Assembly: GCA_001899085.1 (NCBI GenBank)
Contig: MKVB01000002.1
Location: 638,602 to 702,601 of the forward strand
DNA from: Devosia sp. 66-14
GTDB taxonomy: Bacteria > Pseudomonadota > Alphaproteobacteria > Rhizobiales > Devosiaceae
Reading direction: 5' to 3'
DNA length: 64,000 nucleotides
Shown here: positions 1-64,000 of the stretch, in pieces
Layout: each line of letters opens with the position of its first letter
How positions within the stretch are numbered: the stretch's first letter is position 1
Translations under genes and position numbers: made by a program
Notes under the pieces: model-generated
Database searches by the model: none
Seen by the model: only the letters and a program-made list of their open reading frames with translations
What the model was told of the DNA's origin: nothing

Positions 1-7
1 TCGCGCG

Positions 8-313
8 ATGCACCAGCACTATTCCACCGATGTCGAAGGCGGCGCGCCGGTGCGGCGGCGTTATGCGATCCGCGGCCGGCTGGAGGTGGCGAGCTATCTC
101 GAGTTCGTCGCCGAGCGGGCGCGCTGGCTCGATATCCGCGGCTGGGTGAGCGCTGGTGGCGCTGATGTGACGCTGGTGGCGGCCGGGCCGGAGGCGCTGG
201 TCGGGGCGCTGGAGATGGCGTGCACGCTGGGGCCGCTCGAGGCGCTGGTCGAGACGATCGAAGCGGTGGACGAGGCGGGGCCGGTGGGGAATGGGTTTGA
301 GGTGCGGGGCTGA
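8..313 (+). CDS. Acylphosphatase-fold protein with altered active site
   Basis: About 101 residues with the layout of an acylphosphatase: a first strand (YAIRGRLEV), a helix (YLEFVAERARWLDI), the GWV turn, and a C-terminal GP..ALVETIE pattern. Acylphosphatases cleave carboxyl-phosphate bonds with an Arg in a GxVQGVxFR loop and an Asn after GWV. Aligned here, the Arg position reads Leu31 (ASYLEF) and the Asn position reads Ala (GWVSAG), so the usual catalytic pair seems lost. The frame is open to the left edge, so the true start may lie outside the window. It is followed by a palindromic repeat, with the GST-like gene facing it. Function unknown; the fold call rests on pattern only. Confidence 0.55.
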   Translation: MHQHYSTDVEGGAPVRRRYAIRGRLEVASYLEFVAERARWLDIRGWVSAGGADVTLVAAGPEALVGALEMACTLGPLEALVETIEAVDEAGPVGNGFEVRG

Positions 314-330
314 GGCTTGGCTCAGCGTGC

Positions 331-445
331 TTGGCGCCCCTCACCCCACCCTCTCCCCAGAGGGGAGAGGGGGCGCTGTGGCACTGCCGGCGCGTCTGTC
401 GTCCCCTCGCCCCTCTGGGGAGAGGGCCAGGGTGAGGGGCGCCAA
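331..445. repeat. GC-rich inverted repeat between convergent genes
   Basis: The outer arms TTGGCGCCCCTCACC (331-345) and GGTGAGGGGCGCCAA (431-445) are perfect reverse complements. Inside them are CTCTCCCC/GGGGAGAG hairpins. It lies between the ends of the acylphosphatase-like and GST-like genes, where it could act as a bidirectional terminator. It belongs to the CTCACCC/CTCTCCCC repeat family seen again at 3970-4113. Confidence 0.8.
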
Positions 446-456
446 GCGCACAGTAT

Positions 457-1080
457 CTAGAAATAATCCGGCACCCCGGGCATCCCCACAAAGCCCGGCA
501 GCTTGCGCACCTGGCGTTGCCACAGGTTGATCGCCGGATAATCCTCGTGGCCGATGCCGGCGTCGTGGCTCAGCGCGACGTAGGGGAAGGTCGCGATGTC
601 GGCGATGGTCGGGGTGGGGCCGACGAGCCACAGGCCGCCGGCCTGGGCGCGGTCGGCGAGGTGGTCGTCGAGGAGGCGGAGGGCGGTGCGGGCTTTGGCC
701 TGCAAGGCCACGAGGTCGCCGGGATAGTTGAGCATGGCGATCATCCGGGCGCCGGAGATGGCCATCAGCTCGCCGCCGGCAAAGCTCAGCCACAGCATCA
801 CCGGCCCGAAGCGGTCGTCGCGCGGCAGCCAGTTCCCCGAAGTGTCGTGTTTGTTGGCGAGATGGCAGAGGATAGCCTGGGCGTCGCGGAGGACGAGGCC
901 ATCGTCTTCGAGCACCGGCAACTGGCCAAGCGGGTTCAGCGCCAGGAATTCCGGCCGCTTGTGTTCGCGGCCGGGGAAGAAGTCGACGGCCTGGGTCTCG
1001 TGGGCGATGCCCAGCATGCCGAGCAGCAGGCGCACCTTGTAGCAGCTGCCCGAGAGCACATAGTCGTAGAGCTTAGGCAT
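457..1080 (-). CDS. Glutathione S-transferase family protein (NdmE-like context)
   Basis: A 207-residue protein with a thioredoxin-fold N-terminal domain (about 1-80: YDYVLSGSCYKVRLLLGMLG, then the cis-proline segment GQLPVLEDD) and an all-helical C-terminal domain. The usual glutathione-contacting ES pair before the third helix reads DAQAI. The start overlaps the stop of the upstream oxygenase subunit by 8 bases, making it the third gene of a leftward operon with two halves of a Rieske oxygenase. By analogy with NdmE of the caffeine N7-demethylase, a GST homologue needed to assemble the oxygenase complex, it may have a structural role here. That role is inference; the GST family call is firm. 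Confidence 0.88.
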   Translation of the reverse strand: MPKLYDYVLSGSCYKVRLLLGMLGIAHETQAVDFFPGREHKRPEFLALNPLGQLPVLEDDGLVLRDAQAILCHLANKHDTSGNWLPRDDRFGPVMLWLSFAGGELMAISGARMIAMLNYPGDLVALQAKARTALRLLDDHLADRAQAGGLWLVGPTPTIADIATFPYVALSHDAGIGHEDYPAINLWQRQVRKLPGFVGMPGVPDYF

Positions 1081-1951
1081 TGGGCAGGTCCGTGCTCTGC
1101 AGGTCAGTTCTTGGCTCGGTGCCGAAGCGGAGCTGCTTTTCCTTGAGCCAGCGGCGGTAGAGCACCGAGCTCAGGTCGGCGCGGGTCGGGGTTTCGCGGC
1201 CGGGCTGCAGCGGCAGCAGCGAGGGGCGCTGGTTCTCGAGCACGATCTTGTCCTGGACGAAGATCATCTGCTGGAAGGCGCTGAGTTCGGCGTCGGTGCT
1301 GGTCTCGTCGATCACCAGCATGAAGGCGTGCGCCACCGAGACCGCCTCATCGAGCGGCTGGACGAACAGCGCGATGACGTCCCAGCGGTCGGGCGCGGTG
1401 GGCGGGGTCTTGTAGAGCATGACGTTGAAGGGGCTGACCACGCGGTACATGTACTTGCTGATCTGGCCCTCATCGGAGGCGGCGGCGGCCTTGGGCTGGT
1501 AGAACTCGCATTTGGTGGCCCAGAGCTCATCGACATCGCGGCGCTGCTCGACCTCGTATTTCGCCACCTCCGGATGCGCCTCGGAGCCGAGAATATCGGT
1601 GTGGACATAGGGGAAGTGGGCGAGATCGAGAAAGTTCTCGACCAGCCGCAGGCCGGAAGCGCGGACGCGCACCGGGCCGCAATGGATCCAGCGCCGGTCG
1701 GGCTCCTGGCTTTCGGGCAGCGCGAACAGCGCATGTTCTGGGGTGCCGAAACTGGTCCACAGGTGCCCGTAATCGGTGCGGACGGGGAGGGTGCGGCCGG
1801 CGGCGCGGACCTCGACGCCATCGGACAGGCGACGAACCGTGAGGTCCTCCCCGAGCAGGCGCGATGGGGTCTCGGCGCCCACCGGGAAATCCCTGAGCGC
1901 GCCGAGCGTGTACCATTGGTCGAGCGCGGCCCGGTCGTCGGTGAGGCTCAT
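1073..1951 (-). CDS. Rieske-type oxygenase catalytic subunit lacking the Rieske ligands
   Basis: A 292-residue protein carrying the mononuclear iron site of Rieske oxygenases: N106, D109, H112 and H117 in NFLDLAHFPYVH, with a likely third ligand at D234 (VQDKIVLENQ), as in vanillate demethylase-type catalytic domains. No CxH...CxxH pair occurs in it. The first 80 residues still look like Rieske-domain edge strands (QWYTLGALRDFPVG, LLGEDLTVRR, YGHLWTSFG) with the cluster loops gone. The frame stays open to 2239, but those extra residues are Arg-rich shadow. The ATG at 1951 overlaps the Rieske gene stop (ATGA) and is the clear start. It should take electrons from the adjacent Rieske protein. 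Substrate unknown; an N- or O-demethylase is plausible. Confidence 0.85.
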   Translation of the reverse strand: MSLTDDRAALDQWYTLGALRDFPVGAETPSRLLGEDLTVRRLSDGVEVRAAGRTLPVRTDYGHLWTSFGTPEHALFALPESQEPDRRWIHCGPVRVRASGLRLVENFLDLAHFPYVHTDILGSEAHPEVAKYEVEQRRDVDELWATKCEFYQPKAAAASDEGQISKYMYRVVSPFNVMLYKTPPTAPDRWDVIALFVQPLDEAVSVAHAFMLVIDETSTDAELSAFQQMIFVQDKIVLENQRPSLLPLQPGRETPTRADLSSVLYRRWLKEKQLRFGTEPRTDLQSTDLPNA

Positions 1952-2556
1952 GCGGCGGCTCCCTGTTCGAGGTTCTGGCGCAGGGCACGCAGCTGTGCCG
2001 TGGCGGCGGCGATATCGGCGCCGGTGCCGGTCGCGTGCAGCATGGTCTTTGCGGCATGCACGCGGTGCCAGCCAAGCTGCAGTAGGCCGGCGGCGCCGGG
2101 CAGGGCGGCGATGGGGTGAGCAGTCGAACTGCCGAGGGCTGCGAGCACGCGCTCCGGCGCGGCTTCGATGGCGAGGCTGATCACCGGGGTCGCCTCGGGC
2201 AGAAGCGGCGCCGGGCTCGCACCGTCGGCGCTCATCCACACCATGCCGCCGGTCTCGGCCGCGGCATAGGCGTTGGCGCGGATGGTGGGCGGCACGGTCA
2301 GATCCGGGTGGGCCGGGATGCGCAGGCAGTTGGCGCCGGCGCCATATTGCCAGCCGTGGTAGAGGCAGTTCAGCGCGTTGGAACGCACGAAGCCGAGGCT
2401 CAGCCGCATGCCGCGATGCGGGCAGCGATCCTCCCAGACATGCGCCACGCCATCCTCGCCACGCCAGATCATCACCTCGCGCCCGTCGACGATCACCGCC
2501 CGGGTCACTCCATCAGGCACGTCGCGGCCGAGGGCAATCGGTATCCAGTCAGCCAT
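1948..2556 (-). CDS. Stand-alone Rieske [2Fe-2S] protein with extra C-terminal domain
   Basis: 202 residues. The N-terminal 110 residues are a Rieske domain with C45-x-H47 (CPHRG) and C64-x2-H67 (CLYHGW). The last 85 or so residues are Ala-rich and predicted helical, of no family I recognise. There is no reductase domain and no catalytic iron site, so it must pass electrons to the neighbouring subunit and receive them from a reductase encoded elsewhere. I chose the ATG at 2556, which has AAGGA upstream; a TTG at 2562 would add two residues. It is the first gene of the leftward Rieske/catalytic/GST operon and diverges from the BMP importer. Confidence 0.85.
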   Translation of the reverse strand: MADWIPIALGRDVPDGVTRAVIVDGREVMIWRGEDGVAHVWEDRCPHRGMRLSLGFVRSNALNCLYHGWQYGAGANCLRIPAHPDLTVPPTIRANAYAAAETGGMVWMSADGASPAPLLPEATPVISLAIEAAPERVLAALGSSTAHPIAALPGAAGLLQLGWHRVHAAKTMLHATGTGADIAAATAQLRALRQNLEQGAAA

Positions 2557-2591
2557 GGGCAAGCGGTCCTTGGTTAGCGGCGGTCAACGTA

Positions 2592-2601
2592 TTGTATGCA
2601 A
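2592..2601. promoter_or_regulatory. Possible GntR-type operator TTGTATGCAA
   Basis: A near-palindromic TTG-N4-CAA element 35 bases upstream of the Rieske gene, inside the 287-base divergent region between the Rieske operon and the BMP importer operon. The form resembles FCD-type GntR operators. The GntR gene at 9931 is a candidate binder. No clear -35/-10 pair was assigned in this gap. Confidence 0.3.
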
Positions 2602-2843
2602 CGTGCTGTCGTGTGATCAAATAGTAGGCAGATATGAAAGGCGTGCGGACACATTAAGCATTCAATGGTCCGGCCGGGCAAGCGGGATTCTCTCGTCATT
2701 TCAGTCAAGGCGCTGGAATCGTTGATGGAATGGCGCCGGTGCGGCGCCGTTCCGGCTTGGCACATGGATTGCATTGATCTCCACGGATACCGGCGCCGGA
2801 CCCACAAGGCGGCGCCCAATGGTGCAATCCAGGGGAAGACGTC

Positions 2844-3947
2844 ATGACACTAACCGCTATCTCACGTCGCAGGTTGCTCAAGGTCGGTGCAGCCGGGCTC
2901 GCCGCATCGGCGCTGCCATTCGGGATCGCCCGGGCGCAAACCAATGTCGTGCTCGGCATCGTCTATGTCGGACCGAAGGACGATTTCGGCTGGAACCAGG
3001 CGCATGCCGTATCGGTAGAGTCGCTGAAGGCACTGCCCGGCATCACCGTGGTTGAAGAAGAGAATGTGCCCGAGACCGACGCCGTCTCCAAGTCCATGGA
3101 GTCGATGATCAACCTCGATGGCGCCAACCTGATCCTCGCCACCTCGTTCGGCTATTACAATCCGTTCGTGGTCGAGCTGGCCAAGAAGTATCCCGACGTC
3201 ACCTTCCGGCATGCGGCGCCCCTGTGGAACAAGGACAAGGACCCGGCCAATGCGGGCTCCTATTTCCCGTACCTGAACCAGGCGCATTACGTGAACGGCG
3301 TGGCGGCCGGGCTCTCCTCTGGCGGCAAGATCGGGTTCGTGGCGGCCAAGCCCATTCCGTCGGTGCTTTCCAATATCAACTCGGTGCTGCTCGGGGCGCG
3401 CTCAGTGAACCCCAACGCCACGGTGCAGGTGATCTTCACCGGCGAGTGGAGCCTGCCGGTGCGCGAGGCGGAAGCCACCAACGCGCTGGTCGATGCCGGC
3501 TGTGAAGTCATCACCTGCCATGTCGACAGCCCGAAGGTGGTGATCGAGACCGCCGAGGGGCGCGGGGTGAAGACCGCCGGCCACAATGCCAGCCAGGCGC
3601 CGCTGGCGCCCAAGGGCTTCATCACCGGCGCCGAATACAAGTGGGAGACGATCTACAAATCCTACGCCGACGACATCGCCGCCGGCAAAACCCCGCCCAA
3701 TTTCCTGGTCGGCGGCTACAATAACGACATGCTGCGCAACACGCCCTATGGCGCGGGCGCCACGCCCGAGGCGATCGCCGCAGCCGATGCCGCCATCGCG
3801 GCGCTGGTCGCCGGCGCCCCGATCTACAAGGGCACGCTCAAGGACAATGCCGGCAACGTCGTAGTCGACAAGGACTACGACAATTACGACCCGTATCTCG
3901 ACGGCATGAACTGGCTGCTCGAGGGCGTGCAGGGGTCGATTACCTAA
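2844..3947 (+). CDS. BMP-family ABC transporter substrate-binding protein
   Basis: A 367-residue periplasmic binding protein of the BMP/PnrA-Med family, which in other bacteria binds nucleosides, purines or related N-heterocycles. The N-terminus has a twin-arginine motif (SRRRLLK), a hydrophobic stretch and an ARA cleavage site near residue 31, so Tat export is likely. Mature protein: VVLGIVYVGPKDDFGWNQAH followed by alternating alpha/beta folds typical of the family. A good AGGGGAAG ribosome site precedes the ATG. It heads an operon with two BMP permeases, a dual ATPase and ureido amidohydrolases, so the ligand is probably biuret-, triuret- or ureide-like (inference from context). Confidence 0.92.
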   Translation: MTLTAISRRRLLKVGAAGLAASALPFGIARAQTNVVLGIVYVGPKDDFGWNQAHAVSVESLKALPGITVVEEENVPETDAVSKSMESMINLDGANLILATSFGYYNPFVVELAKKYPDVTFRHAAPLWNKDKDPANAGSYFPYLNQAHYVNGVAAGLSSGGKIGFVAAKPIPSVLSNINSVLLGARSVNPNATVQVIFTGEWSLPVREAEATNALVDAGCEVITCHVDSPKVVIETAEGRGVKTAGHNASQAPLAPKGFITGAEYKWETIYKSYADDIAAGKTPPNFLVGGYNNDMLRNTPYGAGATPEAIAAADAAIAALVAGAPIYKGTLKDNAGNVVVDKDYDNYDPYLDGMNWLLEGVQGSIT

Positions 3948-3969
3948 GCGGGCTCCAGGGCATGTCTGG

Positions 3970-4113
3970 AAAAAGGCCCCCTCACCCGGCGCTGCGCGCC
4001 GACCTCTCCCCCAAGGGAGAGGTGATGCATGGGCGCGATCGTGCCACGCGAACACCTCTCCCTGTGGGGGAGAGGTCGGGTTGCGTCAGCAACCCGGGTG
4101 AGGGGGCCTTTTT
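3970..4113 (+). repeat. Inverted repeat with T-tract between binding protein and permease genes
   Basis: Perfect 20-base outer arms at 3970-3989 (AAAAAGGCCCCC...) and 4094-4113 (...GGGGGCCTTTTT) enclose inner hairpins of the CTCTCCCC type. The GC-rich stem ending in five T looks like an intrinsic terminator or attenuator inside the operon. It could lower permease expression relative to the binding protein. Confidence 0.8.
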
Positions 4114-4134
4114 GGAAGCGTGGAGCGTGGGAAG

Positions 4135-5250
4135 ATGACCGCTGAAACCGCCGACAGTACCGCCATCCCGGCCAAGGCCGGGCCGAGCCTCGGCCTGCTC
4201 CGCCTCGCCGAAGCAGTGAGCATTCCCGTCGGCGCGCTGCTGGTTTCGGCGGTGCTGTTCGCGCTGTTCCTGCTCGCCATCGGCAAGGACCCGATCCAGT
4301 TTTACCAGTTGATCTGGACCGGCGGCTTCGGTTCGTCGTTCTCGATCCAGAATTCGCTGCAGCGCGCCGCGCCGCTGATCCTCACGGGGCTGGCCTTCGC
4401 CATTCCGGCGCGCATCGGGCTCACCATGATCGGCGGGGAAGGGGCGCTGGTGCTGGGCGGCTTCAGTGCCGCGGCCATCGCCATCCCGCTGGTCTCGAAC
4501 GCCGTGCCGGTGCCGCTGACGCTCTTCGTCATGGCGTTGACCGCGGTGGTGAGCGGCGGGTTGTGGGTGGGGTTCACCGGCTGGCTCAAATATGCGCGCG
4601 GGGTCAACGAGACCATCGCCTCGCTGCTGATGAGCTATATCGCCATCGCCATCATGAACTTTTTCGTCGAGGGGGCGCTGCGCGATCCGGCCTCGGCCAA
4701 CAAGCCCTCGACCATGCCGATCGGCGATGCCTACCGGGTCGGCGCCATTCCCGGCACCGAAGTGCACTGGGGCTTTGCAGCCGGCGTGGTGCTGGCGCTG
4801 CTGCTCTGGGTGCTGATGAGCCGCACCACGTTCGGCTTTGCGGCGCGGATGACCGGCGGCAACCTCAGGGCGGCGCGGGCGCAGGGCCTGCCGGTGGGCT
4901 GGCTGATGGTGGTGTGCTGCGCCATTGCCGGCGCCTGTGCCGGGCTCGCCGGTTTCTTCGAAGTGGCGGCGATCCATGGCCAGGCCAATGCCTCGCTGGT
5001 CGCCGGCTATGGCTTTACCGGCATTCTCGTCGCCTTCCTCGCGCGGCAGAACCCGCTGGCGGTGATCCCGGTGGCGATCCTGTTCGGGGCGCTGGCGGCG
5101 GCCGGCGGGGTGATCCAGCGGCGGATGGGCATGCCCGATGCGACGATCCTGGTGCTGCAGGGGATGATGTTCGTGGTGCTCCTGGTGTCGGAGACCTTCT
5201 ACGGGCGGCTGAAGCTGTTCCAGCCCAGGGCAACGGGGGAGCGGACCTGA
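4135..5250 (+). CDS. BMP-type ABC transporter permease 1
   Basis: About 371 residues, an integral membrane protein of the BPD_transp_2 type (YufP/RbsC-like). Hydrophobic segments run from residue 25 to the C-terminus (ALLVSAVLFALFLLAIG first). The family segment PLILTGLAFAIPARIGLTMI and a GGEGALVLGG turn are present. The ATG at 4135, with GGAG nine bases upstream, is preferred over a GTG five codons earlier. It forms the transmembrane channel with the next gene, whose ATG overlaps its stop by one base (TGATG). Confidence 0.9.
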   Translation: MTAETADSTAIPAKAGPSLGLLRLAEAVSIPVGALLVSAVLFALFLLAIGKDPIQFYQLIWTGGFGSSFSIQNSLQRAAPLILTGLAFAIPARIGLTMIGGEGALVLGGFSAAAIAIPLVSNAVPVPLTLFVMALTAVVSGGLWVGFTGWLKYARGVNETIASLLMSYIAIAIMNFFVEGALRDPASANKPSTMPIGDAYRVGAIPGTEVHWGFAAGVVLALLLWVLMSRTTFGFAARMTGGNLRAARAQGLPVGWLMVVCCAIAGACAGLAGFFEVAAIHGQANASLVAGYGFTGILVAFLARQNPLAVIPVAILFGALAAAGGVIQRRMGMPDATILVLQGMMFVVLLVSETFYGRLKLFQPRATGERT

Positions 5251-6167
5251 TGGACAACGCGCTGGTCACTGTGCTGATCGCCATGCTCGGCGGCGCCATA
5301 AGGGTGTCGACGCCGTTCATGTTCGTCGCCCTGGGCGAAACGCTCACCGAGAAATCGGGGCGCATCAATTTGGGGCTAGAGGGCAACCTGGTGCTCGGCG
5401 CCATGGTCGCCTACGCGGTGAGCTATCTCAGCGGCAATGCCTGGCTGGGGGTGCTCGCCGCCGGCGGCTCGGGGCTCTGCCTCGGGGCGCTGCACGGCTA
5501 TATCTGCAAGCTGCCGCGAGTGAACGACATCGCCGTCGGCATCGCCATGATGAGCTTCGGCACCGGCCTCGCCTTCTTTTTCGGCAAGCCGTTCATCCAG
5601 CCCTCGGCGCCGCGGCTCGACGCCATTCCCCTGGGGGATTGGACCGGTAATCCGGCGCTTGCCCAGGCGCTGCAGGTCAACCCGCTGTTCTTTGTCGGCA
5701 TTGCGCTGGCCGTCTTCATGTTCTGGGCGTTCAGGAACACCCGCTGGGGGCTGATCGTCCGAATGACCGGCGACAGTGCCGCCTCGGCCAAGGCGATGGG
5801 CGTATCGGTCGACCTGGTGCGCTTCCTCGCCACCGCGGCGGGCGGCTTCCTCGCCGGGATCGGCGGGGCGTTCCTGTCGCTCTACTACCCGGGCAGCTGG
5901 AACCAGGGGCTGAGTTCGGGGCAGGGGCTGATGGCCGTGGCGCTGGTGATCTTTGCGCGCTGGGACCCGATCAAGTGCATTTTCGCCGCGCTGCTGTTCG
6001 GCGCCGCCGGGGCGCTGGGGCCCTCGCTGCAATCGATCGGCATTTCGCAGGGCTACTACTTCTTCAACGCCGCCCCCTACATCCTGACGCTGATCATCAT
6101 GATCATTTCCGCCGGTTCGAAAGCCTCGGCGCGGGATGTGCCGGGCGAACTGTCGATCACCAAGTGA
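5250..6167 (+). CDS. BMP-type ABC transporter permease 2
   Basis: 305 residues, the partner permease (YufQ-like). The family hallmark [20 protein letters not shown] lies in the first 50 residues, followed by multiple membrane spans and a late [17 protein letters not shown] segment. The start is set by the TGATG junction with permease 1; an open frame continues upstream but is shadow of that gene. It is followed 11 bases later by the BiuH-like hydrolase. Confidence 0.9.
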
Positions 6168-6178
6168 GGCCGGAGACG

Positions 6179-6901
6179 ATGAGCAGTTCCATGGACGAAC
6201 GGATCGACGCGGCTGCCGTGCCCGGCGGCAAGACCATCGCCTCGACGCCTTATCCCTGGCCCTATGACGGCGACCTGAGGCCCGACAACACGGTGCTGGT
6301 GGTCATCGACATGCAGACCGATTTCTGCGGGCCGGGCGGCTATGTCGACTCGATGGGTTATGACATCTCTTTGACCCGGGCTCCCATTGAACCGCTGAAA
6401 AAGCTGATGGCCGCCTTTCGGGCCAAGGGCTATCCGATCATCCACACCCGCGAGGGCCACAAGCCGGACCTTTCCGACCTGCCGGCCAACAAGCGCTGGC
6501 GCTCGCAGCGGATCGGCGCCGGCATCGGCGACCAGGGGCCGCAGGGGCGCATCCTGGTGCGCGGCGAGCCGGGTTGGGAGATCATCCCCGAACTCAAGCC
6601 GGAGCCGGGTGAGGCGATCATCGACAAGCCGGGAAAGGGCTCGTTCGCCTCCACCGATCTCGAGCTGATCCTGCGGCTCAAGGGCATCCGCAACATCGTG
6701 CTCACGGGCATCACCACCGATGTCTGCGTGCATACGACGATGCGCGAGGCCAATGATCGCGGGTTTGAATGCGTGCTGCTCGAGGATTGCTGCGCCGCCA
6801 CCAAGTACGACAACCACCTCGCCGCCATCGACATGATCAAGATGCAGGGCGGGGTGTTCGGGGCGGTGTCCACCTCGACCGACCTGATGGCGGTGCTGTG
6901 A
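6179..6901 (+). CDS. biuH: Biuret amidohydrolase (isochorismatase-fold cysteine hydrolase)
   Basis: 240 residues. Biuret hydrolase converts biuret to allophanate and ammonia. Asp44 (VVIDMQTDF), Lys150 (IDKPGKGSF) and Cys183 ([11 protein letters not shown]) form the isochorismatase-fold triad. Their spacing, and that of Gln223 (KMQGGVFG), equals what I recall for Rhizobium leguminosarum BiuH (D36, K142, C175, Q215). Long segments such as [18 protein letters not shown] and [16 protein letters not shown] also match that protein from memory. It sits inside the importer operon with a GGAGA ribosome site, and AtzH- and AtzF-like genes lie downstream. Ureidoacrylate hydrolase is the main alternative, but the match to BiuH is better. 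Confidence 0.82.
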
Positions 6902-8415
6902 TGGCCGGTCGCGCGCCTTCGCTCGAAGCCATCGGCATGACCAAGGTGTTCGGGCCGCTGGTGGCGCTCGACGATGTGTCGATCAAGGTCGAAGCCGGCT
7001 CGTTCCATGCGCTGCTCGGCGAAAACGGCGCCGGCAAGTCGACCCTGGTCAAATGCATCATGGGGTTTTACAGCGCCGACAAAGGGCAGGTGCGGCTCGA
7101 CGGGCAGGAGGTCGCCATCCGCTCGCCCAGGGACGCGCGGGCCAACGGCATCGGCATGGTCTACCAGCAGTTCACCCTGGTGCCGTGCCTCACCGGGGCG
7201 GAGAACCTGGTGATCTCGCGTGCCGATGCGCCGGCGGTGATCGACTGGGCGAAAGAGAAGAAGCACCTCGACGCCTTCATGGCCGAGATGCCGTTCCGCG
7301 TGCCGATGAACACGCCGGTCTCGTCGCTGTCGGCGGGCGAGAAGCAGAAGCTCGAAATCCTGAAGCTGCTCTATCTCGACCAGCGCTTCATGATCCTCGA
7401 CGAGCCGACCTCGGTGCTGACGCCGGGCGAGGCCGACGAGATGCTGGGGCTCCTCGGCGGCATGGCGGACCGCAAGGAGATCACCGTGCTGATGATCTCG
7501 CACAAGTTCCGCGAGGTGAAGGCGTTCTGCGACCACTTCACCGTGCTGAGGCGCGGTCGCTTCACCGGGGCCGGCGACGCCAAGGCGGTGAGCGTCCCCG
7601 AGATGAGCGCCATGATGATCGGCGACACGGCGATCCGCGAACGCGCGGCGCGGAAGAAACACAATGAGGGGGCCGACCGGCTGGAGCTCGCGGGGCTGTT
7701 CGCCGAGGATAATGACGGCTTGCCGGCGATCAGATCGGTCAACCTCAAGGTCAAGGCCGGCGAGATCGTCGGCATTGCCGGGGTTTCGGGCAATGGGCAA
7801 TCGGCGCTGGTCGAGGCGCTCAGTGGGCAGCGCCCGCTATCGGATGGCGGCATCTACATCAATGGTGAGTTCTTCCGGCCCAAGCGCGGCTCGTTCGATC
7901 GCTACAAGGTGTTCGGGCTGCCCGAGGAGCCGCTGAAGAACGCCACCGTGCCGCGGATGAGCGTCGCCGAGAACCTGGCGTTCCGCTCCTTCGACAAGCC
8001 GCCGGTGGCAAAACTCGGCTGGTGGATGTCGCCCGGGCCGATGCGCGAGAAGGCCAGGGAATTGATCGCCAGGTACCGGGTGAAAACCCAGGGGCCGGAT
8101 GCACCGATCGAGACGCTTTCGGGCGGCAATGTGCAGCGGGCGGTGCTGGCGCGCGAACTCAGCGGCGATGTCGATGTGCTGATCGTCGCCAACCCCTGTT
8201 TCGGGCTGGATTTCGCCTCGGTGGCCGATATCCGCAGCCAGATCATGGAGCAGCGCAACCGCGGGGCGGCGGTGCTGCTGGTGAGCGAGGACCTCGACGA
8301 GATCCTCGAGCTGGCCGACCGGGTGGCGGTGATGAGTGGCGGCACGATCAACTACGTGGCGCGCATCGAGGACACCGACCGGAACACCATCGGACAACAC
8401 ATGGCGGGACACTGA
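6901..8415 (+). CDS. BMP-type ABC transporter ATP-binding protein (two nucleotide-binding domains)
   Basis: 504 residues with two ABC domains in one chain. The first has Walker A GENGAGKST, signature LSAGEKQK and Walker B FMILDEPTS. The second has a relaxed Walker A (VSGNGQSAL), signature LSGGNVQ and a Walker B without the catalytic Glu (VLIVANPCFGLD). One active and one degenerate site is normal for the RbsA/YufO class. The ATG overlaps the BiuH stop by one base (TGATG). It energises the two BMP permeases. The hydrolase gene sitting between permease and ATPase genes shows that uptake and hydrolysis are one unit. Confidence 0.92.
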   Translation: MAGRAPSLEAIGMTKVFGPLVALDDVSIKVEAGSFHALLGENGAGKSTLVKCIMGFYSADKGQVRLDGQEVAIRSPRDARANGIGMVYQQFTLVPCLTGAENLVISRADAPAVIDWAKEKKHLDAFMAEMPFRVPMNTPVSSLSAGEKQKLEILKLLYLDQRFMILDEPTSVLTPGEADEMLGLLGGMADRKEITVLMISHKFREVKAFCDHFTVLRRGRFTGAGDAKAVSVPEMSAMMIGDTAIRERAARKKHNEGADRLELAGLFAEDNDGLPAIRSVNLKVKAGEIVGIAGVSGNGQSALVEALSGQRPLSDGGIYINGEFFRPKRGSFDRYKVFGLPEEPLKNATVPRMSVAENLAFRSFDKPPVAKLGWWMSPGPMREKARELIARYRVKTQGPDAPIETLSGGNVQRAVLARELSGDVDVLIVANPCFGLDFASVADIRSQIMEQRNRGAAVLLVSEDLDEILELADRVAVMSGGTINYVARIEDTDRNTIGQHMAGH

Positions 8416-8416
8416 G

Positions 8417-8845
8417 ATGGACGCTGCGACCGCGACAGGGCAGACGAAACCTCATGCTTGGGGCAGAGGCTGGCGGTGGGCAGCGCCGGGTGAGGGGGTC
8501 CTCGATTGGGTCCATGGCAGGGCGAAGGGCCCCCTCACCAGACTTTTCGTGGGTGGCGACAGTCGTGATAGCTCGGTGCGGGAAGAGTACCCCCCACCCT
8601 GTCCCTCCCCCGCAAGGGGGGAGGAGACCAAAACACCGACGCCAGTGAAGGCGTCTCCCTCCCCCTTGCGGGGAGGGGACAGGGGTGGGGGTGCTCTGTG
8701 CGCACCGGCTCGTCAGCCGCGTTGCGACGACAGGCGATTGTCTGTCGAGGCCGGGAGGGGGGAGGCCACCGGCACCGGCCCCGCCGACTACCTCGTCCTC
8801 CACATCCCCTGCCGCGGCTCCTTCGTCATGGAGATCCGTCGATGA
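8417..8845 (+). CDS. Short frame reading through palindromic repeats; possible repeat-interrupted gene
   Basis: A 142-codon frame begins one base after the ATPase stop (TGAGATG) and ends in an ATGA overlap with the next hydrolase, so both junctions look like genuine operon spacing. The first 15 residues ([15 protein letters not shown]) and the last 25 (ending [17 protein letters not shown]) look protein-like. The roughly 100 residues between are Gly/Arg/Pro-rich translations of the palindromic repeats at 8487-8538 and 8585-8696. I recognise no family. It may be a small gene into which repeats inserted in frame, a decayed remnant, or chance. The overlapped ATG has its own GGAG site, so coupling is not required. 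Confidence 0.35.
8487..8538. repeat. Short inverted repeat, CGGGTGAGGGGG type
   Basis: CGGGTGAGGGGGTCC and GGGCCCCCTCACC flank a short spacer. The arms match the outer arms of the repeat at 3970-4113. It lies inside the short frame between the importer ATPase and the second hydrolase. Confidence 0.7.
8585..8696. repeat. 112-base inverted repeat, GAGTACCCCC family
   Basis: Begins GAGTACCCCCCACCC and ends GGGTGGGGGTGCTC. The centre AGACCAAAACACCGACGCC...GGCGTCTCC is shared, with few changes, with the element at 46291-46402. The two are copies of one mobile or amplified repeat family. This copy lies within an open frame and does not break it. Confidence 0.8.
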
Positions 8846-9507
8846 TCCCGGTTCCCTCGCGGCCCTATCCCTACCCACTCGACCCCGACCACACCGCGCT
8901 CGTCGTCATCGACATGCAGCGCGATTTCATCGAACGCGGCGGGTTTGGGGATTCGCTCGGCAATGATGTGGCCCGGCTCGAGGCGATCATTCCGACGACG
9001 GCGGCGCTGATCGCGCTGTTCCGGGACAAGGGCTGGCCGGTGATCCATACGCGCGAGGCGCATAAGGCCGATCTCAGCGATTGCCCGCCTTCGAAAATCC
9101 GCCGCGGCAACCCGAGCCTCAAGATCGGCGAGGCGGGCGCGATGGGGCGGCTGCTGGTGAGAGGCGAGCCGGGCAACCAGATCGTCGAGGCGCTGGCGCC
9201 GCTCGACGGCGAGCTGGTGATCGACAAGCCCGGCAAGGGGATGTTCTGGGCCACCGGCCTGCAGGAGCAGCTGGTGGAACTCCGTATCACCCATCTGGTG
9301 TTTGCGGGTGTCACCACGGAGGTCTGCGTCCAGACGTCGATGCGCGAGGCCAATGACCGCGGCTATGAGTGCCTGGTGATCGAGGACGCGACCGAGAGTT
9401 ACTTTCCGGAGTTCAAGGCGGCGACCCTTACGATGATCGCGGCGCAGGGCGGCATAGTCGGCTGGGTGACGCCGCTGGCGGCGCTCAAGGAAGCGGTCGC
9501 AGCATGA
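8842..9507 (+). CDS. Isochorismatase-family amidohydrolase, second paralogue (biuret/triuret hydrolase-like)
   Basis: 221 residues with the full triad: Asp24 (VVIDMQRDF), Lys129 ([10 protein letters not shown]) and Cys162 ([12 protein letters not shown]). Gln202 (AAQGGIVG) matches the BiuH Gln that contacts the ureido group. It is shorter than the first paralogue and differs in the substrate loop around residues 80-100 ([19 protein letters not shown] against the paralogue's [13 protein letters not shown]), so a different ureido substrate is likely; triuret, carbamoylated amine and ureidoacrylate are candidates. GGAG lies 8 bases before the ATG. The stop overlaps the AtzH-like start by four bases. 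Confidence 0.8.
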
Positions 9508-9890
9508 TGATCAACGATCCGGCAGTGCTGGCCGAGGTCACGGCGGTGTTCGAGCGCTATGAGGCGGCGCTGGTCGACAATGACGTGGCGGTGCTCGACG
9601 AGCTGTTTCTCGATAGCCCGCTGACCGTGCGCTACGGCATTGCCGAGAATCTCCATGGCAGCGAAGCGATCCGGGCATTCCGACTGCTCCGCCGTTCCAC
9701 CGGGGCCGACCGGCGGCTCGCCGAGACGGTGATCACCACCTATGGGCGGGACACCGCGATCGCCGCGACGCTGTTTTCGCATGACAGCGTCCCCGGCAGG
9801 GTTGGACGGCAGATGCAGACGTGGATACGGATGCCGGATGGCTGGCGCGTCGCAGCGGCGCATGTCAGCGTCATCGACGCGCAGGTCTGA
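9504..9890 (+). CDS. atzH: AtzH-like protein (DUF3225, SnoaL/NTF2 fold)
   Basis: 128 residues of the NTF2-like fold. The opening [10 protein letters not shown], the core [20 protein letters not shown] and [20 protein letters not shown], and the ending [13 protein letters not shown] fit the DUF3225/AtzH family. AtzH of Pseudomonas sp. ADP hydrolyses 1,3-dicarboxyurea in cyanurate breakdown, between AtzE and AtzF. Here it follows two isochorismatase-type hydrolases by an ATGA overlap, and an AtzF-like gene lies 740 bases on. No atzD, atzG or atzE is in the window, so it may serve a biuret or ureide branch rather than cyanurate. Confidence 0.75.
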
Positions 9891-9930
9891 CTGCGGCGCT
9901 TAAGAAAGCGCCAGGGGATTAGAGGGGACT

Positions 9931-10572
9931 ATGCTGAAACGCACCTCCGGCGAGGAGATTCGCCGCGTGCTGGCCAGCCGCATCATTGCCGGCGAGCTGG
10001 AACCCGGCACGCCGCTCGATGAGACGCAGCTGGCCAGCGAGTTCGCGGTATCGCGCACCCCGGTGCGCGATGCCCTGCGGCTGCTGGCGGCGAGCGGGCT
10101 GGTGGACCAGAAGCCGCATGCGCGCGCCCTGGTGGCAAAGCCCGCGCCCGACGAGCTCGCCGGCATGTTCGAGGTGATGGGCTATCTCGAGGCGCTGTGC
10201 GCCGGGCTCTGCGCCCAGATGATGACGGCAGCCGAGCGGGAAGCGCTCGATGCGCAGCACACGCAGATGGCCGGCATCGTCCGGGCCGGCGACACCACCG
10301 GCTATGCCGAGGCGAACGATACGTTCCACACCGCGATCTACGAGGGGGCGCATAACGCCTATCTCGGCGAGATCACCATCTCGACCCGGCAGCGGCTGCA
10401 GCCGTTCCGCCGAGCGCAGTTCGGCGCGCGCGGGCGCCTGCAGCAATCGCACGCCGAACACGGGCTGATCGTCGAGGCGATATTGCGCGGGGATCGCGGT
10501 GAGGCGGAAGCCGCGATGCGCAAGCACATCGCGATCGTCGGCGATGCGTATGAGCGGTTCAGTCGGGTTTAG
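9931..10572 (+). CDS. GntR-family transcriptional regulator (FCD type)
   Basis: 213 residues. An N-terminal winged helix (about 1-70: EIRRVLASRIIAGELEPGTP, then LASEFAVSRTPVRDALRLLAASGLV) is followed by an FCD ligand-binding domain with the expected acidic/His positions (NDTFHTAIYEGAHN, HAEHGLIVEAILRGD, RKHIAI). It lies 40 bases after the AtzH-like gene and faces atzF, so it probably senses a ureide intermediate and controls both sides. The TTGTATGCAA element at 2592 and the TGCA cluster upstream of atzF are candidate targets (inference). Confidence 0.88.
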   Translation: MLKRTSGEEIRRVLASRIIAGELEPGTPLDETQLASEFAVSRTPVRDALRLLAASGLVDQKPHARALVAKPAPDELAGMFEVMGYLEALCAGLCAQMMTAAEREALDAQHTQMAGIVRAGDTTGYAEANDTFHTAIYEGAHNAYLGEITISTRQRLQPFRRAQFGARGRLQQSHAEHGLIVEAILRGDRGEAEAAMRKHIAIVGDAYERFSRV

Positions 10573-10593
10573 GGAAACACCGGCGGTGCCGTA

Positions 10594-10620
10594 ATCCTCC
10601 CCCCCCACGCGGGGGAGGAT
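10594..10620. terminator. Bidirectional hairpin terminator
   Basis: ATCCTCCCCC...GGGGGAGGAT forms a tight GC-rich hairpin between the convergent ends of the GntR gene (10572) and atzF (10628). The same hairpin recurs at 15417-15443. Confidence 0.65.
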
Positions 10621-10627
10621 GAGCTGC

Positions 10628-12340
10628 TCATCCAGCGCTTGCCGCCAGAAAACCCCGCCAGCCGCCGAACTCCGAAATATCCCGCGCGCCCTTGACTGCC
10701 TCGGCTTCCACCAAAAACCCCTTGGCCGTGGTGCCGTCAGCCAGGCGCAGCGTGCCGATGCCCAGCGGCGCTGGGATCTTGGCGACGAACGTGCCGAAGC
10801 TCGCGGCGTCGAGCGACCAGAGTTCGGTGGCGACGCCCGCGCCGGTGCCGTCGGCGACGCGCAGCAGGCCGGGCTTGGGCGGGGTGGTGCCGGGGAGGGC
10901 GTAGAGGCGGTAGTCGGGCGTGGTGGTGGCCGTGCGCAGGAAATTGCCGCCGAGGCCGGTGAGCTCGCCATTGAGCGGCAGGCCGGAGAGATGGGCGCCG
11001 ACCACGGCGATCTCGATGCGGTCGGCCGGCGCGCGGATGGGGGCGCTGGTTGCTTCACCGGTCAGCGCCATGCCGATGCCCGCGAGATAGCCGTCGCTGC
11101 CGGCGCGGCCGATCAGCGTCAGGCTGCCGCGCAGGCCGTCGGCGCGGTCGGCCGTCGGCACCGACAGGGCAGCGAGATCGAGCAGGTTGACGAAGTTGGT
11201 GTAGCTGCCGAGGTTGGAGTTGAGAGTGATCGGGTCGGCCGCGAGCTCGGCCACGGTGTAGGCGCGCGGCACCGTCGGTACGGCGAGGCAATCGAGCCGG
11301 GCGAGGAGCGGCGCTACGGCGCGCTTCAGATCCATCAGCTTGTAGGTCGCCTCGAAGACCGAGACCGCGGTGAGGCCGCGGGCGCCTTCGATGATCTTGC
11401 GGGTCACCGGGTGGAAGGAACTCGGGCTCGCCTCGAGCAGCGCTCTGGTGGCGGCATAGCGCTCGGCCACCCACGGGCCTTCGTAGAGCAGCCGGGCCAC
11501 GGCGTGCAGCGGTTCGAAATCCACCTCGACGATCTGGGCGCCGAGCGCCGCGAGGCGTTCGAGGTCGGCGGCGTAGGAGGCCTCGGCCGCTGCGTCGCCG
11601 AAGAATTTGCGCTGCGCCGGGTGCGGTACACCGACCCGCAGGCTTGGCGGCGCGGTGGAAAGACTCGGCGCTGGCAGCGGGCGCGACCAGGCGTCGGCGG
11701 CATCATAGGCGGCGGCGACCGTGGTGACGCGGAAGGCGGTGGCGACGTCGCGGGCGAAGACCGAGATGGTGTCGAGGGTGCGGCAGGCCGGCACCATGCC
11801 GCTGGCCGAGAACAGCCCGAGGCTCGGCTTCAACCCGACGATGCCGTTCATGCCGGCCGGGATGCGGCCCGAGCCGGCGGTGTCGGTACCGAGCGCGAAA
11901 TGGACGATGCCGGCGGCGACCGCCACGGCCGAGCCCGAGCTCGAGCCACCCGGCACCAGGTCGGCGCGCTGGACATTGCGCGGCACGCCATAGGGCGAGC
12001 GCACGCCGACGAGGCCGGTGGCGAACTGATCGAGATTGGTCTTGCCCAGCACAATCGCTCCCGCCGCCTCGAGCCGTGCCACGACGAAGGCGGAGCCGGC
12101 AGGGGTATAGGCAAAGTCGGGGCAGGCGGCGGTGGTGGGGAGGCCGGTCGCGTCGATATTGTCCTTCACCGCAAAGATCAGGCCGTAGAGCGGCTTGCCT
12201 GAGGGGCCGGCGGCCTCGAGCGCGGCGGCTTCGGCCAGCAGCGCGGCTTCAGGCTTGAGGCTAATGAAGGTCGCCGGGTCGTCATAGGCGGCGAGGGCGG
12301 CAAGGGCCTGGTGCACGGCGGTAACGGGAGAAATCTGCAA
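10628..12340 (-). CDS. atzF: Allophanate hydrolase
   Basis: 570 residues. Converts allophanate to ammonia and CO2, the last step of biuret, cyanurate and urea-carboxylase pathways. Residues 1-430 are an amidase-signature domain with Lys59 (FAVKDNID), the GGSSSGS cis-serine loop (131-137) and nucleophile Ser157 (TDTAGSGRIPAG). Residues 450-570 are the C-terminal AtzF domain (VVGAHLSGLPLNGEL...YRLYALPG). The start is a TTG with GAGGGG upstream; a GTG nine codons inside is the alternative. It is transcribed toward the GntR gene. A repeat cluster separates it from the lactonase gene upstream, so it is probably its own transcription unit under the TGCA-rich region. Confidence 0.92.
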   Translation of the reverse strand: MQISPVTAVHQALAALAAYDDPATFISLKPEAALLAEAAALEAAGPSGKPLYGLIFAVKDNIDATGLPTTAACPDFAYTPAGSAFVVARLEAAGAIVLGKTNLDQFATGLVGVRSPYGVPRNVQRADLVPGGSSSGSAVAVAAGIVHFALGTDTAGSGRIPAGMNGIVGLKPSLGLFSASGMVPACRTLDTISVFARDVATAFRVTTVAAAYDAADAWSRPLPAPSLSTAPPSLRVGVPHPAQRKFFGDAAAEASYAADLERLAALGAQIVEVDFEPLHAVARLLYEGPWVAERYAATRALLEASPSSFHPVTRKIIEGARGLTAVSVFEATYKLMDLKRAVAPLLARLDCLAVPTVPRAYTVAELAADPITLNSNLGSYTNFVNLLDLAALSVPTADRADGLRGSLTLIGRAGSDGYLAGIGMALTGEATSAPIRAPADRIEIAVVGAHLSGLPLNGELTGLGGNFLRTATTTPDYRLYALPGTTPPKPGLLRVADGTGAGVATELWSLDAASFGTFVAKIPAPLGIGTLRLADGTTAKGFLVEAEAVKGARDISEFGGWRGFLAASAG

Positions 12341-12371
12341 GGCGCGGCCCCTCGATGATGGTCGAGCCGAT

Positions 12372-12472
12372 TATGCACAGACTCGCGGAACGGCATATGG
12401 AGATGTGTGCATTGAGGGATGATATGCAGAAAAAATGTGCAGATGTGGTCTGGGTGCACGAAGTGATGCACG
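12372..12472. promoter_or_regulatory. Cluster of six TGCA-core elements upstream of atzF
   Basis: TATGCACAG (12372), TGTGTGCATTG (12404), TATGCAGA (12423), ATGTGCAG (12435), GGTGCACG (12453) and GATGCACG (12465) occur within 101 bases. The spacing between TGCA cores is 34, 17, 13, 17 and 12 bases. This stretch is AT-richer than its surroundings. It looks like a multi-site regulator binding region controlling atzF (inference). Confidence 0.4.
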
Positions 12473-12517
12473 TGGGTGGAGCGGCTGTTGGAGATGGCCA
12501 CCGGCGGTGCGGCGCCG

Positions 12518-12618
12518 CCTCCCTCCCCCTTGAGGGGAGGGATTGAGGGAGGGGGTGGTGCAGTGATCACCGATGGACCCCCCCACCCCCAACCCCTCCC
12601 CTCAAGGGGGAGGGGAGC
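12518..12618. repeat. Inverted repeat, CTCCCCTCAAGGGGGAG family
   Basis: CCTCCCTCCCCCTTGAGG and its complement at CCCCTCAAGGGGGAGGGG flank a centre containing GTGATCACCGATGGAC. The same arms and centre, inverted, make up 51082-51182, so the two are copies of one family. It separates atzF from the lactonase operon. Confidence 0.8.
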
Positions 12619-12629
12619 AGAAAGAGTGC

Positions 12630-13511
12630 TCAGTCCGCGAACCGCGTCACCGGCACACCACGTGTCCCACTCGGAAGGCTCACCATCGCCCCACAAAGCG
12701 GCCATTTCGCCAGGTCCTCCGCCGACACCCCGGCGCTGAGGCTCGGGACATAGAGCGTCGTCAGATCCGGGCCGCCGAAGCAGGGCATGGTGGGGCGGAA
12801 GTTCGGCAGCTCGACCCATTTCAGCAGCTTGCCGTCAGGCGAGAAGCAGTTGAGGCGGCTGGCCGAGGCGCCGCCTGACCAGTAATTGCCATCGACGTCG
12901 CAGGCGCCGCCATCGGGGCGGCCGGTCAGTTCGTCGAGTTCGAGCCAGCGGCGGCGGTTGCTGGCGGCGCCGGTCGACGGATCGAAATCGTAGATATCGA
13001 CCCAGATGCCGCGCGAGTCCGAGTGATACATGCGGGTGCCCGCGCCATCCCAGGCAAGGCCGTTGGAAATGCGAAAGCCCTCGGTGACGGTGCCGACGCG
13101 GCCATCGGGCGCGACGCGGTAGAGCACGCCGGCGGGGTTGGCTTCGCCGCTCGCATCCATCGAGCCGACCCAGAAGGCGCCATCGGGGCCGACCTTGCCA
13201 TCGTTGAGCCGCATCGCCGGCTTGGCGTGGGTGACGGCGGCGAGCGGCTGCCGGCTGCCATCGCGCGGGTCGAACAGGATCACCGTGCTTTTGAGCGCGA
13301 CCACCAGTCTGCCGGACCGGCAAAGCCCCAGTGCACCCACCGGTTCGCCGAACTCCCAACGCTGCCGCGTGCCGGTGGCCGGGTCGATGCGATGGATGGT
13401 GCCGGGGGTGATATCGACCCAGTAGAGCAGACCGGTGCGCCCATCCCAGACCGGGCTCTCGCCGATATCGCAGCGGTCGGCGGCGACAGTGGTGATCTGA
13501 TGGGCGGTCAC
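12630..13511 (-). CDS. SMP-30/gluconolactonase-family lactonase
   Basis: 293 residues, a six-bladed propeller of the SGL family. Metal-site segments are visible: Glu in CDIGESPVWD, Asn in RISNGLAWDG and Asp in GGACDVDGNYW. Such enzymes open sugar lactones. Beside uronate dehydrogenase and 5-dehydro-4-deoxyglucarate dehydratase it most likely hydrolyses the aldarolactone made by uronate oxidation. The start is GTG in a GTGA overlap with the GntR gene stop; the frame stays open through the whole GntR gene, but that part is shadow. Confidence 0.85.
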   Translation of the reverse strand: MTAHQITTVAADRCDIGESPVWDGRTGLLYWVDITPGTIHRIDPATGTRQRWEFGEPVGALGLCRSGRLVVALKSTVILFDPRDGSRQPLAAVTHAKPAMRLNDGKVGPDGAFWVGSMDASGEANPAGVLYRVAPDGRVGTVTEGFRISNGLAWDGAGTRMYHSDSRGIWVDIYDFDPSTGAASNRRRWLELDELTGRPDGGACDVDGNYWSGGASASRLNCFSPDGKLLKWVELPNFRPTMPCFGGPDLTTLYVPSLSAGVSAEDLAKWPLCGAMVSLPSGTRGVPVTRFAD

Positions 13512-14236
13512 TGCGCCGTATCCTCCTGCGCGAGGCTCCATTCGCGATAGCGGCGGCGGCCGCCTTCGAGGTGCTGCCGCATGGCGATGCGAGCCTCGTC
13601 GGGCTTCCGGTCGCTGATGGCGTTGAAGATGCGCTGGTGCTCGGCGCGGATGACGTCGAGGAAGGCCGACTTGCTGGTGTCGTCGGAGAAACTGGCGCCC
13701 AGCGCGCGGCGCGGGATCAGCCGCTCGCCCATCTCGTCGACGAACAGGCGAAAGCGCTGGTTGTTGGTGGCGTCGGCGATGGCGCGGTGGAAGGCGCGGT
13801 CGGCGTCGGTGGCGAGCGTGTGGTCGCCGAGCTGGCGGTTGAACTGGGTCATCGCCTGCTCCATGCGCAGAAGGTTGGTTTCGGTCCGGCGCTCCGCGGC
13901 GAGCCCCGCCGCCTCGACCTCGACGCTGATGCGGAACTCGAGGAAATCCAGCACGTCGCCGATCTCCTCGGGGGCTGCCATCAGCATGGACAGGCCGCCA
14001 ACGGGCTGGGGAGGCTTGCTGACATAGACGCCGCTGCCGCGCAGCGAGCGCAGCCGCCCCTCGGCCTTGAGGCTGGCGATCGCCTCGCGCACCACGGTGC
14101 GGCTCACGGAAAACTGCGCGCAGAGCCGATCGGCGGGCGGCAGCTTGTCGCCGGGAGCTAGGCCGGTGGTCTCGATCAGCCGCAGCAGGTCGAGCTTGAC
14201 CCGGTCGGTCAGGTGCATGGCGGGGCTGGGTGACAT
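13508..14236 (-). CDS. GntR-family regulator (FadR/UxuR-like, FCD)
   Basis: 242 residues. The winged helix spans about 5-75 (LDLLRLIETTGLAPGDKLPP, FSVSRTVVREAIASLKAEG, and the wing LRGSGVYVSKPP). The FCD domain has the usual DRAFHRAIADATNN and RAEHQRIFNAISDR motifs. It is the first gene of the lactonase operon and diverges from the UxuA-like gene, so it probably controls uronate use in response to a sugar acid. Candidate shared operator halves are noted at 14345 and 16468. Confidence 0.88.
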   Translation of the reverse strand: MSPSPAMHLTDRVKLDLLRLIETTGLAPGDKLPPADRLCAQFSVSRTVVREAIASLKAEGRLRSLRGSGVYVSKPPQPVGGLSMLMAAPEEIGDVLDFLEFRISVEVEAAGLAAERRTETNLLRMEQAMTQFNRQLGDHTLATDADRAFHRAIADATNNQRFRLFVDEMGERLIPRRALGASFSDDTSKSAFLDVIRAEHQRIFNAISDRKPDEARIAMRQHLEGGRRRYREWSLAQEDTAQ

Positions 14237-14344
14237 TACGCGTTGAGCTGCCGTTCGTCGGTCGTTGCGGGGCCATTCATAGGCGTCGCGGCCGGGCAGC
14301 GGAAGAGGGCGATGCGCGGCCGCGGTTGCCGATCCGCGGAAACT

Positions 14345-14352
14345 ATCATACT
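14345..14352. promoter_or_regulatory. ATCATACT motif upstream of the UxuA-like gene
   Basis: ATCATACT lies 34 bases upstream of the UxuA-like start. Its exact reverse complement AGTATGAT occurs at 16468-16475 upstream of uronate dehydrogenase. Both promoters are AT-rich against a GC-rich background. A shared GntR site is possible; eight bases is a weak match. Confidence 0.25.
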
Positions 14353-14385
14353 GCTTTCAAGAAGTCATATTTTTGGAGGGGAAGA

Positions 14386-15396
14386 ATGTATGTCGGCACG
14401 CAGCTCGGCGGTGACCAGTTCGCCAAGGTCGGGGATCGCTACCTCAGGCAGCTCGCCCAGCTGGGCGTCCGGCACGTCTGCATCGATCCGGTCGGCGACC
14501 CCTGGCAATGGGATCGCGACATCCTGATGCGGCATGCCGAGCATGTCGACAAGTTCGGCCTGGTGCTCGACATGGTGCAGCTGCCGCTCCCCTCCTCGGG
14601 CATCGAACGCCAGCACCAGTCACCGGGCATCGTGCTGGGCAAGCCGGGCGAGCGGGATCGCGAGATCGACGGCATCTGCAGGATCATCGAGGCGCTGGCG
14701 GAGGCCGGGATCGGCGCGGCCAAGTATAATTTCAACGTCCTGGGCATTCCGCGCACCACCTCGGAAACCGGGCGGGGCGGGGCGGTGCTCTCGACGTGGC
14801 GAGCCGACCAGGCGACCGATGGCGACACCCTGACGATCGCCGGCAAGGTCGGCGCCGAGGAGTTCTGGGAGCGCATCGAGTATTTCCTCGAGCGCGTGGT
14901 GCCGGTGGCGACGGCCAGCAAGGTGCGGCTCGCCTGCCATCCGCACGACCCGATGACGCCGCCGGGCTATCGCGGCTTCGAGAGTCGGGTGCTGTCGAGC
15001 GTCGAAGGGCTGATGCGGTTCGTCGAGACCGCGGAGAGCCCCTATCACGGGCTCAATTTCTGCCAGGGCACGGTGGCCGAGGGGATGGAAGACCCGCGGT
15101 CCGAGATCGGCGAGGTGATCCGCTGGTTCGGCAGCCGCAAGAAGATCTTCAACGTGCACTTCCGCAACATCAAGGGCGGCCGCTACTCGTTCACCGAGGA
15201 GTTCCCCGATGCCGGCGACATGGACATGCCGGCGGCGCTGAAGATCTACCACGAGGTCGGCTATGACGGGATGATCATGCCCGACCACGTGCCGCATATC
15301 GATGCCGACAACTCGATGGAAACGGCGTTCGCCTTCTGCTTCGGATACATCATCGCGCTGTTCCAGGCCAATGGCTGGGACCCGTATGGGGCGTAA
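14386..15396 (+). CDS. UxuA-like mannonate dehydratase / sugar-acid TIM-barrel enzyme
   Basis: 336 residues of the UxuA/xylose-isomerase-like TIM barrel. Features are HVCIDPVGDPWQWD near the start, AKYNFNVLGIPRT about residue 115, RLACHPHDP about residue 185, the LNFCQGTVAEG segment and the C-terminal HVHFRNIKGG and PDHVPH with metal-type His/Asp residues. Mannonate dehydratase turns D-mannonate into 2-keto-3-deoxygluconate. The ATG at 14386 has a strong GGAGGGGAAG site. The divergent GntR gene and nearby uronate genes support a hexuronate role. At 336 residues it is somewhat shorter than E. coli UxuA, so a related dehydratase or isomerase is possible. Confidence 0.75.
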   Translation: MYVGTQLGGDQFAKVGDRYLRQLAQLGVRHVCIDPVGDPWQWDRDILMRHAEHVDKFGLVLDMVQLPLPSSGIERQHQSPGIVLGKPGERDREIDGICRIIEALAEAGIGAAKYNFNVLGIPRTTSETGRGGAVLSTWRADQATDGDTLTIAGKVGAEEFWERIEYFLERVVPVATASKVRLACHPHDPMTPPGYRGFESRVLSSVEGLMRFVETAESPYHGLNFCQGTVAEGMEDPRSEIGEVIRWFGSRKKIFNVHFRNIKGGRYSFTEEFPDAGDMDMPAALKIYHEVGYDGMIMPDHVPHIDADNSMETAFAFCFGYIIALFQANGWDPYGA

Positions 15397-15416
15397 GGGG
15401 GGCTCACTTGCCTTTG

Positions 15417-15443
15417 ATCCTCCCCCGCCACGCGGGGGAGGAT
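15417..15443. terminator. Bidirectional hairpin terminator
   Basis: ATCCTCCCCC...GGGGGAGGAT between the convergent UxuA-like (ends 15396) and KDG dehydratase (ends 15456) genes. It has the same arms as the hairpin at 10594-10620. Confidence 0.65.
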
Positions 15444-15455
15444 AAGGGAGAGCCG

Positions 15456-16367
15456 TCAGGCGTGGGCTGCAATGAGATCCGCGAGCACCCGGCGCTCGGC
15501 GGCGTCGAGCTCGGTGAGCGGGGTGCGGACCTTGCCGGCCGGGCGGCCGACCAGCTCGGCGCCGGCCTTGATCATCGACACGGCATAGCCGCGCTTCCTG
15601 TCGCGCAGTTCGATCAGCGGCAGGTAGAAGCTCTTCATCAGGCCGTCGATCACCTTCGTATCGCGCTGCCGCACGGCGCTGTAAAAGCGCAAGGCCAGCT
15701 CGGGCACGAAGTTGAACACGGCCGAGGAATAGGTGGTGACTCCCATCTCGAGATAGGGCTGGGCGAACACTTCGGCGGTGGGCAGGCCGCCGATATGGAC
15801 GACGCGGTCACCGAGCCGGTGCGCGACGCGCTGCATCAGCTGCAGGTCGCCGATGCCGTCCTTGTAGCCGATGAAGTTGGGGCAGTTTTCGGCCAGTTGC
15901 TCGAGCCCGGCGGGAGAAAGCCGGGTGTTGTCGCGGGCATAATAAATGACGCCGAGGCCGACCGACCGGCAGATCGCCTGCATATGGGCGATGACGCCCT
16001 GTTCCTCGGCGAACATCAGGTAATGCGGCAGCACCAGGATGCCGGCGGCGCCGGCCCGCTCGGCGCGCTTCGCCAGATCCACCGCCATGCGAGTGCCGTA
16101 GCCGACACCGGCCAGCACCGGCACGTCGGCGGCGCTGTTCTCGACCGCGGTGCGGATGACCGCGTCATACTCGTCGTAGCCGATCGAGAAGAACTCGCCG
16201 GTGCCGCCGGCCGCGAACAGCCCGGCCGCGCCGTAGGACGAGAGCCATTGCAGGCGCCCGGCGTAGGAGGTGGCGTCGAACTCGCCGTCAGCGCCGAAAT
16301 CGGTCACCGGGAAAGACAGCAGACCGGAGCCGATCTTCGATTTGATCTCGTCGAACGTCACCGGCAT
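15456..16367 (-). CDS. 5-dehydro-4-deoxyglucarate dehydratase
   Basis: 303 residues of the DapA superfamily. Converts 5-keto-4-deoxy-D-glucarate to alpha-ketoglutarate semialdehyde, CO2 and water. Schiff-base Lys169 is in IGYKDGIGD and the catalytic Tyr pair in VIYYARDN. The N-terminal GLLSFPVTDFG and AAGGTGEFFS signatures are typical of this dehydratase rather than of DapA. It diverges from the uronate dehydrogenase gene across an AT-rich 243-base region. The product would need an aldehyde dehydrogenase; one is encoded at 62092. Confidence 0.88.
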   Translation of the reverse strand: MPVTFDEIKSKIGSGLLSFPVTDFGADGEFDATSYAGRLQWLSSYGAAGLFAAGGTGEFFSIGYDEYDAVIRTAVENSAADVPVLAGVGYGTRMAVDLAKRAERAGAAGILVLPHYLMFAEEQGVIAHMQAICRSVGLGVIYYARDNTRLSPAGLEQLAENCPNFIGYKDGIGDLQLMQRVAHRLGDRVVHIGGLPTAEVFAQPYLEMGVTTYSSAVFNFVPELALRFYSAVRQRDTKVIDGLMKSFYLPLIELRDRKRGYAVSMIKAGAELVGRPAGKVRTPLTELDAAERRVLADLIAAHA

Positions 16368-16467
16368 CTCCCGTCGCCAAATTAGTACTATTTCTTTCTG
16401 CTATCACCCTCGAAAGCGCCATGTCAACGCAACCGCGTCACGCCGCTGGGCTGGCCAACAGAAAAGA

Positions 16468-16475
16468 AGTATGAT
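16468..16475. promoter_or_regulatory. AGTATGAT motif in the divergent KDG dehydratase / udh region
   Basis: Exact reverse complement of the motif at 14345-14352. It lies in the AT-rich gap between 16367 and 16611, which also holds a TTAGTACTAT element near 16384. Candidate GntR operator; low confidence. Confidence 0.25.
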
Positions 16476-16610
16476 TTATCGGGTGCCGGGTGTTGCGGCG
16501 GCCCCAAGCAGATTTGCGGCCGGCCGGAGCATTCCTATACTCGGGTCCTGACCCGCGCCGTGTCGCGGCCGGGCCGGCGCCCCTGTGTTTCCGCCCCCCT
16601 GAGGAAAATC

Positions 16611-17396
16611 ATGCCGCAAATCCTGTTGACTGGAGCCGCCGGCAGGCTCGGCACGCATTTTCGGGCGCGGTTTGCCGAAGCGGGGAGAGCGGTGCTGGCG
16701 ACCGATATCGTCGAGCCTGTCGACGATGGCACGGTGGTGCGCGCCGACCTTGCCGATCGCGCCGCGGTGGACGAACTGATGCGGCAGGATATTTCGGCGG
16801 TGGTGCATCTGGGCGGCATGTCCAGCGAGGCGCCGTGGCAGCAGATCCTCGATGCCAATATTGCCGGCACCTACAACATTTTCGATGCGGCGCGGAAAGC
16901 CGGGGTCGGTCGCGTCGTCTATGCTTCATCCTACCATGTGCTGGGGATGTATCCGGCGACCGCGGTGCCGCTCGATGTCCACGCCGAGCCGCGGCCCGAC
17001 ACGCTCTATGCCGTCAGCAAGCTGTTCGGCGAGAACCTGGGGCGGCTCTATCACGACAAGTTCGGCATTGGCTGCATGAGCGTGCGGATCTGCGCCGCCA
17101 ACCCGCCGAACACCACGCGCGATCTCAAGCTCTATGTCGATCGCGACGACCTGGTGAGCCTCGTCACCACCGCGCTCGATGCGCCGGAACTCGGCTATCG
17201 CACGGTGTTCGCGATTTCGGACAATGACCGCGCCTGGTACGTCAACGATCCCGAGCAGACGCTGGGCTGGCAGCCCTCTCACTCGTCACGCGACCTGCCG
17301 CTGCCGAAGGGCAAGACCGAGTGGCCGGCGCCAGACCCGGACGTCACCCGGCTACAGGGCGCAGCCTTCGCCAACTGGGGGCATTTTGATGATTGA
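16611..17396 (+). CDS. udh: Uronate dehydrogenase (NAD-dependent epimerase/SDR fold)
   Basis: 261 residues. Oxidises glucuronate or galacturonate to the aldarolactone with NAD+. The Rossmann motif is GAAGRLG (8-14), with the cofactor-selecting TDIVEP next. The active site is Ser in YASSYHVLG and Tyr133-x3-Lys137 (LYAVSK). Length, motif order and CAANPPNTTRD fit the Agrobacterium-type Udh. GAGGAAAATC precedes the ATG. Neighbouring lactonase and keto-deoxyglucarate dehydratase genes complete most of the oxidative uronate pathway; a glucarate/galactarate dehydratase is not adjacent. Confidence 0.85.
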   Translation: MPQILLTGAAGRLGTHFRARFAEAGRAVLATDIVEPVDDGTVVRADLADRAAVDELMRQDISAVVHLGGMSSEAPWQQILDANIAGTYNIFDAARKAGVGRVVYASSYHVLGMYPATAVPLDVHAEPRPDTLYAVSKLFGENLGRLYHDKFGIGCMSVRICAANPPNTTRDLKLYVDRDDLVSLVTTALDAPELGYRTVFAISDNDRAWYVNDPEQTLGWQPSHSSRDLPLPKGKTEWPAPDPDVTRLQGAAFANWGHFDD

Positions 17397-17444
17397 GGTG
17401 TCGAGGCGCGGCGGTCCCCACGGACCTGACGCGGCGTGGCCGCG

Positions 17445-18365
17445 TCAGGTCCTGCAGAGCGCCAATGCCGCCGGCAGGCGCAGGGTGATGTCGTTCTGGT
17501 CGATCGGCGCCTGGTCGCGCTTGAGGTGGGCCGAGCGGATGAGGGCGGCGTATTCGGCGAGCTGGATATAGGGCTGGCTGGCCAGCCAGGCGGGGTCGAA
17601 GGCCGGGATGGCGAACTGGCCGCGATGGAGTTCGATCAGCGGCCTGGCGGTGGGGAGCAGGGCGAGAAGGCTCGGCCAGTCGATGAGGCCTTGGCCGACG
17701 GGGGCGAGGTGGCGGCGGAGAGCAGCGTCGCCTTCGAAGCTCAGGGTGGCGTCGTCGATGTGCACCTGGGTGACGTGCGGGGCGAGGCGGCGGGCGGCGG
17801 CGAGGGGGTCTTCGAGGCGGACCAGCATATTGGCGGGGTCGTAGGAGACGCCGAGCGTGTCGGCGCCGACACGCTCGACCAGCGCGAGGCACTCCCAGGA
17901 AGTGATCTCCTCGTGGGTCTTGACCAGCGTGCGCATGCCGAGATCGGCCAGTACCGGCTTGAGACCGGTGAGCAGCGCGGCGACGGCGTCGAGCTGGGCG
18001 GGCCAGTTGCCGGCACGGTCTTCGAGCGTGCCGATGGTGAAGAACATCTCGCGCATGCCGAGCGACGCGCCCGTTTCGAGCAACCGTCGGACACCGCGGG
18101 CGAGGTCGCCGTCACCCAGTTGCACTTCACGGGCGTGGCGGTCGAGCCGCAGCGGGTTGAGCCAGTCGAGGCTGGCGGCGATGGCGAGGCCGAGGCTGTC
18201 GGCTTCGGCCTTGAGTTCACGCAGCACGGCCGGGTCGAGCGTCGGGCTCAGTTCGAACAGGCTGTAGAAGGTGATTTCGGCGGCGCCGAGGGCGGCGGCC
18301 TTGCTGATGGCGTCGAGCGGGTCGTTGCCGGCGTCGGGAATGCTGCCGCGCATGAGTGAGAACAT
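17445..18365 (-). CDS. Sugar phosphate isomerase/epimerase-like TIM-barrel protein
   Basis: 306 residues of the AP-endonuclease-2/xylose-isomerase-like fold, with likely metal-binding segments TLVKTHEEITSW, LGVSYDPANMLVR and QVHIDDATLSF. It resembles the protein at 26587 around these motifs (THEEIT, VGADxLGV, AANxxVRxEDPxAAxRR-like), so the two are paralogues. The ATG at 18365 has AGGAG upstream; upstream residues in frame are repeat shadow. It lies downstream of the M24-fold gene on the same strand with a repeat between. Substrate unknown. Confidence 0.75.
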   Translation of the reverse strand: MFSLMRGSIPDAGNDPLDAISKAAALGAAEITFYSLFELSPTLDPAVLRELKAEADSLGLAIAASLDWLNPLRLDRHAREVQLGDGDLARGVRRLLETGASLGMREMFFTIGTLEDRAGNWPAQLDAVAALLTGLKPVLADLGMRTLVKTHEEITSWECLALVERVGADTLGVSYDPANMLVRLEDPLAAARRLAPHVTQVHIDDATLSFEGDAALRRHLAPVGQGLIDWPSLLALLPTARPLIELHRGQFAIPAFDPAWLASQPYIQLAEYAALIRSAHLKRDQAPIDQNDITLRLPAALALCRT

Positions 18366-18423
18366 CGGAGGCTCCTGGAGTGCTCTGGGGACGGGGCTGG
18401 CATGCGGCTCAGCGCCCACGGAC

Positions 18424-18515
18424 GTCATTCCCGCGCAGGCGGGAACCTAGTGGGATGCTGCTGCAATCGCTGCAGCTGAGAGATCCCACTGGGTCCCCGC
18501 CTGCGCGGGGATGAC
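18424..18515. repeat. Inverted repeat, GTCATTCCCGCGCAGGCGGG family
   Basis: GTCATTCCCGCGCAGGCGGG and CCCGCCTGCGCGGGGATGAC arms lie between the TIM-barrel gene and the M24-fold gene. It is a variant of the GTCATCCCTGCGAA family at 22871, 42311, 54940 and 56826. Confidence 0.8.
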
Positions 18516-18563
18516 GCCGGTGGGTGGGCAGGGTTTGAGGTGCGGCCCCAAATCGCAAAACTC

Positions 18564-19748
18564 CTAATCGATCCGGAAGATGCCGCGGGGGAAGCGGGTC
18601 AGCCATTCGGCGCCGGTTTCGGTGACCAGCGCGACATCGCCCGCGCAGACATGGCCGAGGGCGGGCAGGGTGAAGTTGGGGTGGATCTCGAACACCATGC
18701 CGGGCCTGAGCAGCGGCCCGGTGGCATCGCGGGATTTGTCGCGGCGCGGCGACAGCGCTTCGGCGAGGCCGGGTTCGCTGTAGTCGAGGCCGAGGCCGTG
18801 GCAGGACTGGAAGCGGAACGGATCGCTGTCGCGGCTGTAGGGGCACATGGCGTCGATTTGGGCCTCGATCAGGTCGACCAGGTCGTGCACCGGACGGCCG
18901 GGGACGAGGACGGCGAGCGCGGCGTCCTGGATGTCGATGAGGCGGGCGGCGGCATCGCTGAGCTCGGGCGTCGGCTTGCCGCGGCTGCCGATGCGGAGCC
19001 CCTGGGCGAAGTAGCCTTCGAACGACACCATGGTGCCCAGCTGCACGCGGTCGCCCGGTCGAATGGCAGGCGGCAGCTCGAACATCTCGAAATAGGTCAC
19101 CGGCGGTTCGGGGCCGGTGGAGAGCCAGAGGCGTGAAACGTCGGCGCCGAGCTCGCGACCGGCATGCTCGACCTCGGCCATCAGCCTGGCCGGAGTGGCC
19201 TGGGGCTGGGCCGCATAGGCGAAGGCGCGGGCGACCATGGCATCGGAGATTTCGGCGGCGCGGCGGTGGAGGGCGGTCTCCATGGGATCGCGGTCGAGCC
19301 GCATGGCCTGGAGGATCGGATCGATCCGCACCATGCGCGGAAAGGACGAGGCGAAGGTCGCGGCCAGCTTTGCCGTCATCTCGTCGGCGCCGGCGACGCC
19401 GACCCGCCAGCGGCCGGCATTGGCGAGGGCCGAGGCACGAGCGACGAGGCCCTGCGGGCCGGCGATCTCGACCGCGTAGAGGTTGCCGACCCGGGTGGTG
19501 AACAACCGGGCCTCGTTCTTGCCGGGAGCAACGATCACCGCATCGGTGGCGGTGATCACCAGCATGGAGGGCGCCCACATCGGGGTGAAGTTGGTGAACC
19601 AGCCGATATTGCCGCTCGACTGGGTCGCGGCGGCGAGGCCGCGCGGCGCCGAGAAGGCGACGATGGCATCGAGGCCATGGCGGCGCAGCAGCTCGCGACC
19701 GGCGCTTAGTCTTTGGTCAAGCAGGGTAATCGGGAGGGCAGCGGTCAT
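18564..19748 (-). CDS. M24 (aminopeptidase P/creatinase-like) fold protein with incomplete metal site
   Basis: 394 residues: an N-terminal creatinase-like domain (about 1-150) and a pita-bread C-terminal domain. The expected pair of metal Asp residues is not visible; the corresponding stretch reads VQLGTMVSFEGYFAQGLRIG. The later His (CHGLGLDY) and Glu (VFEIHPNF) motifs remain. That pattern suits a creatinase-like or non-metallo hydrolase more than an Xaa-Pro peptidase. The ATG at 19748 follows a weak ribosome site. It diverges from the ROK regulator, which may control it. Compare the intact aminopeptidase P at 49321. Confidence 0.75.
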   Translation of the reverse strand: MTAALPITLLDQRLSAGRELLRRHGLDAIVAFSAPRGLAAATQSSGNIGWFTNFTPMWAPSMLVITATDAVIVAPGKNEARLFTTRVGNLYAVEIAGPQGLVARASALANAGRWRVGVAGADEMTAKLAATFASSFPRMVRIDPILQAMRLDRDPMETALHRRAAEISDAMVARAFAYAAQPQATPARLMAEVEHAGRELGADVSRLWLSTGPEPPVTYFEMFELPPAIRPGDRVQLGTMVSFEGYFAQGLRIGSRGKPTPELSDAAARLIDIQDAALAVLVPGRPVHDLVDLIEAQIDAMCPYSRDSDPFRFQSCHGLGLDYSEPGLAEALSPRRDKSRDATGPLLRPGMVFEIHPNFTLPALGHVCAGDVALVTETGAEWLTRFPRGIFRID

Positions 19749-19786
19749 CGGACATCCACAGGGGCAGCGAGGCGGTTGAGAGCGGC

Positions 19787-19816
19787 TTGACAATACGTTC
19801 GGGATGGTTCGATATC
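19787..19816 (+). promoter_or_regulatory. Likely sigma-70 promoter for the ROK regulator
   Basis: TTGACA at 19787-19792 is an exact -35 match, followed after 17-18 bases by CGATAT/GATATC as a weak -10. This puts the transcript start near 19822, just upstream of the preferred ATG at 19849. It lies in the short divergent gap with the M24-fold gene. Confidence 0.5.
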
Positions 19817-19835
19817 AGACTGTAAGGAAAGTTAC

Positions 19836-19846
19836 CAGACGGTCTG
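19836..19846. promoter_or_regulatory. Palindrome CAGACGGTCTG in the ROK leader
   Basis: A perfect 5+5 palindrome between the promoter and the ATG at 19849. A second CAGAC lies at 19817. The position suits autoregulation by the ROK protein. Not tested against other promoters. Confidence 0.4.
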
Positions 19847-19848
19847 AG

Positions 19849-21045
19849 ATGGACATGCAGATCCTATCCGGCAGCCCCAGGTTGCTCCGCAACCTCAACG
19901 AGAAAGCCGTGTTGCAGCGGCTGCTCTCGGAGGGGTCGCTGACGCGCATGGAGCTCGAAGCCTTTACCGGGCTGTCGAAGCCGGCGATGTCGGATCTGCT
20001 GCGGCGGCTCGAATCCGCCAATCTCATCCGTCGTGACGGAGAAAAAGCCGGCACTTATGGCCCCAAGGCCGGCTTGTGGAGCCTCGAGCCGCGCTCGGGG
20101 TTCGTCGCAGGCATCGATGTCGGCTCCCACGGCATCGATGCCGCCATTTCCGATATCACCGGCAACACCATTGCCAGCTTCCGGCACGCGGCCGAGCCGG
20201 GCGATCGCTACGACGCGCATGAGCGGCTGACCTCGGTGCTCGACAGCGTCACCCGGGAAGCCGGGATCACGGTGCGCGAGATCGACCAATTGGTGGTGGG
20301 CCTCCCCGGCATCGTCGATGTCAGGGCAGGGAACCTCCGCAAGGGCCAGCAGCTCCCCAACTGGGAGGGCTACCATATCCCCGAGGCGCTCGAGGGCGTG
20401 CTCGGGCATCGCCATGTGCTGATCGAGAACGACGTGAACCTCGTCGCCATCGAGGAGATGGCCTGCGGCGCCGCCAATGGCGTGCAATCGTTCATCCTGT
20501 TCTGGGTGGGCGACGGCGTCGGCGCCGGTGTGGTGATCGGCGGGCGGCTGATGCATGGTTCGACCGGCACGGCGGGCGAACTGGGCGGGGCGATGGTGCC
20601 CGACCGGATGGCGAGGCCCGGTGAGCCGGTGAAGATGGCGCTGGTCGAAGCGCTGCTCGACGTGCCGGCGATCGACGCCCTGGTGGCCGCGCACCAGTTG
20701 CGCGGACCGGACAGCGTCGAGGCGATCCGCCAGGCGGCGCTCAGCGACAAGCATCCGAAATTCTTCGCCGAACTCGGCTACCGCGTCGCCGCGGCGCTGA
20801 CCGGCGCGATCGGTATTCTCGACCCGGAGATGGTGGTGTTGGGCGGGGCCATCGGCCGCGCCGGAGGACGGGCGCTGGCGGACAGCGTCGCCGACATCCT
20901 CAAGACCCTGCCGATCGCCATTCCACAGATTGTCCCGACCGCGGTGAGCAGCAATGCCGTGCGGGCGGGGGCCGTAGAACTCGCGCTCGAGCATGCTCGA
21001 GAACGTGTGTTCACGGGAGGCAGCGCGGCACGCGGCCTCCCGTGA
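19849..21045 (+). CDS. ROK-family transcriptional regulator
   Basis: 398 residues from the chosen ATG. An N-terminal winged helix (about 10-75: EKAVLQRLLSEGSLTRMELE, GLSKPAMSDLLRRLESANLI) joins a ROK/ASKHA domain with GIDVGSHGID, ENDVNLVAIEE and DGVGAGVVIGGRL. NagC/XylR-type members repress sugar genes until a sugar binds. It sits directly upstream of a peptide-type ABC operon and diverges from the M24-fold gene. A start at 19804 would put the ATG inside the predicted promoter, so 19849 is preferred. Confidence 0.85.
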   Translation: MDMQILSGSPRLLRNLNEKAVLQRLLSEGSLTRMELEAFTGLSKPAMSDLLRRLESANLIRRDGEKAGTYGPKAGLWSLEPRSGFVAGIDVGSHGIDAAISDITGNTIASFRHAAEPGDRYDAHERLTSVLDSVTREAGITVREIDQLVVGLPGIVDVRAGNLRKGQQLPNWEGYHIPEALEGVLGHRHVLIENDVNLVAIEEMACGAANGVQSFILFWVGDGVGAGVVIGGRLMHGSTGTAGELGGAMVPDRMARPGEPVKMALVEALLDVPAIDALVAAHQLRGPDSVEAIRQAALSDKHPKFFAELGYRVAAALTGAIGILDPEMVVLGGAIGRAGGRALADSVADILKTLPIAIPQIVPTAVSSNAVRAGAVELALEHARERVFTGGSAARGLP

Positions 21046-21092
21046 GGAGATTGGACCACTTGATGAGAAGCACCCATTCCCCGGAGACGATT

Positions 21093-22808
21093 ATGCATAC
21101 CAATTCAGTGCCTAAGAAGCCCTCCCCGGGCTTGATCGGACGTTTGCGCACAAGCCTTCGCGCCCTGGCGCTTGGGGCGCTGGCCAGCGTATCCGCCTTT
21201 GCCGTCACCGCTCCGGCGCTCGCCGAAGTCCCGCTCGACCAGCTGGTGCGGATCGTGGCCGAGGGCGGCAACAGCTTCACCCGCACCTTCAACCCGTTCT
21301 CGCCGACGGCGCGCTGGGTCAGCACGCGGACCATGTACGAGCCGCTGATGATCCAGAACTATGCCACCGGCAAGCTCGATCCGTGGCTGGCGACCGCCTA
21401 TGAATGGTCGGCCGATGCGCTGAGCCTGACGCTGACGCTGCGCGACGACGTCAAGTGGTCGGATGGCCAGCCGTTCAGCGCCGACGACGTGGTGTTCACC
21501 TTCAACCTGATGAAGGCCAACCCGGGCCTGATCGGCCCGGCAGCCGGGGCCTTCGGGCAATATCTGTCGGCAGTCGAGGCGGTGGATGCCAAGACGGTGA
21601 AGTTCACCTTCTCGTCGACCTACACGCCCGGCCTCTATTCGCTGGTCGACCAGTTCATCGTGCCCCAGCATGTCTGGAAGGATGTCGCCGACCCGGTGAC
21701 CTTCGAGAACCCCGATCCGGTCGGCACCGGGCCGTTCACCACCATCGATGCCTTCGGCACCGATCGCTACCAGGTGACCAAGAACCCCAATTACTGGCAG
21801 CCGCTCAACATCGAGGGCGTGTTCGTCCAGGGTTTCAACGGCAATGACCAGGTCAGCGCCGCGACGCTCTCGGGCAATCTCGACTGGGGTGGGCTGGTGC
21901 CCGACCCTGATGTGACCTTCGTGCCGCTCGATCCCGAGCATTTCGGCTATTGGTGGCCGCGCACCTCGGTGGTGCTGCTGCTCGCCAACACCACTGACGG
22001 GGCGCTGGGCGATACCGTGGTGCGCAAGGCCATGAGCATGGCGCTCGATCGGCAGCGCATGATCAATACCGGCGTGTGGGGCAAGTCGGTTGCCGCCAAT
22101 GCCACCGGCCTGCCGGAAGCGCCGTTCAAGGACTGGCTCGACCCCAAGGTGATCGAAGCGGGCGCCTCGTGGGTCAGCATGGACCCCGATGCCGCCAACA
22201 AGATGCTCGACGAGGCCGGCTACACCAAGGGCGCCGACGGTATTCGCGTCGGCAAGGACGGCAAGCCGCTGAAATACGACATCATCGTGCCCTCGGGCTG
22301 GAACGACTGGGTGTCGGCCTGCCAGATCGTCGCCGAGAATTTGAAGGATATCGGCATCGACGTGACGCTCCGCACCACCACGGCGGACAGCTGGACCAAC
22401 TCGACCTTTACCGGCCAGTTCCAGCTGTCGCTCGGCACCGCGCAGCGCACGGCGACGCCGTTCGAGTTCTACCGCAACAACATGGCGACCACTTCGGTGA
22501 AGCCGGTCGGCGAAGCCTCGCCCAACAACCAGCAGCGCTATGGCGATCCCAAGGTCGATGAACTGCTGGCCAAGTTCGCCGCGTCGACCGATGCGGCCGA
22601 GCAGAAGGCGATCATCGCCGAACTCGAAGGCATGTTCTCGGCGGCGGCGCCCGCCATCCCGCTCTACGAGCAGCCGGATTGGGGTCTCTACAACACCCGT
22701 CGCTTCACCGGCTTCCCGAACGAGCAGGACCCCTATGCGCCGCTCAGCCTGCAGATGACCAATGGTCCGCTGCTGGTCTGGCCGCACCTGGCCCGCCGCG
22801 CCGAATAA
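21093..22808 (+). CDS. ABC transporter substrate-binding protein, family 5
   Basis: About 571 residues of the SBP_bac_5 (DppA/OppA) family. A long Sec signal peptide (positive GRLRTSLRALALG, hydrophobic run, cleavage near APALA-EV at residue 45) precedes the mature domain with the family segments LRDDVKWSDGQPFSADDVVF and GTGPFTTIDAFG. The ATG at 21093 has GGAGA upstream; earlier in-frame starts exist. It lies 48 bases after the ROK gene and leads to permease and ATPase genes after a repeat. Such proteins bind di/oligopeptides but also oligosaccharides and opines; ROK control and nearby isomerases hint at a sugar-containing ligand. Confidence 0.88.
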   Translation: MHTNSVPKKPSPGLIGRLRTSLRALALGALASVSAFAVTAPALAEVPLDQLVRIVAEGGNSFTRTFNPFSPTARWVSTRTMYEPLMIQNYATGKLDPWLATAYEWSADALSLTLTLRDDVKWSDGQPFSADDVVFTFNLMKANPGLIGPAAGAFGQYLSAVEAVDAKTVKFTFSSTYTPGLYSLVDQFIVPQHVWKDVADPVTFENPDPVGTGPFTTIDAFGTDRYQVTKNPNYWQPLNIEGVFVQGFNGNDQVSAATLSGNLDWGGLVPDPDVTFVPLDPEHFGYWWPRTSVVLLLANTTDGALGDTVVRKAMSMALDRQRMINTGVWGKSVAANATGLPEAPFKDWLDPKVIEAGASWVSMDPDAANKMLDEAGYTKGADGIRVGKDGKPLKYDIIVPSGWNDWVSACQIVAENLKDIGIDVTLRTTTADSWTNSTFTGQFQLSLGTAQRTATPFEFYRNNMATTSVKPVGEASPNNQQRYGDPKVDELLAKFAASTDAAEQKAIIAELEGMFSAAAPAIPLYEQPDWGLYNTRRFTGFPNEQDPYAPLSLQMTNGPLLVWPHLARRAE

Positions 22809-22870
22809 CTGCCTTGCTTACTTAGGAGCGTTCCACTGTCTGATTGAGGCCACTGGCTCTCGCCACTCTC

Positions 22871-22962
22871 ACCGGCTGTCATCCCTGCGAAGGCAGGGAC
22901 CCAACTCGCAGCTGGCGCAGGTGGATGAATGGGTCCCTGCCTTCGCAGGGATGACAGCCGGT
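22871..22962. repeat. Inverted repeat with perfect 33-base arms, GTCATCCCTGCGAA family
   Basis: Arms 22871-22903 and 22930-22962 are perfect reverse complements around a 26-base loop (core GTCATCCCTGCGAAGGCAGG). It lies between the binding-protein gene and the first permease. Close copies are at 42311-42388 and 54940-55017. Within an operon it may trim or stabilise the upstream mRNA. Confidence 0.85.
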
Positions 22963-23052
22963 GGTTGGTCCGTCCGACCGTGAGCACTCCAGGCAATAAC
23001 CGGAGCTCCCGCCTTCAGCGGGTGGGAGCCTCCCTTTCTCCGGAGCCCGTCG

Positions 23053-24039
23053 ATGTATTACATTGCGAAGCGATTGGCGTTTTACGTGCTGGCAGCCTTC
23101 GTCGCCATCACCGTCAACTTCTTCCTGCCGCGGCTGACCCCGGGCGATCCGGCGTCGACTATCGTCGCCACCTATTCGACTTCGCTGAACGCCGAGTCGC
23201 TGGCGGCGCTGAAGGCGGCTTACGGGCTCACCGACGAGCCGCTGCTGCAGCAATATGTTGCTTACCTCGGCAATGTGCTGCGCGGCGATTTCGGCCGCTC
23301 GCTCTCCAACTTTCCCGCGCCGGTGATGGCGGTGATCGGCGCGGGTTTCGGCTGGTCGATCCTCCTGGGTCTTACCTCGGTGCTGCTCAGTTTCGTGCTC
23401 GGCTCGGTGCTCGGCGCCATCGCGGCGTGGCGGCGCGGTGGCTGGTTCGACCGGCTGACGCCGCCGGTGCTGCTGTTCCTCGGCTCGTTCCCGTATTTCT
23501 TCCTGGCGCTGCTGCTGTTCTACGTCTTCTGCTTCAAGCTCGGCTGGTTCCCGATGGGCAACGCCTATTCGAGCGTCAACCCGCCGGCCCTGAACCTCCA
23601 GGGCATCGGCGATATCCTGCTGCACCTGATCGCGCCGGCCTTCACCATTGTGCTGGTGTCGCTCGGGCCGTGGACGCTCAACATGCGCAACGCCATGATT
23701 GGCGTGCTGAGCGAGGATTACCTGACGCTCGCCGAAGCCAAGGGGCTGAAGCCGCGGCGGGTGCTGCTGTCGCATGCGGTGCGCACGGCGCTGCTCCCCA
23801 ACATCACGGCGCTCGGCGCTGCGGTGGGGGCGGTGTTCTCGGGGCAACTGCTGACCGAGATCGTCTTCACCTATCCCGGCCTCGGTTATGCGCTGATGCG
23901 CGCCGTCAGCGCCGTCGATTACCCGCTGATGCAGGCGCTGTTCCTCATCATCACCCTGTCGGTGCTGGCGGCGAATTTCCTCGTCGACACGCTCTACGTG
24001 CTGCTCGATCCGCGGGTGCGGACGGGCGGGGAGGCCTAG
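23053..24039 (+). CDS. ABC transporter permease, DppB type
   Basis: 328 residues. The N-terminal span begins ITVNFFLPRLTPGDPAS, followed by the family's usual periplasmic loop and further spans. The EAA loop reads LAEAKGLKPRRVLLSHAVRT, contacting the ATPase. It forms the inner-membrane channel with the next gene, which starts immediately after its stop (TAGATG). A peptide-type importer subunit; ligand as for the upstream binding protein. Confidence 0.9.
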   Translation: MYYIAKRLAFYVLAAFVAITVNFFLPRLTPGDPASTIVATYSTSLNAESLAALKAAYGLTDEPLLQQYVAYLGNVLRGDFGRSLSNFPAPVMAVIGAGFGWSILLGLTSVLLSFVLGSVLGAIAAWRRGGWFDRLTPPVLLFLGSFPYFFLALLLFYVFCFKLGWFPMGNAYSSVNPPALNLQGIGDILLHLIAPAFTIVLVSLGPWTLNMRNAMIGVLSEDYLTLAEAKGLKPRRVLLSHAVRTALLPNITALGAAVGAVFSGQLLTEIVFTYPGLGYALMRAVSAVDYPLMQALFLIITLSVLAANFLVDTLYVLLDPRVRTGGEA

Positions 24040-24966
24040 ATGTCGCTCAGCGAAAGTTTTGGCGCGAAGGCGCGCCGGCAACTCCTCGGTTCGATCCCGG
24101 TGACGGTCGGGCTGGTCATTCTCGGGGCCCTGGTCGCCGCCAGCGCGCTGGCGCAGCTGCTGGCGCCCTATAATCCGAAACGCGCCACCGGCGGCATCAA
24201 CGAGCCGCCCTCGCTGGCCCATCTGTTCGGCACTACCGGGCAGGGGCAGGACGTGTTGAGCCAGTTCCTCTATGGCGGGCAGAACACCCTCTGGGTGGCC
24301 TTCTCGATCGCGGTGCTGACCACGCTGCTGGCATTGGTCGTGGCGCTCACCGCCGCCTATTTCCGCGGCTGGGTCGATGACGTGCTGACGCTGGTCACCA
24401 ATGTCTTCCTCGTCATCCCCGGCCTGCCGCTGGTGGTGGTGCTGGCGGCGTTCCTGCCGCCCGGGCCGCTCACCATGATCATGGTGCTGACCATTACCGG
24501 CTGGGCCTTCGGGGCGCGCCTGTTCCGCTCGCAGGCGCTCAGCCTCAGGGAGCGCGAGTTCATCGCTGCCGCCGAGGATGTGGGCGAAAGCCGCTGGCGC
24601 ATCGTCGCGGTCGAACTGCTGCCCAATATGGGCTCGGTGGTTGCCGCCTATTTCGTCAACCAGGTGATCTTCGCCATTACCGCGCAGGCCTCGCTCGAAT
24701 TCCTCGGGCTCGGCGATGGCGGGCAGATCACCTGGGGCTCGATGCTGTTCTGGGCGCAGAACAGCTCGGCGCTGATCCGCGGCGCCTGGTGGACCTTCGT
24801 CGTCCCCGGCATGGCGATCGCCCTCACTGCCTTCTCCCTGGCGCTGATCAACAATGCGGTCGACGAGATCGGCAACCCGCGGCTGCGGGCCGATCGGCTG
24901 CTGCGCCGGGCCGGCGTCAAGAAACCGAGCGCCACGCTCATGACCCCGGTGAAGCGCGATGCCTGA
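24040..24966 (+). CDS. ABC transporter permease, DppC type
   Basis: 308 residues with the LFGTTGQGQDVLSQFLYGGQ motif of DppC-type permeases, several membrane spans and an EAA loop (FIAAAEDVGESRWRIVAVEL). The stop overlaps the ATPase start by eight bases, indicating coupled translation. Partner of the DppB-type subunit. Confidence 0.9.
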   Translation: MSLSESFGAKARRQLLGSIPVTVGLVILGALVAASALAQLLAPYNPKRATGGINEPPSLAHLFGTTGQGQDVLSQFLYGGQNTLWVAFSIAVLTTLLALVVALTAAYFRGWVDDVLTLVTNVFLVIPGLPLVVVLAAFLPPGPLTMIMVLTITGWAFGARLFRSQALSLREREFIAAAEDVGESRWRIVAVELLPNMGSVVAAYFVNQVIFAITAQASLEFLGLGDGGQITWGSMLFWAQNSSALIRGAWWTFVVPGMAIALTAFSLALINNAVDEIGNPRLRADRLLRRAGVKKPSATLMTPVKRDA

Positions 24967-26590
24967 TATCCCCGCTCTCGATATCGTCGATCTCAGCGTC
25001 GGCTATGCCGGCGAGACCGGCATCATCCCGGCGGTCGACCGGGTGTCGTTCAGCATCGCGCCGGGCGAGTTCATGGGGCTCGCCGGCGAATCCGGCTGCG
25101 GCAAGTCGACGATCGCGCAATCGATCCTGCGGCTGCTGCGGGCGCCGGGGATCATCACCGGCGGCGAGATCCGTATTGCCGGCAACGACATGCTGTCGGG
25201 AGACGACAATGCCGTGCGGGCGCTGCGCTGGCGCACCGCCTCGATCGTGCTGCAGAACTCCTTGACCTCGCTCAATCCGGTGAAGCGGATCGAGTGGCAG
25301 CTCAAGGAAGCGCTCGACCGCGGCGGCGCGGCGGTGCGGCGGACGCCGGCCGAACTGCTGCAGATGGTCGATATCGACCCCAAACGCCTGCGGGCCTTCC
25401 CGCATGAGCTGTCGGGCGGGCAGCGGCAGCGCGTGGTGATCGCCATGGCGCTGGCGCTCGAGCCGAAGCTGATCATTCTCGACGAGCCGACCACGGCGCT
25501 CGATGTGATCGTGCAGAAGGAAATCTTCGTCACGGTGAAGGCGCTGCAGCGGCAGATGGGCTTTGCCGTACTGCTGATCACCCACGACCTGCCGCTATTG
25601 TTCGAAGTGGCCGACCGCATCGCGGTGATGAAAGACGGCAAGATCGTCGAGACGGCGCCCGTAGTGGAGTTCCGGCAGCACCAGCAGCACCCGTATTCGA
25701 AGGCGCTGCTGACGGCGACGCCGAAGGTCGATTTCTCGACCCCGCCGGTGGCGCGGCCGAAATCGGTGGCGCATCCGGTGCTGGAAACCGCGCATCTCAC
25801 CAAGGCCTATGGCACAAACCCGCTCACCGGCCGCTCGGCCCTGGTGGCGGTCAACGATGTGTCGTTCCGGTTGGCGCCGGGCGAGATCGTGGCGCTGGTC
25901 GGCGCTTCGGGCAGCGGCAAATCGACCTTTGGGCGGATCGTCACCGGGCTGACCCGGCCGAGTTCGGGTGATGTGCTGGTCGATGGCCGGACGCCGGTGC
26001 CGGTATCGCGCCGCCGGCCGCATCAGCCGCGCGCCGCGCAGATGGTGTTCCAGGATGTCTATGGCTCGCTGAACCCGCTGCACACGATCGGCCACCACCT
26101 GCGCCGGGCGGTGATCTCGGCGCCCGGGGGCGACAAGACCGATGTCGAAGGCCGGGTGGCGGCGCTGCTCACCGAAGTCGGGTTGACCCCGACCGCCAGC
26201 TATCTCGACCGCCGTCCGCATGAGCTGTCGGGCGGCCAGCGCCAGCGCGTCGGCCTCGCCCGGGCGCTGGCGGCATCGCCCAAACTGCTGGTGGCGGACG
26301 AGCCGGTATCGATGCTCGACGTGTCGATCCGGCGCGACATCCTCAACCTGATCGCGCGGCTGCGCGACGAGCAGGGGGTCGCCGTCCTCTACATCACCCA
26401 TGACGTGGTCAGCGCCGGCTATATCGCCGACCGCATCGCGGTGATGCATCGCGGGCAACTGGTCGAAGAAGGGCTGGCCAAGGCCGTCCTCGCCAATCCG
26501 CAGCACGCCTATACGCGCCAGCTCATCGCCGCCGTACCCGGCGGCCTCGGGCTCGAAACTCCCATCGTCAATCCGGTTCCCGCATCATGA
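24959..26590 (+). CDS. ABC transporter ATP-binding protein, fused DppD-DppF type
   Basis: 543 residues with two complete nucleotide-binding domains. The first has GESGCGKST (near residue 45), LSGGQRQRV and LIILDEPTTALD. The second, from about residue 275, has GASGSGKST, LSGGQRQRV and LLVADEPVSMLD. Both sites look active. The fusion replaces separate DppD and DppF proteins. It energises the 23053/24040 permeases. Its stop overlaps the TIM-barrel gene start (ATGA). Confidence 0.92.
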   Translation: MPDIPALDIVDLSVGYAGETGIIPAVDRVSFSIAPGEFMGLAGESGCGKSTIAQSILRLLRAPGIITGGEIRIAGNDMLSGDDNAVRALRWRTASIVLQNSLTSLNPVKRIEWQLKEALDRGGAAVRRTPAELLQMVDIDPKRLRAFPHELSGGQRQRVVIAMALALEPKLIILDEPTTALDVIVQKEIFVTVKALQRQMGFAVLLITHDLPLLFEVADRIAVMKDGKIVETAPVVEFRQHQQHPYSKALLTATPKVDFSTPPVARPKSVAHPVLETAHLTKAYGTNPLTGRSALVAVNDVSFRLAPGEIVALVGASGSGKSTFGRIVTGLTRPSSGDVLVDGRTPVPVSRRRPHQPRAAQMVFQDVYGSLNPLHTIGHHLRRAVISAPGGDKTDVEGRVAALLTEVGLTPTASYLDRRPHELSGGQRQRVGLARALAASPKLLVADEPVSMLDVSIRRDILNLIARLRDEQGVAVLYITHDVVSAGYIADRIAVMHRGQLVEEGLAKAVLANPQHAYTRQLIAAVPGGLGLETPIVNPVPAS

Positions 26591-27666
26591 CAGTGACAGA
26601 CATTCCCGAAATCCGCGTCGGCATCGATGGGCGGAAATTTCCTCGCGCCGCCGAACTCGGCCCGCTCGGGCTGATCGAGCGCTGCGCCGAACTCGGCCAT
26701 GCCGGGGTGTTCTTCCGCACCGTGCTCGACGTTTCGCCGACGCTCGACCAGGGCTTTCTCGCCGCAGTGAAGCAGCGGGCCGACGAACTCGGGCTCTCCC
26801 TCGAAATGGGGCTGGGCAAGATCAACCCCTACAACACGCCCGAGGCGCCGGAGGTCCGCGATGTCGGCAAGGGCGATTACCTGCTCGGCATGACGAGGAT
26901 GATCGAGGCGACGACGGCGATCGGCTGCACGGCGCTCTGGGGCGATACCGCCAACTACCAGCGGCACGACTGGGGTCTTCATGCCATCGATCGCTACCGC
27001 ACCGATGTGGATTGGCCCGACCAGCTCGAAGCGACGCGAAAGTTCCTCTTGAAACTGAAGCCGGTGCTTCGGGATCGCGGCGCGGTCATCGCGGTCGAGA
27101 CGCATGAAGAGATCACCACGGCGGAGATCGTGCGGCTGGTCGAACAGGTGGGCGCCGATGCGCTGGGGGTGACGCTCGATCTCGCCAATGTGGTGGTGCG
27201 CGGCGAGGACCCGGTGGCGGCCACCCGCCGCGTCGCGCCCTATGTGAAAAAGACCCATATGCGCGACATCGTGCTGTTCGCCCGCCCGCTCGGGCTGGAG
27301 CGACAGACGCGGGCCTGCGGCGACGGGGTGATCGATTGGCAGGCGGTGCTGGGCGCGCTGTTCGCCGCCGGCAGCTTCCCCAACTTCACCATCGAGAATG
27401 TCTGGGGCTCGGACAAGAACCAGATCCCGCTGTTCGATCCGGACTGGCAGGCCCGCCAGCCCGATGCCGAGATGGGCGAGATCCTCGAACTGATCCGCCT
27501 GTCACGGCTGTTCGAGGACGGCGTCGCCGCGGGCACGATGATCGCCCCGGACGACTATTTCTCGGAGCACCCAGACCTCGACGAACTCGAAGGGTTCGTC
27601 ACGCGCAGTGGCGCGACCCTCAAGGCGGCAGCCGCAGCGCTGCGCGCCAACGTTTCAAAGGAGTAG
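26587..27666 (+). CDS. TIM-barrel sugar isomerase/epimerase-like protein
   Basis: 359 residues of the xylose-isomerase-like fold. Likely metal-site segments are IAVETHEEITTAE, LGVTLDLANVVVR and KTHMRDIVLF. It is a paralogue of 17445 but about 50 residues longer, with a C-terminal helical tail (FEDGVAAGTMIAPDDYFSEH). Translationally coupled to the importer ATPase, so it probably acts on the imported compound. Reaction unknown. Confidence 0.75.
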   Translation: MTVTDIPEIRVGIDGRKFPRAAELGPLGLIERCAELGHAGVFFRTVLDVSPTLDQGFLAAVKQRADELGLSLEMGLGKINPYNTPEAPEVRDVGKGDYLLGMTRMIEATTAIGCTALWGDTANYQRHDWGLHAIDRYRTDVDWPDQLEATRKFLLKLKPVLRDRGAVIAVETHEEITTAEIVRLVEQVGADALGVTLDLANVVVRGEDPVAATRRVAPYVKKTHMRDIVLFARPLGLERQTRACGDGVIDWQAVLGALFAAGSFPNFTIENVWGSDKNQIPLFDPDWQARQPDAEMGEILELIRLSRLFEDGVAAGTMIAPDDYFSEHPDLDELEGFVTRSGATLKAAAAALRANVSKE

Positions 27667-27672
27667 CCGCAA

Positions 27673-28458
27673 ATGAATTATCCGCTCAAAGTTCTGGTCG
27701 TCGAAGCCCATCCCGACGAAGCGGAAATGTACTCCGGCGGCACGATGCGGCTCCTCGCCGACAAGGGTGCGGCCGTCAAGTTCATGTCGCTGACCAATGG
27801 CGATGCCGGCCACTACCAGATGGATCGCGAACCGCTGAAGCGTCGCCGGGCCCGCGAGGCCTATACCGCCGCCCGCCATCTCGGAGTGCTCGACTACGAG
27901 ATCCTCGATATCCACGATGGCGAGCTGGTGCCCGACCTCGCGGTACGCACCGCGGTGATCTCGGCGATCCGCCGCTGGCAGGCCGATATCGTCATCACCT
28001 TCCATGACGATTGCCCCGGCCATCTCGACAACCGGTCGGCCGGCCGGGCCGTGCGCGAGGCGTCGGGCTTCTGCACCAACGGCAATATCGTGCCAGAGGT
28101 GCCGCCGCTGGCCGATGCGCCGATCTGCCTGAAGATGACCGATTACGGCGCCATCGACGTGCACAAGCACGATGTGGTGGTGGATGTCGGCGCTTCGATC
28201 GATGCCAAGCTCAAGGCCTGCGCCGCGCATGCGACGCAGTTCTACGAGTTCGCGCCGTTCGAGCGCGGCTTCCTCAACGAAGCACCCCGGATCGGCGACT
28301 GGGCGGCCGAGCGGGCGTTCATCCTCAAATACTGGCCGGAGTTCATGTACACCCAGCCGGGCATGGCCGGGGCAGGGGAATTCGCCGAGAGTTTCCAGCT
28401 GGCGGATTATGGGCGGAAGGCCACGGCCAAGGAGGTCAAGGCGCTGCTCGGGGTTTAG
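27673..28458 (+). CDS. PIG-L/LmbE-like deacetylase with altered zinc motif
   Basis: 261 residues of the PIG-L fold (N-acetylglucosamine and similar deacetylases). The first motif reads AHPDEAEMYSGGT, with Glu where AHPDD enzymes carry the second Asp. The second reads CPGHLDNRSAG, with Asn where HPDH enzymes carry the ligand His. Both changes touch zinc ligands, so metal binding or chemistry may differ. It is last in the ROK-linked importer operon, six bases after the TIM-barrel gene, suggesting an N-acyl sugar-like or amide-bearing substrate (inference). Confidence 0.75.
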   Translation: MNYPLKVLVVEAHPDEAEMYSGGTMRLLADKGAAVKFMSLTNGDAGHYQMDREPLKRRRAREAYTAARHLGVLDYEILDIHDGELVPDLAVRTAVISAIRRWQADIVITFHDDCPGHLDNRSAGRAVREASGFCTNGNIVPEVPPLADAPICLKMTDYGAIDVHKHDVVVDVGASIDAKLKACAAHATQFYEFAPFERGFLNEAPRIGDWAAERAFILKYWPEFMYTQPGMAGAGEFAESFQLADYGRKATAKEVKALLGV

Positions 28459-28489
28459 GTCGGGGAACACACCGGCGGTAGAGTGGTTG

Positions 28490-28643
28490 CCTTCTCCCCT
28501 TGTGGGAGAAGGTGCCCGAAGGGCGGATGAGGGGTATCTCTCCGCGTACACCGTCGCCCGTCGCTGCGCTCCGAGCGCGCTACACTTCGTTGCGCGGACC
28601 CCTCATCCGGCCTTCGGCCACCTTCTCCCACAAGGGGAGAAGG
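28490..28643. repeat. Inverted repeat, CCTTCTCCCC family
   Basis: CCTTCTCCCCTTGTGGGAGA and the complement near 28620-28643 flank inner GGATGAGGGG/CCCCTCATCC and CCGAAGG/CCTTCGG arms. It fills most of the 392-base gap between the PIG-L gene and the next binding protein; no gene is seen in that gap. Probably ends the upstream transcript. Confidence 0.8.
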
Positions 28644-28850
28644 CCCACACGCCACGGCCGGTGGACCCGATAGCGCCGACAGAGTGCGGGCCGCTAACGA
28701 TACCTTGGTATCCGCGTTTGCGCCGAAGGTGAACTTGTCCGGGGACACCCCGGAATTGATGCTGATCCTCGTCGCCAATCGGACCTGGAAGCGACCTCCT
28801 CCCTGCTTCCAGGCACGAACTGGCCTCCCCCTTTGGAAGAGAGGATCAGT

Positions 28851-30485
28851 ATGTCCAAACGCAGATTTCTGCCGCTTGCCGCGGCGCTGCTGACTGCCGC
28901 TGCCTCGAGCGTCGCACTGCCCGCCATCGCTCAGACAGAGTTCGCGCCCACGCCGCTCAGCCCCGACCAGGTCGGCTCGGGTCCGCGGCTCATCTATCTC
29001 CATCACGAATATCCCGCGACGCTCGATCCGCAGAACACCTCGGCCTTTGTCGGCCAGCTGGCGATGGAGTTTTTCGATACGCTCGTTACCTACGAGATCG
29101 ATCCGGCCACCGGCATCGCCGACCAGACCAGGATCGTGCCGCGGCTCGCCACCTCGTGGGAGATCTCTGCCGACAACAAGGTGCTGACCTTCCACCTCAA
29201 CCCGGCCGCCAAGTTCTGGGACGGCTCACCCGTCACCGCCGACGATGTCTACTGGTCGATCGAGCGGGCGCTGGTCGGACGCATGGGCTGGGGCACCACG
29301 CAGATCGAGACCGGCGGCATCTTCAAGGTCGACCAGATGAAGGTGGTGGACCCGCAGACGCTGGAGATCACCTATCCGGATGGGCTGGGCCGCTACGCGC
29401 TGCGCAACTTCGCCTCGATGTCGCTGACGGTGATGTCGAAGGCTGCCTGCGAAGCCGGGCGCACCGCCGAGGACACCTGGTGCGTCGAGTGGATCAAGAA
29501 GAACGCCATGGGCTCGGGGCCCTACATGCTGGGCGAGCAGCGCAACGGCGAGTACCTGACGGCCGTCGCCAACAAGAACTACTGGGGCGATGCCAAGCCG
29601 TTCTATTCTGAGGTGATGTTCCGGGTGGTGCCGGATGCGCAGACCCGCATGCTGCTGATGGAAAGCGGCGAGGCGGATATCGCCTTCATGACCCCCAACG
29701 AATATTCGGTGCTGTCGAAATCGCCGAACACCAAGGTGTTCTCGGTGCCCTCGCAGCAGGACGTGGCGGTGCTGCGCTGGAAGCCCGACGTGCCGCCGTT
29801 CGACGATCCGAAAATCCGCGAAGCGGTGATCAAGGCGATCCCCTATGAGCGGCTGGTGACCGAGGTGTGCAAGGGCTTCTGTACCCCGGTGCAGAACCTC
29901 GTCGGCGTCAACACGCCGGGCTATGTCGCCGACCCCGAATTCACCACCGATGTCGAAGCCGCCAAGAAGCTGGTGGCGGAGAGCAAGTATGCCGGGAACG
30001 TGCCGTCGTTCGAAGTGCCGGTGGTGCAGGGCTCGGGCAACATGACGGCCGGCGTCATCATCCAGGATGCGCTGCGCGGCATCGGGCTCGACATGCAGAT
30101 CAAGCCGCTGACCCAGAACGCCTTCGACGACATCGCCTGGGGCAAGCGCGACCTCAAGGTCTCGATCCACTCGATGGGGCCGTGGTGGAACGACTTCATG
30201 TACTGGGCCTACTGGATGTATCGCACCGACAGCGCCACCAACCACATCCAGTTCTCCAACGCGACGCTCGACAAGGATGTGCTGGCGGCCCTGCTGGTGC
30301 CGCAGGAGGACACCGAGACCTACGGCAAGCTGCAGACCGAAGTGCTCGGCATCCTCAATGGCGAGCACCTGGCGGCGCCGCTCTACCAGGTGAACTGGAA
30401 CGCCGCGGTCTCCAGCCGGATCTGCAACGTCAACAAGTTCCCCTGGGGCACCATCACCTTCTCCTGGCTGCGCCCCTGCGCCTGA
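28851..30485 (+). CDS. ABC transporter substrate-binding protein, family 5
   Basis: 544 residues of the SBP_bac_5 family. Signal peptide MSKRRFLPLAAALLTAAASS with cleavage after AIA-QT near residue 27. Mature domain: YPATLDPQNTSAFVGQLAME, FHLNPAAKFWDGSPVTADDV, and GSGPYMLGEQRNGEYL. Cysteine pairs (CEAGRTAEDTWC, CKGFC) suggest disulfides. AGAGGATC precedes the ATG at 28851. It heads the operon that runs to the amidohydrolases and the two-component system. Confidence 0.9.
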   Translation: MSKRRFLPLAAALLTAAASSVALPAIAQTEFAPTPLSPDQVGSGPRLIYLHHEYPATLDPQNTSAFVGQLAMEFFDTLVTYEIDPATGIADQTRIVPRLATSWEISADNKVLTFHLNPAAKFWDGSPVTADDVYWSIERALVGRMGWGTTQIETGGIFKVDQMKVVDPQTLEITYPDGLGRYALRNFASMSLTVMSKAACEAGRTAEDTWCVEWIKKNAMGSGPYMLGEQRNGEYLTAVANKNYWGDAKPFYSEVMFRVVPDAQTRMLLMESGEADIAFMTPNEYSVLSKSPNTKVFSVPSQQDVAVLRWKPDVPPFDDPKIREAVIKAIPYERLVTEVCKGFCTPVQNLVGVNTPGYVADPEFTTDVEAAKKLVAESKYAGNVPSFEVPVVQGSGNMTAGVIIQDALRGIGLDMQIKPLTQNAFDDIAWGKRDLKVSIHSMGPWWNDFMYWAYWMYRTDSATNHIQFSNATLDKDVLAALLVPQEDTETYGKLQTEVLGILNGEHLAAPLYQVNWNAAVSSRICNVNKFPWGTITFSWLRPCA

Positions 30486-30542
30486 CCCACCCGTGACCTG
30501 CCGTCCCGGCCCCTGGCCGGGGCGGCTTCTTCGGACCATCCG

Positions 30543-31583
30543 GTGACCAAGATGCGCCTTCCACCGATCCTTGTTTACGTGTTGAGACGCCTCGCGATCG
30601 GGCTCGTCGTGCTGTTCGGCATCAGCGCGGTCGCCTTCTCGATGGCATACCTCTTGCCGTCCGATCCGGTGACCAGCCGCTATCCCGACATCACCAACGA
30701 GCAGCGCGCCGAGATGCGGCGCCAGATGGGCCTCGATCAGCCGCTGGTGGTGCAATATGCGCGCTATATGGAATCGGTGTTTCGCGGCGAGTTCGGCCGC
30801 TCCTTCGGCACCGGCAACAGCGTTGTGCAAGACCTGGCGCAGCGCATCCCGGCAACGCTGGAACTGGCGAGTTTCGGCATCGCCTTCGGCGTGCTGGTCG
30901 GCATTCCGCTCGGGCTGGTCGCCGCGGTGCGGCGCGGCAAGCCGACCGACCACCTGGTGCGGGTGGTCAATATCGCCATCCAGTCGGTGCCGGCATTCTG
31001 GCTCGGCGTGGTGCTGATCTTTCTCTTATATTTCCAGTGGCGGCTGGTGCCCTCGCCAATCGGCCGGCTGTCGCCGATGTTCATCTCGCCGCCGCCGGTC
31101 ACCGGCTTCCTCACCATCGATGCGCTGCTCGCCGGCAAGCCAGATATCGCTTTCGCCGCCCTGCGCCAGCTGATGCTGCCGGCGCTGGTGCTGGGGCTGG
31201 GCGTGGTGTCGCCGCTGGCGCGGATCACCCGCTCGGCCATGGGCGAGTCGCTGGGCGAGGACTATGTCACCTTCGGCCGGGCGCTGGGGCTGAGGCCGCG
31301 CCAGGTGGTGCTGGGCGATGCGTTCCGCGGCGCGCTGGTGCCGATCGTCACGACGCTCGGCTTCGTTGTCGCCAACGTGCTGGCCGGCGCCGCCATCGTC
31401 GAGACGGTGTTCGCCTGGCCGGGCATCGGCCGCTACGCCGTCACCGCCATCACCACCTCGGACATGGCGCCGGTTTCGACCTGCATCCTGTTGATCGCCT
31501 CCAGCGTCGCCGTCACCAACCTGATTGTCGACCTCTCCTATGCCCTCATCGACCCCCGGATCCGGCATGAATATGCAAGGTGA
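30543..31583 (+). CDS. ABC transporter permease, DppB type
   Basis: 346 residues with a GTG start (an ATG three codons in is the alternative). The N-terminal span leads to the conserved LLPSDPVTSRYPD and MGLDQPLVVQYARYMESVFR segment, further spans, and the EAA loop TFGRALGLRPRQVVLGDAFR. Partner of the following DppC-type gene, whose start overlaps this stop. Confidence 0.9.
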   Translation: MTKMRLPPILVYVLRRLAIGLVVLFGISAVAFSMAYLLPSDPVTSRYPDITNEQRAEMRRQMGLDQPLVVQYARYMESVFRGEFGRSFGTGNSVVQDLAQRIPATLELASFGIAFGVLVGIPLGLVAAVRRGKPTDHLVRVVNIAIQSVPAFWLGVVLIFLLYFQWRLVPSPIGRLSPMFISPPPVTGFLTIDALLAGKPDIAFAALRQLMLPALVLGLGVVSPLARITRSAMGESLGEDYVTFGRALGLRPRQVVLGDAFRGALVPIVTTLGFVVANVLAGAAIVETVFAWPGIGRYAVTAITTSDMAPVSTCILLIASSVAVTNLIVDLSYALIDPRIRHEYAR

Positions 31584-32466
31584 TCGCATCGTGCCGCTCA
31601 CGGCATCCCGCCCCCGACCGAGCCGCAGCTGGCGGAAGCTCTATTTCGGCGCCTTTGGCGGCGACCCGCTGGGCGTCGTCGGGGTGGTGCTGCTCGCCAT
31701 CCTGTTGCTGACGGCAATCTTCGGGCCGTTCCTCGTCACCCACGACCCGATCCTCACCACGCCCGACGTGCTGCTGCCGCCTTCGGCAGCGCACTGGCTG
31801 GGGACCGATCATTTCGGCCGCGACGTGTTCTCGCGCACCATCACTTCGCTCCGGATCGACTTCATCGTCGCCGGCGTCGGGGTGAGCGGCGCCATCGTCA
31901 TCGGCTCCCTGATCGGGCTGATCTGCGGCTATGTCGGTGGCTGGTTCGACGACCTGGTGATGCGGCTGGTCGATATCATCCAGTCCTTCCCGCTGATCCT
32001 CGTCGCGATGATCCTGGTGCTGGTGCTCGGGCCGGGCGTCGAGAGCATCGTCATCGTCACGGTGCTGATCAATATCCCGCTCTATGCGCGGGTGATCCGC
32101 GGCCAGGCGCTGAGCAAGAAGAGCCTCGAGTATATCGACGCGGCGCGCTGCTCGGGCGCCTCGGAGATGTCGATCCTGTTCCGGCATCTGCTCCCCAATA
32201 CGGTCAACCCGATCGTCATCCATGGCAGCCTCAACCTCGCCGCGGCGGTGGGTAATGTCGCGGTGCTGTCGTTCCTCGGCATCGGCATCAGGCCGCCGAC
32301 GCCGGACCTCGGGGTGATGGTGGCCGAAGGCACCAACTACCTGGTGCAGGGCGCCTGGTGGATGAGCATCTGCCCCGGCCTCGTGCTCGCCACCACGATC
32401 TTCAGCCTCAACCTGATGGGCGACGCGCTCGAGGCGCGGCTCGATCCGCGCCGGGGGAGCGAGTGA
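31567..32466 (+). CDS. ABC transporter permease, DppC type
   Basis: About 299 residues. Shows WLGTDHFGRDVFSRTITSLR, five or six membrane spans and the EAA loop YIDAARCSGASEMSILFRHL. Start choices are ATG 31567, ATG 31573 and GTG 31591; the last has AAGGTGA seven bases upstream and would remove the overlap with the DppB-type stop. The stop overlaps the ATPase ATG by one base (TGATG). Confidence 0.88.
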   Translation: MNMQGDRIVPLTASRPRPSRSWRKLYFGAFGGDPLGVVGVVLLAILLLTAIFGPFLVTHDPILTTPDVLLPPSAAHWLGTDHFGRDVFSRTITSLRIDFIVAGVGVSGAIVIGSLIGLICGYVGGWFDDLVMRLVDIIQSFPLILVAMILVLVLGPGVESIVIVTVLINIPLYARVIRGQALSKKSLEYIDAARCSGASEMSILFRHLLPNTVNPIVIHGSLNLAAAVGNVAVLSFLGIGIRPPTPDLGVMVAEGTNYLVQGAWWMSICPGLVLATTIFSLNLMGDALEARLDPRRGSE

Positions 32467-33431
32467 TGGGCGAGAAACTGTTCGAAATCCAGAACCTCTC
32501 GATTGATACCAGGCGCGGTGGGGTCACCCGGCGCATCGTCGAGAACATGAACCTCGCGGTGGAGCGCGGGCAGATCTACGGCCTTGTCGGCGAAAGCGGC
32601 TCGGGCAAATCGATCTCGATGATGGCGAGCGTCGGCCTTGCGGCGCCGGGCCTCCTGGTCAGAAGCGGCGAGGTCGGCTTCGGTGGCCGGCGGCTGCCGG
32701 CGAGCGACCAGAAGGGCCTGCGCGGCAACCTCTCGCATGGCGTGTCGCTGCTGTTCCAGAACGCCAAGGGGGCGCTGAGCCCGTTCCTCACCACCGGACG
32801 GCAGGTCGAGCGGGTGCTGGCGCAGCGCAAGGTGCCGAAACCGGCCCGGCCGAAAGAGATCACCGAACTGTTCCGGCTGGTGGGGCTCAATTTTGCCGAT
32901 CTGGGTGAAAAATACCCGCACCAGATCAGCGGGGGGCAGGCGCAGCGCGTCGCCATGGCCTGCGCCATGGCCAGCAACCCGGCGCTGCTGATCGCCGACG
33001 AGCCGACCACGGCGCTCGATGTCACCACCGAGCGCGAGCTCCTGCGCTTCCTCACCCGGATCTGCCGGGAGCGCGACATGGCGATCGTCCTCATCGCGCA
33101 CAACCTGTCGCTGGTGTCGGAATATTGCTCGGGCCTCAGCATCATGCATGCCGGACAGGTGGTGGAGGAGGGGGCGCTGCGCTCGATCTTCGCCACGCCG
33201 CTCCACCCCTATACGAAGGGGCTGATCGCGGCAGTGCCGGATGTCGACGAGCCGCATGAACTGGTGCCGCTCGAGGGCAGCGTCTGGGGCGGACGCAACG
33301 ATATCGTGCGCTGCCGGTTCTCGCATCGCTGTCCGCATGTAAGGGCCCGATGCGAGGCGGGCCTGCCGCCGGCCATCGCGCGCGGCGGGCACCAGGTGCA
33401 TTGCGTGCTCTATGAGGGAGAAGCGGCATGA
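32466..33431 (+). CDS. ABC transporter ATP-binding protein, DppD type
   Basis: 321 residues: Walker A GESGSGKSISM (Ser in place of the usual Thr after GKS), signature ISGGQAQRV, Walker B LLIADEPTTALD, and the C-terminal oligopeptide-ABC cysteine motif CRFSHRCPHVRARC, which in relatives can bind an Fe-S cluster. Starts at a TGATG junction and ends in an ATGA overlap with its partner ATPase. Confidence 0.9.
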   Translation: MGEKLFEIQNLSIDTRRGGVTRRIVENMNLAVERGQIYGLVGESGSGKSISMMASVGLAAPGLLVRSGEVGFGGRRLPASDQKGLRGNLSHGVSLLFQNAKGALSPFLTTGRQVERVLAQRKVPKPARPKEITELFRLVGLNFADLGEKYPHQISGGQAQRVAMACAMASNPALLIADEPTTALDVTTERELLRFLTRICRERDMAIVLIAHNLSLVSEYCSGLSIMHAGQVVEEGALRSIFATPLHPYTKGLIAAVPDVDEPHELVPLEGSVWGGRNDIVRCRFSHRCPHVRARCEAGLPPAIARGGHQVHCVLYEGEAA

Positions 33432-34420
33432 GCGCTCCGGCCCTCAGCGTTCGCACGCTGACCAAGCTGTTCCACAATCCGGCGGCGCCGGACGCCATGC
33501 CGGTGGGGGTGCGCGGCGTCTCGTTCGATGTCCAGCCGGGCGAAGTGGTCGGGCTGATCGGCGAGAGCGGCTGCGGCAAGACCACGCTGGGCCGCTGCGT
33601 CGTCGGGCTGCAATCGGCCGATGCCGGCGAGATCATCGTCGATAGCACCGATTTCTCGGCGCTCAGCGGCGCGGCCAAGCGCCGCTTCAGGAAGAACGTG
33701 CAGATCGTCTTCCAGCGGCCGGAAACCTGCCTCAACCCGCGGATGACGGTCGCGACCTTCGTCACCGAGGCGCTGCGCAATTTCCGCACCGTGGCGCGCG
33801 AGGACGAGCGGGCCCGGCTCGTGGAACTCGCGACGCTGGTCGGCCTCCGCGAAGAGACGCTGGAGCGCTATCCGCATCAGCTGTCGGGCGGCGAGCGGCA
33901 GCGCGTCGCCATCATGCGGGCGCTGGCCTGCGAACCGCAGGTCATGGTGCTCGACGAGCCGACTTCGGCGCTCGACGTTTCGGTGCAGGCGCAGGTGCTG
34001 CGCACCCTCAAGGACCTGCAGGTGGCGGTGGGCACGGCCATGCTGTTCATCAGCCATGACGTGGCGGTGGTGCGCTACATCTCGAGCCGCGTCATGGTGA
34101 TGTATCTGGGCGTGATCGTCGAGGAAGGGCCGGCCGACGCGGTGTTCTCGGCGCCCTCGCACCCCTATACGCGCGCCTTGCTGGGCGCGGCGCCGCGCCT
34201 CACCCCAAAACCGGACGACGGCATCGCGATGCGCGGCGAACTGGTGCTCGGCGAGGTGAAACCGGGCGAGTGCCCGGTGCGCGCCCGCTGTCCCCTGGCG
34301 CATGAGCGCTGCCACACTGCTCCTCCCGTGACCGAGCTCGGCGGCGGCCACCGTGCCGCCTGCTGGCTCAGCGGCGAAACCCCAAACCAAAACCAAGTCG
34401 ATCAGAAAGCGGCATCATGA
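33428..34420 (+). CDS. ABC transporter ATP-binding protein, DppF type
   Basis: 330 residues: Walker A GESGCGKTTLG, signature LSGGERQRV, Walker B VMVLDEPTSALD, and C-terminal CPVRARCPLAHERC. With the previous gene it forms the ATPase pair of this importer. The stop overlaps the first DUF6282-like gene by four bases, so uptake and hydrolysis are translated together. Confidence 0.9.
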   Translation: MSAPALSVRTLTKLFHNPAAPDAMPVGVRGVSFDVQPGEVVGLIGESGCGKTTLGRCVVGLQSADAGEIIVDSTDFSALSGAAKRRFRKNVQIVFQRPETCLNPRMTVATFVTEALRNFRTVAREDERARLVELATLVGLREETLERYPHQLSGGERQRVAIMRALACEPQVMVLDEPTSALDVSVQAQVLRTLKDLQVAVGTAMLFISHDVAVVRYISSRVMVMYLGVIVEEGPADAVFSAPSHPYTRALLGAAPRLTPKPDDGIAMRGELVLGEVKPGECPVRARCPLAHERCHTAPPVTELGGGHRAACWLSGETPNQNQVDQKAAS

Positions 34421-35424
34421 CTATCAGTGAGTTCTTCTACGATCGGTCGATGGAACTGCCATCCGAGTTGCTCGTCGGCGCCATCGACAGCCACGTCCAT
34501 GCCGGCCCGGTGCTGCGCTCCAACCCGGGCCATCAGGACCCCTTCGAAGTGGCCATCGAGGCGCGGGAAGCGGGGATGCGGGCCATCGTCTATTACGATG
34601 TGTTCGGCTGGGCCTCGGGCACCGCCTGGATGGTCAACCGGCATGTGCCGGGGATCAAGACCTTCGGCGGCTACCTGATGAACTCGGCGCATGGCGGGCT
34701 CAACCCCCGCTCGGTGCGCACCGCGCTCTACATGGAGGAAGGGTGTCGGTTCATCAGCTTCGGCTCGCACTGCACCTATTTCTCGGCCAGCCGGGAGTCG
34801 ACGATCATCGACGGGCAACTGGTGCCGTTCAAGGATGCCTATCCGGAATTCGTCAAGGAGGAGCTGAGCCGCGCCATCCGCATTCCGGAGGAGGGGCCGA
34901 TCTCGGATGATCTGGCCGAGATCCTGCAGATGGTGGCCGACCACCCGGATGTCTATCTCAACACCGGCCATGTCTCGGGGCCCGAGGTGCTGCGCATCCT
35001 CGACCTCGCCGAGGAGTTCGGCATCCACAAGGTGCTGATCGCCCATCCGGCGCGCCAGCAGCTCAGCATCGAGCAGCAGAAGGATGCGGCGCGCCGCGGC
35101 TTCTTCCTCGAGGGGTGCCTGGTCGACTGGCTCTACCCGCATGCGCCGCGCACCCACTATTATGTCGAGAAGAAATACATGGACCGCTCGGGCGACCTGC
35201 CGCGGCTGAGGCGCACCGCGACGCAGTGGATGGGAGACATCCGCGAGGTCGGGCCGGAGCATTTCGTGCTCGGTACCGATTACGGCATCCGCGCCGCCTC
35301 GACGCCGGTGCAGGGGATGCGCACGCTGATCACCACGCTGCTCGACTACGAGTTCACCCCCGACGAAATCCGCACCATGACCGCGCATAACCCGGCGCGG
35401 CTCATCGGCCTCGATCCGGTCTGA
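34417..35424 (+). CDS. DUF6282-like amidohydrolase-fold protein, copy 1
   Basis: 335 residues with metal-hydrolase features: HVHAG (near residue 25), NTGHVSG, LIAHPARQ and GTDYG, in the order of an amidohydrolase-type barrel. I place it in the DUF6282 family by motif pattern, not by search. It is about two-thirds identical by eye to the next gene (FGWASGTAWMVNR, LMNSAHGG and FGSHCTY are shared). Coupled to the importer ATPase. Reaction unknown; amide or ring hydrolysis is likely given the allantoinase-like gene that follows. Confidence 0.7.
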   Translation: MTISEFFYDRSMELPSELLVGAIDSHVHAGPVLRSNPGHQDPFEVAIEAREAGMRAIVYYDVFGWASGTAWMVNRHVPGIKTFGGYLMNSAHGGLNPRSVRTALYMEEGCRFISFGSHCTYFSASRESTIIDGQLVPFKDAYPEFVKEELSRAIRIPEEGPISDDLAEILQMVADHPDVYLNTGHVSGPEVLRILDLAEEFGIHKVLIAHPARQQLSIEQQKDAARRGFFLEGCLVDWLYPHAPRTHYYVEKKYMDRSGDLPRLRRTATQWMGDIREVGPEHFVLGTDYGIRAASTPVQGMRTLITTLLDYEFTPDEIRTMTAHNPARLIGLDPV

Positions 35425-35438
35425 GGGGAGCGGGCGTC

Positions 35439-36431
35439 ATGGCGACTTACGAACCCTTCTACAACCGCACCATGGAACTGCCCGAGGAGCTGCTGGTCGG
35501 CGCCATCGACAGCCATGTGCATGCCGGACCGGTGCTGCGCTCCAACCCGGGGCATTTCGACCCGATCCAGGTGGCGGAGATGGCGCGAGCGGCGGGCATG
35601 CGCACCATCCTCTACTACGACGTGTTCGGCTGGGCCTCGGGCACGGCCTGGATGGTCAACCGCTACATGAAGGACTTCCGCACCTATGGCGGATACCTGA
35701 TGAACTCGGCGCATGGCGGCATGAACCCGCGCGCCGTGCGCACGGCGCTGAACCTGGGCGATGGCTGCCGGATGATCAGCTTCGGCTCGCACTGCACCTA
35801 TCACTCGGCCTCGACGGAATCGACGCTGGTCGAGGGCAAGCTGGTGCCGTTCAAGGACGCGATCCCCGGCTTTGCCGAGAAGGAACTGAGCCGCGCCGTG
35901 CGCATCCCGCTCGATGGGCCGGTGCCGGATGAGCTCAAGCAGATCCTCGAAATGGTGGCCGAGCGCCCCGAGGTCTATCTCAATACCGGGCACGTGTCGG
36001 GACCCGAGGCGCTGCGGGTGGTGGAACTGGCCGAAGAGTACGGGATCAGGAAGGTGCTGGTGGCGCACCCGGCGCGCCAGCTGCTGACCATCGAGCAGCA
36101 GAAGGAAGTGGCGCGCAAGGGCTTCTTCCTCGAAGCCTGCGCCGTCGATTTCGGTGGACCGTGGATGCCGCAGACCCACTACTATGTCGAGCGCGAGCTG
36201 ATGGACATGGGCTCGATCGTGCATGGCCGGGCGATGAGCTGGCTGCAGGGCATCCGCGATGTCGGGCCTTCGCAGTTCGTGCTGGCCACCGATTACGGGG
36301 TGCGCGTGCTGCCATCGCCGATCGAAGGGATGCGGATGATGATCTCGATGCTGCTGTATTTCGGCTTCTCGGTGGAGGAAGTGCAGACCATGACCGCCAC
36401 CAACCCGGCACGACTGATCGGATTGGACTGA
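35439..36431 (+). CDS. DUF6282-like amidohydrolase-fold protein, copy 2
   Basis: 330 residues, tandem paralogue of the previous gene with the same metal-type motifs (HVHAG, NTGHVSG, LVAHPARQ, ATDYG). It diverges mainly at 215-260 (ACAVDFGGPWMPQT against GCLVDWLYPHAPRT), a likely substrate-facing stretch. Fourteen bases separate the two genes. The pair could be sequential hydrolases, hetero-oligomer subunits or enzymes for two related substrates. Confidence 0.7.
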   Translation: MATYEPFYNRTMELPEELLVGAIDSHVHAGPVLRSNPGHFDPIQVAEMARAAGMRTILYYDVFGWASGTAWMVNRYMKDFRTYGGYLMNSAHGGMNPRAVRTALNLGDGCRMISFGSHCTYHSASTESTLVEGKLVPFKDAIPGFAEKELSRAVRIPLDGPVPDELKQILEMVAERPEVYLNTGHVSGPEALRVVELAEEYGIRKVLVAHPARQLLTIEQQKEVARKGFFLEACAVDFGGPWMPQTHYYVERELMDMGSIVHGRAMSWLQGIRDVGPSQFVLATDYGVRVLPSPIEGMRMMISMLLYFGFSVEEVQTMTATNPARLIGLD

Positions 36432-36432
36432 G

Positions 36433-37833
36433 GTGAGCGGTTTCGATCTCTATATCCGCAACGGACGCGTCGTCACCGAGGAGCGCGAGTTTCTCGGCGG
36501 CGTCGCGGTGACGGGCGGCCGCATCGCGCAACTGGTGGAGGGCAATCCGCCGCTCGAGGCGCTGGAGGAAATCGACGCCGGCGGGTTGCTGCTGCTGCCC
36601 GGGCTGGTCGACGCCCATGTGCATTTCTCCGAGCCGGGGCGGGGACACTGGGAAGGGTTCGAGACCGGCAGCCGCGCCGCGGCGGCCGGCGGCGTCACCA
36701 GTTTCGTCGAGATGCCGCTCAATGCGCATCCGCCCACCATCAACGCCGAGGCATTGCGGCTGAAGCAGGCCGCGGCGGCGGTGAGCCATGTCGACTATGC
36801 GCTGTGGGGCGGGCTGGTGGAGGACAACCTCGCCGATCTCGCGGACCTCCAGGCCGGCGGCGTCGTCGGGTTCAAGGCGTTCATGGTCACGGCGACGGAT
36901 TTTCCGCGCTCCGATGCGCGGATCATGCGCGAGGGCATGGCGCAGATCGCCAGCTTCGGCTCGTTCCTCGCGGTGCATGCCGAGGACGAGGAAATGACCG
37001 GCCGGCTGACGATGGCGTTGCGCGCCGCGGGGCGGACGGATCGGGCGGCGTGGGGCGAGGCGCGGCCGATCGCGGCCGAACTCACGGCGATCGACGAGGC
37101 CATCGGGCTCGCCGAGGCGACCGGGGCGCGGCTCCATATCGTGCATGTCTCGTGTGCCGAGGGCATCGACCGGATCAGCGCCGCCAGGGCGCGCGGCGTG
37201 GCGGTGACGTCGGAGACCTGCGCCCACTACCTGTTCTTCGACGAGACCGATCTCGAACGGCTGGGGCCGGTGGCCAAATGCGCACCGCCGCTGCGCGCCC
37301 CGGCCGAGCGGGAAGCACTGTGGGACCGGGTGCTGGCCGGAGCGGTGGACGTGATCACCTCCGACCACTCGCCCTGCCTCCGGGAAGAAAAGACCGCCGG
37401 CGACGCCGACATCTTCGAGGCCTGGGGCGGGATTTCCGGCGTGCAGTCGACGCTGCCGGCGCTGCTCACCGAAGGCGTGGCCAAGCGCGGGCTGCCGCTG
37501 CCCGACCTGGTGCGGATGACGGCGGCCAACCCGGCGCGGCTGTTCGGCCACTACCCCAAAAAGGGCAGCCTGTCGGCCGGCGCCGATGCCGACCTGGTGC
37601 TGGTCGATCCGGACCGTCGCTTCACGCTGCAGGCGGCGGACCTCGAATACCGCAACCCGCATAGCGCCTATGTCGGCGCTCAGTTTTTAGGCAGTGTGCA
37701 GAAAACGATCAGCCGCGGGTTGACTGTGTTCGACGGGGGACGAATTATCGGCCCCGCGGGACACGGCGAGCGGCTCGACGGGGCGGGCCTGGCGCTATCC
37801 GGCAGATCTCGAACAGGCGGCGGACGGGCTTAG
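36433..37833 (+). CDS. Cyclic amidohydrolase (allantoinase/dihydropyrimidinase-like)
   Basis: 466 residues. The metal motif HVHFSEPGR (near residue 60), VGFKAFM (carboxylated-Lys position), LHIVHVSCAEG, ETCAHYLFF and the allantoinase-type ITSDHSPC with WGGISGVQ are all present. The closest known chemistry is allantoinase (AllB); hydantoinase and other cyclic ureide or imide hydrolases remain possible. It begins with GTG two bases after the DUF6282 copy 2 stop. As the last metabolic gene of this operon it suggests the importer carries a cyclic ureide, lactam or imide. Confidence 0.8.
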   Translation: MSGFDLYIRNGRVVTEEREFLGGVAVTGGRIAQLVEGNPPLEALEEIDAGGLLLLPGLVDAHVHFSEPGRGHWEGFETGSRAAAAGGVTSFVEMPLNAHPPTINAEALRLKQAAAAVSHVDYALWGGLVEDNLADLADLQAGGVVGFKAFMVTATDFPRSDARIMREGMAQIASFGSFLAVHAEDEEMTGRLTMALRAAGRTDRAAWGEARPIAAELTAIDEAIGLAEATGARLHIVHVSCAEGIDRISAARARGVAVTSETCAHYLFFDETDLERLGPVAKCAPPLRAPAEREALWDRVLAGAVDVITSDHSPCLREEKTAGDADIFEAWGGISGVQSTLPALLTEGVAKRGLPLPDLVRMTAANPARLFGHYPKKGSLSAGADADLVLVDPDRRFTLQAADLEYRNPHSAYVGAQFLGSVQKTISRGLTVFDGGRIIGPAGHGERLDGAGLALSGRSRTGGGRA

Positions 37834-37838
37834 GGCAG

Positions 37839-40094
37839 ATGGGTTTTTCGGCGGGCGATACTCCAGTACAGACCGGCGTCTCGCTCGCCCGCCCGCTCTA
37901 CCGCGACGACGATGACGGGATGCAGGCGCTGCGGTTGCAGCACCTGTTGACCACCGACCCGGAAATCGCCGACCGGCAGAAGCTGATCGAACGGATGGAA
38001 CGGGCGATCGGCGTCACCGGCGCCCGCTGGGCGGCGCTGCTCCTGGGCGGGGAACGCGGCGTCGAAGTGCTGGTATCGGGCGATATTCCGCCGTCGATCC
38101 ACCGGCAGCTGGGCGAGGTGAGGCTGCGCGCGGGGGAAACGGTCAGCTTTCCCACCCACCTGATCAACCGGGCGGCCAGCCAGGGCTATGCCGTGGAGGG
38201 CGCGGTGCTGGCCGGCATCGAAGGGCCGCAAGGCCATGTGGTGCTCGGTTTTCCGCTGGCCGAGCGCGGGGCCCGGCGGCGCACCGAACTGGTGCGGCTG
38301 GTGGCCGACGATCTCAGCGGCCTGTTGCAGACCAGCGCGCTGATGGCGCAGAGCGAGCGCATCCGCAGCCACCTGTCGCTGGTGCACCGTCTGGGCCAGC
38401 AGGTGACCTCGATCCACAACCGGGCGGAACTGTTCGAGGAGATCACCCGGCTGATCCATCGCTCCCTAGGCTACGAGCATATCCAGCTGCTTTTGGTCGA
38501 CGAGGCGGCGGGCAGCACCGACCTGGTGCATGCGAGCGGGCCGTTTGCCGAGCAGCTGATGGCGGCGGGGTTCAGCGAAACCATCGGCCGCGGCATCATC
38601 GGGCGGGTGGCCGAAACCGGCAGGATCCGCATTTCGGCCGACGTGACGCAGGACACGCATTTCGTCTCGCACGCCATGCTGCCCAACACCGCCTCGGAAC
38701 TGGCCCTGCCGCTGCGGCTGGGGCAGCGGGTGATCGGGGTGCTCGATATCCAGAGCGACCGGCGCGATGCGTTCCGGCGTGACGACGTGATCCTCCTCCA
38801 GACCATTGCCGACCAGATCGCTCCGGCGATCGAACAGAACCGGCTGTTCGCGGCCGAGCGGCAGGAGCGCGAACTCGCCGACACGCTGGCCGACGTGTCG
38901 CGCATCATCTCGTCCAGCCTCGACCCCAGCCATGTGCTCGAGGCGGTGCTCAAGGAGCTGGGCCGGGTGGTGCCGCATCGCGGCTGCCGGGTGACGCTGC
39001 TGGGCGAGGATGGGCTGATGCGGGTGGTGGCGGCCAAGGGCTACCCCGATGACGCGCTGGTGCGCAGCGTGGTGTTCCGGCCCGAGGATGCGCCGCTCAG
39101 CGCGCCGGTGCTGCGCGACCACCGCACGCTGATCATCGGCGATGTCCGCACCCAGCTCGACTGGGTGTGGCAGCCTGGAACCGGGCAGGTGCGCTCGTGG
39201 TGCAGCGCCCCGCTGGTGCTGGGTGACGATTGCATCGGCTGGCTCTGCATCGACTGGCCGGAGCCGGATTTCTACAGCACCGAGCATGGCCGGGTGGTGC
39301 GTACCTTTGCCGACCAGGCCGTGGTGGCGATCGGCAACGCGCGGCTGTTCGCGCGCGCCACCGAGCTCAGCGAGGCGCTGGAGCAGAAGGTCGCGAGCCG
39401 CACGGCGCAACTGCAGGATGCGCGCGACGAGATCGCCCACAAGGCGCACGAATTGCAGGCGCTGCTGCGGCGGCTGGTGGGCGTGCAGGAAGAAGAGCGG
39501 CGGCGCATCGCCTATGACCTGCATGACAGCGTGGCGCAGTCGATCCTCGCCTCCACCTATGAACTGCAGGCGCTCAGGCGACGGGTGGTCGATCCGGAAT
39601 TCGACCAGCGGCTGACGCAGTGCCAGCGCATGCTCGACACCACGCTGCAGGAGATGAAGCAGATCATCTATGCCCTGCGGCCGACGGTGCTGGACGAGCT
39701 GGGGCTGATCCCGGCGCTCGAGAACTACCTGTCGTCGCTGCCGGCCAGCGTGTCGCTCGCCACCGATATCAGCGTCAGCGGCACGCCGTTCGCGCTCGGG
39801 CCGGAGGCCGACCTCGCGGTCTACCGCATCGTGCAGGAGGCGTGCCAGAACGCCGTCCGCCATGCCGGGGCGGAGCGGCTCGAGCTGCTGCTGGATTTCG
39901 CCCCGACGCGGCTCGAAGTGTCGATCCGCGACGATGGTTGCGGTTTCGCGCTCGATGCGGCCGAACAGGGGCTGGGCCTCGTCGGCATCCGCGAGCGGGC
40001 GAACGCGGTGGGCGGCGAGGTGTCGATCGACAGCCGCCCAGGGCAGGGGACCAACATCATCATCGGGGTGCCAGGTGGATCAGCAGCGCATTAA
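37839..40094 (+). CDS. Histidine kinase with three GAF domains (NarL-type, HisKA_3)
   Basis: 751 residues with no membrane span or signal peptide, so cytosolic. Three GAF-like sensor domains lie at about 50-180, 190-345 and 350-510. A short coiled stretch leads to the dimerisation helix with phospho-His near residue 563 (ERRRIAYDLHDSVAQS). The HATPase domain has EACQNAVRHAG, DDGCGF and GLGLVGIRER. It starts five bases after the cyclic amidohydrolase, and the response regulator overlaps its end. The tight link suggests it senses an intracellular metabolite of the imported compound. Confidence 0.88.
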   Translation: MGFSAGDTPVQTGVSLARPLYRDDDDGMQALRLQHLLTTDPEIADRQKLIERMERAIGVTGARWAALLLGGERGVEVLVSGDIPPSIHRQLGEVRLRAGETVSFPTHLINRAASQGYAVEGAVLAGIEGPQGHVVLGFPLAERGARRRTELVRLVADDLSGLLQTSALMAQSERIRSHLSLVHRLGQQVTSIHNRAELFEEITRLIHRSLGYEHIQLLLVDEAAGSTDLVHASGPFAEQLMAAGFSETIGRGIIGRVAETGRIRISADVTQDTHFVSHAMLPNTASELALPLRLGQRVIGVLDIQSDRRDAFRRDDVILLQTIADQIAPAIEQNRLFAAERQERELADTLADVSRIISSSLDPSHVLEAVLKELGRVVPHRGCRVTLLGEDGLMRVVAAKGYPDDALVRSVVFRPEDAPLSAPVLRDHRTLIIGDVRTQLDWVWQPGTGQVRSWCSAPLVLGDDCIGWLCIDWPEPDFYSTEHGRVVRTFADQAVVAIGNARLFARATELSEALEQKVASRTAQLQDARDEIAHKAHELQALLRRLVGVQEEERRRIAYDLHDSVAQSILASTYELQALRRRVVDPEFDQRLTQCQRMLDTTLQEMKQIIYALRPTVLDELGLIPALENYLSSLPASVSLATDISVSGTPFALGPEADLAVYRIVQEACQNAVRHAGAERLELLLDFAPTRLEVSIRDDGCGFALDAAEQGLGLVGIRERANAVGGEVSIDSRPGQGTNIIIGVPGGSAAH

Positions 40095-40722
40095 GGTCAT
40101 GATCGTCGACGACCACGAGATCTTCCGCCGCGGCGTGAAGAGCCTGCTGGAGGGTGAAGGCGACATGAAGGTGGTGGCCGAAGCGGGCAATGCCAACGAT
40201 GCGCTGGAGGAGCTGGTGCGGCGCAAGCCCGATGTGGTGACCATCGACATCCGGCTCGGCACCATGGACGGCATCCAGTTGGCGCGGCTGATCAAGGCGC
40301 GGGCCGATGCGCCCAAATGCATTATCCTCTCCACCTATGACGACCGGCAGTACCTGGTCGGGGCGCTGGAGGCGGGCGCCGATGCGTATCTGCTCAAGAC
40401 CAATTCCTACGAGACGCTGGCGCAGGCGATCCGCGCCATCCATGCCGGCGAGCGCACGCTGTCGGCCGAGCTGATCCCGGCAATGATGGAGGAATATCGG
40501 CGCGTGGCATCGCAGCAGATCCAGCGCGACAGCGGGCTCAGCCCGCAGGAGGTCAGGATGCTCAGGCTGCTCGCCGACGGCAGCCGTTCGCAGGACATCG
40601 CCAGCGAGATGGCGCTCACCGAGATCACCGTGAAGCGCAAGGTGCAGGAGATCACCACCAAGCTCAACGCCTCCAACCGCGTGCAGGCAGTGGCCGAGGC
40701 GATCAGACGCGGGGTGATTTAG
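40075..40722 (+). CDS. NarL/LuxR-type response regulator
   Basis: About 215 residues. The receiver domain has DDH near residue 11, phospho-Asp in TIDIRLGTMDG, Thr/Ser in ILSTYDD and Lys in LLKTN. The C-terminal LuxR HTH reads LSPQEVRMLRLLADGSRSQD through ITVKRKVQEI. The preferred GTG at 40075 overlaps the kinase stop by 20 bases. Partner of the GAF kinase; it probably activates the 28851-40722 genes. Confidence 0.88.
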   Translation: MDQQRIKVMIVDDHEIFRRGVKSLLEGEGDMKVVAEAGNANDALEELVRRKPDVVTIDIRLGTMDGIQLARLIKARADAPKCIILSTYDDRQYLVGALEAGADAYLLKTNSYETLAQAIRAIHAGERTLSAELIPAMMEEYRRVASQQIQRDSGLSPQEVRMLRLLADGSRSQDIASEMALTEITVKRKVQEITTKLNASNRVQAVAEAIRRGVI

Positions 40723-40751
40723 GGGCATCTTGTGCACGCCGCGCGCAGTCA

Positions 40752-40922
40752 GGATTCCTCTCCCGCTTGCGGAGGAGGGGGACCACGCGAAAGCGTGGTG
40801 GGAGGGGGGAGCCCCACGCACGAATGATGGGCGGACTGGGCGGAGGCCGGTGTTTGTGGCACCCCCCTCCCACCAGCCTTTCGGCTGGTCCCCCCTCCCC
40901 CGCAAGCGGGAGAGGAAATCCC
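40752..40922. repeat. Compound inverted repeat, CCTCTCCCGC family
   Basis: GGATTCCTCTCCCGCTTGCG and its imperfect complement at 40903-40922 flank two inner hairpins (CCACGCGAAAGCGTGG and CCAGCCTTTCGGCTGG). It fills the gap between the convergent response regulator and iminopeptidase genes. Likely bidirectional terminator. Confidence 0.8.
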
Positions 40923-40964
40923 GACTGCCGCCTCGGTGGGGAGGAATCCTGCTGCAAGTCGTGC

Positions 40965-42260
40965 CTAGGCCTTCAGCGGCCCACCTGCTTCCTTCACCAT
41001 CTCCACCAGCCGCTTGAACACGTCGCCGCTCTGACGGATGCCGTCATGTTCGTATTCGTTGGTGACCCAGTGCTGGAGGTTCCCGACCGCGGCGGCGGTT
41101 TCGAGCGACAGGCCGGCATCGACATAGAGATCGTCGAAATAGACCACGGCGCTGACCGGCACCTGGTTGGCGGCAAGCCGCTGCAGGTCGTAGAGCGCGG
41201 AGTAGCTCCGTCGCGCCGCCAGCGCCTCGACGCCGGCGCGGAACGGGCGGAGCGAGCGGATTTCCTCGAACATCCAAGGATACATCATCTCGCCGGTGAA
41301 CAGCAGCGGACGGGCCGACGGATCGAACTCGGGATGCTCGGCGCGGACCCGCTCGGCGGCCCAGTCGGTGGCGCCGGCGCCGTGACCGTAAATGCTCTCC
41401 TGCAGCGCGGCAAAGAGCGGGCCGCCGTCATAGCTGGTGAGGCTCATGACACTGGCGAGGAAGTGGTCGGATAGCCGGCCCGGGGCGGAGAAGGCTTCGT
41501 CGATCAGCCAGTGGACGTTCTCGTGGCCGGGCGCCATGCCGAGATCAATGCCGATGGTCTGCAGCCGTTTGACGGTGAGCCGGTCGCCATCGGGCAGGCG
41601 GACCTCGTTGCCGTCGATGAAATCGGCGATAGCGGCGACGCGGGCGACGTCGTCGGGATAGCGCTTGTAATAGAGCCGGCTCTTTGCTGCGGCGCGCGGG
41701 TAGGTGCGGCGGTAGACCTCGTCGGCATCGGGCTTGAGGCTGGCGAGGCCGCCGGCGACATAGCAGGCAGCGAGCGCTTCGGGGTAACGGCTCAAATAGG
41801 TGAGGGTGAGGAAGCCGCCATAGCTCTGGCCCAGCGATTCCCAGCGCTTGCCGGCGAACAGGGTTTTGCGGGCGTGCTCGAAATCGTCGACGATGGAATC
41901 GGCGCGGAAATGGCCGAGATAGTCGGCGGCGGCCTCTGCATCGGAGAACTGCGCCATGGTGGCGGCTTCGATGCGGGTGGAGCGACCGGTGCCGCGCTGG
42001 TCGGGCAGGATCACCCGATGCGTCTTCAGCGCCTCGGCCAGCCAGGACGGGCTGCCCTTGGTCGGACGCGGTGACTTGCCGCCGGGGCCGCCCTGCAGGA
42101 ACACCAATAGCGGCAGGTCGTCATGGCGCTTGGTCGGATCGACCACCTCGCGCAGGAACAGCTCGATCGACTGACCCTCGGGCTTCTGCCAATCGAGCGG
42201 CACCGGCAGCAGGTGATCGCGGATCAGCATGCCGGGGATGATGTATTCGGCGACGGGCAT
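40965..42260 (-). CDS. Prolyl iminopeptidase-like alpha/beta hydrolase (S33)
   Basis: 431 residues. The oxyanion motif QGGPGG, the DQRGTGRST segment and the nucleophile elbow GQSYGG are those of S33 prolyl aminopeptidases, which remove N-terminal Pro (or Hyp) from peptides. The acid lies in the C-terminal half and the His probably in NEYEHDG. No signal peptide, so it works on imported peptides. The ATG at 42260 has GGAGAGG upstream. It is last in a leftward operon after a peptide importer, with a repeat between. Confidence 0.85.
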   Translation of the reverse strand: MPVAEYIIPGMLIRDHLLPVPLDWQKPEGQSIELFLREVVDPTKRHDDLPLLVFLQGGPGGKSPRPTKGSPSWLAEALKTHRVILPDQRGTGRSTRIEAATMAQFSDAEAAADYLGHFRADSIVDDFEHARKTLFAGKRWESLGQSYGGFLTLTYLSRYPEALAACYVAGGLASLKPDADEVYRRTYPRAAAKSRLYYKRYPDDVARVAAIADFIDGNEVRLPDGDRLTVKRLQTIGIDLGMAPGHENVHWLIDEAFSAPGRLSDHFLASVMSLTSYDGGPLFAALQESIYGHGAGATDWAAERVRAEHPEFDPSARPLLFTGEMMYPWMFEEIRSLRPFRAGVEALAARRSYSALYDLQRLAANQVPVSAVVYFDDLYVDAGLSLETAAAVGNLQHWVTNEYEHDGIRQSGDVFKRLVEMVKEAGGPLKA

Positions 42261-42310
42261 TGAAGAACCTCTCCAGAGCTTTTTCACTGATGACCCGAGC
42301 CGGGCGCGAT

Positions 42311-42388
42311 GTCATCCCTGCGAAAGCAGGGACCCATCTCGCAGCCTACGCCAGCGGATAGTTGGGTCCCTGCTTTCGCAGGGATGAC
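42311..42388. repeat. Inverted repeat, GTCATCCCTGCGAAAGCAGG family
   Basis: GTCATCCCTGCGAAAGCAGG at 42311 and its complement ending at 42388 surround a short loop. Almost the same as 54940-55017 and close to 22871-22962. Lies between the iminopeptidase and DppB-type permease genes. Confidence 0.85.
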
Positions 42389-42436
42389 AGCCGGTGGGTG
42401 TGTCGGGATCGTGCTCAACGACATTCCTGCACACCC

Positions 42437-43390
42437 CTACCGCACGCGCGGGTCGAGCAGCACATACGCGATGTCGACGATGATGTTGGCGACGACGATG
42501 AAGAGGCCGCCGAGCAGCACCACGCCGATGATGATCGGCCGGTCCTGGTTGGCCACCGCCTGCACCGCGAGGGCGCCGACGCCCTGCAGGCCATAGACCT
42601 GTTCGATGACGATGGCGCCGCCGAGCAGCAGCGCGATATCGGCGCCGAGCTGGGTGGCGAGCGGGGTGAGGGTAGCGCGCATGCCGTGCTTCCACACCAC
42701 CTTTCGCTCCGAAAGCCCCTTGGCGCGGGCGGTGCGGATGTAATCCTCGCCCATCACTTCGAGCATCTGGCCGCGGGTGAGCCGGGCATAGACCGCGGCG
42801 GTGGTCAGCGCCAGCGTGGTCCAGGGGAGGATCAGGTGCCAGGCCCAGATCGCCGGGTTGGGCAGGAACGGCTTGAAGCCGCCGGCCGGGAACAGCATGA
42901 AGCCCGATTGCCGGGGCAGGAAATAGAACAGGTAGAGCGACATCATGCCGAGCACGAAGGTCGGAAAGCTGAGGCCGATGAGGATGAAGCCCTGGCCGAG
43001 CCGATCGCGCACTCCGCCGGGATGGCGGGCCGACATGATGCCGATGGGGATGCCGACGGCAAGCCAGACCAGGACGCCACCCACCACCAGCGACAGGGTG
43101 GCGGGCAGGCGGTTGAAGATCAGCTTCGCGACCGGCTGCTGGTTGCGGTAGGAAAAGCCGAGATCGCCGGTCACGGCCTTGCCGAGAAAGCTCAGATATT
43201 GCTCGTGGATCGGCCGGTCGAGGCCGAGATTGGTGCGGATCTGGATCAGCTGCGTCTCGGTCGCCTTGTCGCCCGCCACCATGCGGGCCGGATCGCCCGG
43301 GGCGACGAAGAACAGGAAGAACACGAACATGCTGAGCGTCAAAAGGATCAGCGCGCCGAACGCCACCCGCCCGAGGAGATAGCGGATCAT
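42437..43390 (-). CDS. ABC transporter permease, DppB type
   Basis: 317 residues. First span MIRYLLGRVAFGALILLTLS, then FFVAPGDPARMVAGDKAT, further spans, the EAA loop RTARAKGLSERKVVWKHGMR and a C-terminal VDIAYVLLDPRVR. The ATG at 43390 overlaps the stop of the DppC-type gene (ATGA). Part of the third peptide-type importer. Confidence 0.9.
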   Translation of the reverse strand: MIRYLLGRVAFGALILLTLSMFVFFLFFVAPGDPARMVAGDKATETQLIQIRTNLGLDRPIHEQYLSFLGKAVTGDLGFSYRNQQPVAKLIFNRLPATLSLVVGGVLVWLAVGIPIGIMSARHPGGVRDRLGQGFILIGLSFPTFVLGMMSLYLFYFLPRQSGFMLFPAGGFKPFLPNPAIWAWHLILPWTTLALTTAAVYARLTRGQMLEVMGEDYIRTARAKGLSERKVVWKHGMRATLTPLATQLGADIALLLGGAIVIEQVYGLQGVGALAVQAVANQDRPIIIGVVLLGGLFIVVANIIVDIAYVLLDPRVR

Positions 43391-44322
43391 CTGGCTTTCC
43401 CCTTGGCAGCTTTCCTGACTGGCCGGCCGCGCGGGTCGAGCGCGTCGCGCAGCCCATCGCCGAGGATGTTGAAGGCGAGCGTGGTGAAGAGCAGCGCGAG
43501 GCCCGGGATCAGCACCAGCCAGGCCGCGACGAGGTAGAGCGAATTGCCGGCGGCATCGGCCAGCATGCCGCCCCAACTGGGGGCCGGCGGCACGATGCCC
43601 ATGCCGAGAAAGCTCAGCGTCGCCTCGAAGACGATGGAGCCCGGGATCATCATGGTGGTGTAGACGATGATCGGCACGCTGAGATTGGGCAGGATGTCGA
43701 TGAACATGATCGACAGCGGCCCGGCGCCGAGCGAGCGGCTGGCTTCGACGAATTCCTGCCGGCGCAGCGACATCACCTGGCCGCGGATGACGCGGCCCAT
43801 GGTGGTCCAGCTGAAAAAGACGATGACGCCGATACTGAGCGACAGGCTGGGGCCGAACACCGAGACCAGCGCCAGGGCGCAGAGCAGGAACGGCACGCTC
43901 ATCACCAGATCCATGGCGCGGCTCAGCACGGTATCGACCCAGCCGCCGAAATAGCCGGCGACCATGCCGACGGTGATGCCGATCAGGGCGGCAACCACGG
44001 CGGCGAGCACGCCGACAGTGAGCGAGACCTGTGCGCCATAGGCGAGGCGGACGAGGACATCGCGGCCGAGATGGTCGGTGCCGAACAGGAATTCGGCATT
44101 CGGCGCCACCGGCAGGCCCATCTCGGAGAGGCCGGTATCGCGGTACTGCTCGATGGCGGAGTGGCCGGTCAGCGCCGAAATCCACGGCGCCGAGAGGGCG
44201 AAGATCACCACCAGCACGATGAAGACCAGCGCGGCGATGATGGCCGGGTCACGCCCGAGCCGGCGCAGCGTCAGCGCCAGCGAGCCGCGCTGCACGACGG
44301 GGATGGCGGCTGGCGCGGTCAT
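43387..44322 (-). CDS. ABC transporter permease, DppC type
   Basis: 311 residues with LFGTDHLGRDVLVRLAYGAQ, five or six spans and the EAA loop FVEASRSLGAGPLSIMFIDI. Overlaps the ATPase stop by four bases. Partner of the DppB-type subunit. Confidence 0.9.
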   Translation of the reverse strand: MTAPAAIPVVQRGSLALTLRRLGRDPAIIAALVFIVLVVIFALSAPWISALTGHSAIEQYRDTGLSEMGLPVAPNAEFLFGTDHLGRDVLVRLAYGAQVSLTVGVLAAVVAALIGITVGMVAGYFGGWVDTVLSRAMDLVMSVPFLLCALALVSVFGPSLSLSIGVIVFFSWTTMGRVIRGQVMSLRRQEFVEASRSLGAGPLSIMFIDILPNLSVPIIVYTTMMIPGSIVFEATLSFLGMGIVPPAPSWGGMLADAAGNSLYLVAAWLVLIPGLALLFTTLAFNILGDGLRDALDPRGRPVRKAAKGKAR

Positions 44323-46163
44323 GCGGCCTCCGGAACGTGCGAGGCGACCAGCGTGCGGCCGGCGGCAGGGTGGCGGGGCGGGGTGGCGACCGAGGCGGCG
44401 AGCAGGGTCTGGGTGTAGGGGTGCTGCGGCGTGCGGTAGAGCGTTTCGGCGTCGGCGAGCTCGACGATCTGGCCGGCCTGCATCACTGCGATGCGATCGC
44501 AGACATGCCGGACCACGGCGAGATCGTGCGAGATGAACAGGTAAGTGAGGTCGAGATCGCGCTGCAGCGAGCGCATCAGGTTCAGCACCTGCGCCTGGAT
44601 CGACACATCGAGGGCCGAGACCGGCTCGTCATAGATGATCAGCGCGGGGTTTAGCGCCAGGGCCCGGGCGATGCCGATGCGCTGGCGCTGGCCGCCGGAG
44701 AATTCCGAGGGGAAGCGGTTGTAGTGCTCGGGGTTGAGCCCGACCAGTTCCATCAGCCGCTGCACTTCCCGCTTGCGTTCGGCGCCCGCGGCGAGGCCGT
44801 GGATGCGGAACGGATCGCCGATGATGGCGCCGACACGGCGGCGCGGGTTGAGCGCGCCGAACGGGTTCTGGAACACCAGTTGCACCTCACGCCGCATCGC
44901 CTGCCAGGCGCGCGGGTCGAGCGAGCCGAGGTCGCGGCCGAGCAGCGCCACCTTGCCTGAGGTCATCGGGATCAGCCCGGCGAGGACGCGGGCAAAGGTG
45001 GATTTGCCGCAGCCGCTTTCGCCGACAAGGCCGAGGGTTTCGCCACGGCGGAGTTCGAGATCGATGCCCTTCAGCACCTCGAAGCCGGCGCCGGGGTTGA
45101 AGAGACTTCCAGCGCCATAGGTGAGGCGGACGCCCTCGGCCTTGACCACGGTCTCGTCGGCGGCCGGGGCTTTGGCGACGGCCGCGACGCTGGCGGCGGC
45201 ATCGGCGGGCGGGCCTTCGAGCCAGCACAGCGACTGCAAGCCATCGCTGAACACCCGCAGCGGCGGCGCCTCGCTGGTGCAGCGGGGCAGGGCGCTGGCG
45301 CAGCGCGGCGCGAACACGCATCCGGCCGGCGTTTCGAGCAGGCTGGGCGGCCGGCCAGGGATCGGCACCAGTTCGGCGCCGGCCTCGTAATTGGCGGGTG
45401 AGGAGGCGAGCAGCCCCGCGGTGTAGGGATGGGCCGGGGCGGCGAAGAGCGGGGCGCTTGGCCCCAGTTCCATGCGCCGGCCGGCATACATCACCATCAC
45501 ATGGTCGGCGATGCTGGAGAGGAGGCCGAGGTCGTGGGTGATCATCACCACGGTGGTGCCAAGTTCGCGCCGCATCTCGTCGAGCAGCGCGACGATCTGC
45601 GCCTGCACGGTGACATCGAGGGCGGTGGTGGGCTCGTCCGCGATGACCAGCGGCGGGTTGAGCACCAGCGCCATGGCGATCATCACGCGCTGCCGCATGC
45701 CGCCGGAGAACTGGTGCGGGAAACTATCGAAGCGGCGATCGGCTTCGGCGATACCGACGCGGGCGAGGAGGTCGACGGCACGGCGCCGCGCCACCGGCTT
45801 TTCCACCTTCTCGTGGGCGTGGATCATCTCGGTGATCTGGCTGCCGACGGTGTAATAGGGGTGGAGGCTCGACATCGGATCCTGGAAGATCATGCCGATG
45901 CGCGAGCCGCGGATCGATTGCAGTTCGGCGGGCTTGAGGCCGAGCAGGTTGCGGCCCTCGAACAGCACTTCACCCGACACGATCGCATTGGGAAGCAGGC
46001 CGAGGATGGCCTGGGTGAGGACGCTCTTGCCCGAGCCGGACTCGCCGGCAATGCCGAACAGTTCGCCGGCTTCGAGCGCAAAGGAGACGTCGCGCACCGC
46101 GTGGATCACACCGTCCTCGGTGGGGATATCGACGCTCAGATGCCGCGCTTCGAGAACTGCCAC
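44319..46163 (-). CDS. ABC transporter ATP-binding protein, fused DppD-DppF type
   Basis: 614 residues, GTG start with GGAG eight bases upstream. Domain 1 has GESGSGKSVL, FSGGMRQRV, LVIADEPTTALD and the cysteine motif CVFAPRCASALPRC near residue 290. An Ala-rich linker follows. Domain 2 has GESGCGKST, FSGGQRQRIGIARAL and LIIYDEPVSALD. Both sites appear active. It is the first gene of the leftward permease operon; its binding protein is encoded just upstream beyond a repeat. Confidence 0.92.
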   Translation of the reverse strand: MAVLEARHLSVDIPTEDGVIHAVRDVSFALEAGELFGIAGESGSGKSVLTQAILGLLPNAIVSGEVLFEGRNLLGLKPAELQSIRGSRIGMIFQDPMSSLHPYYTVGSQITEMIHAHEKVEKPVARRRAVDLLARVGIAEADRRFDSFPHQFSGGMRQRVMIAMALVLNPPLVIADEPTTALDVTVQAQIVALLDEMRRELGTTVVMITHDLGLLSSIADHVMVMYAGRRMELGPSAPLFAAPAHPYTAGLLASSPANYEAGAELVPIPGRPPSLLETPAGCVFAPRCASALPRCTSEAPPLRVFSDGLQSLCWLEGPPADAAASVAAVAKAPAADETVVKAEGVRLTYGAGSLFNPGAGFEVLKGIDLELRRGETLGLVGESGCGKSTFARVLAGLIPMTSGKVALLGRDLGSLDPRAWQAMRREVQLVFQNPFGALNPRRRVGAIIGDPFRIHGLAAGAERKREVQRLMELVGLNPEHYNRFPSEFSGGQRQRIGIARALALNPALIIYDEPVSALDVSIQAQVLNLMRSLQRDLDLTYLFISHDLAVVRHVCDRIAVMQAGQIVELADAETLYRTPQHPYTQTLLAASVATPPRHPAAGRTLVASHVPEAA

Positions 46164-46290
46164 GCAACTGCTCCAGACTGCGGACCGGCGAAGTGAGGGC
46201 GCTGGTCCAAGGCACGACTATTAAGTACCGGCCCCGAACCCTCGAGAAATCGCACATGGCGACAACGCGGCCGATGAGCCGGTGAGGAAA

Positions 46291-46402
46291 GAGTACCCCC
46301 ACCCCTGTCCCCTCCCCGCAAGGGGGAGGGAGACCAAAACACTGGCGCCGGTGTGGGCGTCTCTTCCCCCCTTGCGGGGGAGGGACAGGGTGGGGGGTAC
46401 TC
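46291..46402. repeat. 112-base inverted repeat, GAGTACCCCC family
   Basis: GAGTAC at 46291 and GTACTC at 46397 bound two GC-rich arms. The centre AGACCAAAACACTGGCGCCG...GGGCGTCTC matches the element at 8585-8696 closely. It lies between the binding-protein and ATPase genes of the third peptide importer. Confidence 0.8.
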
Positions 46403-46445
46403 TGTGCGCACCGCGCAATCCCCGCGCCGGCTCGTCAGCCTCAGC

Positions 46446-48203
46446 CTATTGCTGCAGCCAGACGTTGGTCCAGTCGCCTTGCACGCCGATCGAGTAGGGC
46501 TGGAAGTTCTGCACGGCGGCGCCGTGGTAGAGCACGATCAGGTTGGCGATCAGCGGCACCACCGGGGCGTCGGCCATGACCAGCTCGTCGACCTGGGCCC
46601 AGAGCGCGCCGACTTCTTCGGGCGTCGTGGCGTTGATCGCCTGCTGGGCCAGCTCGTTGGCCTTGTCGTTGTTGTAGTCGGTGTAGTTGTAGGTCTGGTG
46701 CGTGCCGTCATAGCTGAACTGCGGCTGGAACACCGAGCGCGCCGAGCCGCCGGCCCAATCCGGAGTCCAGCCGACCGGGGCGATATCCCAGGTGCCTTCC
46801 TGGGTGTTCACAGGGTTGGTCATGAACTTCGAGTAGTAGTCGGCGGGGGCCACCGGGGTCAGCTCGAGGGTGATGCCGGCCTTGGCCATCGAGGCCTGGA
46901 TGGTCTGCGCCACCGCCGGCTCGTTGCCCTTGTTGCGGAACGGCATTTTCAGCGTGATGCCGTTGGGGAAGCCGGCTTCGGCGAGCAGCGCCTTGGCCTT
47001 TTCCGGGTCGCCCTTGGCGTCAGCCGAGGGGTAGAGGTCGAACTCGTGGTAGCCGAGCACCCCGAGGCCGAAAATGCCGTTCACCGGCTTGGCGATCGAC
47101 GGCCCGCCCATCTGCTGGACGATGGCGGCCTTGTCGACGGCGTAGTTCAGCGCCTGGCGGACCTTCAGGTCCTTGAGCGCGCCATTGTTGTTGCCCGAGA
47201 CGGTGTTGATGAAGATGAAGTTGGTGTTGCCCGACGACACCGTCATCAGCTTGTCGTCGCCCTGGGCGGTCAGCATCGACAGGATGGCCGGCGGGATGGT
47301 GACGTCATAGGTCATGTCGCCGTCGCCCGATTGCAGCTGCTGCATGATGGCGTCGACGGTGAGCCCGAAGGTGATGTCGATCTGGTCGACATAGGCCTTG
47401 CGCAGCGGATCGCTGTCGGCGGTCCAGGCCGGGTTGCGCACCAGCTGCAGCGAGGAATCCGGGGTGTAGGCACCGGGGGTGTAGGGGCCGCTGGCGATGA
47501 AATTGCTGCGGTAATCCGGGCCATCCGGCATGTAGTCGAGCACTTCGACGGGTGCCGGAGCAGAGGTGGCGAGCGACAACATGTAGATGAAGTCGCCGGC
47601 GCGCTGCGTCAGCCGGATCACCACGGTTTCGTCATCCGGCGTCTCGATGCCGGTGATGTCGTTGCCCTCGATATAGGCCTTCATCGCCTCGACGGTCGGC
47701 TCGACCTTACTGAAGCCATCGCAGAACTCGGCCATGCCGGCGACGAGGCTCGAGTAGTAGGTCAGCGCCGCCGAGCCGAGCGCCGGGTTGCACATGCGCT
47801 TGAAGCCGCGTTCGAGATCGGCCGAGGTGATCTGGCGGGCGCCCGACGGGGCGTTCCACTGCGCGCCCTGGCGGAGCTTGAAGGTGTAGGTGAGCCCGTC
47901 ATCGGTGGGCTGCGGCACTTCGGTGGCGAGATCGCCCTTGGGGGTGATGCGGACCGTTTCGTCGGTCGAGGCCTCGTAGGAGATCAGCTGGCGCGATACG
48001 GCGCGCAGGAAATTGTTGGTGGTGACCAGGGCCGCCGAGGTGGGGTCGAAATGGTCGAGATCCTCGGTGCCGAGGATGCGCAGCGTGCCGCCCGGCTGGG
48101 CGTCCTGCGCCAGGCTCGGTACGGTCGACAGGGCGGTCGCGACGAGGCCGGCCAGCGCCAGCCGCGGCAGCAATCCGCCTCGTTTCAGGTTGGTATGCGC
48201 CAT
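46446..48203 (-). CDS. ABC transporter substrate-binding protein, family 5
   Basis: 585 residues of the SBP_bac_5 family. Signal peptide from MAHTNLKRGGLLPRLALAG, cleaved near SLA-QD (residue 33). Family segments are DLDHFDPTSAALVTTNN, FKLRQGAQWNAP and SGPYTPGAYTPD. A very strong AAGGAGG site precedes the ATG at 48203. The open frame continues to 49367, but that part is antisense to the lyase gene. Presumably loads the 42437-46163 importer. Proline-rich or glycosylated peptides are candidate ligands given its neighbours. Confidence 0.9.
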   Translation of the reverse strand: MAHTNLKRGGLLPRLALAGLVATALSTVPSLAQDAQPGGTLRILGTEDLDHFDPTSAALVTTNNFLRAVSRQLISYEASTDETVRITPKGDLATEVPQPTDDGLTYTFKLRQGAQWNAPSGARQITSADLERGFKRMCNPALGSAALTYYSSLVAGMAEFCDGFSKVEPTVEAMKAYIEGNDITGIETPDDETVVIRLTQRAGDFIYMLSLATSAPAPVEVLDYMPDGPDYRSNFIASGPYTPGAYTPDSSLQLVRNPAWTADSDPLRKAYVDQIDITFGLTVDAIMQQLQSGDGDMTYDVTIPPAILSMLTAQGDDKLMTVSSGNTNFIFINTVSGNNNGALKDLKVRQALNYAVDKAAIVQQMGGPSIAKPVNGIFGLGVLGYHEFDLYPSADAKGDPEKAKALLAEAGFPNGITLKMPFRNKGNEPAVAQTIQASMAKAGITLELTPVAPADYYSKFMTNPVNTQEGTWDIAPVGWTPDWAGGSARSVFQPQFSYDGTHQTYNYTDYNNDKANELAQQAINATTPEEVGALWAQVDELVMADAPVVPLIANLIVLYHGAAVQNFQPYSIGVQGDWTNVWLQQ

Positions 48204-48282
48204 GGGTTCCCTCCTTGATGGGCGAGCGAGTGCAGAGGGCAGCCGCTCCCGTAACTGCAATAGTCGACAGCCTGTACGCAGA

Positions 48283-48304
48283 TTGTCAATAGTAATGTCG
48301 ACAA
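48283..48304. promoter_or_regulatory. Palindrome TTGTC-N12-GACAA in divergent promoter region
   Basis: TTGTC (48283) and GACAA (48300) form inverted arms in the AT-richer gap between the binding-protein gene (48203) and the lyase gene (48405). Further GTCGACAG and GCCGACAG copies flank it at 48263 and 48308. Candidate operator for a GntR-type regulator controlling both directions. Confidence 0.4.
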
Positions 48305-48404
48305 CTTGCCGACAGTTACTTTTGCGCCTAAGACACTGGCAAAGTCGGACGCCCGGATGTGTTCGAACGATGGCGGCCGTTGCCCGCGAGACAAGGACAA
48401 GACA

Positions 48405-49319
48405 ATGCGAAAGAGCGATTTCCGCGGCGTGTTCCCGGCGATCACCACCAAGATGACGAGCGATCAGGAGGTCGATCTCGCCGCCGTCAAAGCAGATGTC
48501 GCCTATCAGATCGCCGCCGGGGTCGACGGCGTCATCGTCTGCGGTTCGCTCGGCGAGGCCAGCAGCCTGACGCGCGAGGAAAAGCTCGCCATCGCCCGGG
48601 TGGCCATCGAGGCCGCGGCAGGGCGGAAGCCGATTCTGCTCACCATCGCCGAGGACTCGACCCGGGCCGGCGCAGCGCTCGCCGCCGAAGCCGAAAAGCT
48701 CGGCATCGAGGGACTGATGGTGCTGCCGGCGATGCGCTACCTCGCCGACGATCGCGAAGTGGTGGCGCATTACCGGGCCATCGCCGCTGCCTCCAACCTG
48801 CCGATCATCATCTACAACAACCCGATCGCCTATGGCATCGACGTGAGCAAGGAGATGCTCCTCGAAATGGCCGACGAGCCGAAATTCGTCGCCATCAAGG
48901 AATCGACCGGCGACACCCGCCGCATCAACGAGACGCTGGCCGCCCTGGGCGATCGCTACCAGCTGCTCACCGGGGTCGACGACCTGGCGCTCGAAAGCCT
49001 GATCCTGGGCTGCAGCGGTTGGATCGCCGGGCTGGTCGTGGCCTTCCCGCGTGAAACCGTCGCCATCTACCGGCTGGTCGAGGAGGGGCGGATCCCCGAA
49101 GCGCTGGAAATCTACCGCTGGTTCCTGCCACTGCTGCACATGGATATCGGGCCGAAATTCGTCCAGAACATCAAGCTGGTGGAGACGATCGTGCGCGGCA
49201 CCTCGCCGGTCACCCGCGCGCCGCGCCTCGCCCTGGTCGGGGCCGAGGAGGCGCAGGTTCGCGCCGTCACCGAGGCCGGGCTGAAGTCCCGTCCGGACCT
49301 TGCCAAATATGGCTTCTGA
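48405..49319 (+). CDS. DapA-superfamily lyase (HypD- or keto-deoxyarabinonate dehydratase-like)
   Basis: 304 residues with Schiff-base Lys165 (FVAIKESTGD), Tyr137 (IIIYNNP) and GSLGEASSL in the substrate loop. The family includes DapA, pyrroline-4-hydroxy-2-carboxylate deaminase of hydroxyproline breakdown (HypD) and L-2-keto-3-deoxyarabinonate dehydratase. The opening FRGVFPAITTKM is commoner in the catabolic members. It is next to an aminopeptidase P, a peptide importer and a beta-L-arabinofuranosidase, which fits either a hydroxyproline or an arabinose role; both would give alpha-ketoglutarate semialdehyde. The ATG at 48405 has AAGGA upstream. Confidence 0.75.
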   Translation: MRKSDFRGVFPAITTKMTSDQEVDLAAVKADVAYQIAAGVDGVIVCGSLGEASSLTREEKLAIARVAIEAAAGRKPILLTIAEDSTRAGAALAAEAEKLGIEGLMVLPAMRYLADDREVVAHYRAIAAASNLPIIIYNNPIAYGIDVSKEMLLEMADEPKFVAIKESTGDTRRINETLAALGDRYQLLTGVDDLALESLILGCSGWIAGLVVAFPRETVAIYRLVEEGRIPEALEIYRWFLPLLHMDIGPKFVQNIKLVETIVRGTSPVTRAPRLALVGAEEAQVRAVTEAGLKSRPDLAKYGF

Positions 49320-49320
49320 G

Positions 49321-51099
49321 ATGAACCGGCTCGCCGCCCTGAGGGCCGAACTCGCCGGGCTCGGCATAGACGGGGTGATCGTGCCGCGCTTCGACGCGCA
49401 CCAGGGCGAATATTGCGCCCCGCATGACGAGCGGCTGCGCTACCTCACGCGCTTCACCGGTTCGGCCGGCATCGCGCTGGTGACCGCCGACAGCGCGGTG
49501 ATCTTCGTCGATGGCCGCTACCAGGTGCAGGTGCGCCAGGAAGTCGATCTCGACGCATTCGAGATCTCGCATTTTTACGACTTTCCGCTGGAACGCTGGC
49601 TCGGCGACAAGCTGCCCCGCAACCAACGGATCGGCTTCAACCCGATGCTGATTCCGTCAGATCTGCATGAGCGGCTGAAAGCGGCGATGCAGAAGGCCGA
49701 CGGCGAACTGGTGGCGCTCGAGGCCGATCCGATCGATGCGATCTGGCCGGATCAGCCGGCGCCGCCGACCGGACGGATCCAGCACTTTGCCAATGCCGGC
49801 GAAGCGGCGCTCGACAAGCGGCGCCGCATCGGGGCACGGCTCACCGAGCTCGGCGCGGATTTCCTGGTCGAGACGCAACCCGACAATATCGCCTGGCTGC
49901 TCAACGTGCGGGGCAGCGATGTCCAGTACACGCCGTTGCCGCAGTCGTTCCTGCTGCTCGACCGGAGCGGCGAGACCGAGTGGTTCGTCGATGAGCGCAA
50001 GCTTCCCAACGATCGCGAAGCCTATGAGCTCGAAGCGGTGACGACGCGGTCGCCGGCCGACCTGCTCGGGCGCATCGCGGCGCGCTCGGGCGGCAAGCGG
50101 GCGCTGGTCGATCCGCGCTTTGCCTCGGTGGCGGCAGCGCTGGCCGTGCAGGGGGCCGGCGGCACGGTATTGTCGGAGACGAGCCCGATCACCATCGCCA
50201 AGGCGATCAAGAACAGTACCGAACTCGATGGTTTCCGCTCGTCGCATGTCAGTGACGGCGTGGCGCTCACCGAGTTCCTGAGCTGGCTGCACGAGCATGT
50301 GGCGGCGCGCGAAATGGCCGGCGACCCGATCACCGAGCTCGAAGCCGAGGACAAGCTGCTGGCGTTCCGGGCGCGCGGCGAAGGCTTCGTCGAGCCGAGC
50401 TTCCGCTCGATCTCGGCTTCGGCGGCCAATGCCGCGATGTGCCATTATGCTTCGAGCGAAGCGACCAATGCGCCGCTCACCATCAGCGGCGTCTACCTGA
50501 TCGATTCCGGCGGGCAGTATCTGAGCGGCACCACCGACGTCACCCGCACCACCGCCTTCGCCCCGGTGTCCGTTGAGGTCCGCCGCACCTATACCGCGGT
50601 GCTCAAGGGGTTCGTGGCGCTGATGACGGCGCAGTTCCCGGTGACGGCGCGCGGCCACCATCTCGATGCGCTGGCGCGGCGGCCGCTGTGGGACCTGGGG
50701 CTCGATTACGATCATGGCACCGGGCACGGCGTCGGGCACTTCCTCTCGGTGCACGAGCACCCGCAGCGCTTCGGCAAGGTGGTGAACAATTACGAGTTCG
50801 CGCCCGGCGTGATCATGACGATCGAGCCCGGCTATTACCGCGAAGGCGAGTTCGGGCTCAGGGTCGAGAACCAGGTGGAGACGGTCGCCGCAGCGCCGGG
50901 CTTCCTGCGCTTCGAGACGCTGACCCTGGCGCCGATCGACCTGGCACTGGCCGATGTGAGTGCGCTGACCCGGGACGAGGTGGCGTGGATCGACGGCTAC
51001 CACGCGCGGGTGCGCGCGGCGCTGGTGGAGAAGCTGTCGGCTACGGCACGCGTGTGGCTTGAGCAGATGACGGCGCCGATCGGCTCCCCTCCCCCTTGA
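49321..51099 (+). CDS. Aminopeptidase P family metallopeptidase (M24B)
   Basis: 592 residues, the long three-domain form. Two creatinase-like N-terminal domains precede the catalytic domain, which holds all five metal ligands: Asp in LIDSGGQYL, Asp in TTDVTRT, His in HGVGHFLSVHE, Glu in TIEPGYY and Glu in RVENQ. It removes N-terminal residues from X-Pro peptides, including X-Hyp. The start at 49321 follows the lyase stop by one base; an ATG at 49309 is possible. Works with the prolyl iminopeptidase at 40965 on imported proline-rich peptides (inference). Confidence 0.9.
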   Translation: MNRLAALRAELAGLGIDGVIVPRFDAHQGEYCAPHDERLRYLTRFTGSAGIALVTADSAVIFVDGRYQVQVRQEVDLDAFEISHFYDFPLERWLGDKLPRNQRIGFNPMLIPSDLHERLKAAMQKADGELVALEADPIDAIWPDQPAPPTGRIQHFANAGEAALDKRRRIGARLTELGADFLVETQPDNIAWLLNVRGSDVQYTPLPQSFLLLDRSGETEWFVDERKLPNDREAYELEAVTTRSPADLLGRIAARSGGKRALVDPRFASVAAALAVQGAGGTVLSETSPITIAKAIKNSTELDGFRSSHVSDGVALTEFLSWLHEHVAAREMAGDPITELEAEDKLLAFRARGEGFVEPSFRSISASAANAAMCHYASSEATNAPLTISGVYLIDSGGQYLSGTTDVTRTTAFAPVSVEVRRTYTAVLKGFVALMTAQFPVTARGHHLDALARRPLWDLGLDYDHGTGHGVGHFLSVHEHPQRFGKVVNNYEFAPGVIMTIEPGYYREGEFGLRVENQVETVAAAPGFLRFETLTLAPIDLALADVSALTRDEVAWIDGYHARVRAALVEKLSATARVWLEQMTAPIGSPPP

Positions 51100-51182
51100 G
51101 GGGAGGGGATGGGGGTGGGGGTCCATCGGTGATCACAGAACCACCCCCACCCCCCGCCCCTCCCCTCAAGGGGGAGGGGAGC
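51082..51182. repeat. Inverted repeat, CTCCCCTCAAGGGGGAG family
   Basis: GCTCCCCTCCCCCTTGAGGG and its complement ending at 51182 flank GTCCATCGGTGATCAC. Same family, opposite orientation of the centre, as 12518-12618. Overlaps the last codons of the aminopeptidase gene and fills the gap to the GH127 gene, so the last residues (PIGSPPP) come from the repeat. Confidence 0.8.
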
Positions 51183-51235
51183 GACCGCGGATAATTCGAT
51201 CATTCGTGAAGTAACCGTCCAAGAAAGCCCACCCC

Positions 51236-53155
51236 ATGTCCGCCCCCGCCAAGCCCAGCCTCGATCGCTACACCCCAATCGACCACGCCAAGGTCGATTT
51301 CAGCGGCGGGTTCTGGGAGAGCTGGAGCGAGACGGTGCGCAAGGTCACCGTGCCGACGCAGCATCAGCGGCTCGACGAGGAGGGGTTCCTCGAGGTGCTC
51401 AACTTCCACCTGCCGCCGGCGCCGCTGGTTCGCCCGATCCAGCCGAGCGGGCTCTCGATGCAGCACTTCTTCGACAGCGATTTCGGCAAGTGGATCGAAG
51501 CGGCCAGCTATACGCTGAAGGCCCACCCCAACCCGGCGCTGGAAGAAAAGATCGACGCGATCGTCGAGCAGCTGGCCAAGGGGCAATTGGCGGATGGCTA
51601 TCTCAACTCGTGGTTCATCCGGCGCGAGCCGGACAAGCGCTGGACGAACCTCCGCGACCTGCACGAAATGTATTCGATGGGGCACCTGCTCGAGGGCGCG
51701 GTCGCCTATTTCGAGGCGACCGGCAAGCGCCGCTTCCTCGAGGTGATGATCCGCGCGGTCGACCACATCATCGATACCTTCGGGTCCGAGCCGGGGAAAC
51801 TGCGCGGCTACGACGCGCATGAGGAAATCGAGATCGCGCTGATCAAGCTCCATGGCGTCACCAACGATCCGCGCCATCTCGACCTCGCGAGCTTCTTCGT
51901 CAACGAGCGCGGGCAGCAGCCCGCCTATTACGACGAGGAAGCGCGGCGACGCGGCAAGGACCCCAAGGACTATATCTTCAAGGATTACTCCTACAGCCAG
52001 GCGCACATGCCGGTGCGCGAGCAGACCCAGGTGGTGGGCCATGCGGTGCGCGCCATGTATCTGTTTTCGGCGATGGCGGATGTGGCGGCGGCCACCGGCG
52101 ACCTCTCGCTGTTCGCCGCCTGCGACACGCTGTTCGACAACCTCACCGGGCGGCAGCTCTATGTCACCGGCGGGCTGGGGCCGGCGCATGCCAATGAGGG
52201 GTTCACCCGGGAATACGACCTGCCCAACGTCACCGCCTATGCCGAGACCTGCGCCGCGGTGGCGCTGGCGTTCTGGGGCCATCGCATGGCGCAGATCGAG
52301 CTCGACGGGCGCTTCACCGACCATGTCGAACTGGTGCTGTTCAACGGCGCGCTGTCGGGGATTTCGCGCGACGGCGAGCACTATTTCTACGAGAACGTGC
52401 TGGAGAGCCACGGCGACAACCGGCGCTGGAAATGGCACTACTGCCCGTGCTGCCCTACCAATATCGCGCGGCTGATCGCGTCGCTCGGCAGCTATTTCTA
52501 CACCACCAAGCCGGACGAGCTGGCGGTGCACCTCTATGGCGCCAATACCGGCGAGGCGGTGCTGGGCGAGACGGTGGTCAGGCTCAGCCAGGAAACGCGC
52601 TACCCGTGGGATGGCGATATCCGGCTCGGCATCGCTCCGGTGACGCCGAAGCGCTTCGCCCTGCGGCTCCGCGTGCCGGGCTGGTGCCGGGACGCGAAGT
52701 TCAGCGTCAACGGGGCCTTCGTGCCAGCCGAAATCCATAAGGGTTATGCAACGATCGAGCGCGAGTGGCGAGCCGGCGACGAGGTGCGGATCGGCTTCGC
52801 CATGCCGGTCGAGCGGCTCTATGCCAACCCGGAGGTGAGCGAAGATGCCGGGCGGGTGGCGCTGAAGCGCGGTCCGGTGGTCTATTGCCTCGAGGAGGTC
52901 GATAACGGTTTTGCGCCGCAGCGGCTGCGGCTGGCGCCGGGAGCAGGCATCGAGACCTCGTATGATCCGGGACTGCTGGGTGGCGCGGTGACGCTGAGCG
53001 GCAGCGCGGTGAAGGCCAGCGACGCCGGCTGGGGCGGGGCGCTTTACCGCACGGCGCCGTCGGCGCTGGAACCGGTGCGCTTCAAGGCGATCCCTTACCA
53101 CCTATGGGCCAATCGCGCGCCGGGCGGCATGCTGGTATGGCTGCTGGAAGCCTAG
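51236..53155 (+). CDS. GH127-family beta-L-arabinofuranosidase
   Basis: 639 residues. The residues that bind metal and act in Bifidobacterium HypBA1 are all present: Glu321 (ANEGF), Glu337 and Cys339 (YAETCA), and Cys405-Cys406 (CPCC). HypBA1 releases L-arabinose from beta-linked arabinofuranosides on hydroxyproline of plant extensins. An (alpha/alpha)6 barrel spans about 20-430 and beta-sandwich domains the rest. No signal peptide, so it acts on imported glycopeptides. It sits after the aminopeptidase P and before two GntR regulators. Related GH127 members on other arabinosides are the alternative. Confidence 0.88.
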   Translation: MSAPAKPSLDRYTPIDHAKVDFSGGFWESWSETVRKVTVPTQHQRLDEEGFLEVLNFHLPPAPLVRPIQPSGLSMQHFFDSDFGKWIEAASYTLKAHPNPALEEKIDAIVEQLAKGQLADGYLNSWFIRREPDKRWTNLRDLHEMYSMGHLLEGAVAYFEATGKRRFLEVMIRAVDHIIDTFGSEPGKLRGYDAHEEIEIALIKLHGVTNDPRHLDLASFFVNERGQQPAYYDEEARRRGKDPKDYIFKDYSYSQAHMPVREQTQVVGHAVRAMYLFSAMADVAAATGDLSLFAACDTLFDNLTGRQLYVTGGLGPAHANEGFTREYDLPNVTAYAETCAAVALAFWGHRMAQIELDGRFTDHVELVLFNGALSGISRDGEHYFYENVLESHGDNRRWKWHYCPCCPTNIARLIASLGSYFYTTKPDELAVHLYGANTGEAVLGETVVRLSQETRYPWDGDIRLGIAPVTPKRFALRLRVPGWCRDAKFSVNGAFVPAEIHKGYATIEREWRAGDEVRIGFAMPVERLYANPEVSEDAGRVALKRGPVVYCLEEVDNGFAPQRLRLAPGAGIETSYDPGLLGGAVTLSGSAVKASDAGWGGALYRTAPSALEPVRFKAIPYHLWANRAPGGMLVWLLEA

Positions 53156-53252
53156 GCGCGACAAAGACCGCGTAGCCGGAAGCAGCCGTTGCAATCGCCG
53201 ATGGAACCGGCTTTCTAGCGCCCGGACAGATTTTGAATGCAGGAGAATCGTC

Positions 53253-54008
53253 GTGGCTGCAGCGCGCGGGGCGACAAGGATCAAACCGGCCGCCGGCAAG
53301 GCGGCGACGCCCGCCGGCGACGAGCCGGTGCGGGTGCGCGGGCAAGGGGCGCAGACCGTCTATGAGAAGCTGCGCCAGTCGATCCTCGACCTGACGCTGG
53401 AGCCGGGCAGCCCCCTCGACGAGGTGGGGCTCTCCGAGCAGTTCGAGATGTCGCGCACGCCGATCCGCGAGGCGCTGGTGCGGCTCTCGGCCGAGGGACT
53501 GGTGACGACGCTGCCCAACCGCAGCACGATCGTCTCGTCGATCGATTTCGTCCGCCTGCCGATCTATTTCGAGGCGCTGACGCTGATGTACCGGGTGACG
53601 ACGCGCGGCGCCGCGGTGCACCGGCGCGACAGCGACATGCTGGTGATCCGCACGCTGCAGGCCGCCTATGCCGATGCCGTGGCGCAGCGCGACGCACTCA
53701 AGATGATCCAGTCGAACCGCGATTTCCACGTGGCGATCGCCACTGCCGGCGGCAACAGCTATTTCACCGGGCTGTTCACCCGGCTGCTCGACGAAGGCCG
53801 CCGCATCCTCAGGCTCTACTACCAGAGCTTCGACGACACCCTGCCGCGCCAGTATGTCGACGAGCACGAAGCAATGGTGGCGGCGGTTGCCGCGGGGGAT
53901 GCCGAGCTCGCCGACAAGCTGGCCGCCGAACACGCCGCCCAGATCGTGCGGCAGATCCAGAGCTACATCGCGCGCGATACGACGTCGCATATCAGCCTGG
54001 CGTCGTAG
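53253..54008 (+). CDS. GntR-family regulator (FCD type)
   Basis: 251 residues with GTG start after a strong AGGAGAATC site. A basic tail of about 30 residues precedes the winged helix (TVYEKLRQSILDLTLEPGSP, FEMSRTPIREALVRLSAEGL). The FCD domain has NRDFHVAIATAGGN and DEHEAMVAAVAAGD. Downstream of the arabinofuranosidase and just before a second GntR gene. Likely regulator of the glycopeptide block. Confidence 0.87.
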   Translation: MAAARGATRIKPAAGKAATPAGDEPVRVRGQGAQTVYEKLRQSILDLTLEPGSPLDEVGLSEQFEMSRTPIREALVRLSAEGLVTTLPNRSTIVSSIDFVRLPIYFEALTLMYRVTTRGAAVHRRDSDMLVIRTLQAAYADAVAQRDALKMIQSNRDFHVAIATAGGNSYFTGLFTRLLDEGRRILRLYYQSFDDTLPRQYVDEHEAMVAAVAAGDAELADKLAAEHAAQIVRQIQSYIARDTTSHISLAS

Positions 54009-54041
54009 GGGGGCGAGGCCCCTCCATTTACGGATCACCCC

Positions 54042-54055
54042 CAATCAGCTAATTG
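54042..54055. promoter_or_regulatory. Inverted repeat CAATCAGCTAATTG
   Basis: CAAT/ATTG arms within the AT-rich leader of the second GntR gene, just upstream of the GATCGTCAGCAATC element. May be a second operator half. Low confidence. Confidence 0.25.
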
Positions 54056-54068
54056 CTGGTTGATGGTT

Positions 54069-54082
54069 GATCGTCAGCAATC
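54069..54082. promoter_or_regulatory. Candidate operator GATCGTCAGCAATC
   Basis: Lies 11 bases before the ATG of the second GntR gene. It matches 13 of 14 bases of the reverse complement of the palindrome GATTGCTGACAATC at 55173-55186, upstream of the dehydratase. This suggests the regulator binds its own promoter and that of the dehydratase. Confidence 0.45.
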
Positions 54083-54093
54083 GCGAGGGGCTT

Positions 54094-54783
54094 ATGGCCA
54101 AGTTGACTAGCCTGAAGTCCGAGAAGCGGTTGCTGGATCGGCAGGCGGCCGATGGGATTCGGACCCATATCCTCGAGGGGATTCTGCCGGCCGGCGGGCG
54201 GTTGCTCGAGACGCAGCTTTCCGAGGAACTCGAGGTGAGCCGCGGCACGGTGCGGGCGGCGCTGGCGCAGCTGGCGCGCGAGGGGCTGGTGCAGCAGGTG
54301 GCGTTCACCCGCTGGCAGGTGTCCGAGACCTCGCCGCGCGATGCCTGGGAGCTCTATACGCTGCGGGCGGCGCTCGAGGGGCTGGCGGCGCGGCTAGCGG
54401 CCGAGAACGGCGTGGCGGCCGATCACAAGCGGCTCAAATCCACCGTCGCCGAGTTGACGCGGGCGGTGAAGGACAAGCGCTTCGGGGATGTGACCGATAT
54501 CGATTTCCGCCTGCACCAGGAAATCGTCGAGATCGCCAAGCACCGGCGGCTGGCCGAGCAGCATGGCTACATCATGCAGCAGGTGCGCTTCCACATGGTG
54601 CATTCGGGGTTCTTCCCCAAGGACTATGCGGCGCTGGTCGATGAGCACGCAGCGCTGATCGGCGCGGTGATCGAGCGCCAGCCCGATCTGGCCGAGGCGC
54701 TGGCCAAGAGCCACAACGAGGCCGAGGTGAAGCTGCTCGCCGCCCACACCGAAGAAAATCCGCGCGCCGAAACCGCTTCCTGA
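54094..54783 (+). CDS. GntR-family regulator (FCD type), second copy
   Basis: 229 residues from the ATG at 54094 (GAGGGG upstream). The winged helix (QAADGIRTHILEGILPAGGR, LEVSRGTVRAALAQLAREGL) precedes an FCD domain with DFRLHQEIVEIAKH and DEHAALIGAVIERQ. Only distantly like the preceding GntR protein. The shared motif at 54069 and 55173 points to control of the altronate/galactarate dehydratase gene. Confidence 0.87.
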   Translation: MAKLTSLKSEKRLLDRQAADGIRTHILEGILPAGGRLLETQLSEELEVSRGTVRAALAQLAREGLVQQVAFTRWQVSETSPRDAWELYTLRAALEGLAARLAAENGVAADHKRLKSTVAELTRAVKDKRFGDVTDIDFRLHQEIVEIAKHRRLAEQHGYIMQQVRFHMVHSGFFPKDYAALVDEHAALIGAVIERQPDLAEALAKSHNEAEVKLLAAHTEENPRAETAS

Positions 54784-54939
54784 GGGGCGGGAGCGCTTCT
54801 GTTATCGAGTTGCTTCGGCAAAGGGGGGGCTGGGCTAGGCACTGCCACCGAAGGCGGGGAGATGGAGGATATCTCGGCCTCAGCGGATGCAACTGCATCC
54901 CACTAGATCGTTTCACCAATGACCGGAACCATACTCGGT

Positions 54940-55017
54940 GTCATCCCTGCGAAAGCAGGGACCCATTTCACCGCCCGCGTCAGCTGATAATTGGGTCCCT
55001 GCTTTCGCAGGGATGAC
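54940..55017. repeat. Inverted repeat, GTCATCCCTGCGAAAGCAGG family
   Basis: Arms GTCATCCCTGCGAAAGCAGG and CCTGCTTTCGCAGGGATGAC are near-identical to 42311-42388. It takes up the middle of the 445-base gap between the GntR and dehydratase genes. The rest of the gap holds no credible gene; the 3' part carries the candidate operator and promoter. Confidence 0.85.
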
Positions 55018-55172
55018 AGCCGGTGGGTGGTCCAAGGCCGAGCTATGCCGATGCCGCTCAACCGTGAAATGCCCCAGGTTCGCGTCTTCGCGGGAATGAC
55101 GCCGGTGGTGCACTGAGCCGCGGATGGTTTCTCCAGCCGGGCAGACAAAAATCCGCCTCATCTCTTTCTGCT

Positions 55173-55186
55173 GATTGCTGACAATC
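55173..55186. promoter_or_regulatory. Candidate operator GATTG-CTGA-CAATC
   Basis: A perfect 5+5 palindrome with a 4-base centre, 43 bases upstream of the dehydratase ATG. It matches 13 of 14 bases of the element at 54069-54082 in reverse orientation. A likely GntR operator. Confidence 0.5.
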
Positions 55187-55228
55187 GACGATTTGTGTGA
55201 TTGTCTCGTCGCTCGAGGAGAGACGGTC

Positions 55229-56761
55229 ATGGCTGGTCAGGTTGCTGCCGTGTTGCAGCTGAAGCCCGGGGACGAGGTGGGGATTGCGTTGCGCGACCTC
55301 CATGCCGGCGAAGCGCTGGCGCCGTTTGCCGGCGTCGCGGCCGGCGAGATTCCGTTCGGGCACAAGGTGGCGCTGGTGGCGCTGCGGCCCGGCGATGCGG
55401 TGCATCGGTTCGGCCAGCCGATCGGGCTGGCGCGGCAGGCGATTGCCGCAGGGGCGCATGTGCACCTCCATAATCTGGGGTTCGAGACCTCGATGGCCGG
55501 CCATGCCATCGGCACCCGGCTTTCCAACGCGCCGCCGGCGGGCAGGGCGGAGATCCCGAGTTTTGACGGCATCGTGCGCGCCGATGGGCGGGTGGCGACG
55601 CGCAACTATGTGGGCGTCCTCACCTCGGTGAACTGCTCGTCGCTGGTGGCGCGGATGATCGCCGACCATTTCCGCGATCCGGCGCGGCTCGCGCCTTATC
55701 CCGGCGTCGATGGCGTCGTTGCGCTGACGCATAAATCGGGCTGTAGCGTCGCCGACGGCTCGATGTCGATGGCGATGCTGCGGCGGACGCTCGGCGGCTA
55801 TGCCCGGCACCCGAATTTCGCCGGGGTGCTGCTGGTGGGGCTGGGCTGCGAGGACAACCAGATCGACCAGCTGATCGACGAGCAGCAGCTCGAACTGGGC
55901 GACGAGCTCAACAAGCTGGTGATGCAGGAAACCGGCGGCACGCGGACCTCGATCGGCCGCGGCATCGAACTGGTCGAGGCGATGCTGGAGCGGGCGGCGC
56001 AGGCAAAGCGCGAGCCGGTGCCGGTGAGCGAGATCATCGTCGGGCTGCAATGCGGCGGCTCGGACAGTTTCTCCGGTATTTCCGCCAACCCGGCGCTGGG
56101 CGCCGCGGTCGACCGGCTGGTGGCGGCGGGCGGCACCGCCATCCTCGCCGAAACGCCGGAAATCTATGGCGCGGAGAACCTGCTGCTGGAGCGCGCGGTG
56201 ACGCGCGAGGTGGGCGAAAAGCTGCTCGGCCTCCTCGACTGGTGGGAGGATTACACCCGCAACGAGCCGCAGGGTTTCGACAACAACCCTTCGCCCGGCA
56301 ACAAGGCGGGCGGGCTCACCACCATTCTCGAAAAATCGCTCGGCGCGGTGGCCAAGGGCGGCACCACCAACCTCACCGATGTCATCGGCTACGCGCAGCC
56401 GCTGGGCACCAGGGGCCTCGTCTTCATGGACTCCCCCGGGTTCGACCCGATGTCGGCGACCGGGCAGGTGGCGAGCGGCGCCAACCTCATCGCCTTCACC
56501 ACCGGACGCGGCTCGTGTTTCGGCTGCCGGCCGTCACCCTCGATCAAGCTCGCCACCAACACCGCGATGTTCCGGCGCATGGAAGAGGACATGGACGTCA
56601 ACTGCGGCGCCATCCTCGATGACGAGGCGACCATCGACGAGATGGGCGAGCTGGTGTTCCGCGAGATGATCGCCACCGCCTCGGGCAAGCCGACCAAGAG
56701 CGAGCTGCTGGGCTATGGCGAGGACGAGTTCGCGCCCTGGCATGTCAATGCGTGGCTGTGA
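55229..56761 (+). CDS. Altronate/galactarate dehydratase (UxaA/GarD family)
   Basis: 510 residues. An N-terminal SAF-type domain (about 1-95) precedes the dehydratase region with RADGRVATRNYVGV, LTHKSGCS, GLGCEDNQ, GLQCGGSD and FTTGRGSCFGCRPSPSIKLA. Conserved Cys/His pockets suit the iron-dependent altronate, galactarate and related aldarate dehydratases. The ATG at 55229 (GAGGAGAG site) begins the real protein; 18 upstream codons are leader. It could supply the aldarate dehydratase step missing from the uronate cluster at 12.6-17.4 kb (inference). Confidence 0.85.
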   Translation: MAGQVAAVLQLKPGDEVGIALRDLHAGEALAPFAGVAAGEIPFGHKVALVALRPGDAVHRFGQPIGLARQAIAAGAHVHLHNLGFETSMAGHAIGTRLSNAPPAGRAEIPSFDGIVRADGRVATRNYVGVLTSVNCSSLVARMIADHFRDPARLAPYPGVDGVVALTHKSGCSVADGSMSMAMLRRTLGGYARHPNFAGVLLVGLGCEDNQIDQLIDEQQLELGDELNKLVMQETGGTRTSIGRGIELVEAMLERAAQAKREPVPVSEIIVGLQCGGSDSFSGISANPALGAAVDRLVAAGGTAILAETPEIYGAENLLLERAVTREVGEKLLGLLDWWEDYTRNEPQGFDNNPSPGNKAGGLTTILEKSLGAVAKGGTTNLTDVIGYAQPLGTRGLVFMDSPGFDPMSATGQVASGANLIAFTTGRGSCFGCRPSPSIKLATNTAMFRRMEEDMDVNCGAILDDEATIDEMGELVFREMIATASGKPTKSELLGYGEDEFAPWHVNAWL

Positions 56762-56825
56762 GGGGCGGGCGGATGGCTTATCGGAGCATGAGTACCGGCT
56801 CGGTCCCCGTTGCCCCCACATCCAC

Positions 56826-56930
56826 GATGTCACCCCGGCGCAGGCCGGGGCCCATCCTGAGGTGGCGAGGGAGTTGCGCCAGAGCCGCCACATCTCAGGA
56901 TGGGTCCCGGCCTTCGCCGGGATGACATCG
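56826..56930. repeat. Inverted repeat, GATGTCACCCCGGCGCAGGC family
   Basis: GATGTCACCCCGGCGCAGGC and its imperfect complement ending GGGATGACATCG at 56930 surround CCATCCTGA/TCAGGATGG inner arms. A variant of the 18424-18515 element. It fills the gap between the dehydratase and tautomerase genes, so the next operon probably has its own promoter. Confidence 0.8.
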
Positions 56931-57045
56931 CGTTTGGGGTGCCGTCTTGTGACAAACTCAACCGAGCGCGCGGCCTCAGACGGGTGGGGCGAGGGCCGAA
57001 CCCATCCAATCGTCACGCGCACCAGAACGCCGTAGGAGGACACCA

Positions 57046-57231
57046 ATGCCGATGATCAAGGTCGAGCTGCTCAAGGGACGCAGCATCGAACAGAAGCGCG
57101 AGTTCGCCGAGGTGGTGACGCGCGAGACGGCGCGCATCCTCAAGTGCCGGCCCGAGGTGGTCGATATCGTGTTCCACGATATCGAGCCGCATGACTGGGC
57201 CAATGGCGGCAAACTCAACTCCGACAAGTAG
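57046..57231 (+). CDS. 4-oxalocrotonate tautomerase-family protein
   Basis: 61 residues, the standard length for the family. The catalytic Pro would be residue 1 after Met removal (MPMIKVELLKGRS). The helix SIEQKREFAEVVTRETARIL and the second strand VVDIVFHDIEPHDWANGG fit the beta-alpha-beta tautomerase fold; the usual Arg11 position shows GRS. AGGAGG precedes the ATG. It stands three bases before HyuA, an uncommon partner, and may isomerise the substrate or product of the hydantoinase. Confidence 0.85.
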   Translation: MPMIKVELLKGRSIEQKREFAEVVTRETARILKCRPEVVDIVFHDIEPHDWANGGKLNSDK

Positions 57232-57234
57232 CCG

Positions 57235-59313
57235 ATGACCCACAGCGCCCGGCTCAGCGTCGATATCGGCGGCACCTTTACCGACCTCGTGCTGCTGCGC
57301 AGCGATGGCGCCAGTTTTTCGGCCAAGGTGAGTTCCACCCCCGAGGCGCCGGAGGATGCGCTGGTCACCGGCATGCTCGAGGTGCTGGCGGCGGCCGAGG
57401 TCGGCGCCGGGGCGCTGAGCGAGGTGCTGCACGGCACTACGGTCGGCTCCAATACGCTGCTGCAGAAGCTGGGGGCGCGCTGCGGGCTGATCACCACGCG
57501 CGGGTTTCGCGATGTGCTGGAGATCGGGCGGCTGCGCACTCCGGGCATGTTCGACCTCACCTGGGACAAGCCCGAGCCGCTGGTGGTGCGCCGCTACAGG
57601 CTGGAGGCGCGCGAGCGGGTGCGGGCCGATGGCACGGTGATGACGCCGCTCGCGCTCGAGGACGTGCTCGAGGCGGGGCGGTTCTTTGCCGCCGAGGGGA
57701 TCGAGTCGGTCGCCATCTGCTTTCTCAACTCGCACAAGAACCCGGTACACGAGCGGCAGGCGGCAACGGCTTTCGCCGCGGCCTTCCCCGATATCGCGGT
57801 GACCGCCTCGGTGGATGTGCTGCCCGAAGCGGGCGAATATGAGCGCAGCTCGACCACGGCGGTGAATGCCTATGTGCTGCCGCCGCTGCGCGGCTATCTG
57901 ACCCGGCTGGAACAGAAGCTGCGGGCCCATGGGGTGACGGCGCCGCTGCTGATCGGCAACTCCAATGGCGGGCTCTCCTCGGCCAACGTGGCGCAGCAGA
58001 AGCCGGTGTTCTTCATCTCCTCGGGGCGCTCGTCGGGCGCGGTGGGGGCGGAGCGGCTCGGGGCCGCGACGAACGAGCTCAACCTCGTCGCCTTCGACAT
58101 GGGCGGCACCACCGCCTCGGCGGCGCTGATCCATCGCGGCGTGCTGGCGCGCACGCATGAATACGAGTTCCGCGCCGGCATGTCGGTGCCATCGCGCTTC
58201 ATCAAGGCCGGCGGCTACATGATGCGGGTGCCGACGGTCGACGTGGCCGAGGTGGGGAACGGCGCCGGCTCGATCGCCGCCATCGATCCGGCGGGGCTCC
58301 TGACCGTCGGGCCGCGCTCGGCCGGGGCGGCGCCCGGGCCGGTCTGCTATGGCCGCTGCGGTACGCAGCCGACGGTCACCGATGCCAATGTGGTGCTGGG
58401 GCTGCTGCCGCCGCGCCTCGCCGGCGGCAGCCTGTCGCTCGACATCCCGGCGGCCCGCGCCGCCATCGACCGGCAACTGGCGCAGCCGCTGGGGCTCGCC
58501 ATCGAGGCCGCCGCCTATGGGATCCGCGAGATCGCCAATGCCAACATGGTGCGGGCCATCCGGGCGGTGACGGTGGAGCGCGGGCTCGACCCGCGCGAGC
58601 TGACGCTCCTCGCCTTTGGCGGTTCCGGGCCGGTGCATGCGGCGGACCTGGCGCAGACGCTCGGCATCACGAGGGTGCTGTTCCCGCCCTCGCCGGGGGT
58701 GTTCACCGCCATGGGGATGCTGGCCGGCATGGTCGAGCATCACGAGTTGCGGGCGCTCGAAGGGCGGCTCGATCGCATCGATGCGGCCGAGGTGGCGGCG
58801 CTTTCGGCCCAGATGCGGCAGGCGGCGGCGACGCAGCTGACGGAAGAGGGCTATGAGGCGGCTGCCATCACCTTTAGCTTCGAGATCGATTTGAGGCTCG
58901 ACGGCCAGGATGCGGCGCTGTCGATCCCATTCGAGCGGTTCGATGCAGCGGCGCTGCGGCCCGCCTTCATCGCTGCCTATCGCGACAGTTACGGCTATAC
59001 GCCCACCGACGCGGTCGAGGCGGTGGCGCTGCGGCTCCACGCCCATGCACGGGCCACGGCGCCGCTGGATTTCCGTGACCTCAAAGCCACCGCCCCTGAG
59101 GACGGGGGCGGCGGCGCCGGCACGCGCCAGGTGCATTTCGGTCGCCACGGCGCGGTGCTGACGCCGGTGCTCAGGCGCGAGGCGGTGAGCGGGATGATCG
59201 AGGGGCCGGTGATCATCGAGGGGCCCGATACCACCATCGTCATTCCGCCGGGGGCGCAGGTCGCGCCGAACGCCACCGGCAGCCTCGTCGCCACGCTGGA
59301 GTCGCTGAAATGA
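57235..59313 (+). CDS. hyuA: Hydantoinase/oxoprolinase subunit A (HyuA)
   Basis: 692 residues. An N-terminal phosphate-binding segment (SVDIGGTFTDLVL), HGTTVGSNTLLQK, FDMGGTTASAALI and FGGSGPVHAADLAQ are the HyuA ATPase-fold motifs. HyuA-HyuB pairs use ATP to open hydantoins, 5-oxoproline, caprolactam or similar lactams, and in acetone/acetophenone carboxylases activate other substrates. The stop overlaps hyuB by four bases. Substrate cannot be fixed from sequence. Confidence 0.92.
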   Translation: MTHSARLSVDIGGTFTDLVLLRSDGASFSAKVSSTPEAPEDALVTGMLEVLAAAEVGAGALSEVLHGTTVGSNTLLQKLGARCGLITTRGFRDVLEIGRLRTPGMFDLTWDKPEPLVVRRYRLEARERVRADGTVMTPLALEDVLEAGRFFAAEGIESVAICFLNSHKNPVHERQAATAFAAAFPDIAVTASVDVLPEAGEYERSSTTAVNAYVLPPLRGYLTRLEQKLRAHGVTAPLLIGNSNGGLSSANVAQQKPVFFISSGRSSGAVGAERLGAATNELNLVAFDMGGTTASAALIHRGVLARTHEYEFRAGMSVPSRFIKAGGYMMRVPTVDVAEVGNGAGSIAAIDPAGLLTVGPRSAGAAPGPVCYGRCGTQPTVTDANVVLGLLPPRLAGGSLSLDIPAARAAIDRQLAQPLGLAIEAAAYGIREIANANMVRAIRAVTVERGLDPRELTLLAFGGSGPVHAADLAQTLGITRVLFPPSPGVFTAMGMLAGMVEHHELRALEGRLDRIDAAEVAALSAQMRQAAATQLTEEGYEAAAITFSFEIDLRLDGQDAALSIPFERFDAAALRPAFIAAYRDSYGYTPTDAVEAVALRLHAHARATAPLDFRDLKATAPEDGGGGAGTRQVHFGRHGAVLTPVLRREAVSGMIEGPVIIEGPDTTIVIPPGAQVAPNATGSLVATLESLK

Positions 59314-60968
59314 GCGCCATCGACCCCATCACCTTCGCGGTCATCAAGTCGGGGCTCGATACCATTGTCGACGACATGGCCTATGCGGTGATGCGCACGG
59401 CGCGCTCGCCGATCGTGCGCGACGTGCTCGATTACTCGGTGACCATCTGCGATCGGCAGGGCCGGATCCTGAGTCAGGCCAAGACCGTAGCGCTGCATCT
59501 TGGTGCGGTGCCCGATGCAATGGACGTGGTGCTCGAGCGGTTCGCGGATAACCTGTTTCCGGGTGACGTGATCGTCCTCAACGATCCCTATGACGGCGGC
59601 ATGCACCTGCCCGATATCTTCATGTTCAAGCCGATCTTCGCCGGCGAGCGGCTGCTCGGCTTTTCCGTGGTGATCGCGCATCACTGCGATGTCGGCGGCC
59701 GGGTGCCGGGCTCGAACGCCTCGGATTCGACCGAGATCTTCCAGGAGGGGCTGCGCATCGCCCCGATGAAGCTCTACGAGCGCGGGGAGCCCAACCGGAC
59801 GCTGCTGACCATCATCGAGAAGAACGTGCGGCTGCCCGAGCTGGTGCTGGGCGATCTCGATGCGCAATACGCCACCTGCAATATCGGCGAACGCGAAATG
59901 CTGCGGCTGTTCGCCCGGCATGGCGACGCGCTGGAAGGCTATTTCGACCGGCTGATCGACTATGGCGAGGCCTTGACGCGAAAGGCCATCGCCAGCTGGC
60001 CGGATGGCGAGTACCGCTTCACCGACCATATCGACGGCGACGGTTTCTCTCCGGCGCCGATCCCTATCGTCTGCTGCATCACGGTCAGGGGTGACCACCT
60101 GTGGGTGGATTTCGCCGGCTCGTCGCCGCAGGTCAAAGGTGCCATCAACTCGACGCTGAGCTTCGTCAAATCCTCGACTTACCTCACCATACGCTGCGCG
60201 CTCGACCATGACGTGCCCAACAATGCCGGGGTCTATCGCTGCATCACGGTGACGGCGCCGGAGGGCTCGATCCTCAACCCGCGCATGCCGGCGCCGGTGG
60301 CGGCGCGGGCGCTTACCGGTTATCGCGTCGTCGATACGGTGATGGGGGCGCTGGCGCAGATCGCGCCGAAAAAGCTGATGGCGGCTGGCGAGGGCGGCAA
60401 TACCGTGGTGGCGATCGGCGGCTATCACGGCGCGGCGCGCAAGCCGTTCGTGTTCGTCGACATGATCAACGGCGCCTGGGGCGGGCGGGCCGACAAGGAC
60501 GGGGTGGAGGGGATCACCAACCCCAGCCAGAACATGTCGAACCTGCCGATCGAAACCATCGAGGCGCGCTATCCGCTGCTGATGGAGGAATATGCGCTGC
60601 GGCCGGATTCCGGCGGCGCCGGCGAGTTTCGCGGCGGGCTCGGGCTGGTGCGGCAATATCGGCTGCTGGCCGACAGCGCCGTGCTGCAGCTGCGCGCCGA
60701 CCGCCACGAGCATCCGCCCTATGGGCTGTTCGGCGGTGGCCCGGCTGCCTCGTCGCGCAACCTGATCGATCGCGGTGGTGGCTTCGAGGTGCTGCCGGCC
60801 AAGGTGACGCTGGAGATCGGCAAGGACACGGTGATCCGGCACGAGCAGGCGGGCGGCGGTGGCTGGGGCGAGCCGCGGCGGCGCGATCGTGCCGCCATCG
60901 CCGCCGATATCGGCAACGGCAAGGTGACGCCCGAAGCGGCGGCCAGGGATTATGGGGGGACGCCATGA
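59310..60968 (+). CDS. hyuB: Hydantoinase/oxoprolinase subunit B (HyuB)
   Basis: 552 residues. MRTARSPIVRDVLDYSVTIC, the metal segment ILNDPYDGGMHLPDIFMF-like (VLNDPYDGGMHLPD), AHHCDVGGRVPGSN and SGGAGEFRGGLGLVRQYR are the HyuB hallmarks. It forms a complex with HyuA and carries the hydrolytic site. Coupled by ATGA overlaps to hyuA before it and the SDR gene after it. Confidence 0.92.
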   Translation: MSAIDPITFAVIKSGLDTIVDDMAYAVMRTARSPIVRDVLDYSVTICDRQGRILSQAKTVALHLGAVPDAMDVVLERFADNLFPGDVIVLNDPYDGGMHLPDIFMFKPIFAGERLLGFSVVIAHHCDVGGRVPGSNASDSTEIFQEGLRIAPMKLYERGEPNRTLLTIIEKNVRLPELVLGDLDAQYATCNIGEREMLRLFARHGDALEGYFDRLIDYGEALTRKAIASWPDGEYRFTDHIDGDGFSPAPIPIVCCITVRGDHLWVDFAGSSPQVKGAINSTLSFVKSSTYLTIRCALDHDVPNNAGVYRCITVTAPEGSILNPRMPAPVAARALTGYRVVDTVMGALAQIAPKKLMAAGEGGNTVVAIGGYHGAARKPFVFVDMINGAWGGRADKDGVEGITNPSQNMSNLPIETIEARYPLLMEEYALRPDSGGAGEFRGGLGLVRQYRLLADSAVLQLRADRHEHPPYGLFGGGPAASSRNLIDRGGGFEVLPAKVTLEIGKDTVIRHEQAGGGGWGEPRRRDRAAIAADIGNGKVTPEAAARDYGGTP

Positions 60969-61726
60969 GCAAGGTGGTTGTGGTCACCGGCGGGGCAAGC
61001 GGCATCGGCGAGGCGACGGCGCGCCGCTTCGCCGCCGGCGGCTGGACGGTGGAGATCGCCGACCAAAACGCGAGTCGCGGTAAGCAGATATGCTTAGAAC
61101 TTGATGCGACCTACGAGGCGCTTGATGTGGCGGATGAGGCTTCGGTCAAAGCCTATGCCGCGGCGGTGCTGCAACGGCGCGGCCAGGTCGATGCGGTGGT
61201 GAACTCGGCCGGGGTGCTGCAGAACGCGGTGCGGATCACCGAGATGGAGATGGCCGAGTTCGACCGCATCCACGCCATCAACGTGCGCGGCACACTGCTG
61301 GTCAACCGGGCTTTCGGCGCGGCGATGAGCGCGGCGGGGAGCGGGGCCATCGTCAACATGGGCTCGCTCACCACCTACCGGCCATCGGGCCAGCCGGCCT
61401 ATGCGATGGGCAAGGCGTCGATCAAGATGCTGACCGAGATCATGGCCGCCGAGTTCGGGCCCAGCGGCGTGCGGGTCAACGCGGTGGCGCCGGGTTATGT
61501 GCTGACCCCGGCCATGCAGGCGCGCATCGACTCGGGCCAGCGCGACCCGAAACTGATCGTCGAGAAAGCCGCGCTCAGGCGCTTCGTGCAGCCGGCCGAC
61601 GTGGGCGAAGCGATCTGGTTCCTGTGCTCGGAGGCGGCCGGGGCGATCACCGGGGTGACACTGCCGGTCGATTGCGGCTGGCTGGCGACGAGTGCGTATA
61701 CGGCATACGCAGCGGTGCCGGAGTAG
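60965..61726 (+). CDS. Short-chain dehydrogenase/reductase
   Basis: 253 residues of the classical SDR family: GGASGIGEA (cofactor), NSAG, Ser in NMGSL, Tyr-x3-Lys in YAMGKAS and the C-terminal PVDCGWLA. Asp after the second strand (IADQNA) favours NAD(H). Coupled to hyuB, so it probably oxidises or reduces a substrate or product of the hydantoinase. Exact substrate unknown. Confidence 0.88.
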   Translation: MSKVVVVTGGASGIGEATARRFAAGGWTVEIADQNASRGKQICLELDATYEALDVADEASVKAYAAAVLQRRGQVDAVVNSAGVLQNAVRITEMEMAEFDRIHAINVRGTLLVNRAFGAAMSAAGSGAIVNMGSLTTYRPSGQPAYAMGKASIKMLTEIMAAEFGPSGVRVNAVAPGYVLTPAMQARIDSGQRDPKLIVEKAALRRFVQPADVGEAIWFLCSEAAGAITGVTLPVDCGWLATSAYTAYAAVPE

Positions 61727-61732
61727 GGGGCT

Positions 61733-61915
61733 CACCCCCACCCTAGCTCTGCCAGGTCGCTTCGCTCCCGGCGACGCTACCCTCCCCACAAGGGGGAGGG
61801 AGACCTGACTGCGAGCTTTCGGTTCCATCGTCTCCCTCCCCTTGATGGGGAGGGTTGCGCAGCTCGCCGCGTCAGCGGCCTAGCGAAGCTGGGTGGGGTG
61901 GGGCGGGAAGCATCG
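61733..61915. repeat. GC-rich repeats between convergent genes
   Basis: Nested CCTCCCCACAAGGGGGAGGG and CTCCCTCCCCTTGATGGGGAG hairpins, with CACCCCCACCC / GGTGGGGTGG at the ends. They fill the first half of the 365-base gap between the SDR and aldehyde dehydrogenase genes. No gene is seen in the gap. Confidence 0.7.
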
Positions 61916-61937
61916 TGCCCAAAACGTCCCCCCTCTT

Positions 61938-61980
61938 GGAATTTCTAGGACTTAGCGAAGGGCTAAGCCCAAGAAATTCC
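61938..61980. terminator. AT-containing hairpin GGAATTTCT...AGAAATTCC
   Basis: GGAATTTCT (61938-61946) pairs with AGAAATTCC (61972-61980), with an inner CTTAGC/GCTAAG stem. It lies between convergent genes and differs from the GC-rich repeats around it. Likely a bidirectional terminator. Confidence 0.6.
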
Positions 61981-62091
61981 ATTCTCCCCCGCAAGGGGGG
62001 AGATGGCTGAGAGGCCGGTGGTTGGTCCTGGACATGGACTTGAACCGCGGGTTGACGCTGCCCCGCGGTTCACCCCGCGTCCACGACGGGA

Positions 62092-63561
62092 TCAGGCATA
62101 GTTCACGTAGATCGTCTTCTTTTGGAAGTAGGCATCTAGTCCATAGCGGCCGTCTTCGCCGCCGATGCCGCTGTCGCGGATGCCGGCGTGGTGGGCCTGG
62201 ACCACGTCGCCGCCAGGCTTGTTGACGTAGATCTCGCCGAATTTCAGTTCGCGGATCAGCCGCATCATGCGGCGCATGTCCTTGGTGAAGACATAGGCCG
62301 AGAGGCCGTAGCGGCTCTCGTTGGCGAGCCGCAGGCCCTCGTCGAAATCGGTGACGGTCATCACCGGGACTACCGGGCCGAACACTTCGTCCTGCATGAT
62401 CTGCATGGCGTTGTCGTTCACCTTCAGCACCGTCGGATCATACCAATGCCCGCGCGAGAACTCGCCCTCGGTGAGCCGGCGGCCGCCGGTCAGCACCTCG
62501 GCGCCGGCGGCGCGCGCCGTCTCGACCATGCGATCGACCTTGTCGAGTTCGGGGCGGGAGAATTTGGGCCCGATATCGACCAGCGTGGTGGGGTCGCCGA
62601 CCTTCAATTGCTTCACCGCGCTGGTGAAGCGATCGAGGAATTCGTCGGCGATCTTTTCATGCACATACATGCGCTCGTTGCAGATGCAGACCTGGCCGCA
62701 ATTCTCGAAGCGCGACAGCACCGCGGCGCGCACCGCGGCGCCGATATCGGCATCCTCGGCGACGATGAAGGGCGCCTTGCCGCCCAGTTCGAGGCGGAGA
62801 ATCTTGAGGTCGTCGGCGGCGTTGCGGAAGATGTCCTTGCCGGCGCGGACCGAGCCGGTGAGAGTGATCAGCCGGCTCAGCGGGTGGGTGACCAGCGCCC
62901 GGCCGACACCTTCGCCGGTGCCGCTGACCATGTTGATGACGCCCGCCGGAAAGCCGACCTGGTCGGCGAGCTGGGCGATTTCCAGAGCCGTCGTGGGCGT
63001 GCCCTCATGCGATTTCACCACCACGGTATTGCCCGCGATCAGCGCCGGGCCGATCTTGCGGCACATCAGGGCGGCCGGATAATTCCAGGCGGTGAGCGCG
63101 ATCACCACGCCATGCGCCACCTTCTGGATCCAGATCTGTTCGTCGGGATTGTCGGAGGGGATGATGTCGCCGGTGATGCGGCGGGCTTCCTCGGCGGCAT
63201 AGCTCAGGTAAAGCGCGGCGCTTTCGATTTCGCCGCGCGCTTCCTGCAAAGGCTTGCCCTGCTCGGCGATCACCATGCGGGCGAGCCGTTCGCGATTTTC
63301 GAGCACGACGCGGGCGAGGTCCTTCAGCAGCTGGCCGCGCGCTGCCGGGGGCAGGGCTTCCCAGGCCGGCTGGGCCTGGTAGGCGGCGGTGACGGCGCGA
63401 TCGGCATCGTCGGCATTGCCGCGCGGCACCGAGGCGATGACCTGGCCGGTGGCCGGGTTCTCGACCTCGATCCACTCCTTGAGCGTCGATTCCACCCACT
63501 GCCCACCGATGAAGTTGCGGTAGCGGTCGGTGCCTTTGACGAGATCTTTCATGCCGGGCAT
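62092..63561 (-). CDS. Aldehyde dehydrogenase (AldA-like, NAD-dependent)
   Basis: 489 residues. The catalytic Cys lies in ENCGQVCICNERMYV and Glu in LRLELGGKAP; TAWNYPAA and TLTGSVRAGKD contact NAD. The ENCGQVC form is close to lactaldehyde/glycolaldehyde dehydrogenase (AldA); succinate- and alpha-ketoglutarate-semialdehyde dehydrogenases are alternatives. The latter would finish the uronate, hydroxyproline and arabinose routes in the window. The ATG at 63561 has GAGGA upstream. It follows a TRAP transporter gene on the same strand by 19 bases. Confidence 0.85.
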   Translation of the reverse strand: MPGMKDLVKGTDRYRNFIGGQWVESTLKEWIEVENPATGQVIASVPRGNADDADRAVTAAYQAQPAWEALPPAARGQLLKDLARVVLENRERLARMVIAEQGKPLQEARGEIESAALYLSYAAEEARRITGDIIPSDNPDEQIWIQKVAHGVVIALTAWNYPAALMCRKIGPALIAGNTVVVKSHEGTPTTALEIAQLADQVGFPAGVINMVSGTGEGVGRALVTHPLSRLITLTGSVRAGKDIFRNAADDLKILRLELGGKAPFIVAEDADIGAAVRAAVLSRFENCGQVCICNERMYVHEKIADEFLDRFTSAVKQLKVGDPTTLVDIGPKFSRPELDKVDRMVETARAAGAEVLTGGRRLTEGEFSRGHWYDPTVLKVNDNAMQIMQDEVFGPVVPVMTVTDFDEGLRLANESRYGLSAYVFTKDMRRMMRLIRELKFGEIYVNKPGGDVVQAHHAGIRDSGIGGEDGRYGLDAYFQKKTIYVNYA

Positions 63562-63580
63562 GGCGAGGTTCCTCAGGTGG

Positions 63581-64000
63581 TCAACGCATAAAATTGCCCT
63601 GGACTTTGTAGCCCGCCATTTCGGGCAGCCAGAGCGTGATTTGGGGGACATAGGCGAGCACGAAGAGCAGGCCGATCAAGACGATCAGGAACGGCCAGAG
63701 CTCCTTGGTGATGTCGGCAACCTTGATGCCGGAGACACCGGCGATCAGGAACACCAGCTCGCCCATCGGCGGGGTGACCAGACCGATCATCAGGTTCACC
63801 ACCGAGACGACGCCGAAATGCACCGGGTCGATGCCGAGCGCGATCACCGTCGGCATCAGGATGGGGATGATGATCAGCAGCATCAGCAGCGTATCGAGGA
63901 AGGCGCCGAGGATGAGGAACAGCACCGTCACCACGAACATGAACAGCACGGGGCTGAGATCGAGGCTGACCATCCACTGGCCCATCGCCTCGGGGATCTG
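63581..64000 (-). CDS. TRAP transporter large permease (DctM), C-terminal part
   Basis: Only the last 140 or so residues are inside the window; the gene enters from the right edge. It shows hydrophobic spans (FMFVVTVLFLILGAFLDTLL, then LLIIIPILMPTVIALGID) and the DctM signature FGVVSVVNLMIGLVTPPMGE. TRAP carriers import organic and sugar acids with a periplasmic binding protein. Followed by the aldehyde dehydrogenase gene, which suggests an aldonate- or uronate-type substrate. Confidence 0.88.
   Translation of the reverse strand, partial: QIPEAMGQWMVSLDLSPVLFMFVVTVLFLILGAFLDTLLMLLIIIPILMPTVIALGIDPVHFGVVSVVNLMIGLVTPPMGELVFLIAGVSGIKVADITKELWPFLIVLIGLLFVLAYVPQITLWLPEMAGYKVQGNFMR

Follow-up and report, generated by a model that had tools for sequence, protein, structure and literature searches.

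Organization of the locus

The stretch of DNA analysed here, hereafter the window, covers 64,000 nucleotides from Devosia sp. 66-14, a member of a genus of soil bacteria. The following genes and sequence elements of the window are relevant to this work.

8–313, plus strand: small acylphosphatase-like protein of 101 aa, the fourth conserved component, whose gene converges with that for the GST; PF00708, 25.5 bits
457–1080, minus strand: GST-family protein, NdmE-like (207 aa); Pfam GST_N and GST_C
1073–1951, minus strand: OXY, NdmC-like catalytic subunit (292 aa) with a non-heme iron site and an apparent N-terminal remnant of a Rieske domain; Pfam VanA_C
1948–2556, minus strand: RSK, stand-alone Rieske protein (202 aa) with an apparent C-terminal remnant of a catalytic domain; Pfam Rieske
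2591–2601, strand not applicable: ATTGTATGCAA element upstream of RSK, kept in Devosia loci
2758–2773, plus strand: sigma-54-type promoter sequence TGGCAC-N5-TTGCA, ahead of the BMP operon
2844–3947, plus strand: BMP-family substrate-binding protein
4120–5250, plus strand: ABC permease 1
5250–6167, plus strand: ABC permease 2, start inferred; open frame, matched as PERM2 in relatives
6179–6901, plus strand: biuret amidohydrolase BiuH; NF050097, 408.3 bits, cut-off 370
6901–8415, plus strand: ABC ATP-binding protein, start inferred
8842–9507, plus strand: triuret hydrolase, TrtA-like; 329.5 bits to 6xix
9504–9890, plus strand: AtzH-like protein, start inferred; PF11533, 181.1 bits
9931–10572, plus strand: GntR/FCD regulator
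10628–12340, minus strand: allophanate hydrolase; TIGR02713, 750.2 bits, cut-off 511

In the open reading frames of the window RSK and OXY overlap by 4 bases and OXY and the GST gene by 8 bases, all on the minus strand, just as an earlier note on this DNA had described. That note took the three genes for a three-part oxygenase and overlooked the acylphosphatase-like gene; the conserved set comprises four genes. The genes for the BMP importer, BiuH, the TrtA-like and AtzH-like proteins and the GntR regulator run divergently from RSK, and the allophanate hydrolase gene faces them. GC-rich palindromic repeats are visible by eye in the intergenic gaps at 330–450 and 3965–4115. The home genome contains a single OXY match, and the nearest named relative among the best 80 of 348 is the locus of Devosia sp. 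Root413D1, with an OXY of 95% identity.

Cluster and catalytic iron on separate chains

For comparison we used the best 80 of 348 OXY relatives, confirmed on genome contigs, which form a non-random sample; alignment A1 holds RSK from 69 of 78 loci and alignment A2 holds OXY from 71 of 80 loci, each with the window added. RSK matches the Pfam Rieske domain alone (72.7 bits) and OXY matches VanA_C (70.6 bits) without a Rieske domain. The Rieske ligands C45, H47, C64 and H67 are invariant in 79 of 79 RSK sequences, and the iron-site residues N106, D109, H112, H117 and D234 in 81 of 81 OXY sequences, the window being counted in both. The earlier description of a stand-alone Rieske protein and a catalytic subunit lacking the cluster therefore agrees with both the domains and the ligands, and by Pfam and alignment OXY has what an NdmC-type catalytic subunit should have, namely the iron motif in the absence of Rieske ligands. 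RSK and the GST gene accompany OXY in 78 of the 80 loci, the exceptions (L039 and L058) being cases where OXY lies near a contig end, and such constancy shows that the grouping is not due to chance; this is also the outcome of the survey for the three-gene order that the earlier note had proposed. Outside the 80 loci, neither a Rieske nor a GST gene is annotated within 12 kb of a plasmid-borne OXY of Roseicitreum (59% identity).

We are highly confident that this is an oxygenase split over two chains. As neither OXY nor RSK has both halves of a normal oxygenase, the genes might instead be the decaying remnants of an ordinary enzyme; with every ligand identical throughout both sets of sequences, and with a gene set that stays together, we find this extremely unlikely.

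The predicted structures point to how the split may have arisen. AlphaFold2 models of RSK and OXY (mean pLDDT 93.3 and 84.6) were compared with solved structures by Foldseek. In the 24 best rows OXY aligns with whole GxtA and SxtT chains (TM 0.75–0.83 by query, 0.71–0.75 by target), and because it fits whole chains its N-terminal strands would occupy the place of the Rieske domain, with the cluster loops lost. RSK also aligns with whole chains in its 24 best rows (TM by query 0.65–0.75, 258–282 columns, rmsd 7.0–8.7 Å), a fit that in the predicted model exceeds what the Rieske part alone would give, and its C-terminus is modelled as an ordered unit of strand, helix, three strands and helix. 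In an hhalign comparison RSK residues 2–43 align to OXY residues 11–51 (E 1.8e-4, probability 48), and by profile the RSK C-terminus gives a weak match to OXY (E 0.004, probability 8), which pairs RSK H174, a His in 78 of 79 sequences, with the well-conserved OXY H208. The RSK C-terminus has the look of a catalytic domain in decay, and our reading is that OXY and RSK are complementary remnants, left when a whole oxygenase was duplicated and opposite halves were then lost from the two copies.

Relationship to the NdmCDE demethylase

NdmC, NdmD and NdmE of Pseudomonas putida CBB5 constitute a 7-methylxanthine N7-demethylase, in which, according to a review, the catalytic subunit has no Rieske cluster, the Rieske domain is provided by another protein and a GST homologue is required (PMC4408171). 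The review also lists 18 more organisms, among them several Sinorhizobium and Mesorhizobium, that have ndmCDE homologues with no known function. As a stand-in for CBB5 we used a cluster on a Klebsiella plasmid, where the gene for an NdmC-like protein lies close to those for an NdmB-type protein (623 bits to the solved NdmB), a GST and a protein of 585 residues that combines Rieske and reductase parts. Identity to this cluster is 48% for OXY, 32% for RSK (over 139 residues) and 45% for the GST-like protein. In profile comparison RSK aligns with the N-terminus of nine NdmD-like proteins (216 columns, E 7e-44, probability 100), and the match persists when the C-terminal part is taken alone (E 8.5e-8, probability 94); the C-terminal domain that the earlier note called novel is hence common to NdmD-like proteins. 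The OXY-RSK-GST set is related to the bacterial caffeine-demethylating enzyme.

The likeness to NdmC/D/E proposed in the earlier note accordingly holds for the homology of the three proteins and stops at the reductase. A GST homologue, as NdmCDE requires, is found in 78 of the 80 loci and resembles the NdmE-like protein, but RSK stops after 202 residues and carries no fused reductase, and for this reason we do not class the set as NdmCDE; the four-gene set presumably works like it. Since the GST-like protein is both homologous to NdmE-like proteins and co-conserved, and OXY is no pseudogene, neither of the objections that the earlier note had raised against its own reading (an unrelated GST, not co-conserved; a catalytic subunit that is a truncated pseudogene) applies.

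The fused form also occurs in the same family. OXY is found at E 1e-40 or better in 70 of 136 Devosiaceae genomes, nine of which have the window type (76–100% identity) and 61 a form of about 44–52%. Read with short flanks, 18 of 21 of the distant Devosiaceae loci have an NdmD-type reductase, and when distant loci were read again with long flanks, OXY, a Rieske-reductase protein and a GST were present in 6 of 6. In a tree of 72 of the 113 rows, thinned by locus number and with long-branch warnings, one of which pairs the Komagataeibacter row Kn_hyp with the Klebsiella row, 43 split rows are united (support 88/88) and the fused rows form two groups; Kn_hyp, which is split too, is placed outside the split group on a very long branch.

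A cluster that speaks for the function proposed below is found on plasmid pKNA08 of Komagataeibacter nataicola from a kombucha tea culture (L090), where positions 6935–13486 encode an NdmB-like protein (434 bits), two split sets and a stand-alone reductase. This cluster may be an island for the demethylation of methylxanthines in a tea ferment. The Rieske protein of its first set (8814–9347) has lost the second cluster Cys, and the OXY partner retains the iron motif.

Two further proteins with degenerate active-site motifs

In GST proteins Ser at position 67 is presumably the usual holder of the glutamate of glutathione. Among 84 sequences of the GST-like protein, this position is Ser in 7, Thr in 39 and Ala in 28, the window having Ala, and position 10 is Asp in 71. 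The conserved glutathione-site residues of an active glutathione S-transferase are therefore not kept in the set, and the Klebsiella NdmE-like protein retains the usual residues at this site. A structural role is likely for the GST-like protein; such a role has been ascribed to NdmE (PMC4408171).

Relatives of the acylphosphatase-like gene occur in 77 of the 80 loci, directly upstream of RSK on the same strand in 71 and convergent with the GST gene in 6, which belong to the Devosia group. The three misses (L007, L039 and L058) are all contig-end cases, L007 being a contig of 3,675 bases that ends 144 bases past the GST gene. On plasmids the gene is present in 33 records, and in 17 of the 17 that could be matched to OXY listings it lies within 7 kb of OXY. 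Eight of the nine Devosiaceae genomes with a window-type OXY encode it (at least 64% identity), the ninth, G094, having the short contig. Among the 61 other OXY-positive Devosiaceae a match was seen only in G097 (32%, on a different contig), and four further weak matches (32–34%) sit in Devosiaceae genomes without an OXY match. No match was found in 31 fused-type stretches, 9 of them long-flanked and OXY-bearing; as the flanks of loci L106–L126 are about 1.5 kb, absence there is weak by itself, and whole genomes of the family were searched for the gene as well.

We take the catalytic Arg and Asn of acylphosphatases to be at positions 31 and 48. The Arg is present in 5 of 78 acylphosphatase-like proteins, and at position 48, where the alignment is unsure, Asn is outside the six commonest residues; the catalytic pair of an active acylphosphatase is thus not kept in the set. 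A better acylphosphatase (87 bits) is encoded elsewhere in the home genome. Among the matches listed in the open-access literature there is no description of the four-gene set, and as far as this literature shows, what is new is the fourth gene together with the complementary decay.

Electron supply

No NdmD-type reductase scored over 70 bits in the available flanks of the 80 loci, and the best match in the home genome reaches 28.6 bits only, which bears out the remark in the earlier note that a reductase is absent. The home genome has five Fer2 matches and one NAD_binding_1 match, the latter in the 263-residue frame of the 28.6-bit reductase match, and no tie between these Fer2 proteins and the one reductase, at 171303–171950 of contig C3, on one side and the oxygenase set on the other was found. 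As there is no dedicated reductase, the electron donors would probably be a general, housekeeping ferredoxin and ferredoxin reductase.

The adjacent triuret operon

The TrtA-like protein scores 324.9 bits to the TrtA structures 6xj4/6xje versus 204.5 bits to biuret hydrolase, and has 6 of 7 TrtA-typical residues, position 134 being Met. Genes for the TrtA-like protein, BiuH and allophanate hydrolase are clustered here, as they should be for a triuret pathway, and the neighbouring BMP importer belongs to this triuret/biuret operon. The sequence at 2758–2773 matches what we take to be the sigma-54 promoter consensus; nine distinct Devosia loci retain it, as does the BMP-biuH cluster of L013, and its position ahead of the BMP gene fits nitrogen control. 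Autoregulation by GntR through the element at 2591 was considered and dropped, as the window holds no second copy at one mismatch. The terms oxygenase, glutathione and BMP are all absent from the main text of the paper on the triuret pathway (PMC7948467).

In nine Devosiaceae genomes the oxygenase set adjoins the BMP gene. Within the genus of the window the 12 OXY genomes (9 split, 3 fused) are the 12 BiuH genomes, and 7 others have neither; TrtA itself is found in 9 of the 12. Elsewhere in the family OXY is found in 12 of 17 BiuH genomes, and a further 46 genomes carry OXY but not BiuH, so that the tie between OXY and BiuH is local; it may reflect shared ancestry. A Rhizobium locus (L013, 16777–20800) contains a BMP-permease-permease-biuH cluster with its own sigma-54-type site in the same 20 kb as a purine-type oxygenase set. 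In G097 (contig C19; L146 and L147) a triuret operon headed by an amidohydrolase gene lies about 15 kb from a fused NdmC-D-E set, which is followed by a second allophanate-hydrolase match.

The earlier note had the oxygenase act on an N-heterocycle carried by the BMP importer. An N-heterocycle fits the deaminase neighbourhoods seen elsewhere (see below), but the importer belongs to the triuret/biuret operon. Because the BMP-permease-biuH cluster stands apart from the set in L013 and BiuH genomes without OXY exist, we keep the importer as a possible partner of the oxygenase only. Adjoining the window in the home genome (L091, 11651–17808) are a second BMP-type importer, a LacI-type regulator and, by eye, a protein resembling ADP-ribosylglycohydrolase; this second importer was rejected as a partner, as it was not seen around L010.

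This arrangement invites the idea that in Devosia the complex dealkylates N-alkylated biuret or triuret brought in by the BMP system, thereby enabling TrtA and BiuH. The adjoining position in the nine genomes, the coincidence of OXY and BiuH within the genus and the cluster in L013, at most 20 kb from the set, are all consistent with it. On the other hand, TrtA itself is seen in no more than nine of the 12 genomes, three of the 12 have the fused form, which lies apart from the operon in the one that was read (G097), BiuH occurs without OXY elsewhere in the family (G104, G106, G107 and G108) and shared ancestry explains much of the synteny. Furthermore, we know of no N-alkylated triurets as natural substrates, and we consider this idea rather improbable.

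A bolder proposal starts from the purine side: a compound such as urate or methylurate would be oxidised to triuret, for degradation in turn by TrtA, BiuH and allophanate hydrolase. The kin of the complex act on purines (PMC4408171), the adjoining pathway begins at triuret, and the TrtA paper describes the natural source of triuret as unknown, naming oxidative urate metabolism as a possible one (PMC7948467). A Rieske reaction of such a kind is without precedent, however, and both triuret operons without OXY and OXY without triuret operons occur, which makes this proposal very unlikely. Equally far-fetched is its stronger form, a class of four polypeptides with a cluster, a catalytic iron, two pseudo-enzyme subunits and no dedicated reductase that turns a purine-type compound oxidatively into triuret in Devosia; if true, triuret would be made enzymatically, in a route coupled to TrtA, BiuH and allophanate hydrolase.

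Deaminase neighbourhoods in relatives

Near the set, adenine-deaminase-like genes are found in 39, guanine deaminase genes in 43 and 8-oxoguanine-deaminase-like genes in 20 of the 80 loci; at the thresholds used, 51 loci have at least one purine-type deaminase and 29 have none. A Rhizobium-type BMP match is present in 49 of the 80, one of them a Devosia locus. In a Rhizobium subgroup of the L030 type the set stands, by eye, beside a D-2-hydroxyacid dehydrogenase-like gene with neither importer nor deaminases, and the cluster of this dehydrogenase-like gene spans 16 loci; the ORF clusters of neighbours include shadow frames and serve as leads only. A cytokinin-type pathway was also considered, for which nothing was found in the open-access literature.

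The adenine- and guanine-deaminase-like enzymes would yield hypoxanthine and xanthine, and annotated HpxD proteins are distant OXY matches (26–29%), so the complex might hydroxylate a purine ring carbon in the manner of HpxD instead of removing an N-alkyl group. Yet OXY is far nearer to NdmC-like proteins (44–51%) than to HpxD, and genes of the xanthine dehydrogenase and urate-oxidase types are apparently present elsewhere in the home genome (L144, by eye). We therefore regard ring hydroxylation as unlikely.

Proposed function

We lean, by a little, towards the locus encoding a four-part Rieske non-heme iron oxygenase of the NdmC/D/E type that probably N-dealkylates a purine- or ureide-type N-heterocycle; taken by itself, the assignment of the reaction as N-dealkylation of a purine- or ureide-type compound has in our view an even chance. 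The established basis consists of homology, folds, conserved ligands and the co-conservation of the four genes. Points that count against it are the 29 loci without a deaminase at the thresholds used, the high rmsd of the RSK fit and the weak profile match of the RSK C-terminus to OXY, the Roseicitreum OXY without annotated partners and the Komagataeibacter RSK with its lost cluster Cys. In the mechanism that we envisage, the [2Fe-2S] cluster would sit on RSK and the mononuclear iron on OXY, and the two proteins would assemble like the subunits of the usual trimer. Electrons would pass from general carriers to RSK and from there across D109 to the iron of OXY, and the GST-like and acylphosphatase-like proteins, with their degenerate active-site motifs, would probably serve as structural subunits or assembly factors. 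Most likely an N-methyl group or another N-alkyl group would be cleaved off oxidatively, leaving the bare compound and releasing an aldehyde, after which deaminases or ureide hydrolases may release the nitrogen of the dealkylated compound. In Devosia the most likely setting would be nitrogen scavenging beside the triuret pathway.

The arrangement suggests how a one-chain Rieske oxygenase splits into complementary halves. It also brings to light a fourth partner, overlooked before, that accompanies the split form, so that the roles of both the GST and the acylphosphatase-like protein become directly testable, and it gives a pointer to nitrogen-scavenging operons for modified purines and triuret in many Alphaproteobacteria.

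Comparison with known systems

The nearest solved structures for both OXY and RSK are the Rieske oxygenases SxtT and GxtA (SxtDIOX), which hold cluster and iron on one chain, whereas here they are on separate chains. The adjacent genes recall the TrtA-BiuH-AtzF triuret pathway, as outlined in PMC7948467; here biuH, trtA-like and atzH-like genes form a divergent operon, followed by the allophanate hydrolase gene. With NdmC/D/E of CBB5 the set shares homologous parts, a catalytic subunit without a Rieske cluster and a GST homologue. NdmD is a Rieske domain fused to a flavin reductase, whereas the Rieske part here is a free protein, and in contrast to CBB5 the locus in the window has an additional acylphosphatase-like gene, neither NdmA nor NdmB, and no dedicated reductase. 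Also close are the fused NdmC-NdmD-GST operons of other Devosiaceae (L127, L128, L129, L133, L134 and L147), which have a homologous OXY, Rieske domain and GST, but in which the reductase is fused to the Rieske part and the acylphosphatase-like neighbour is absent.
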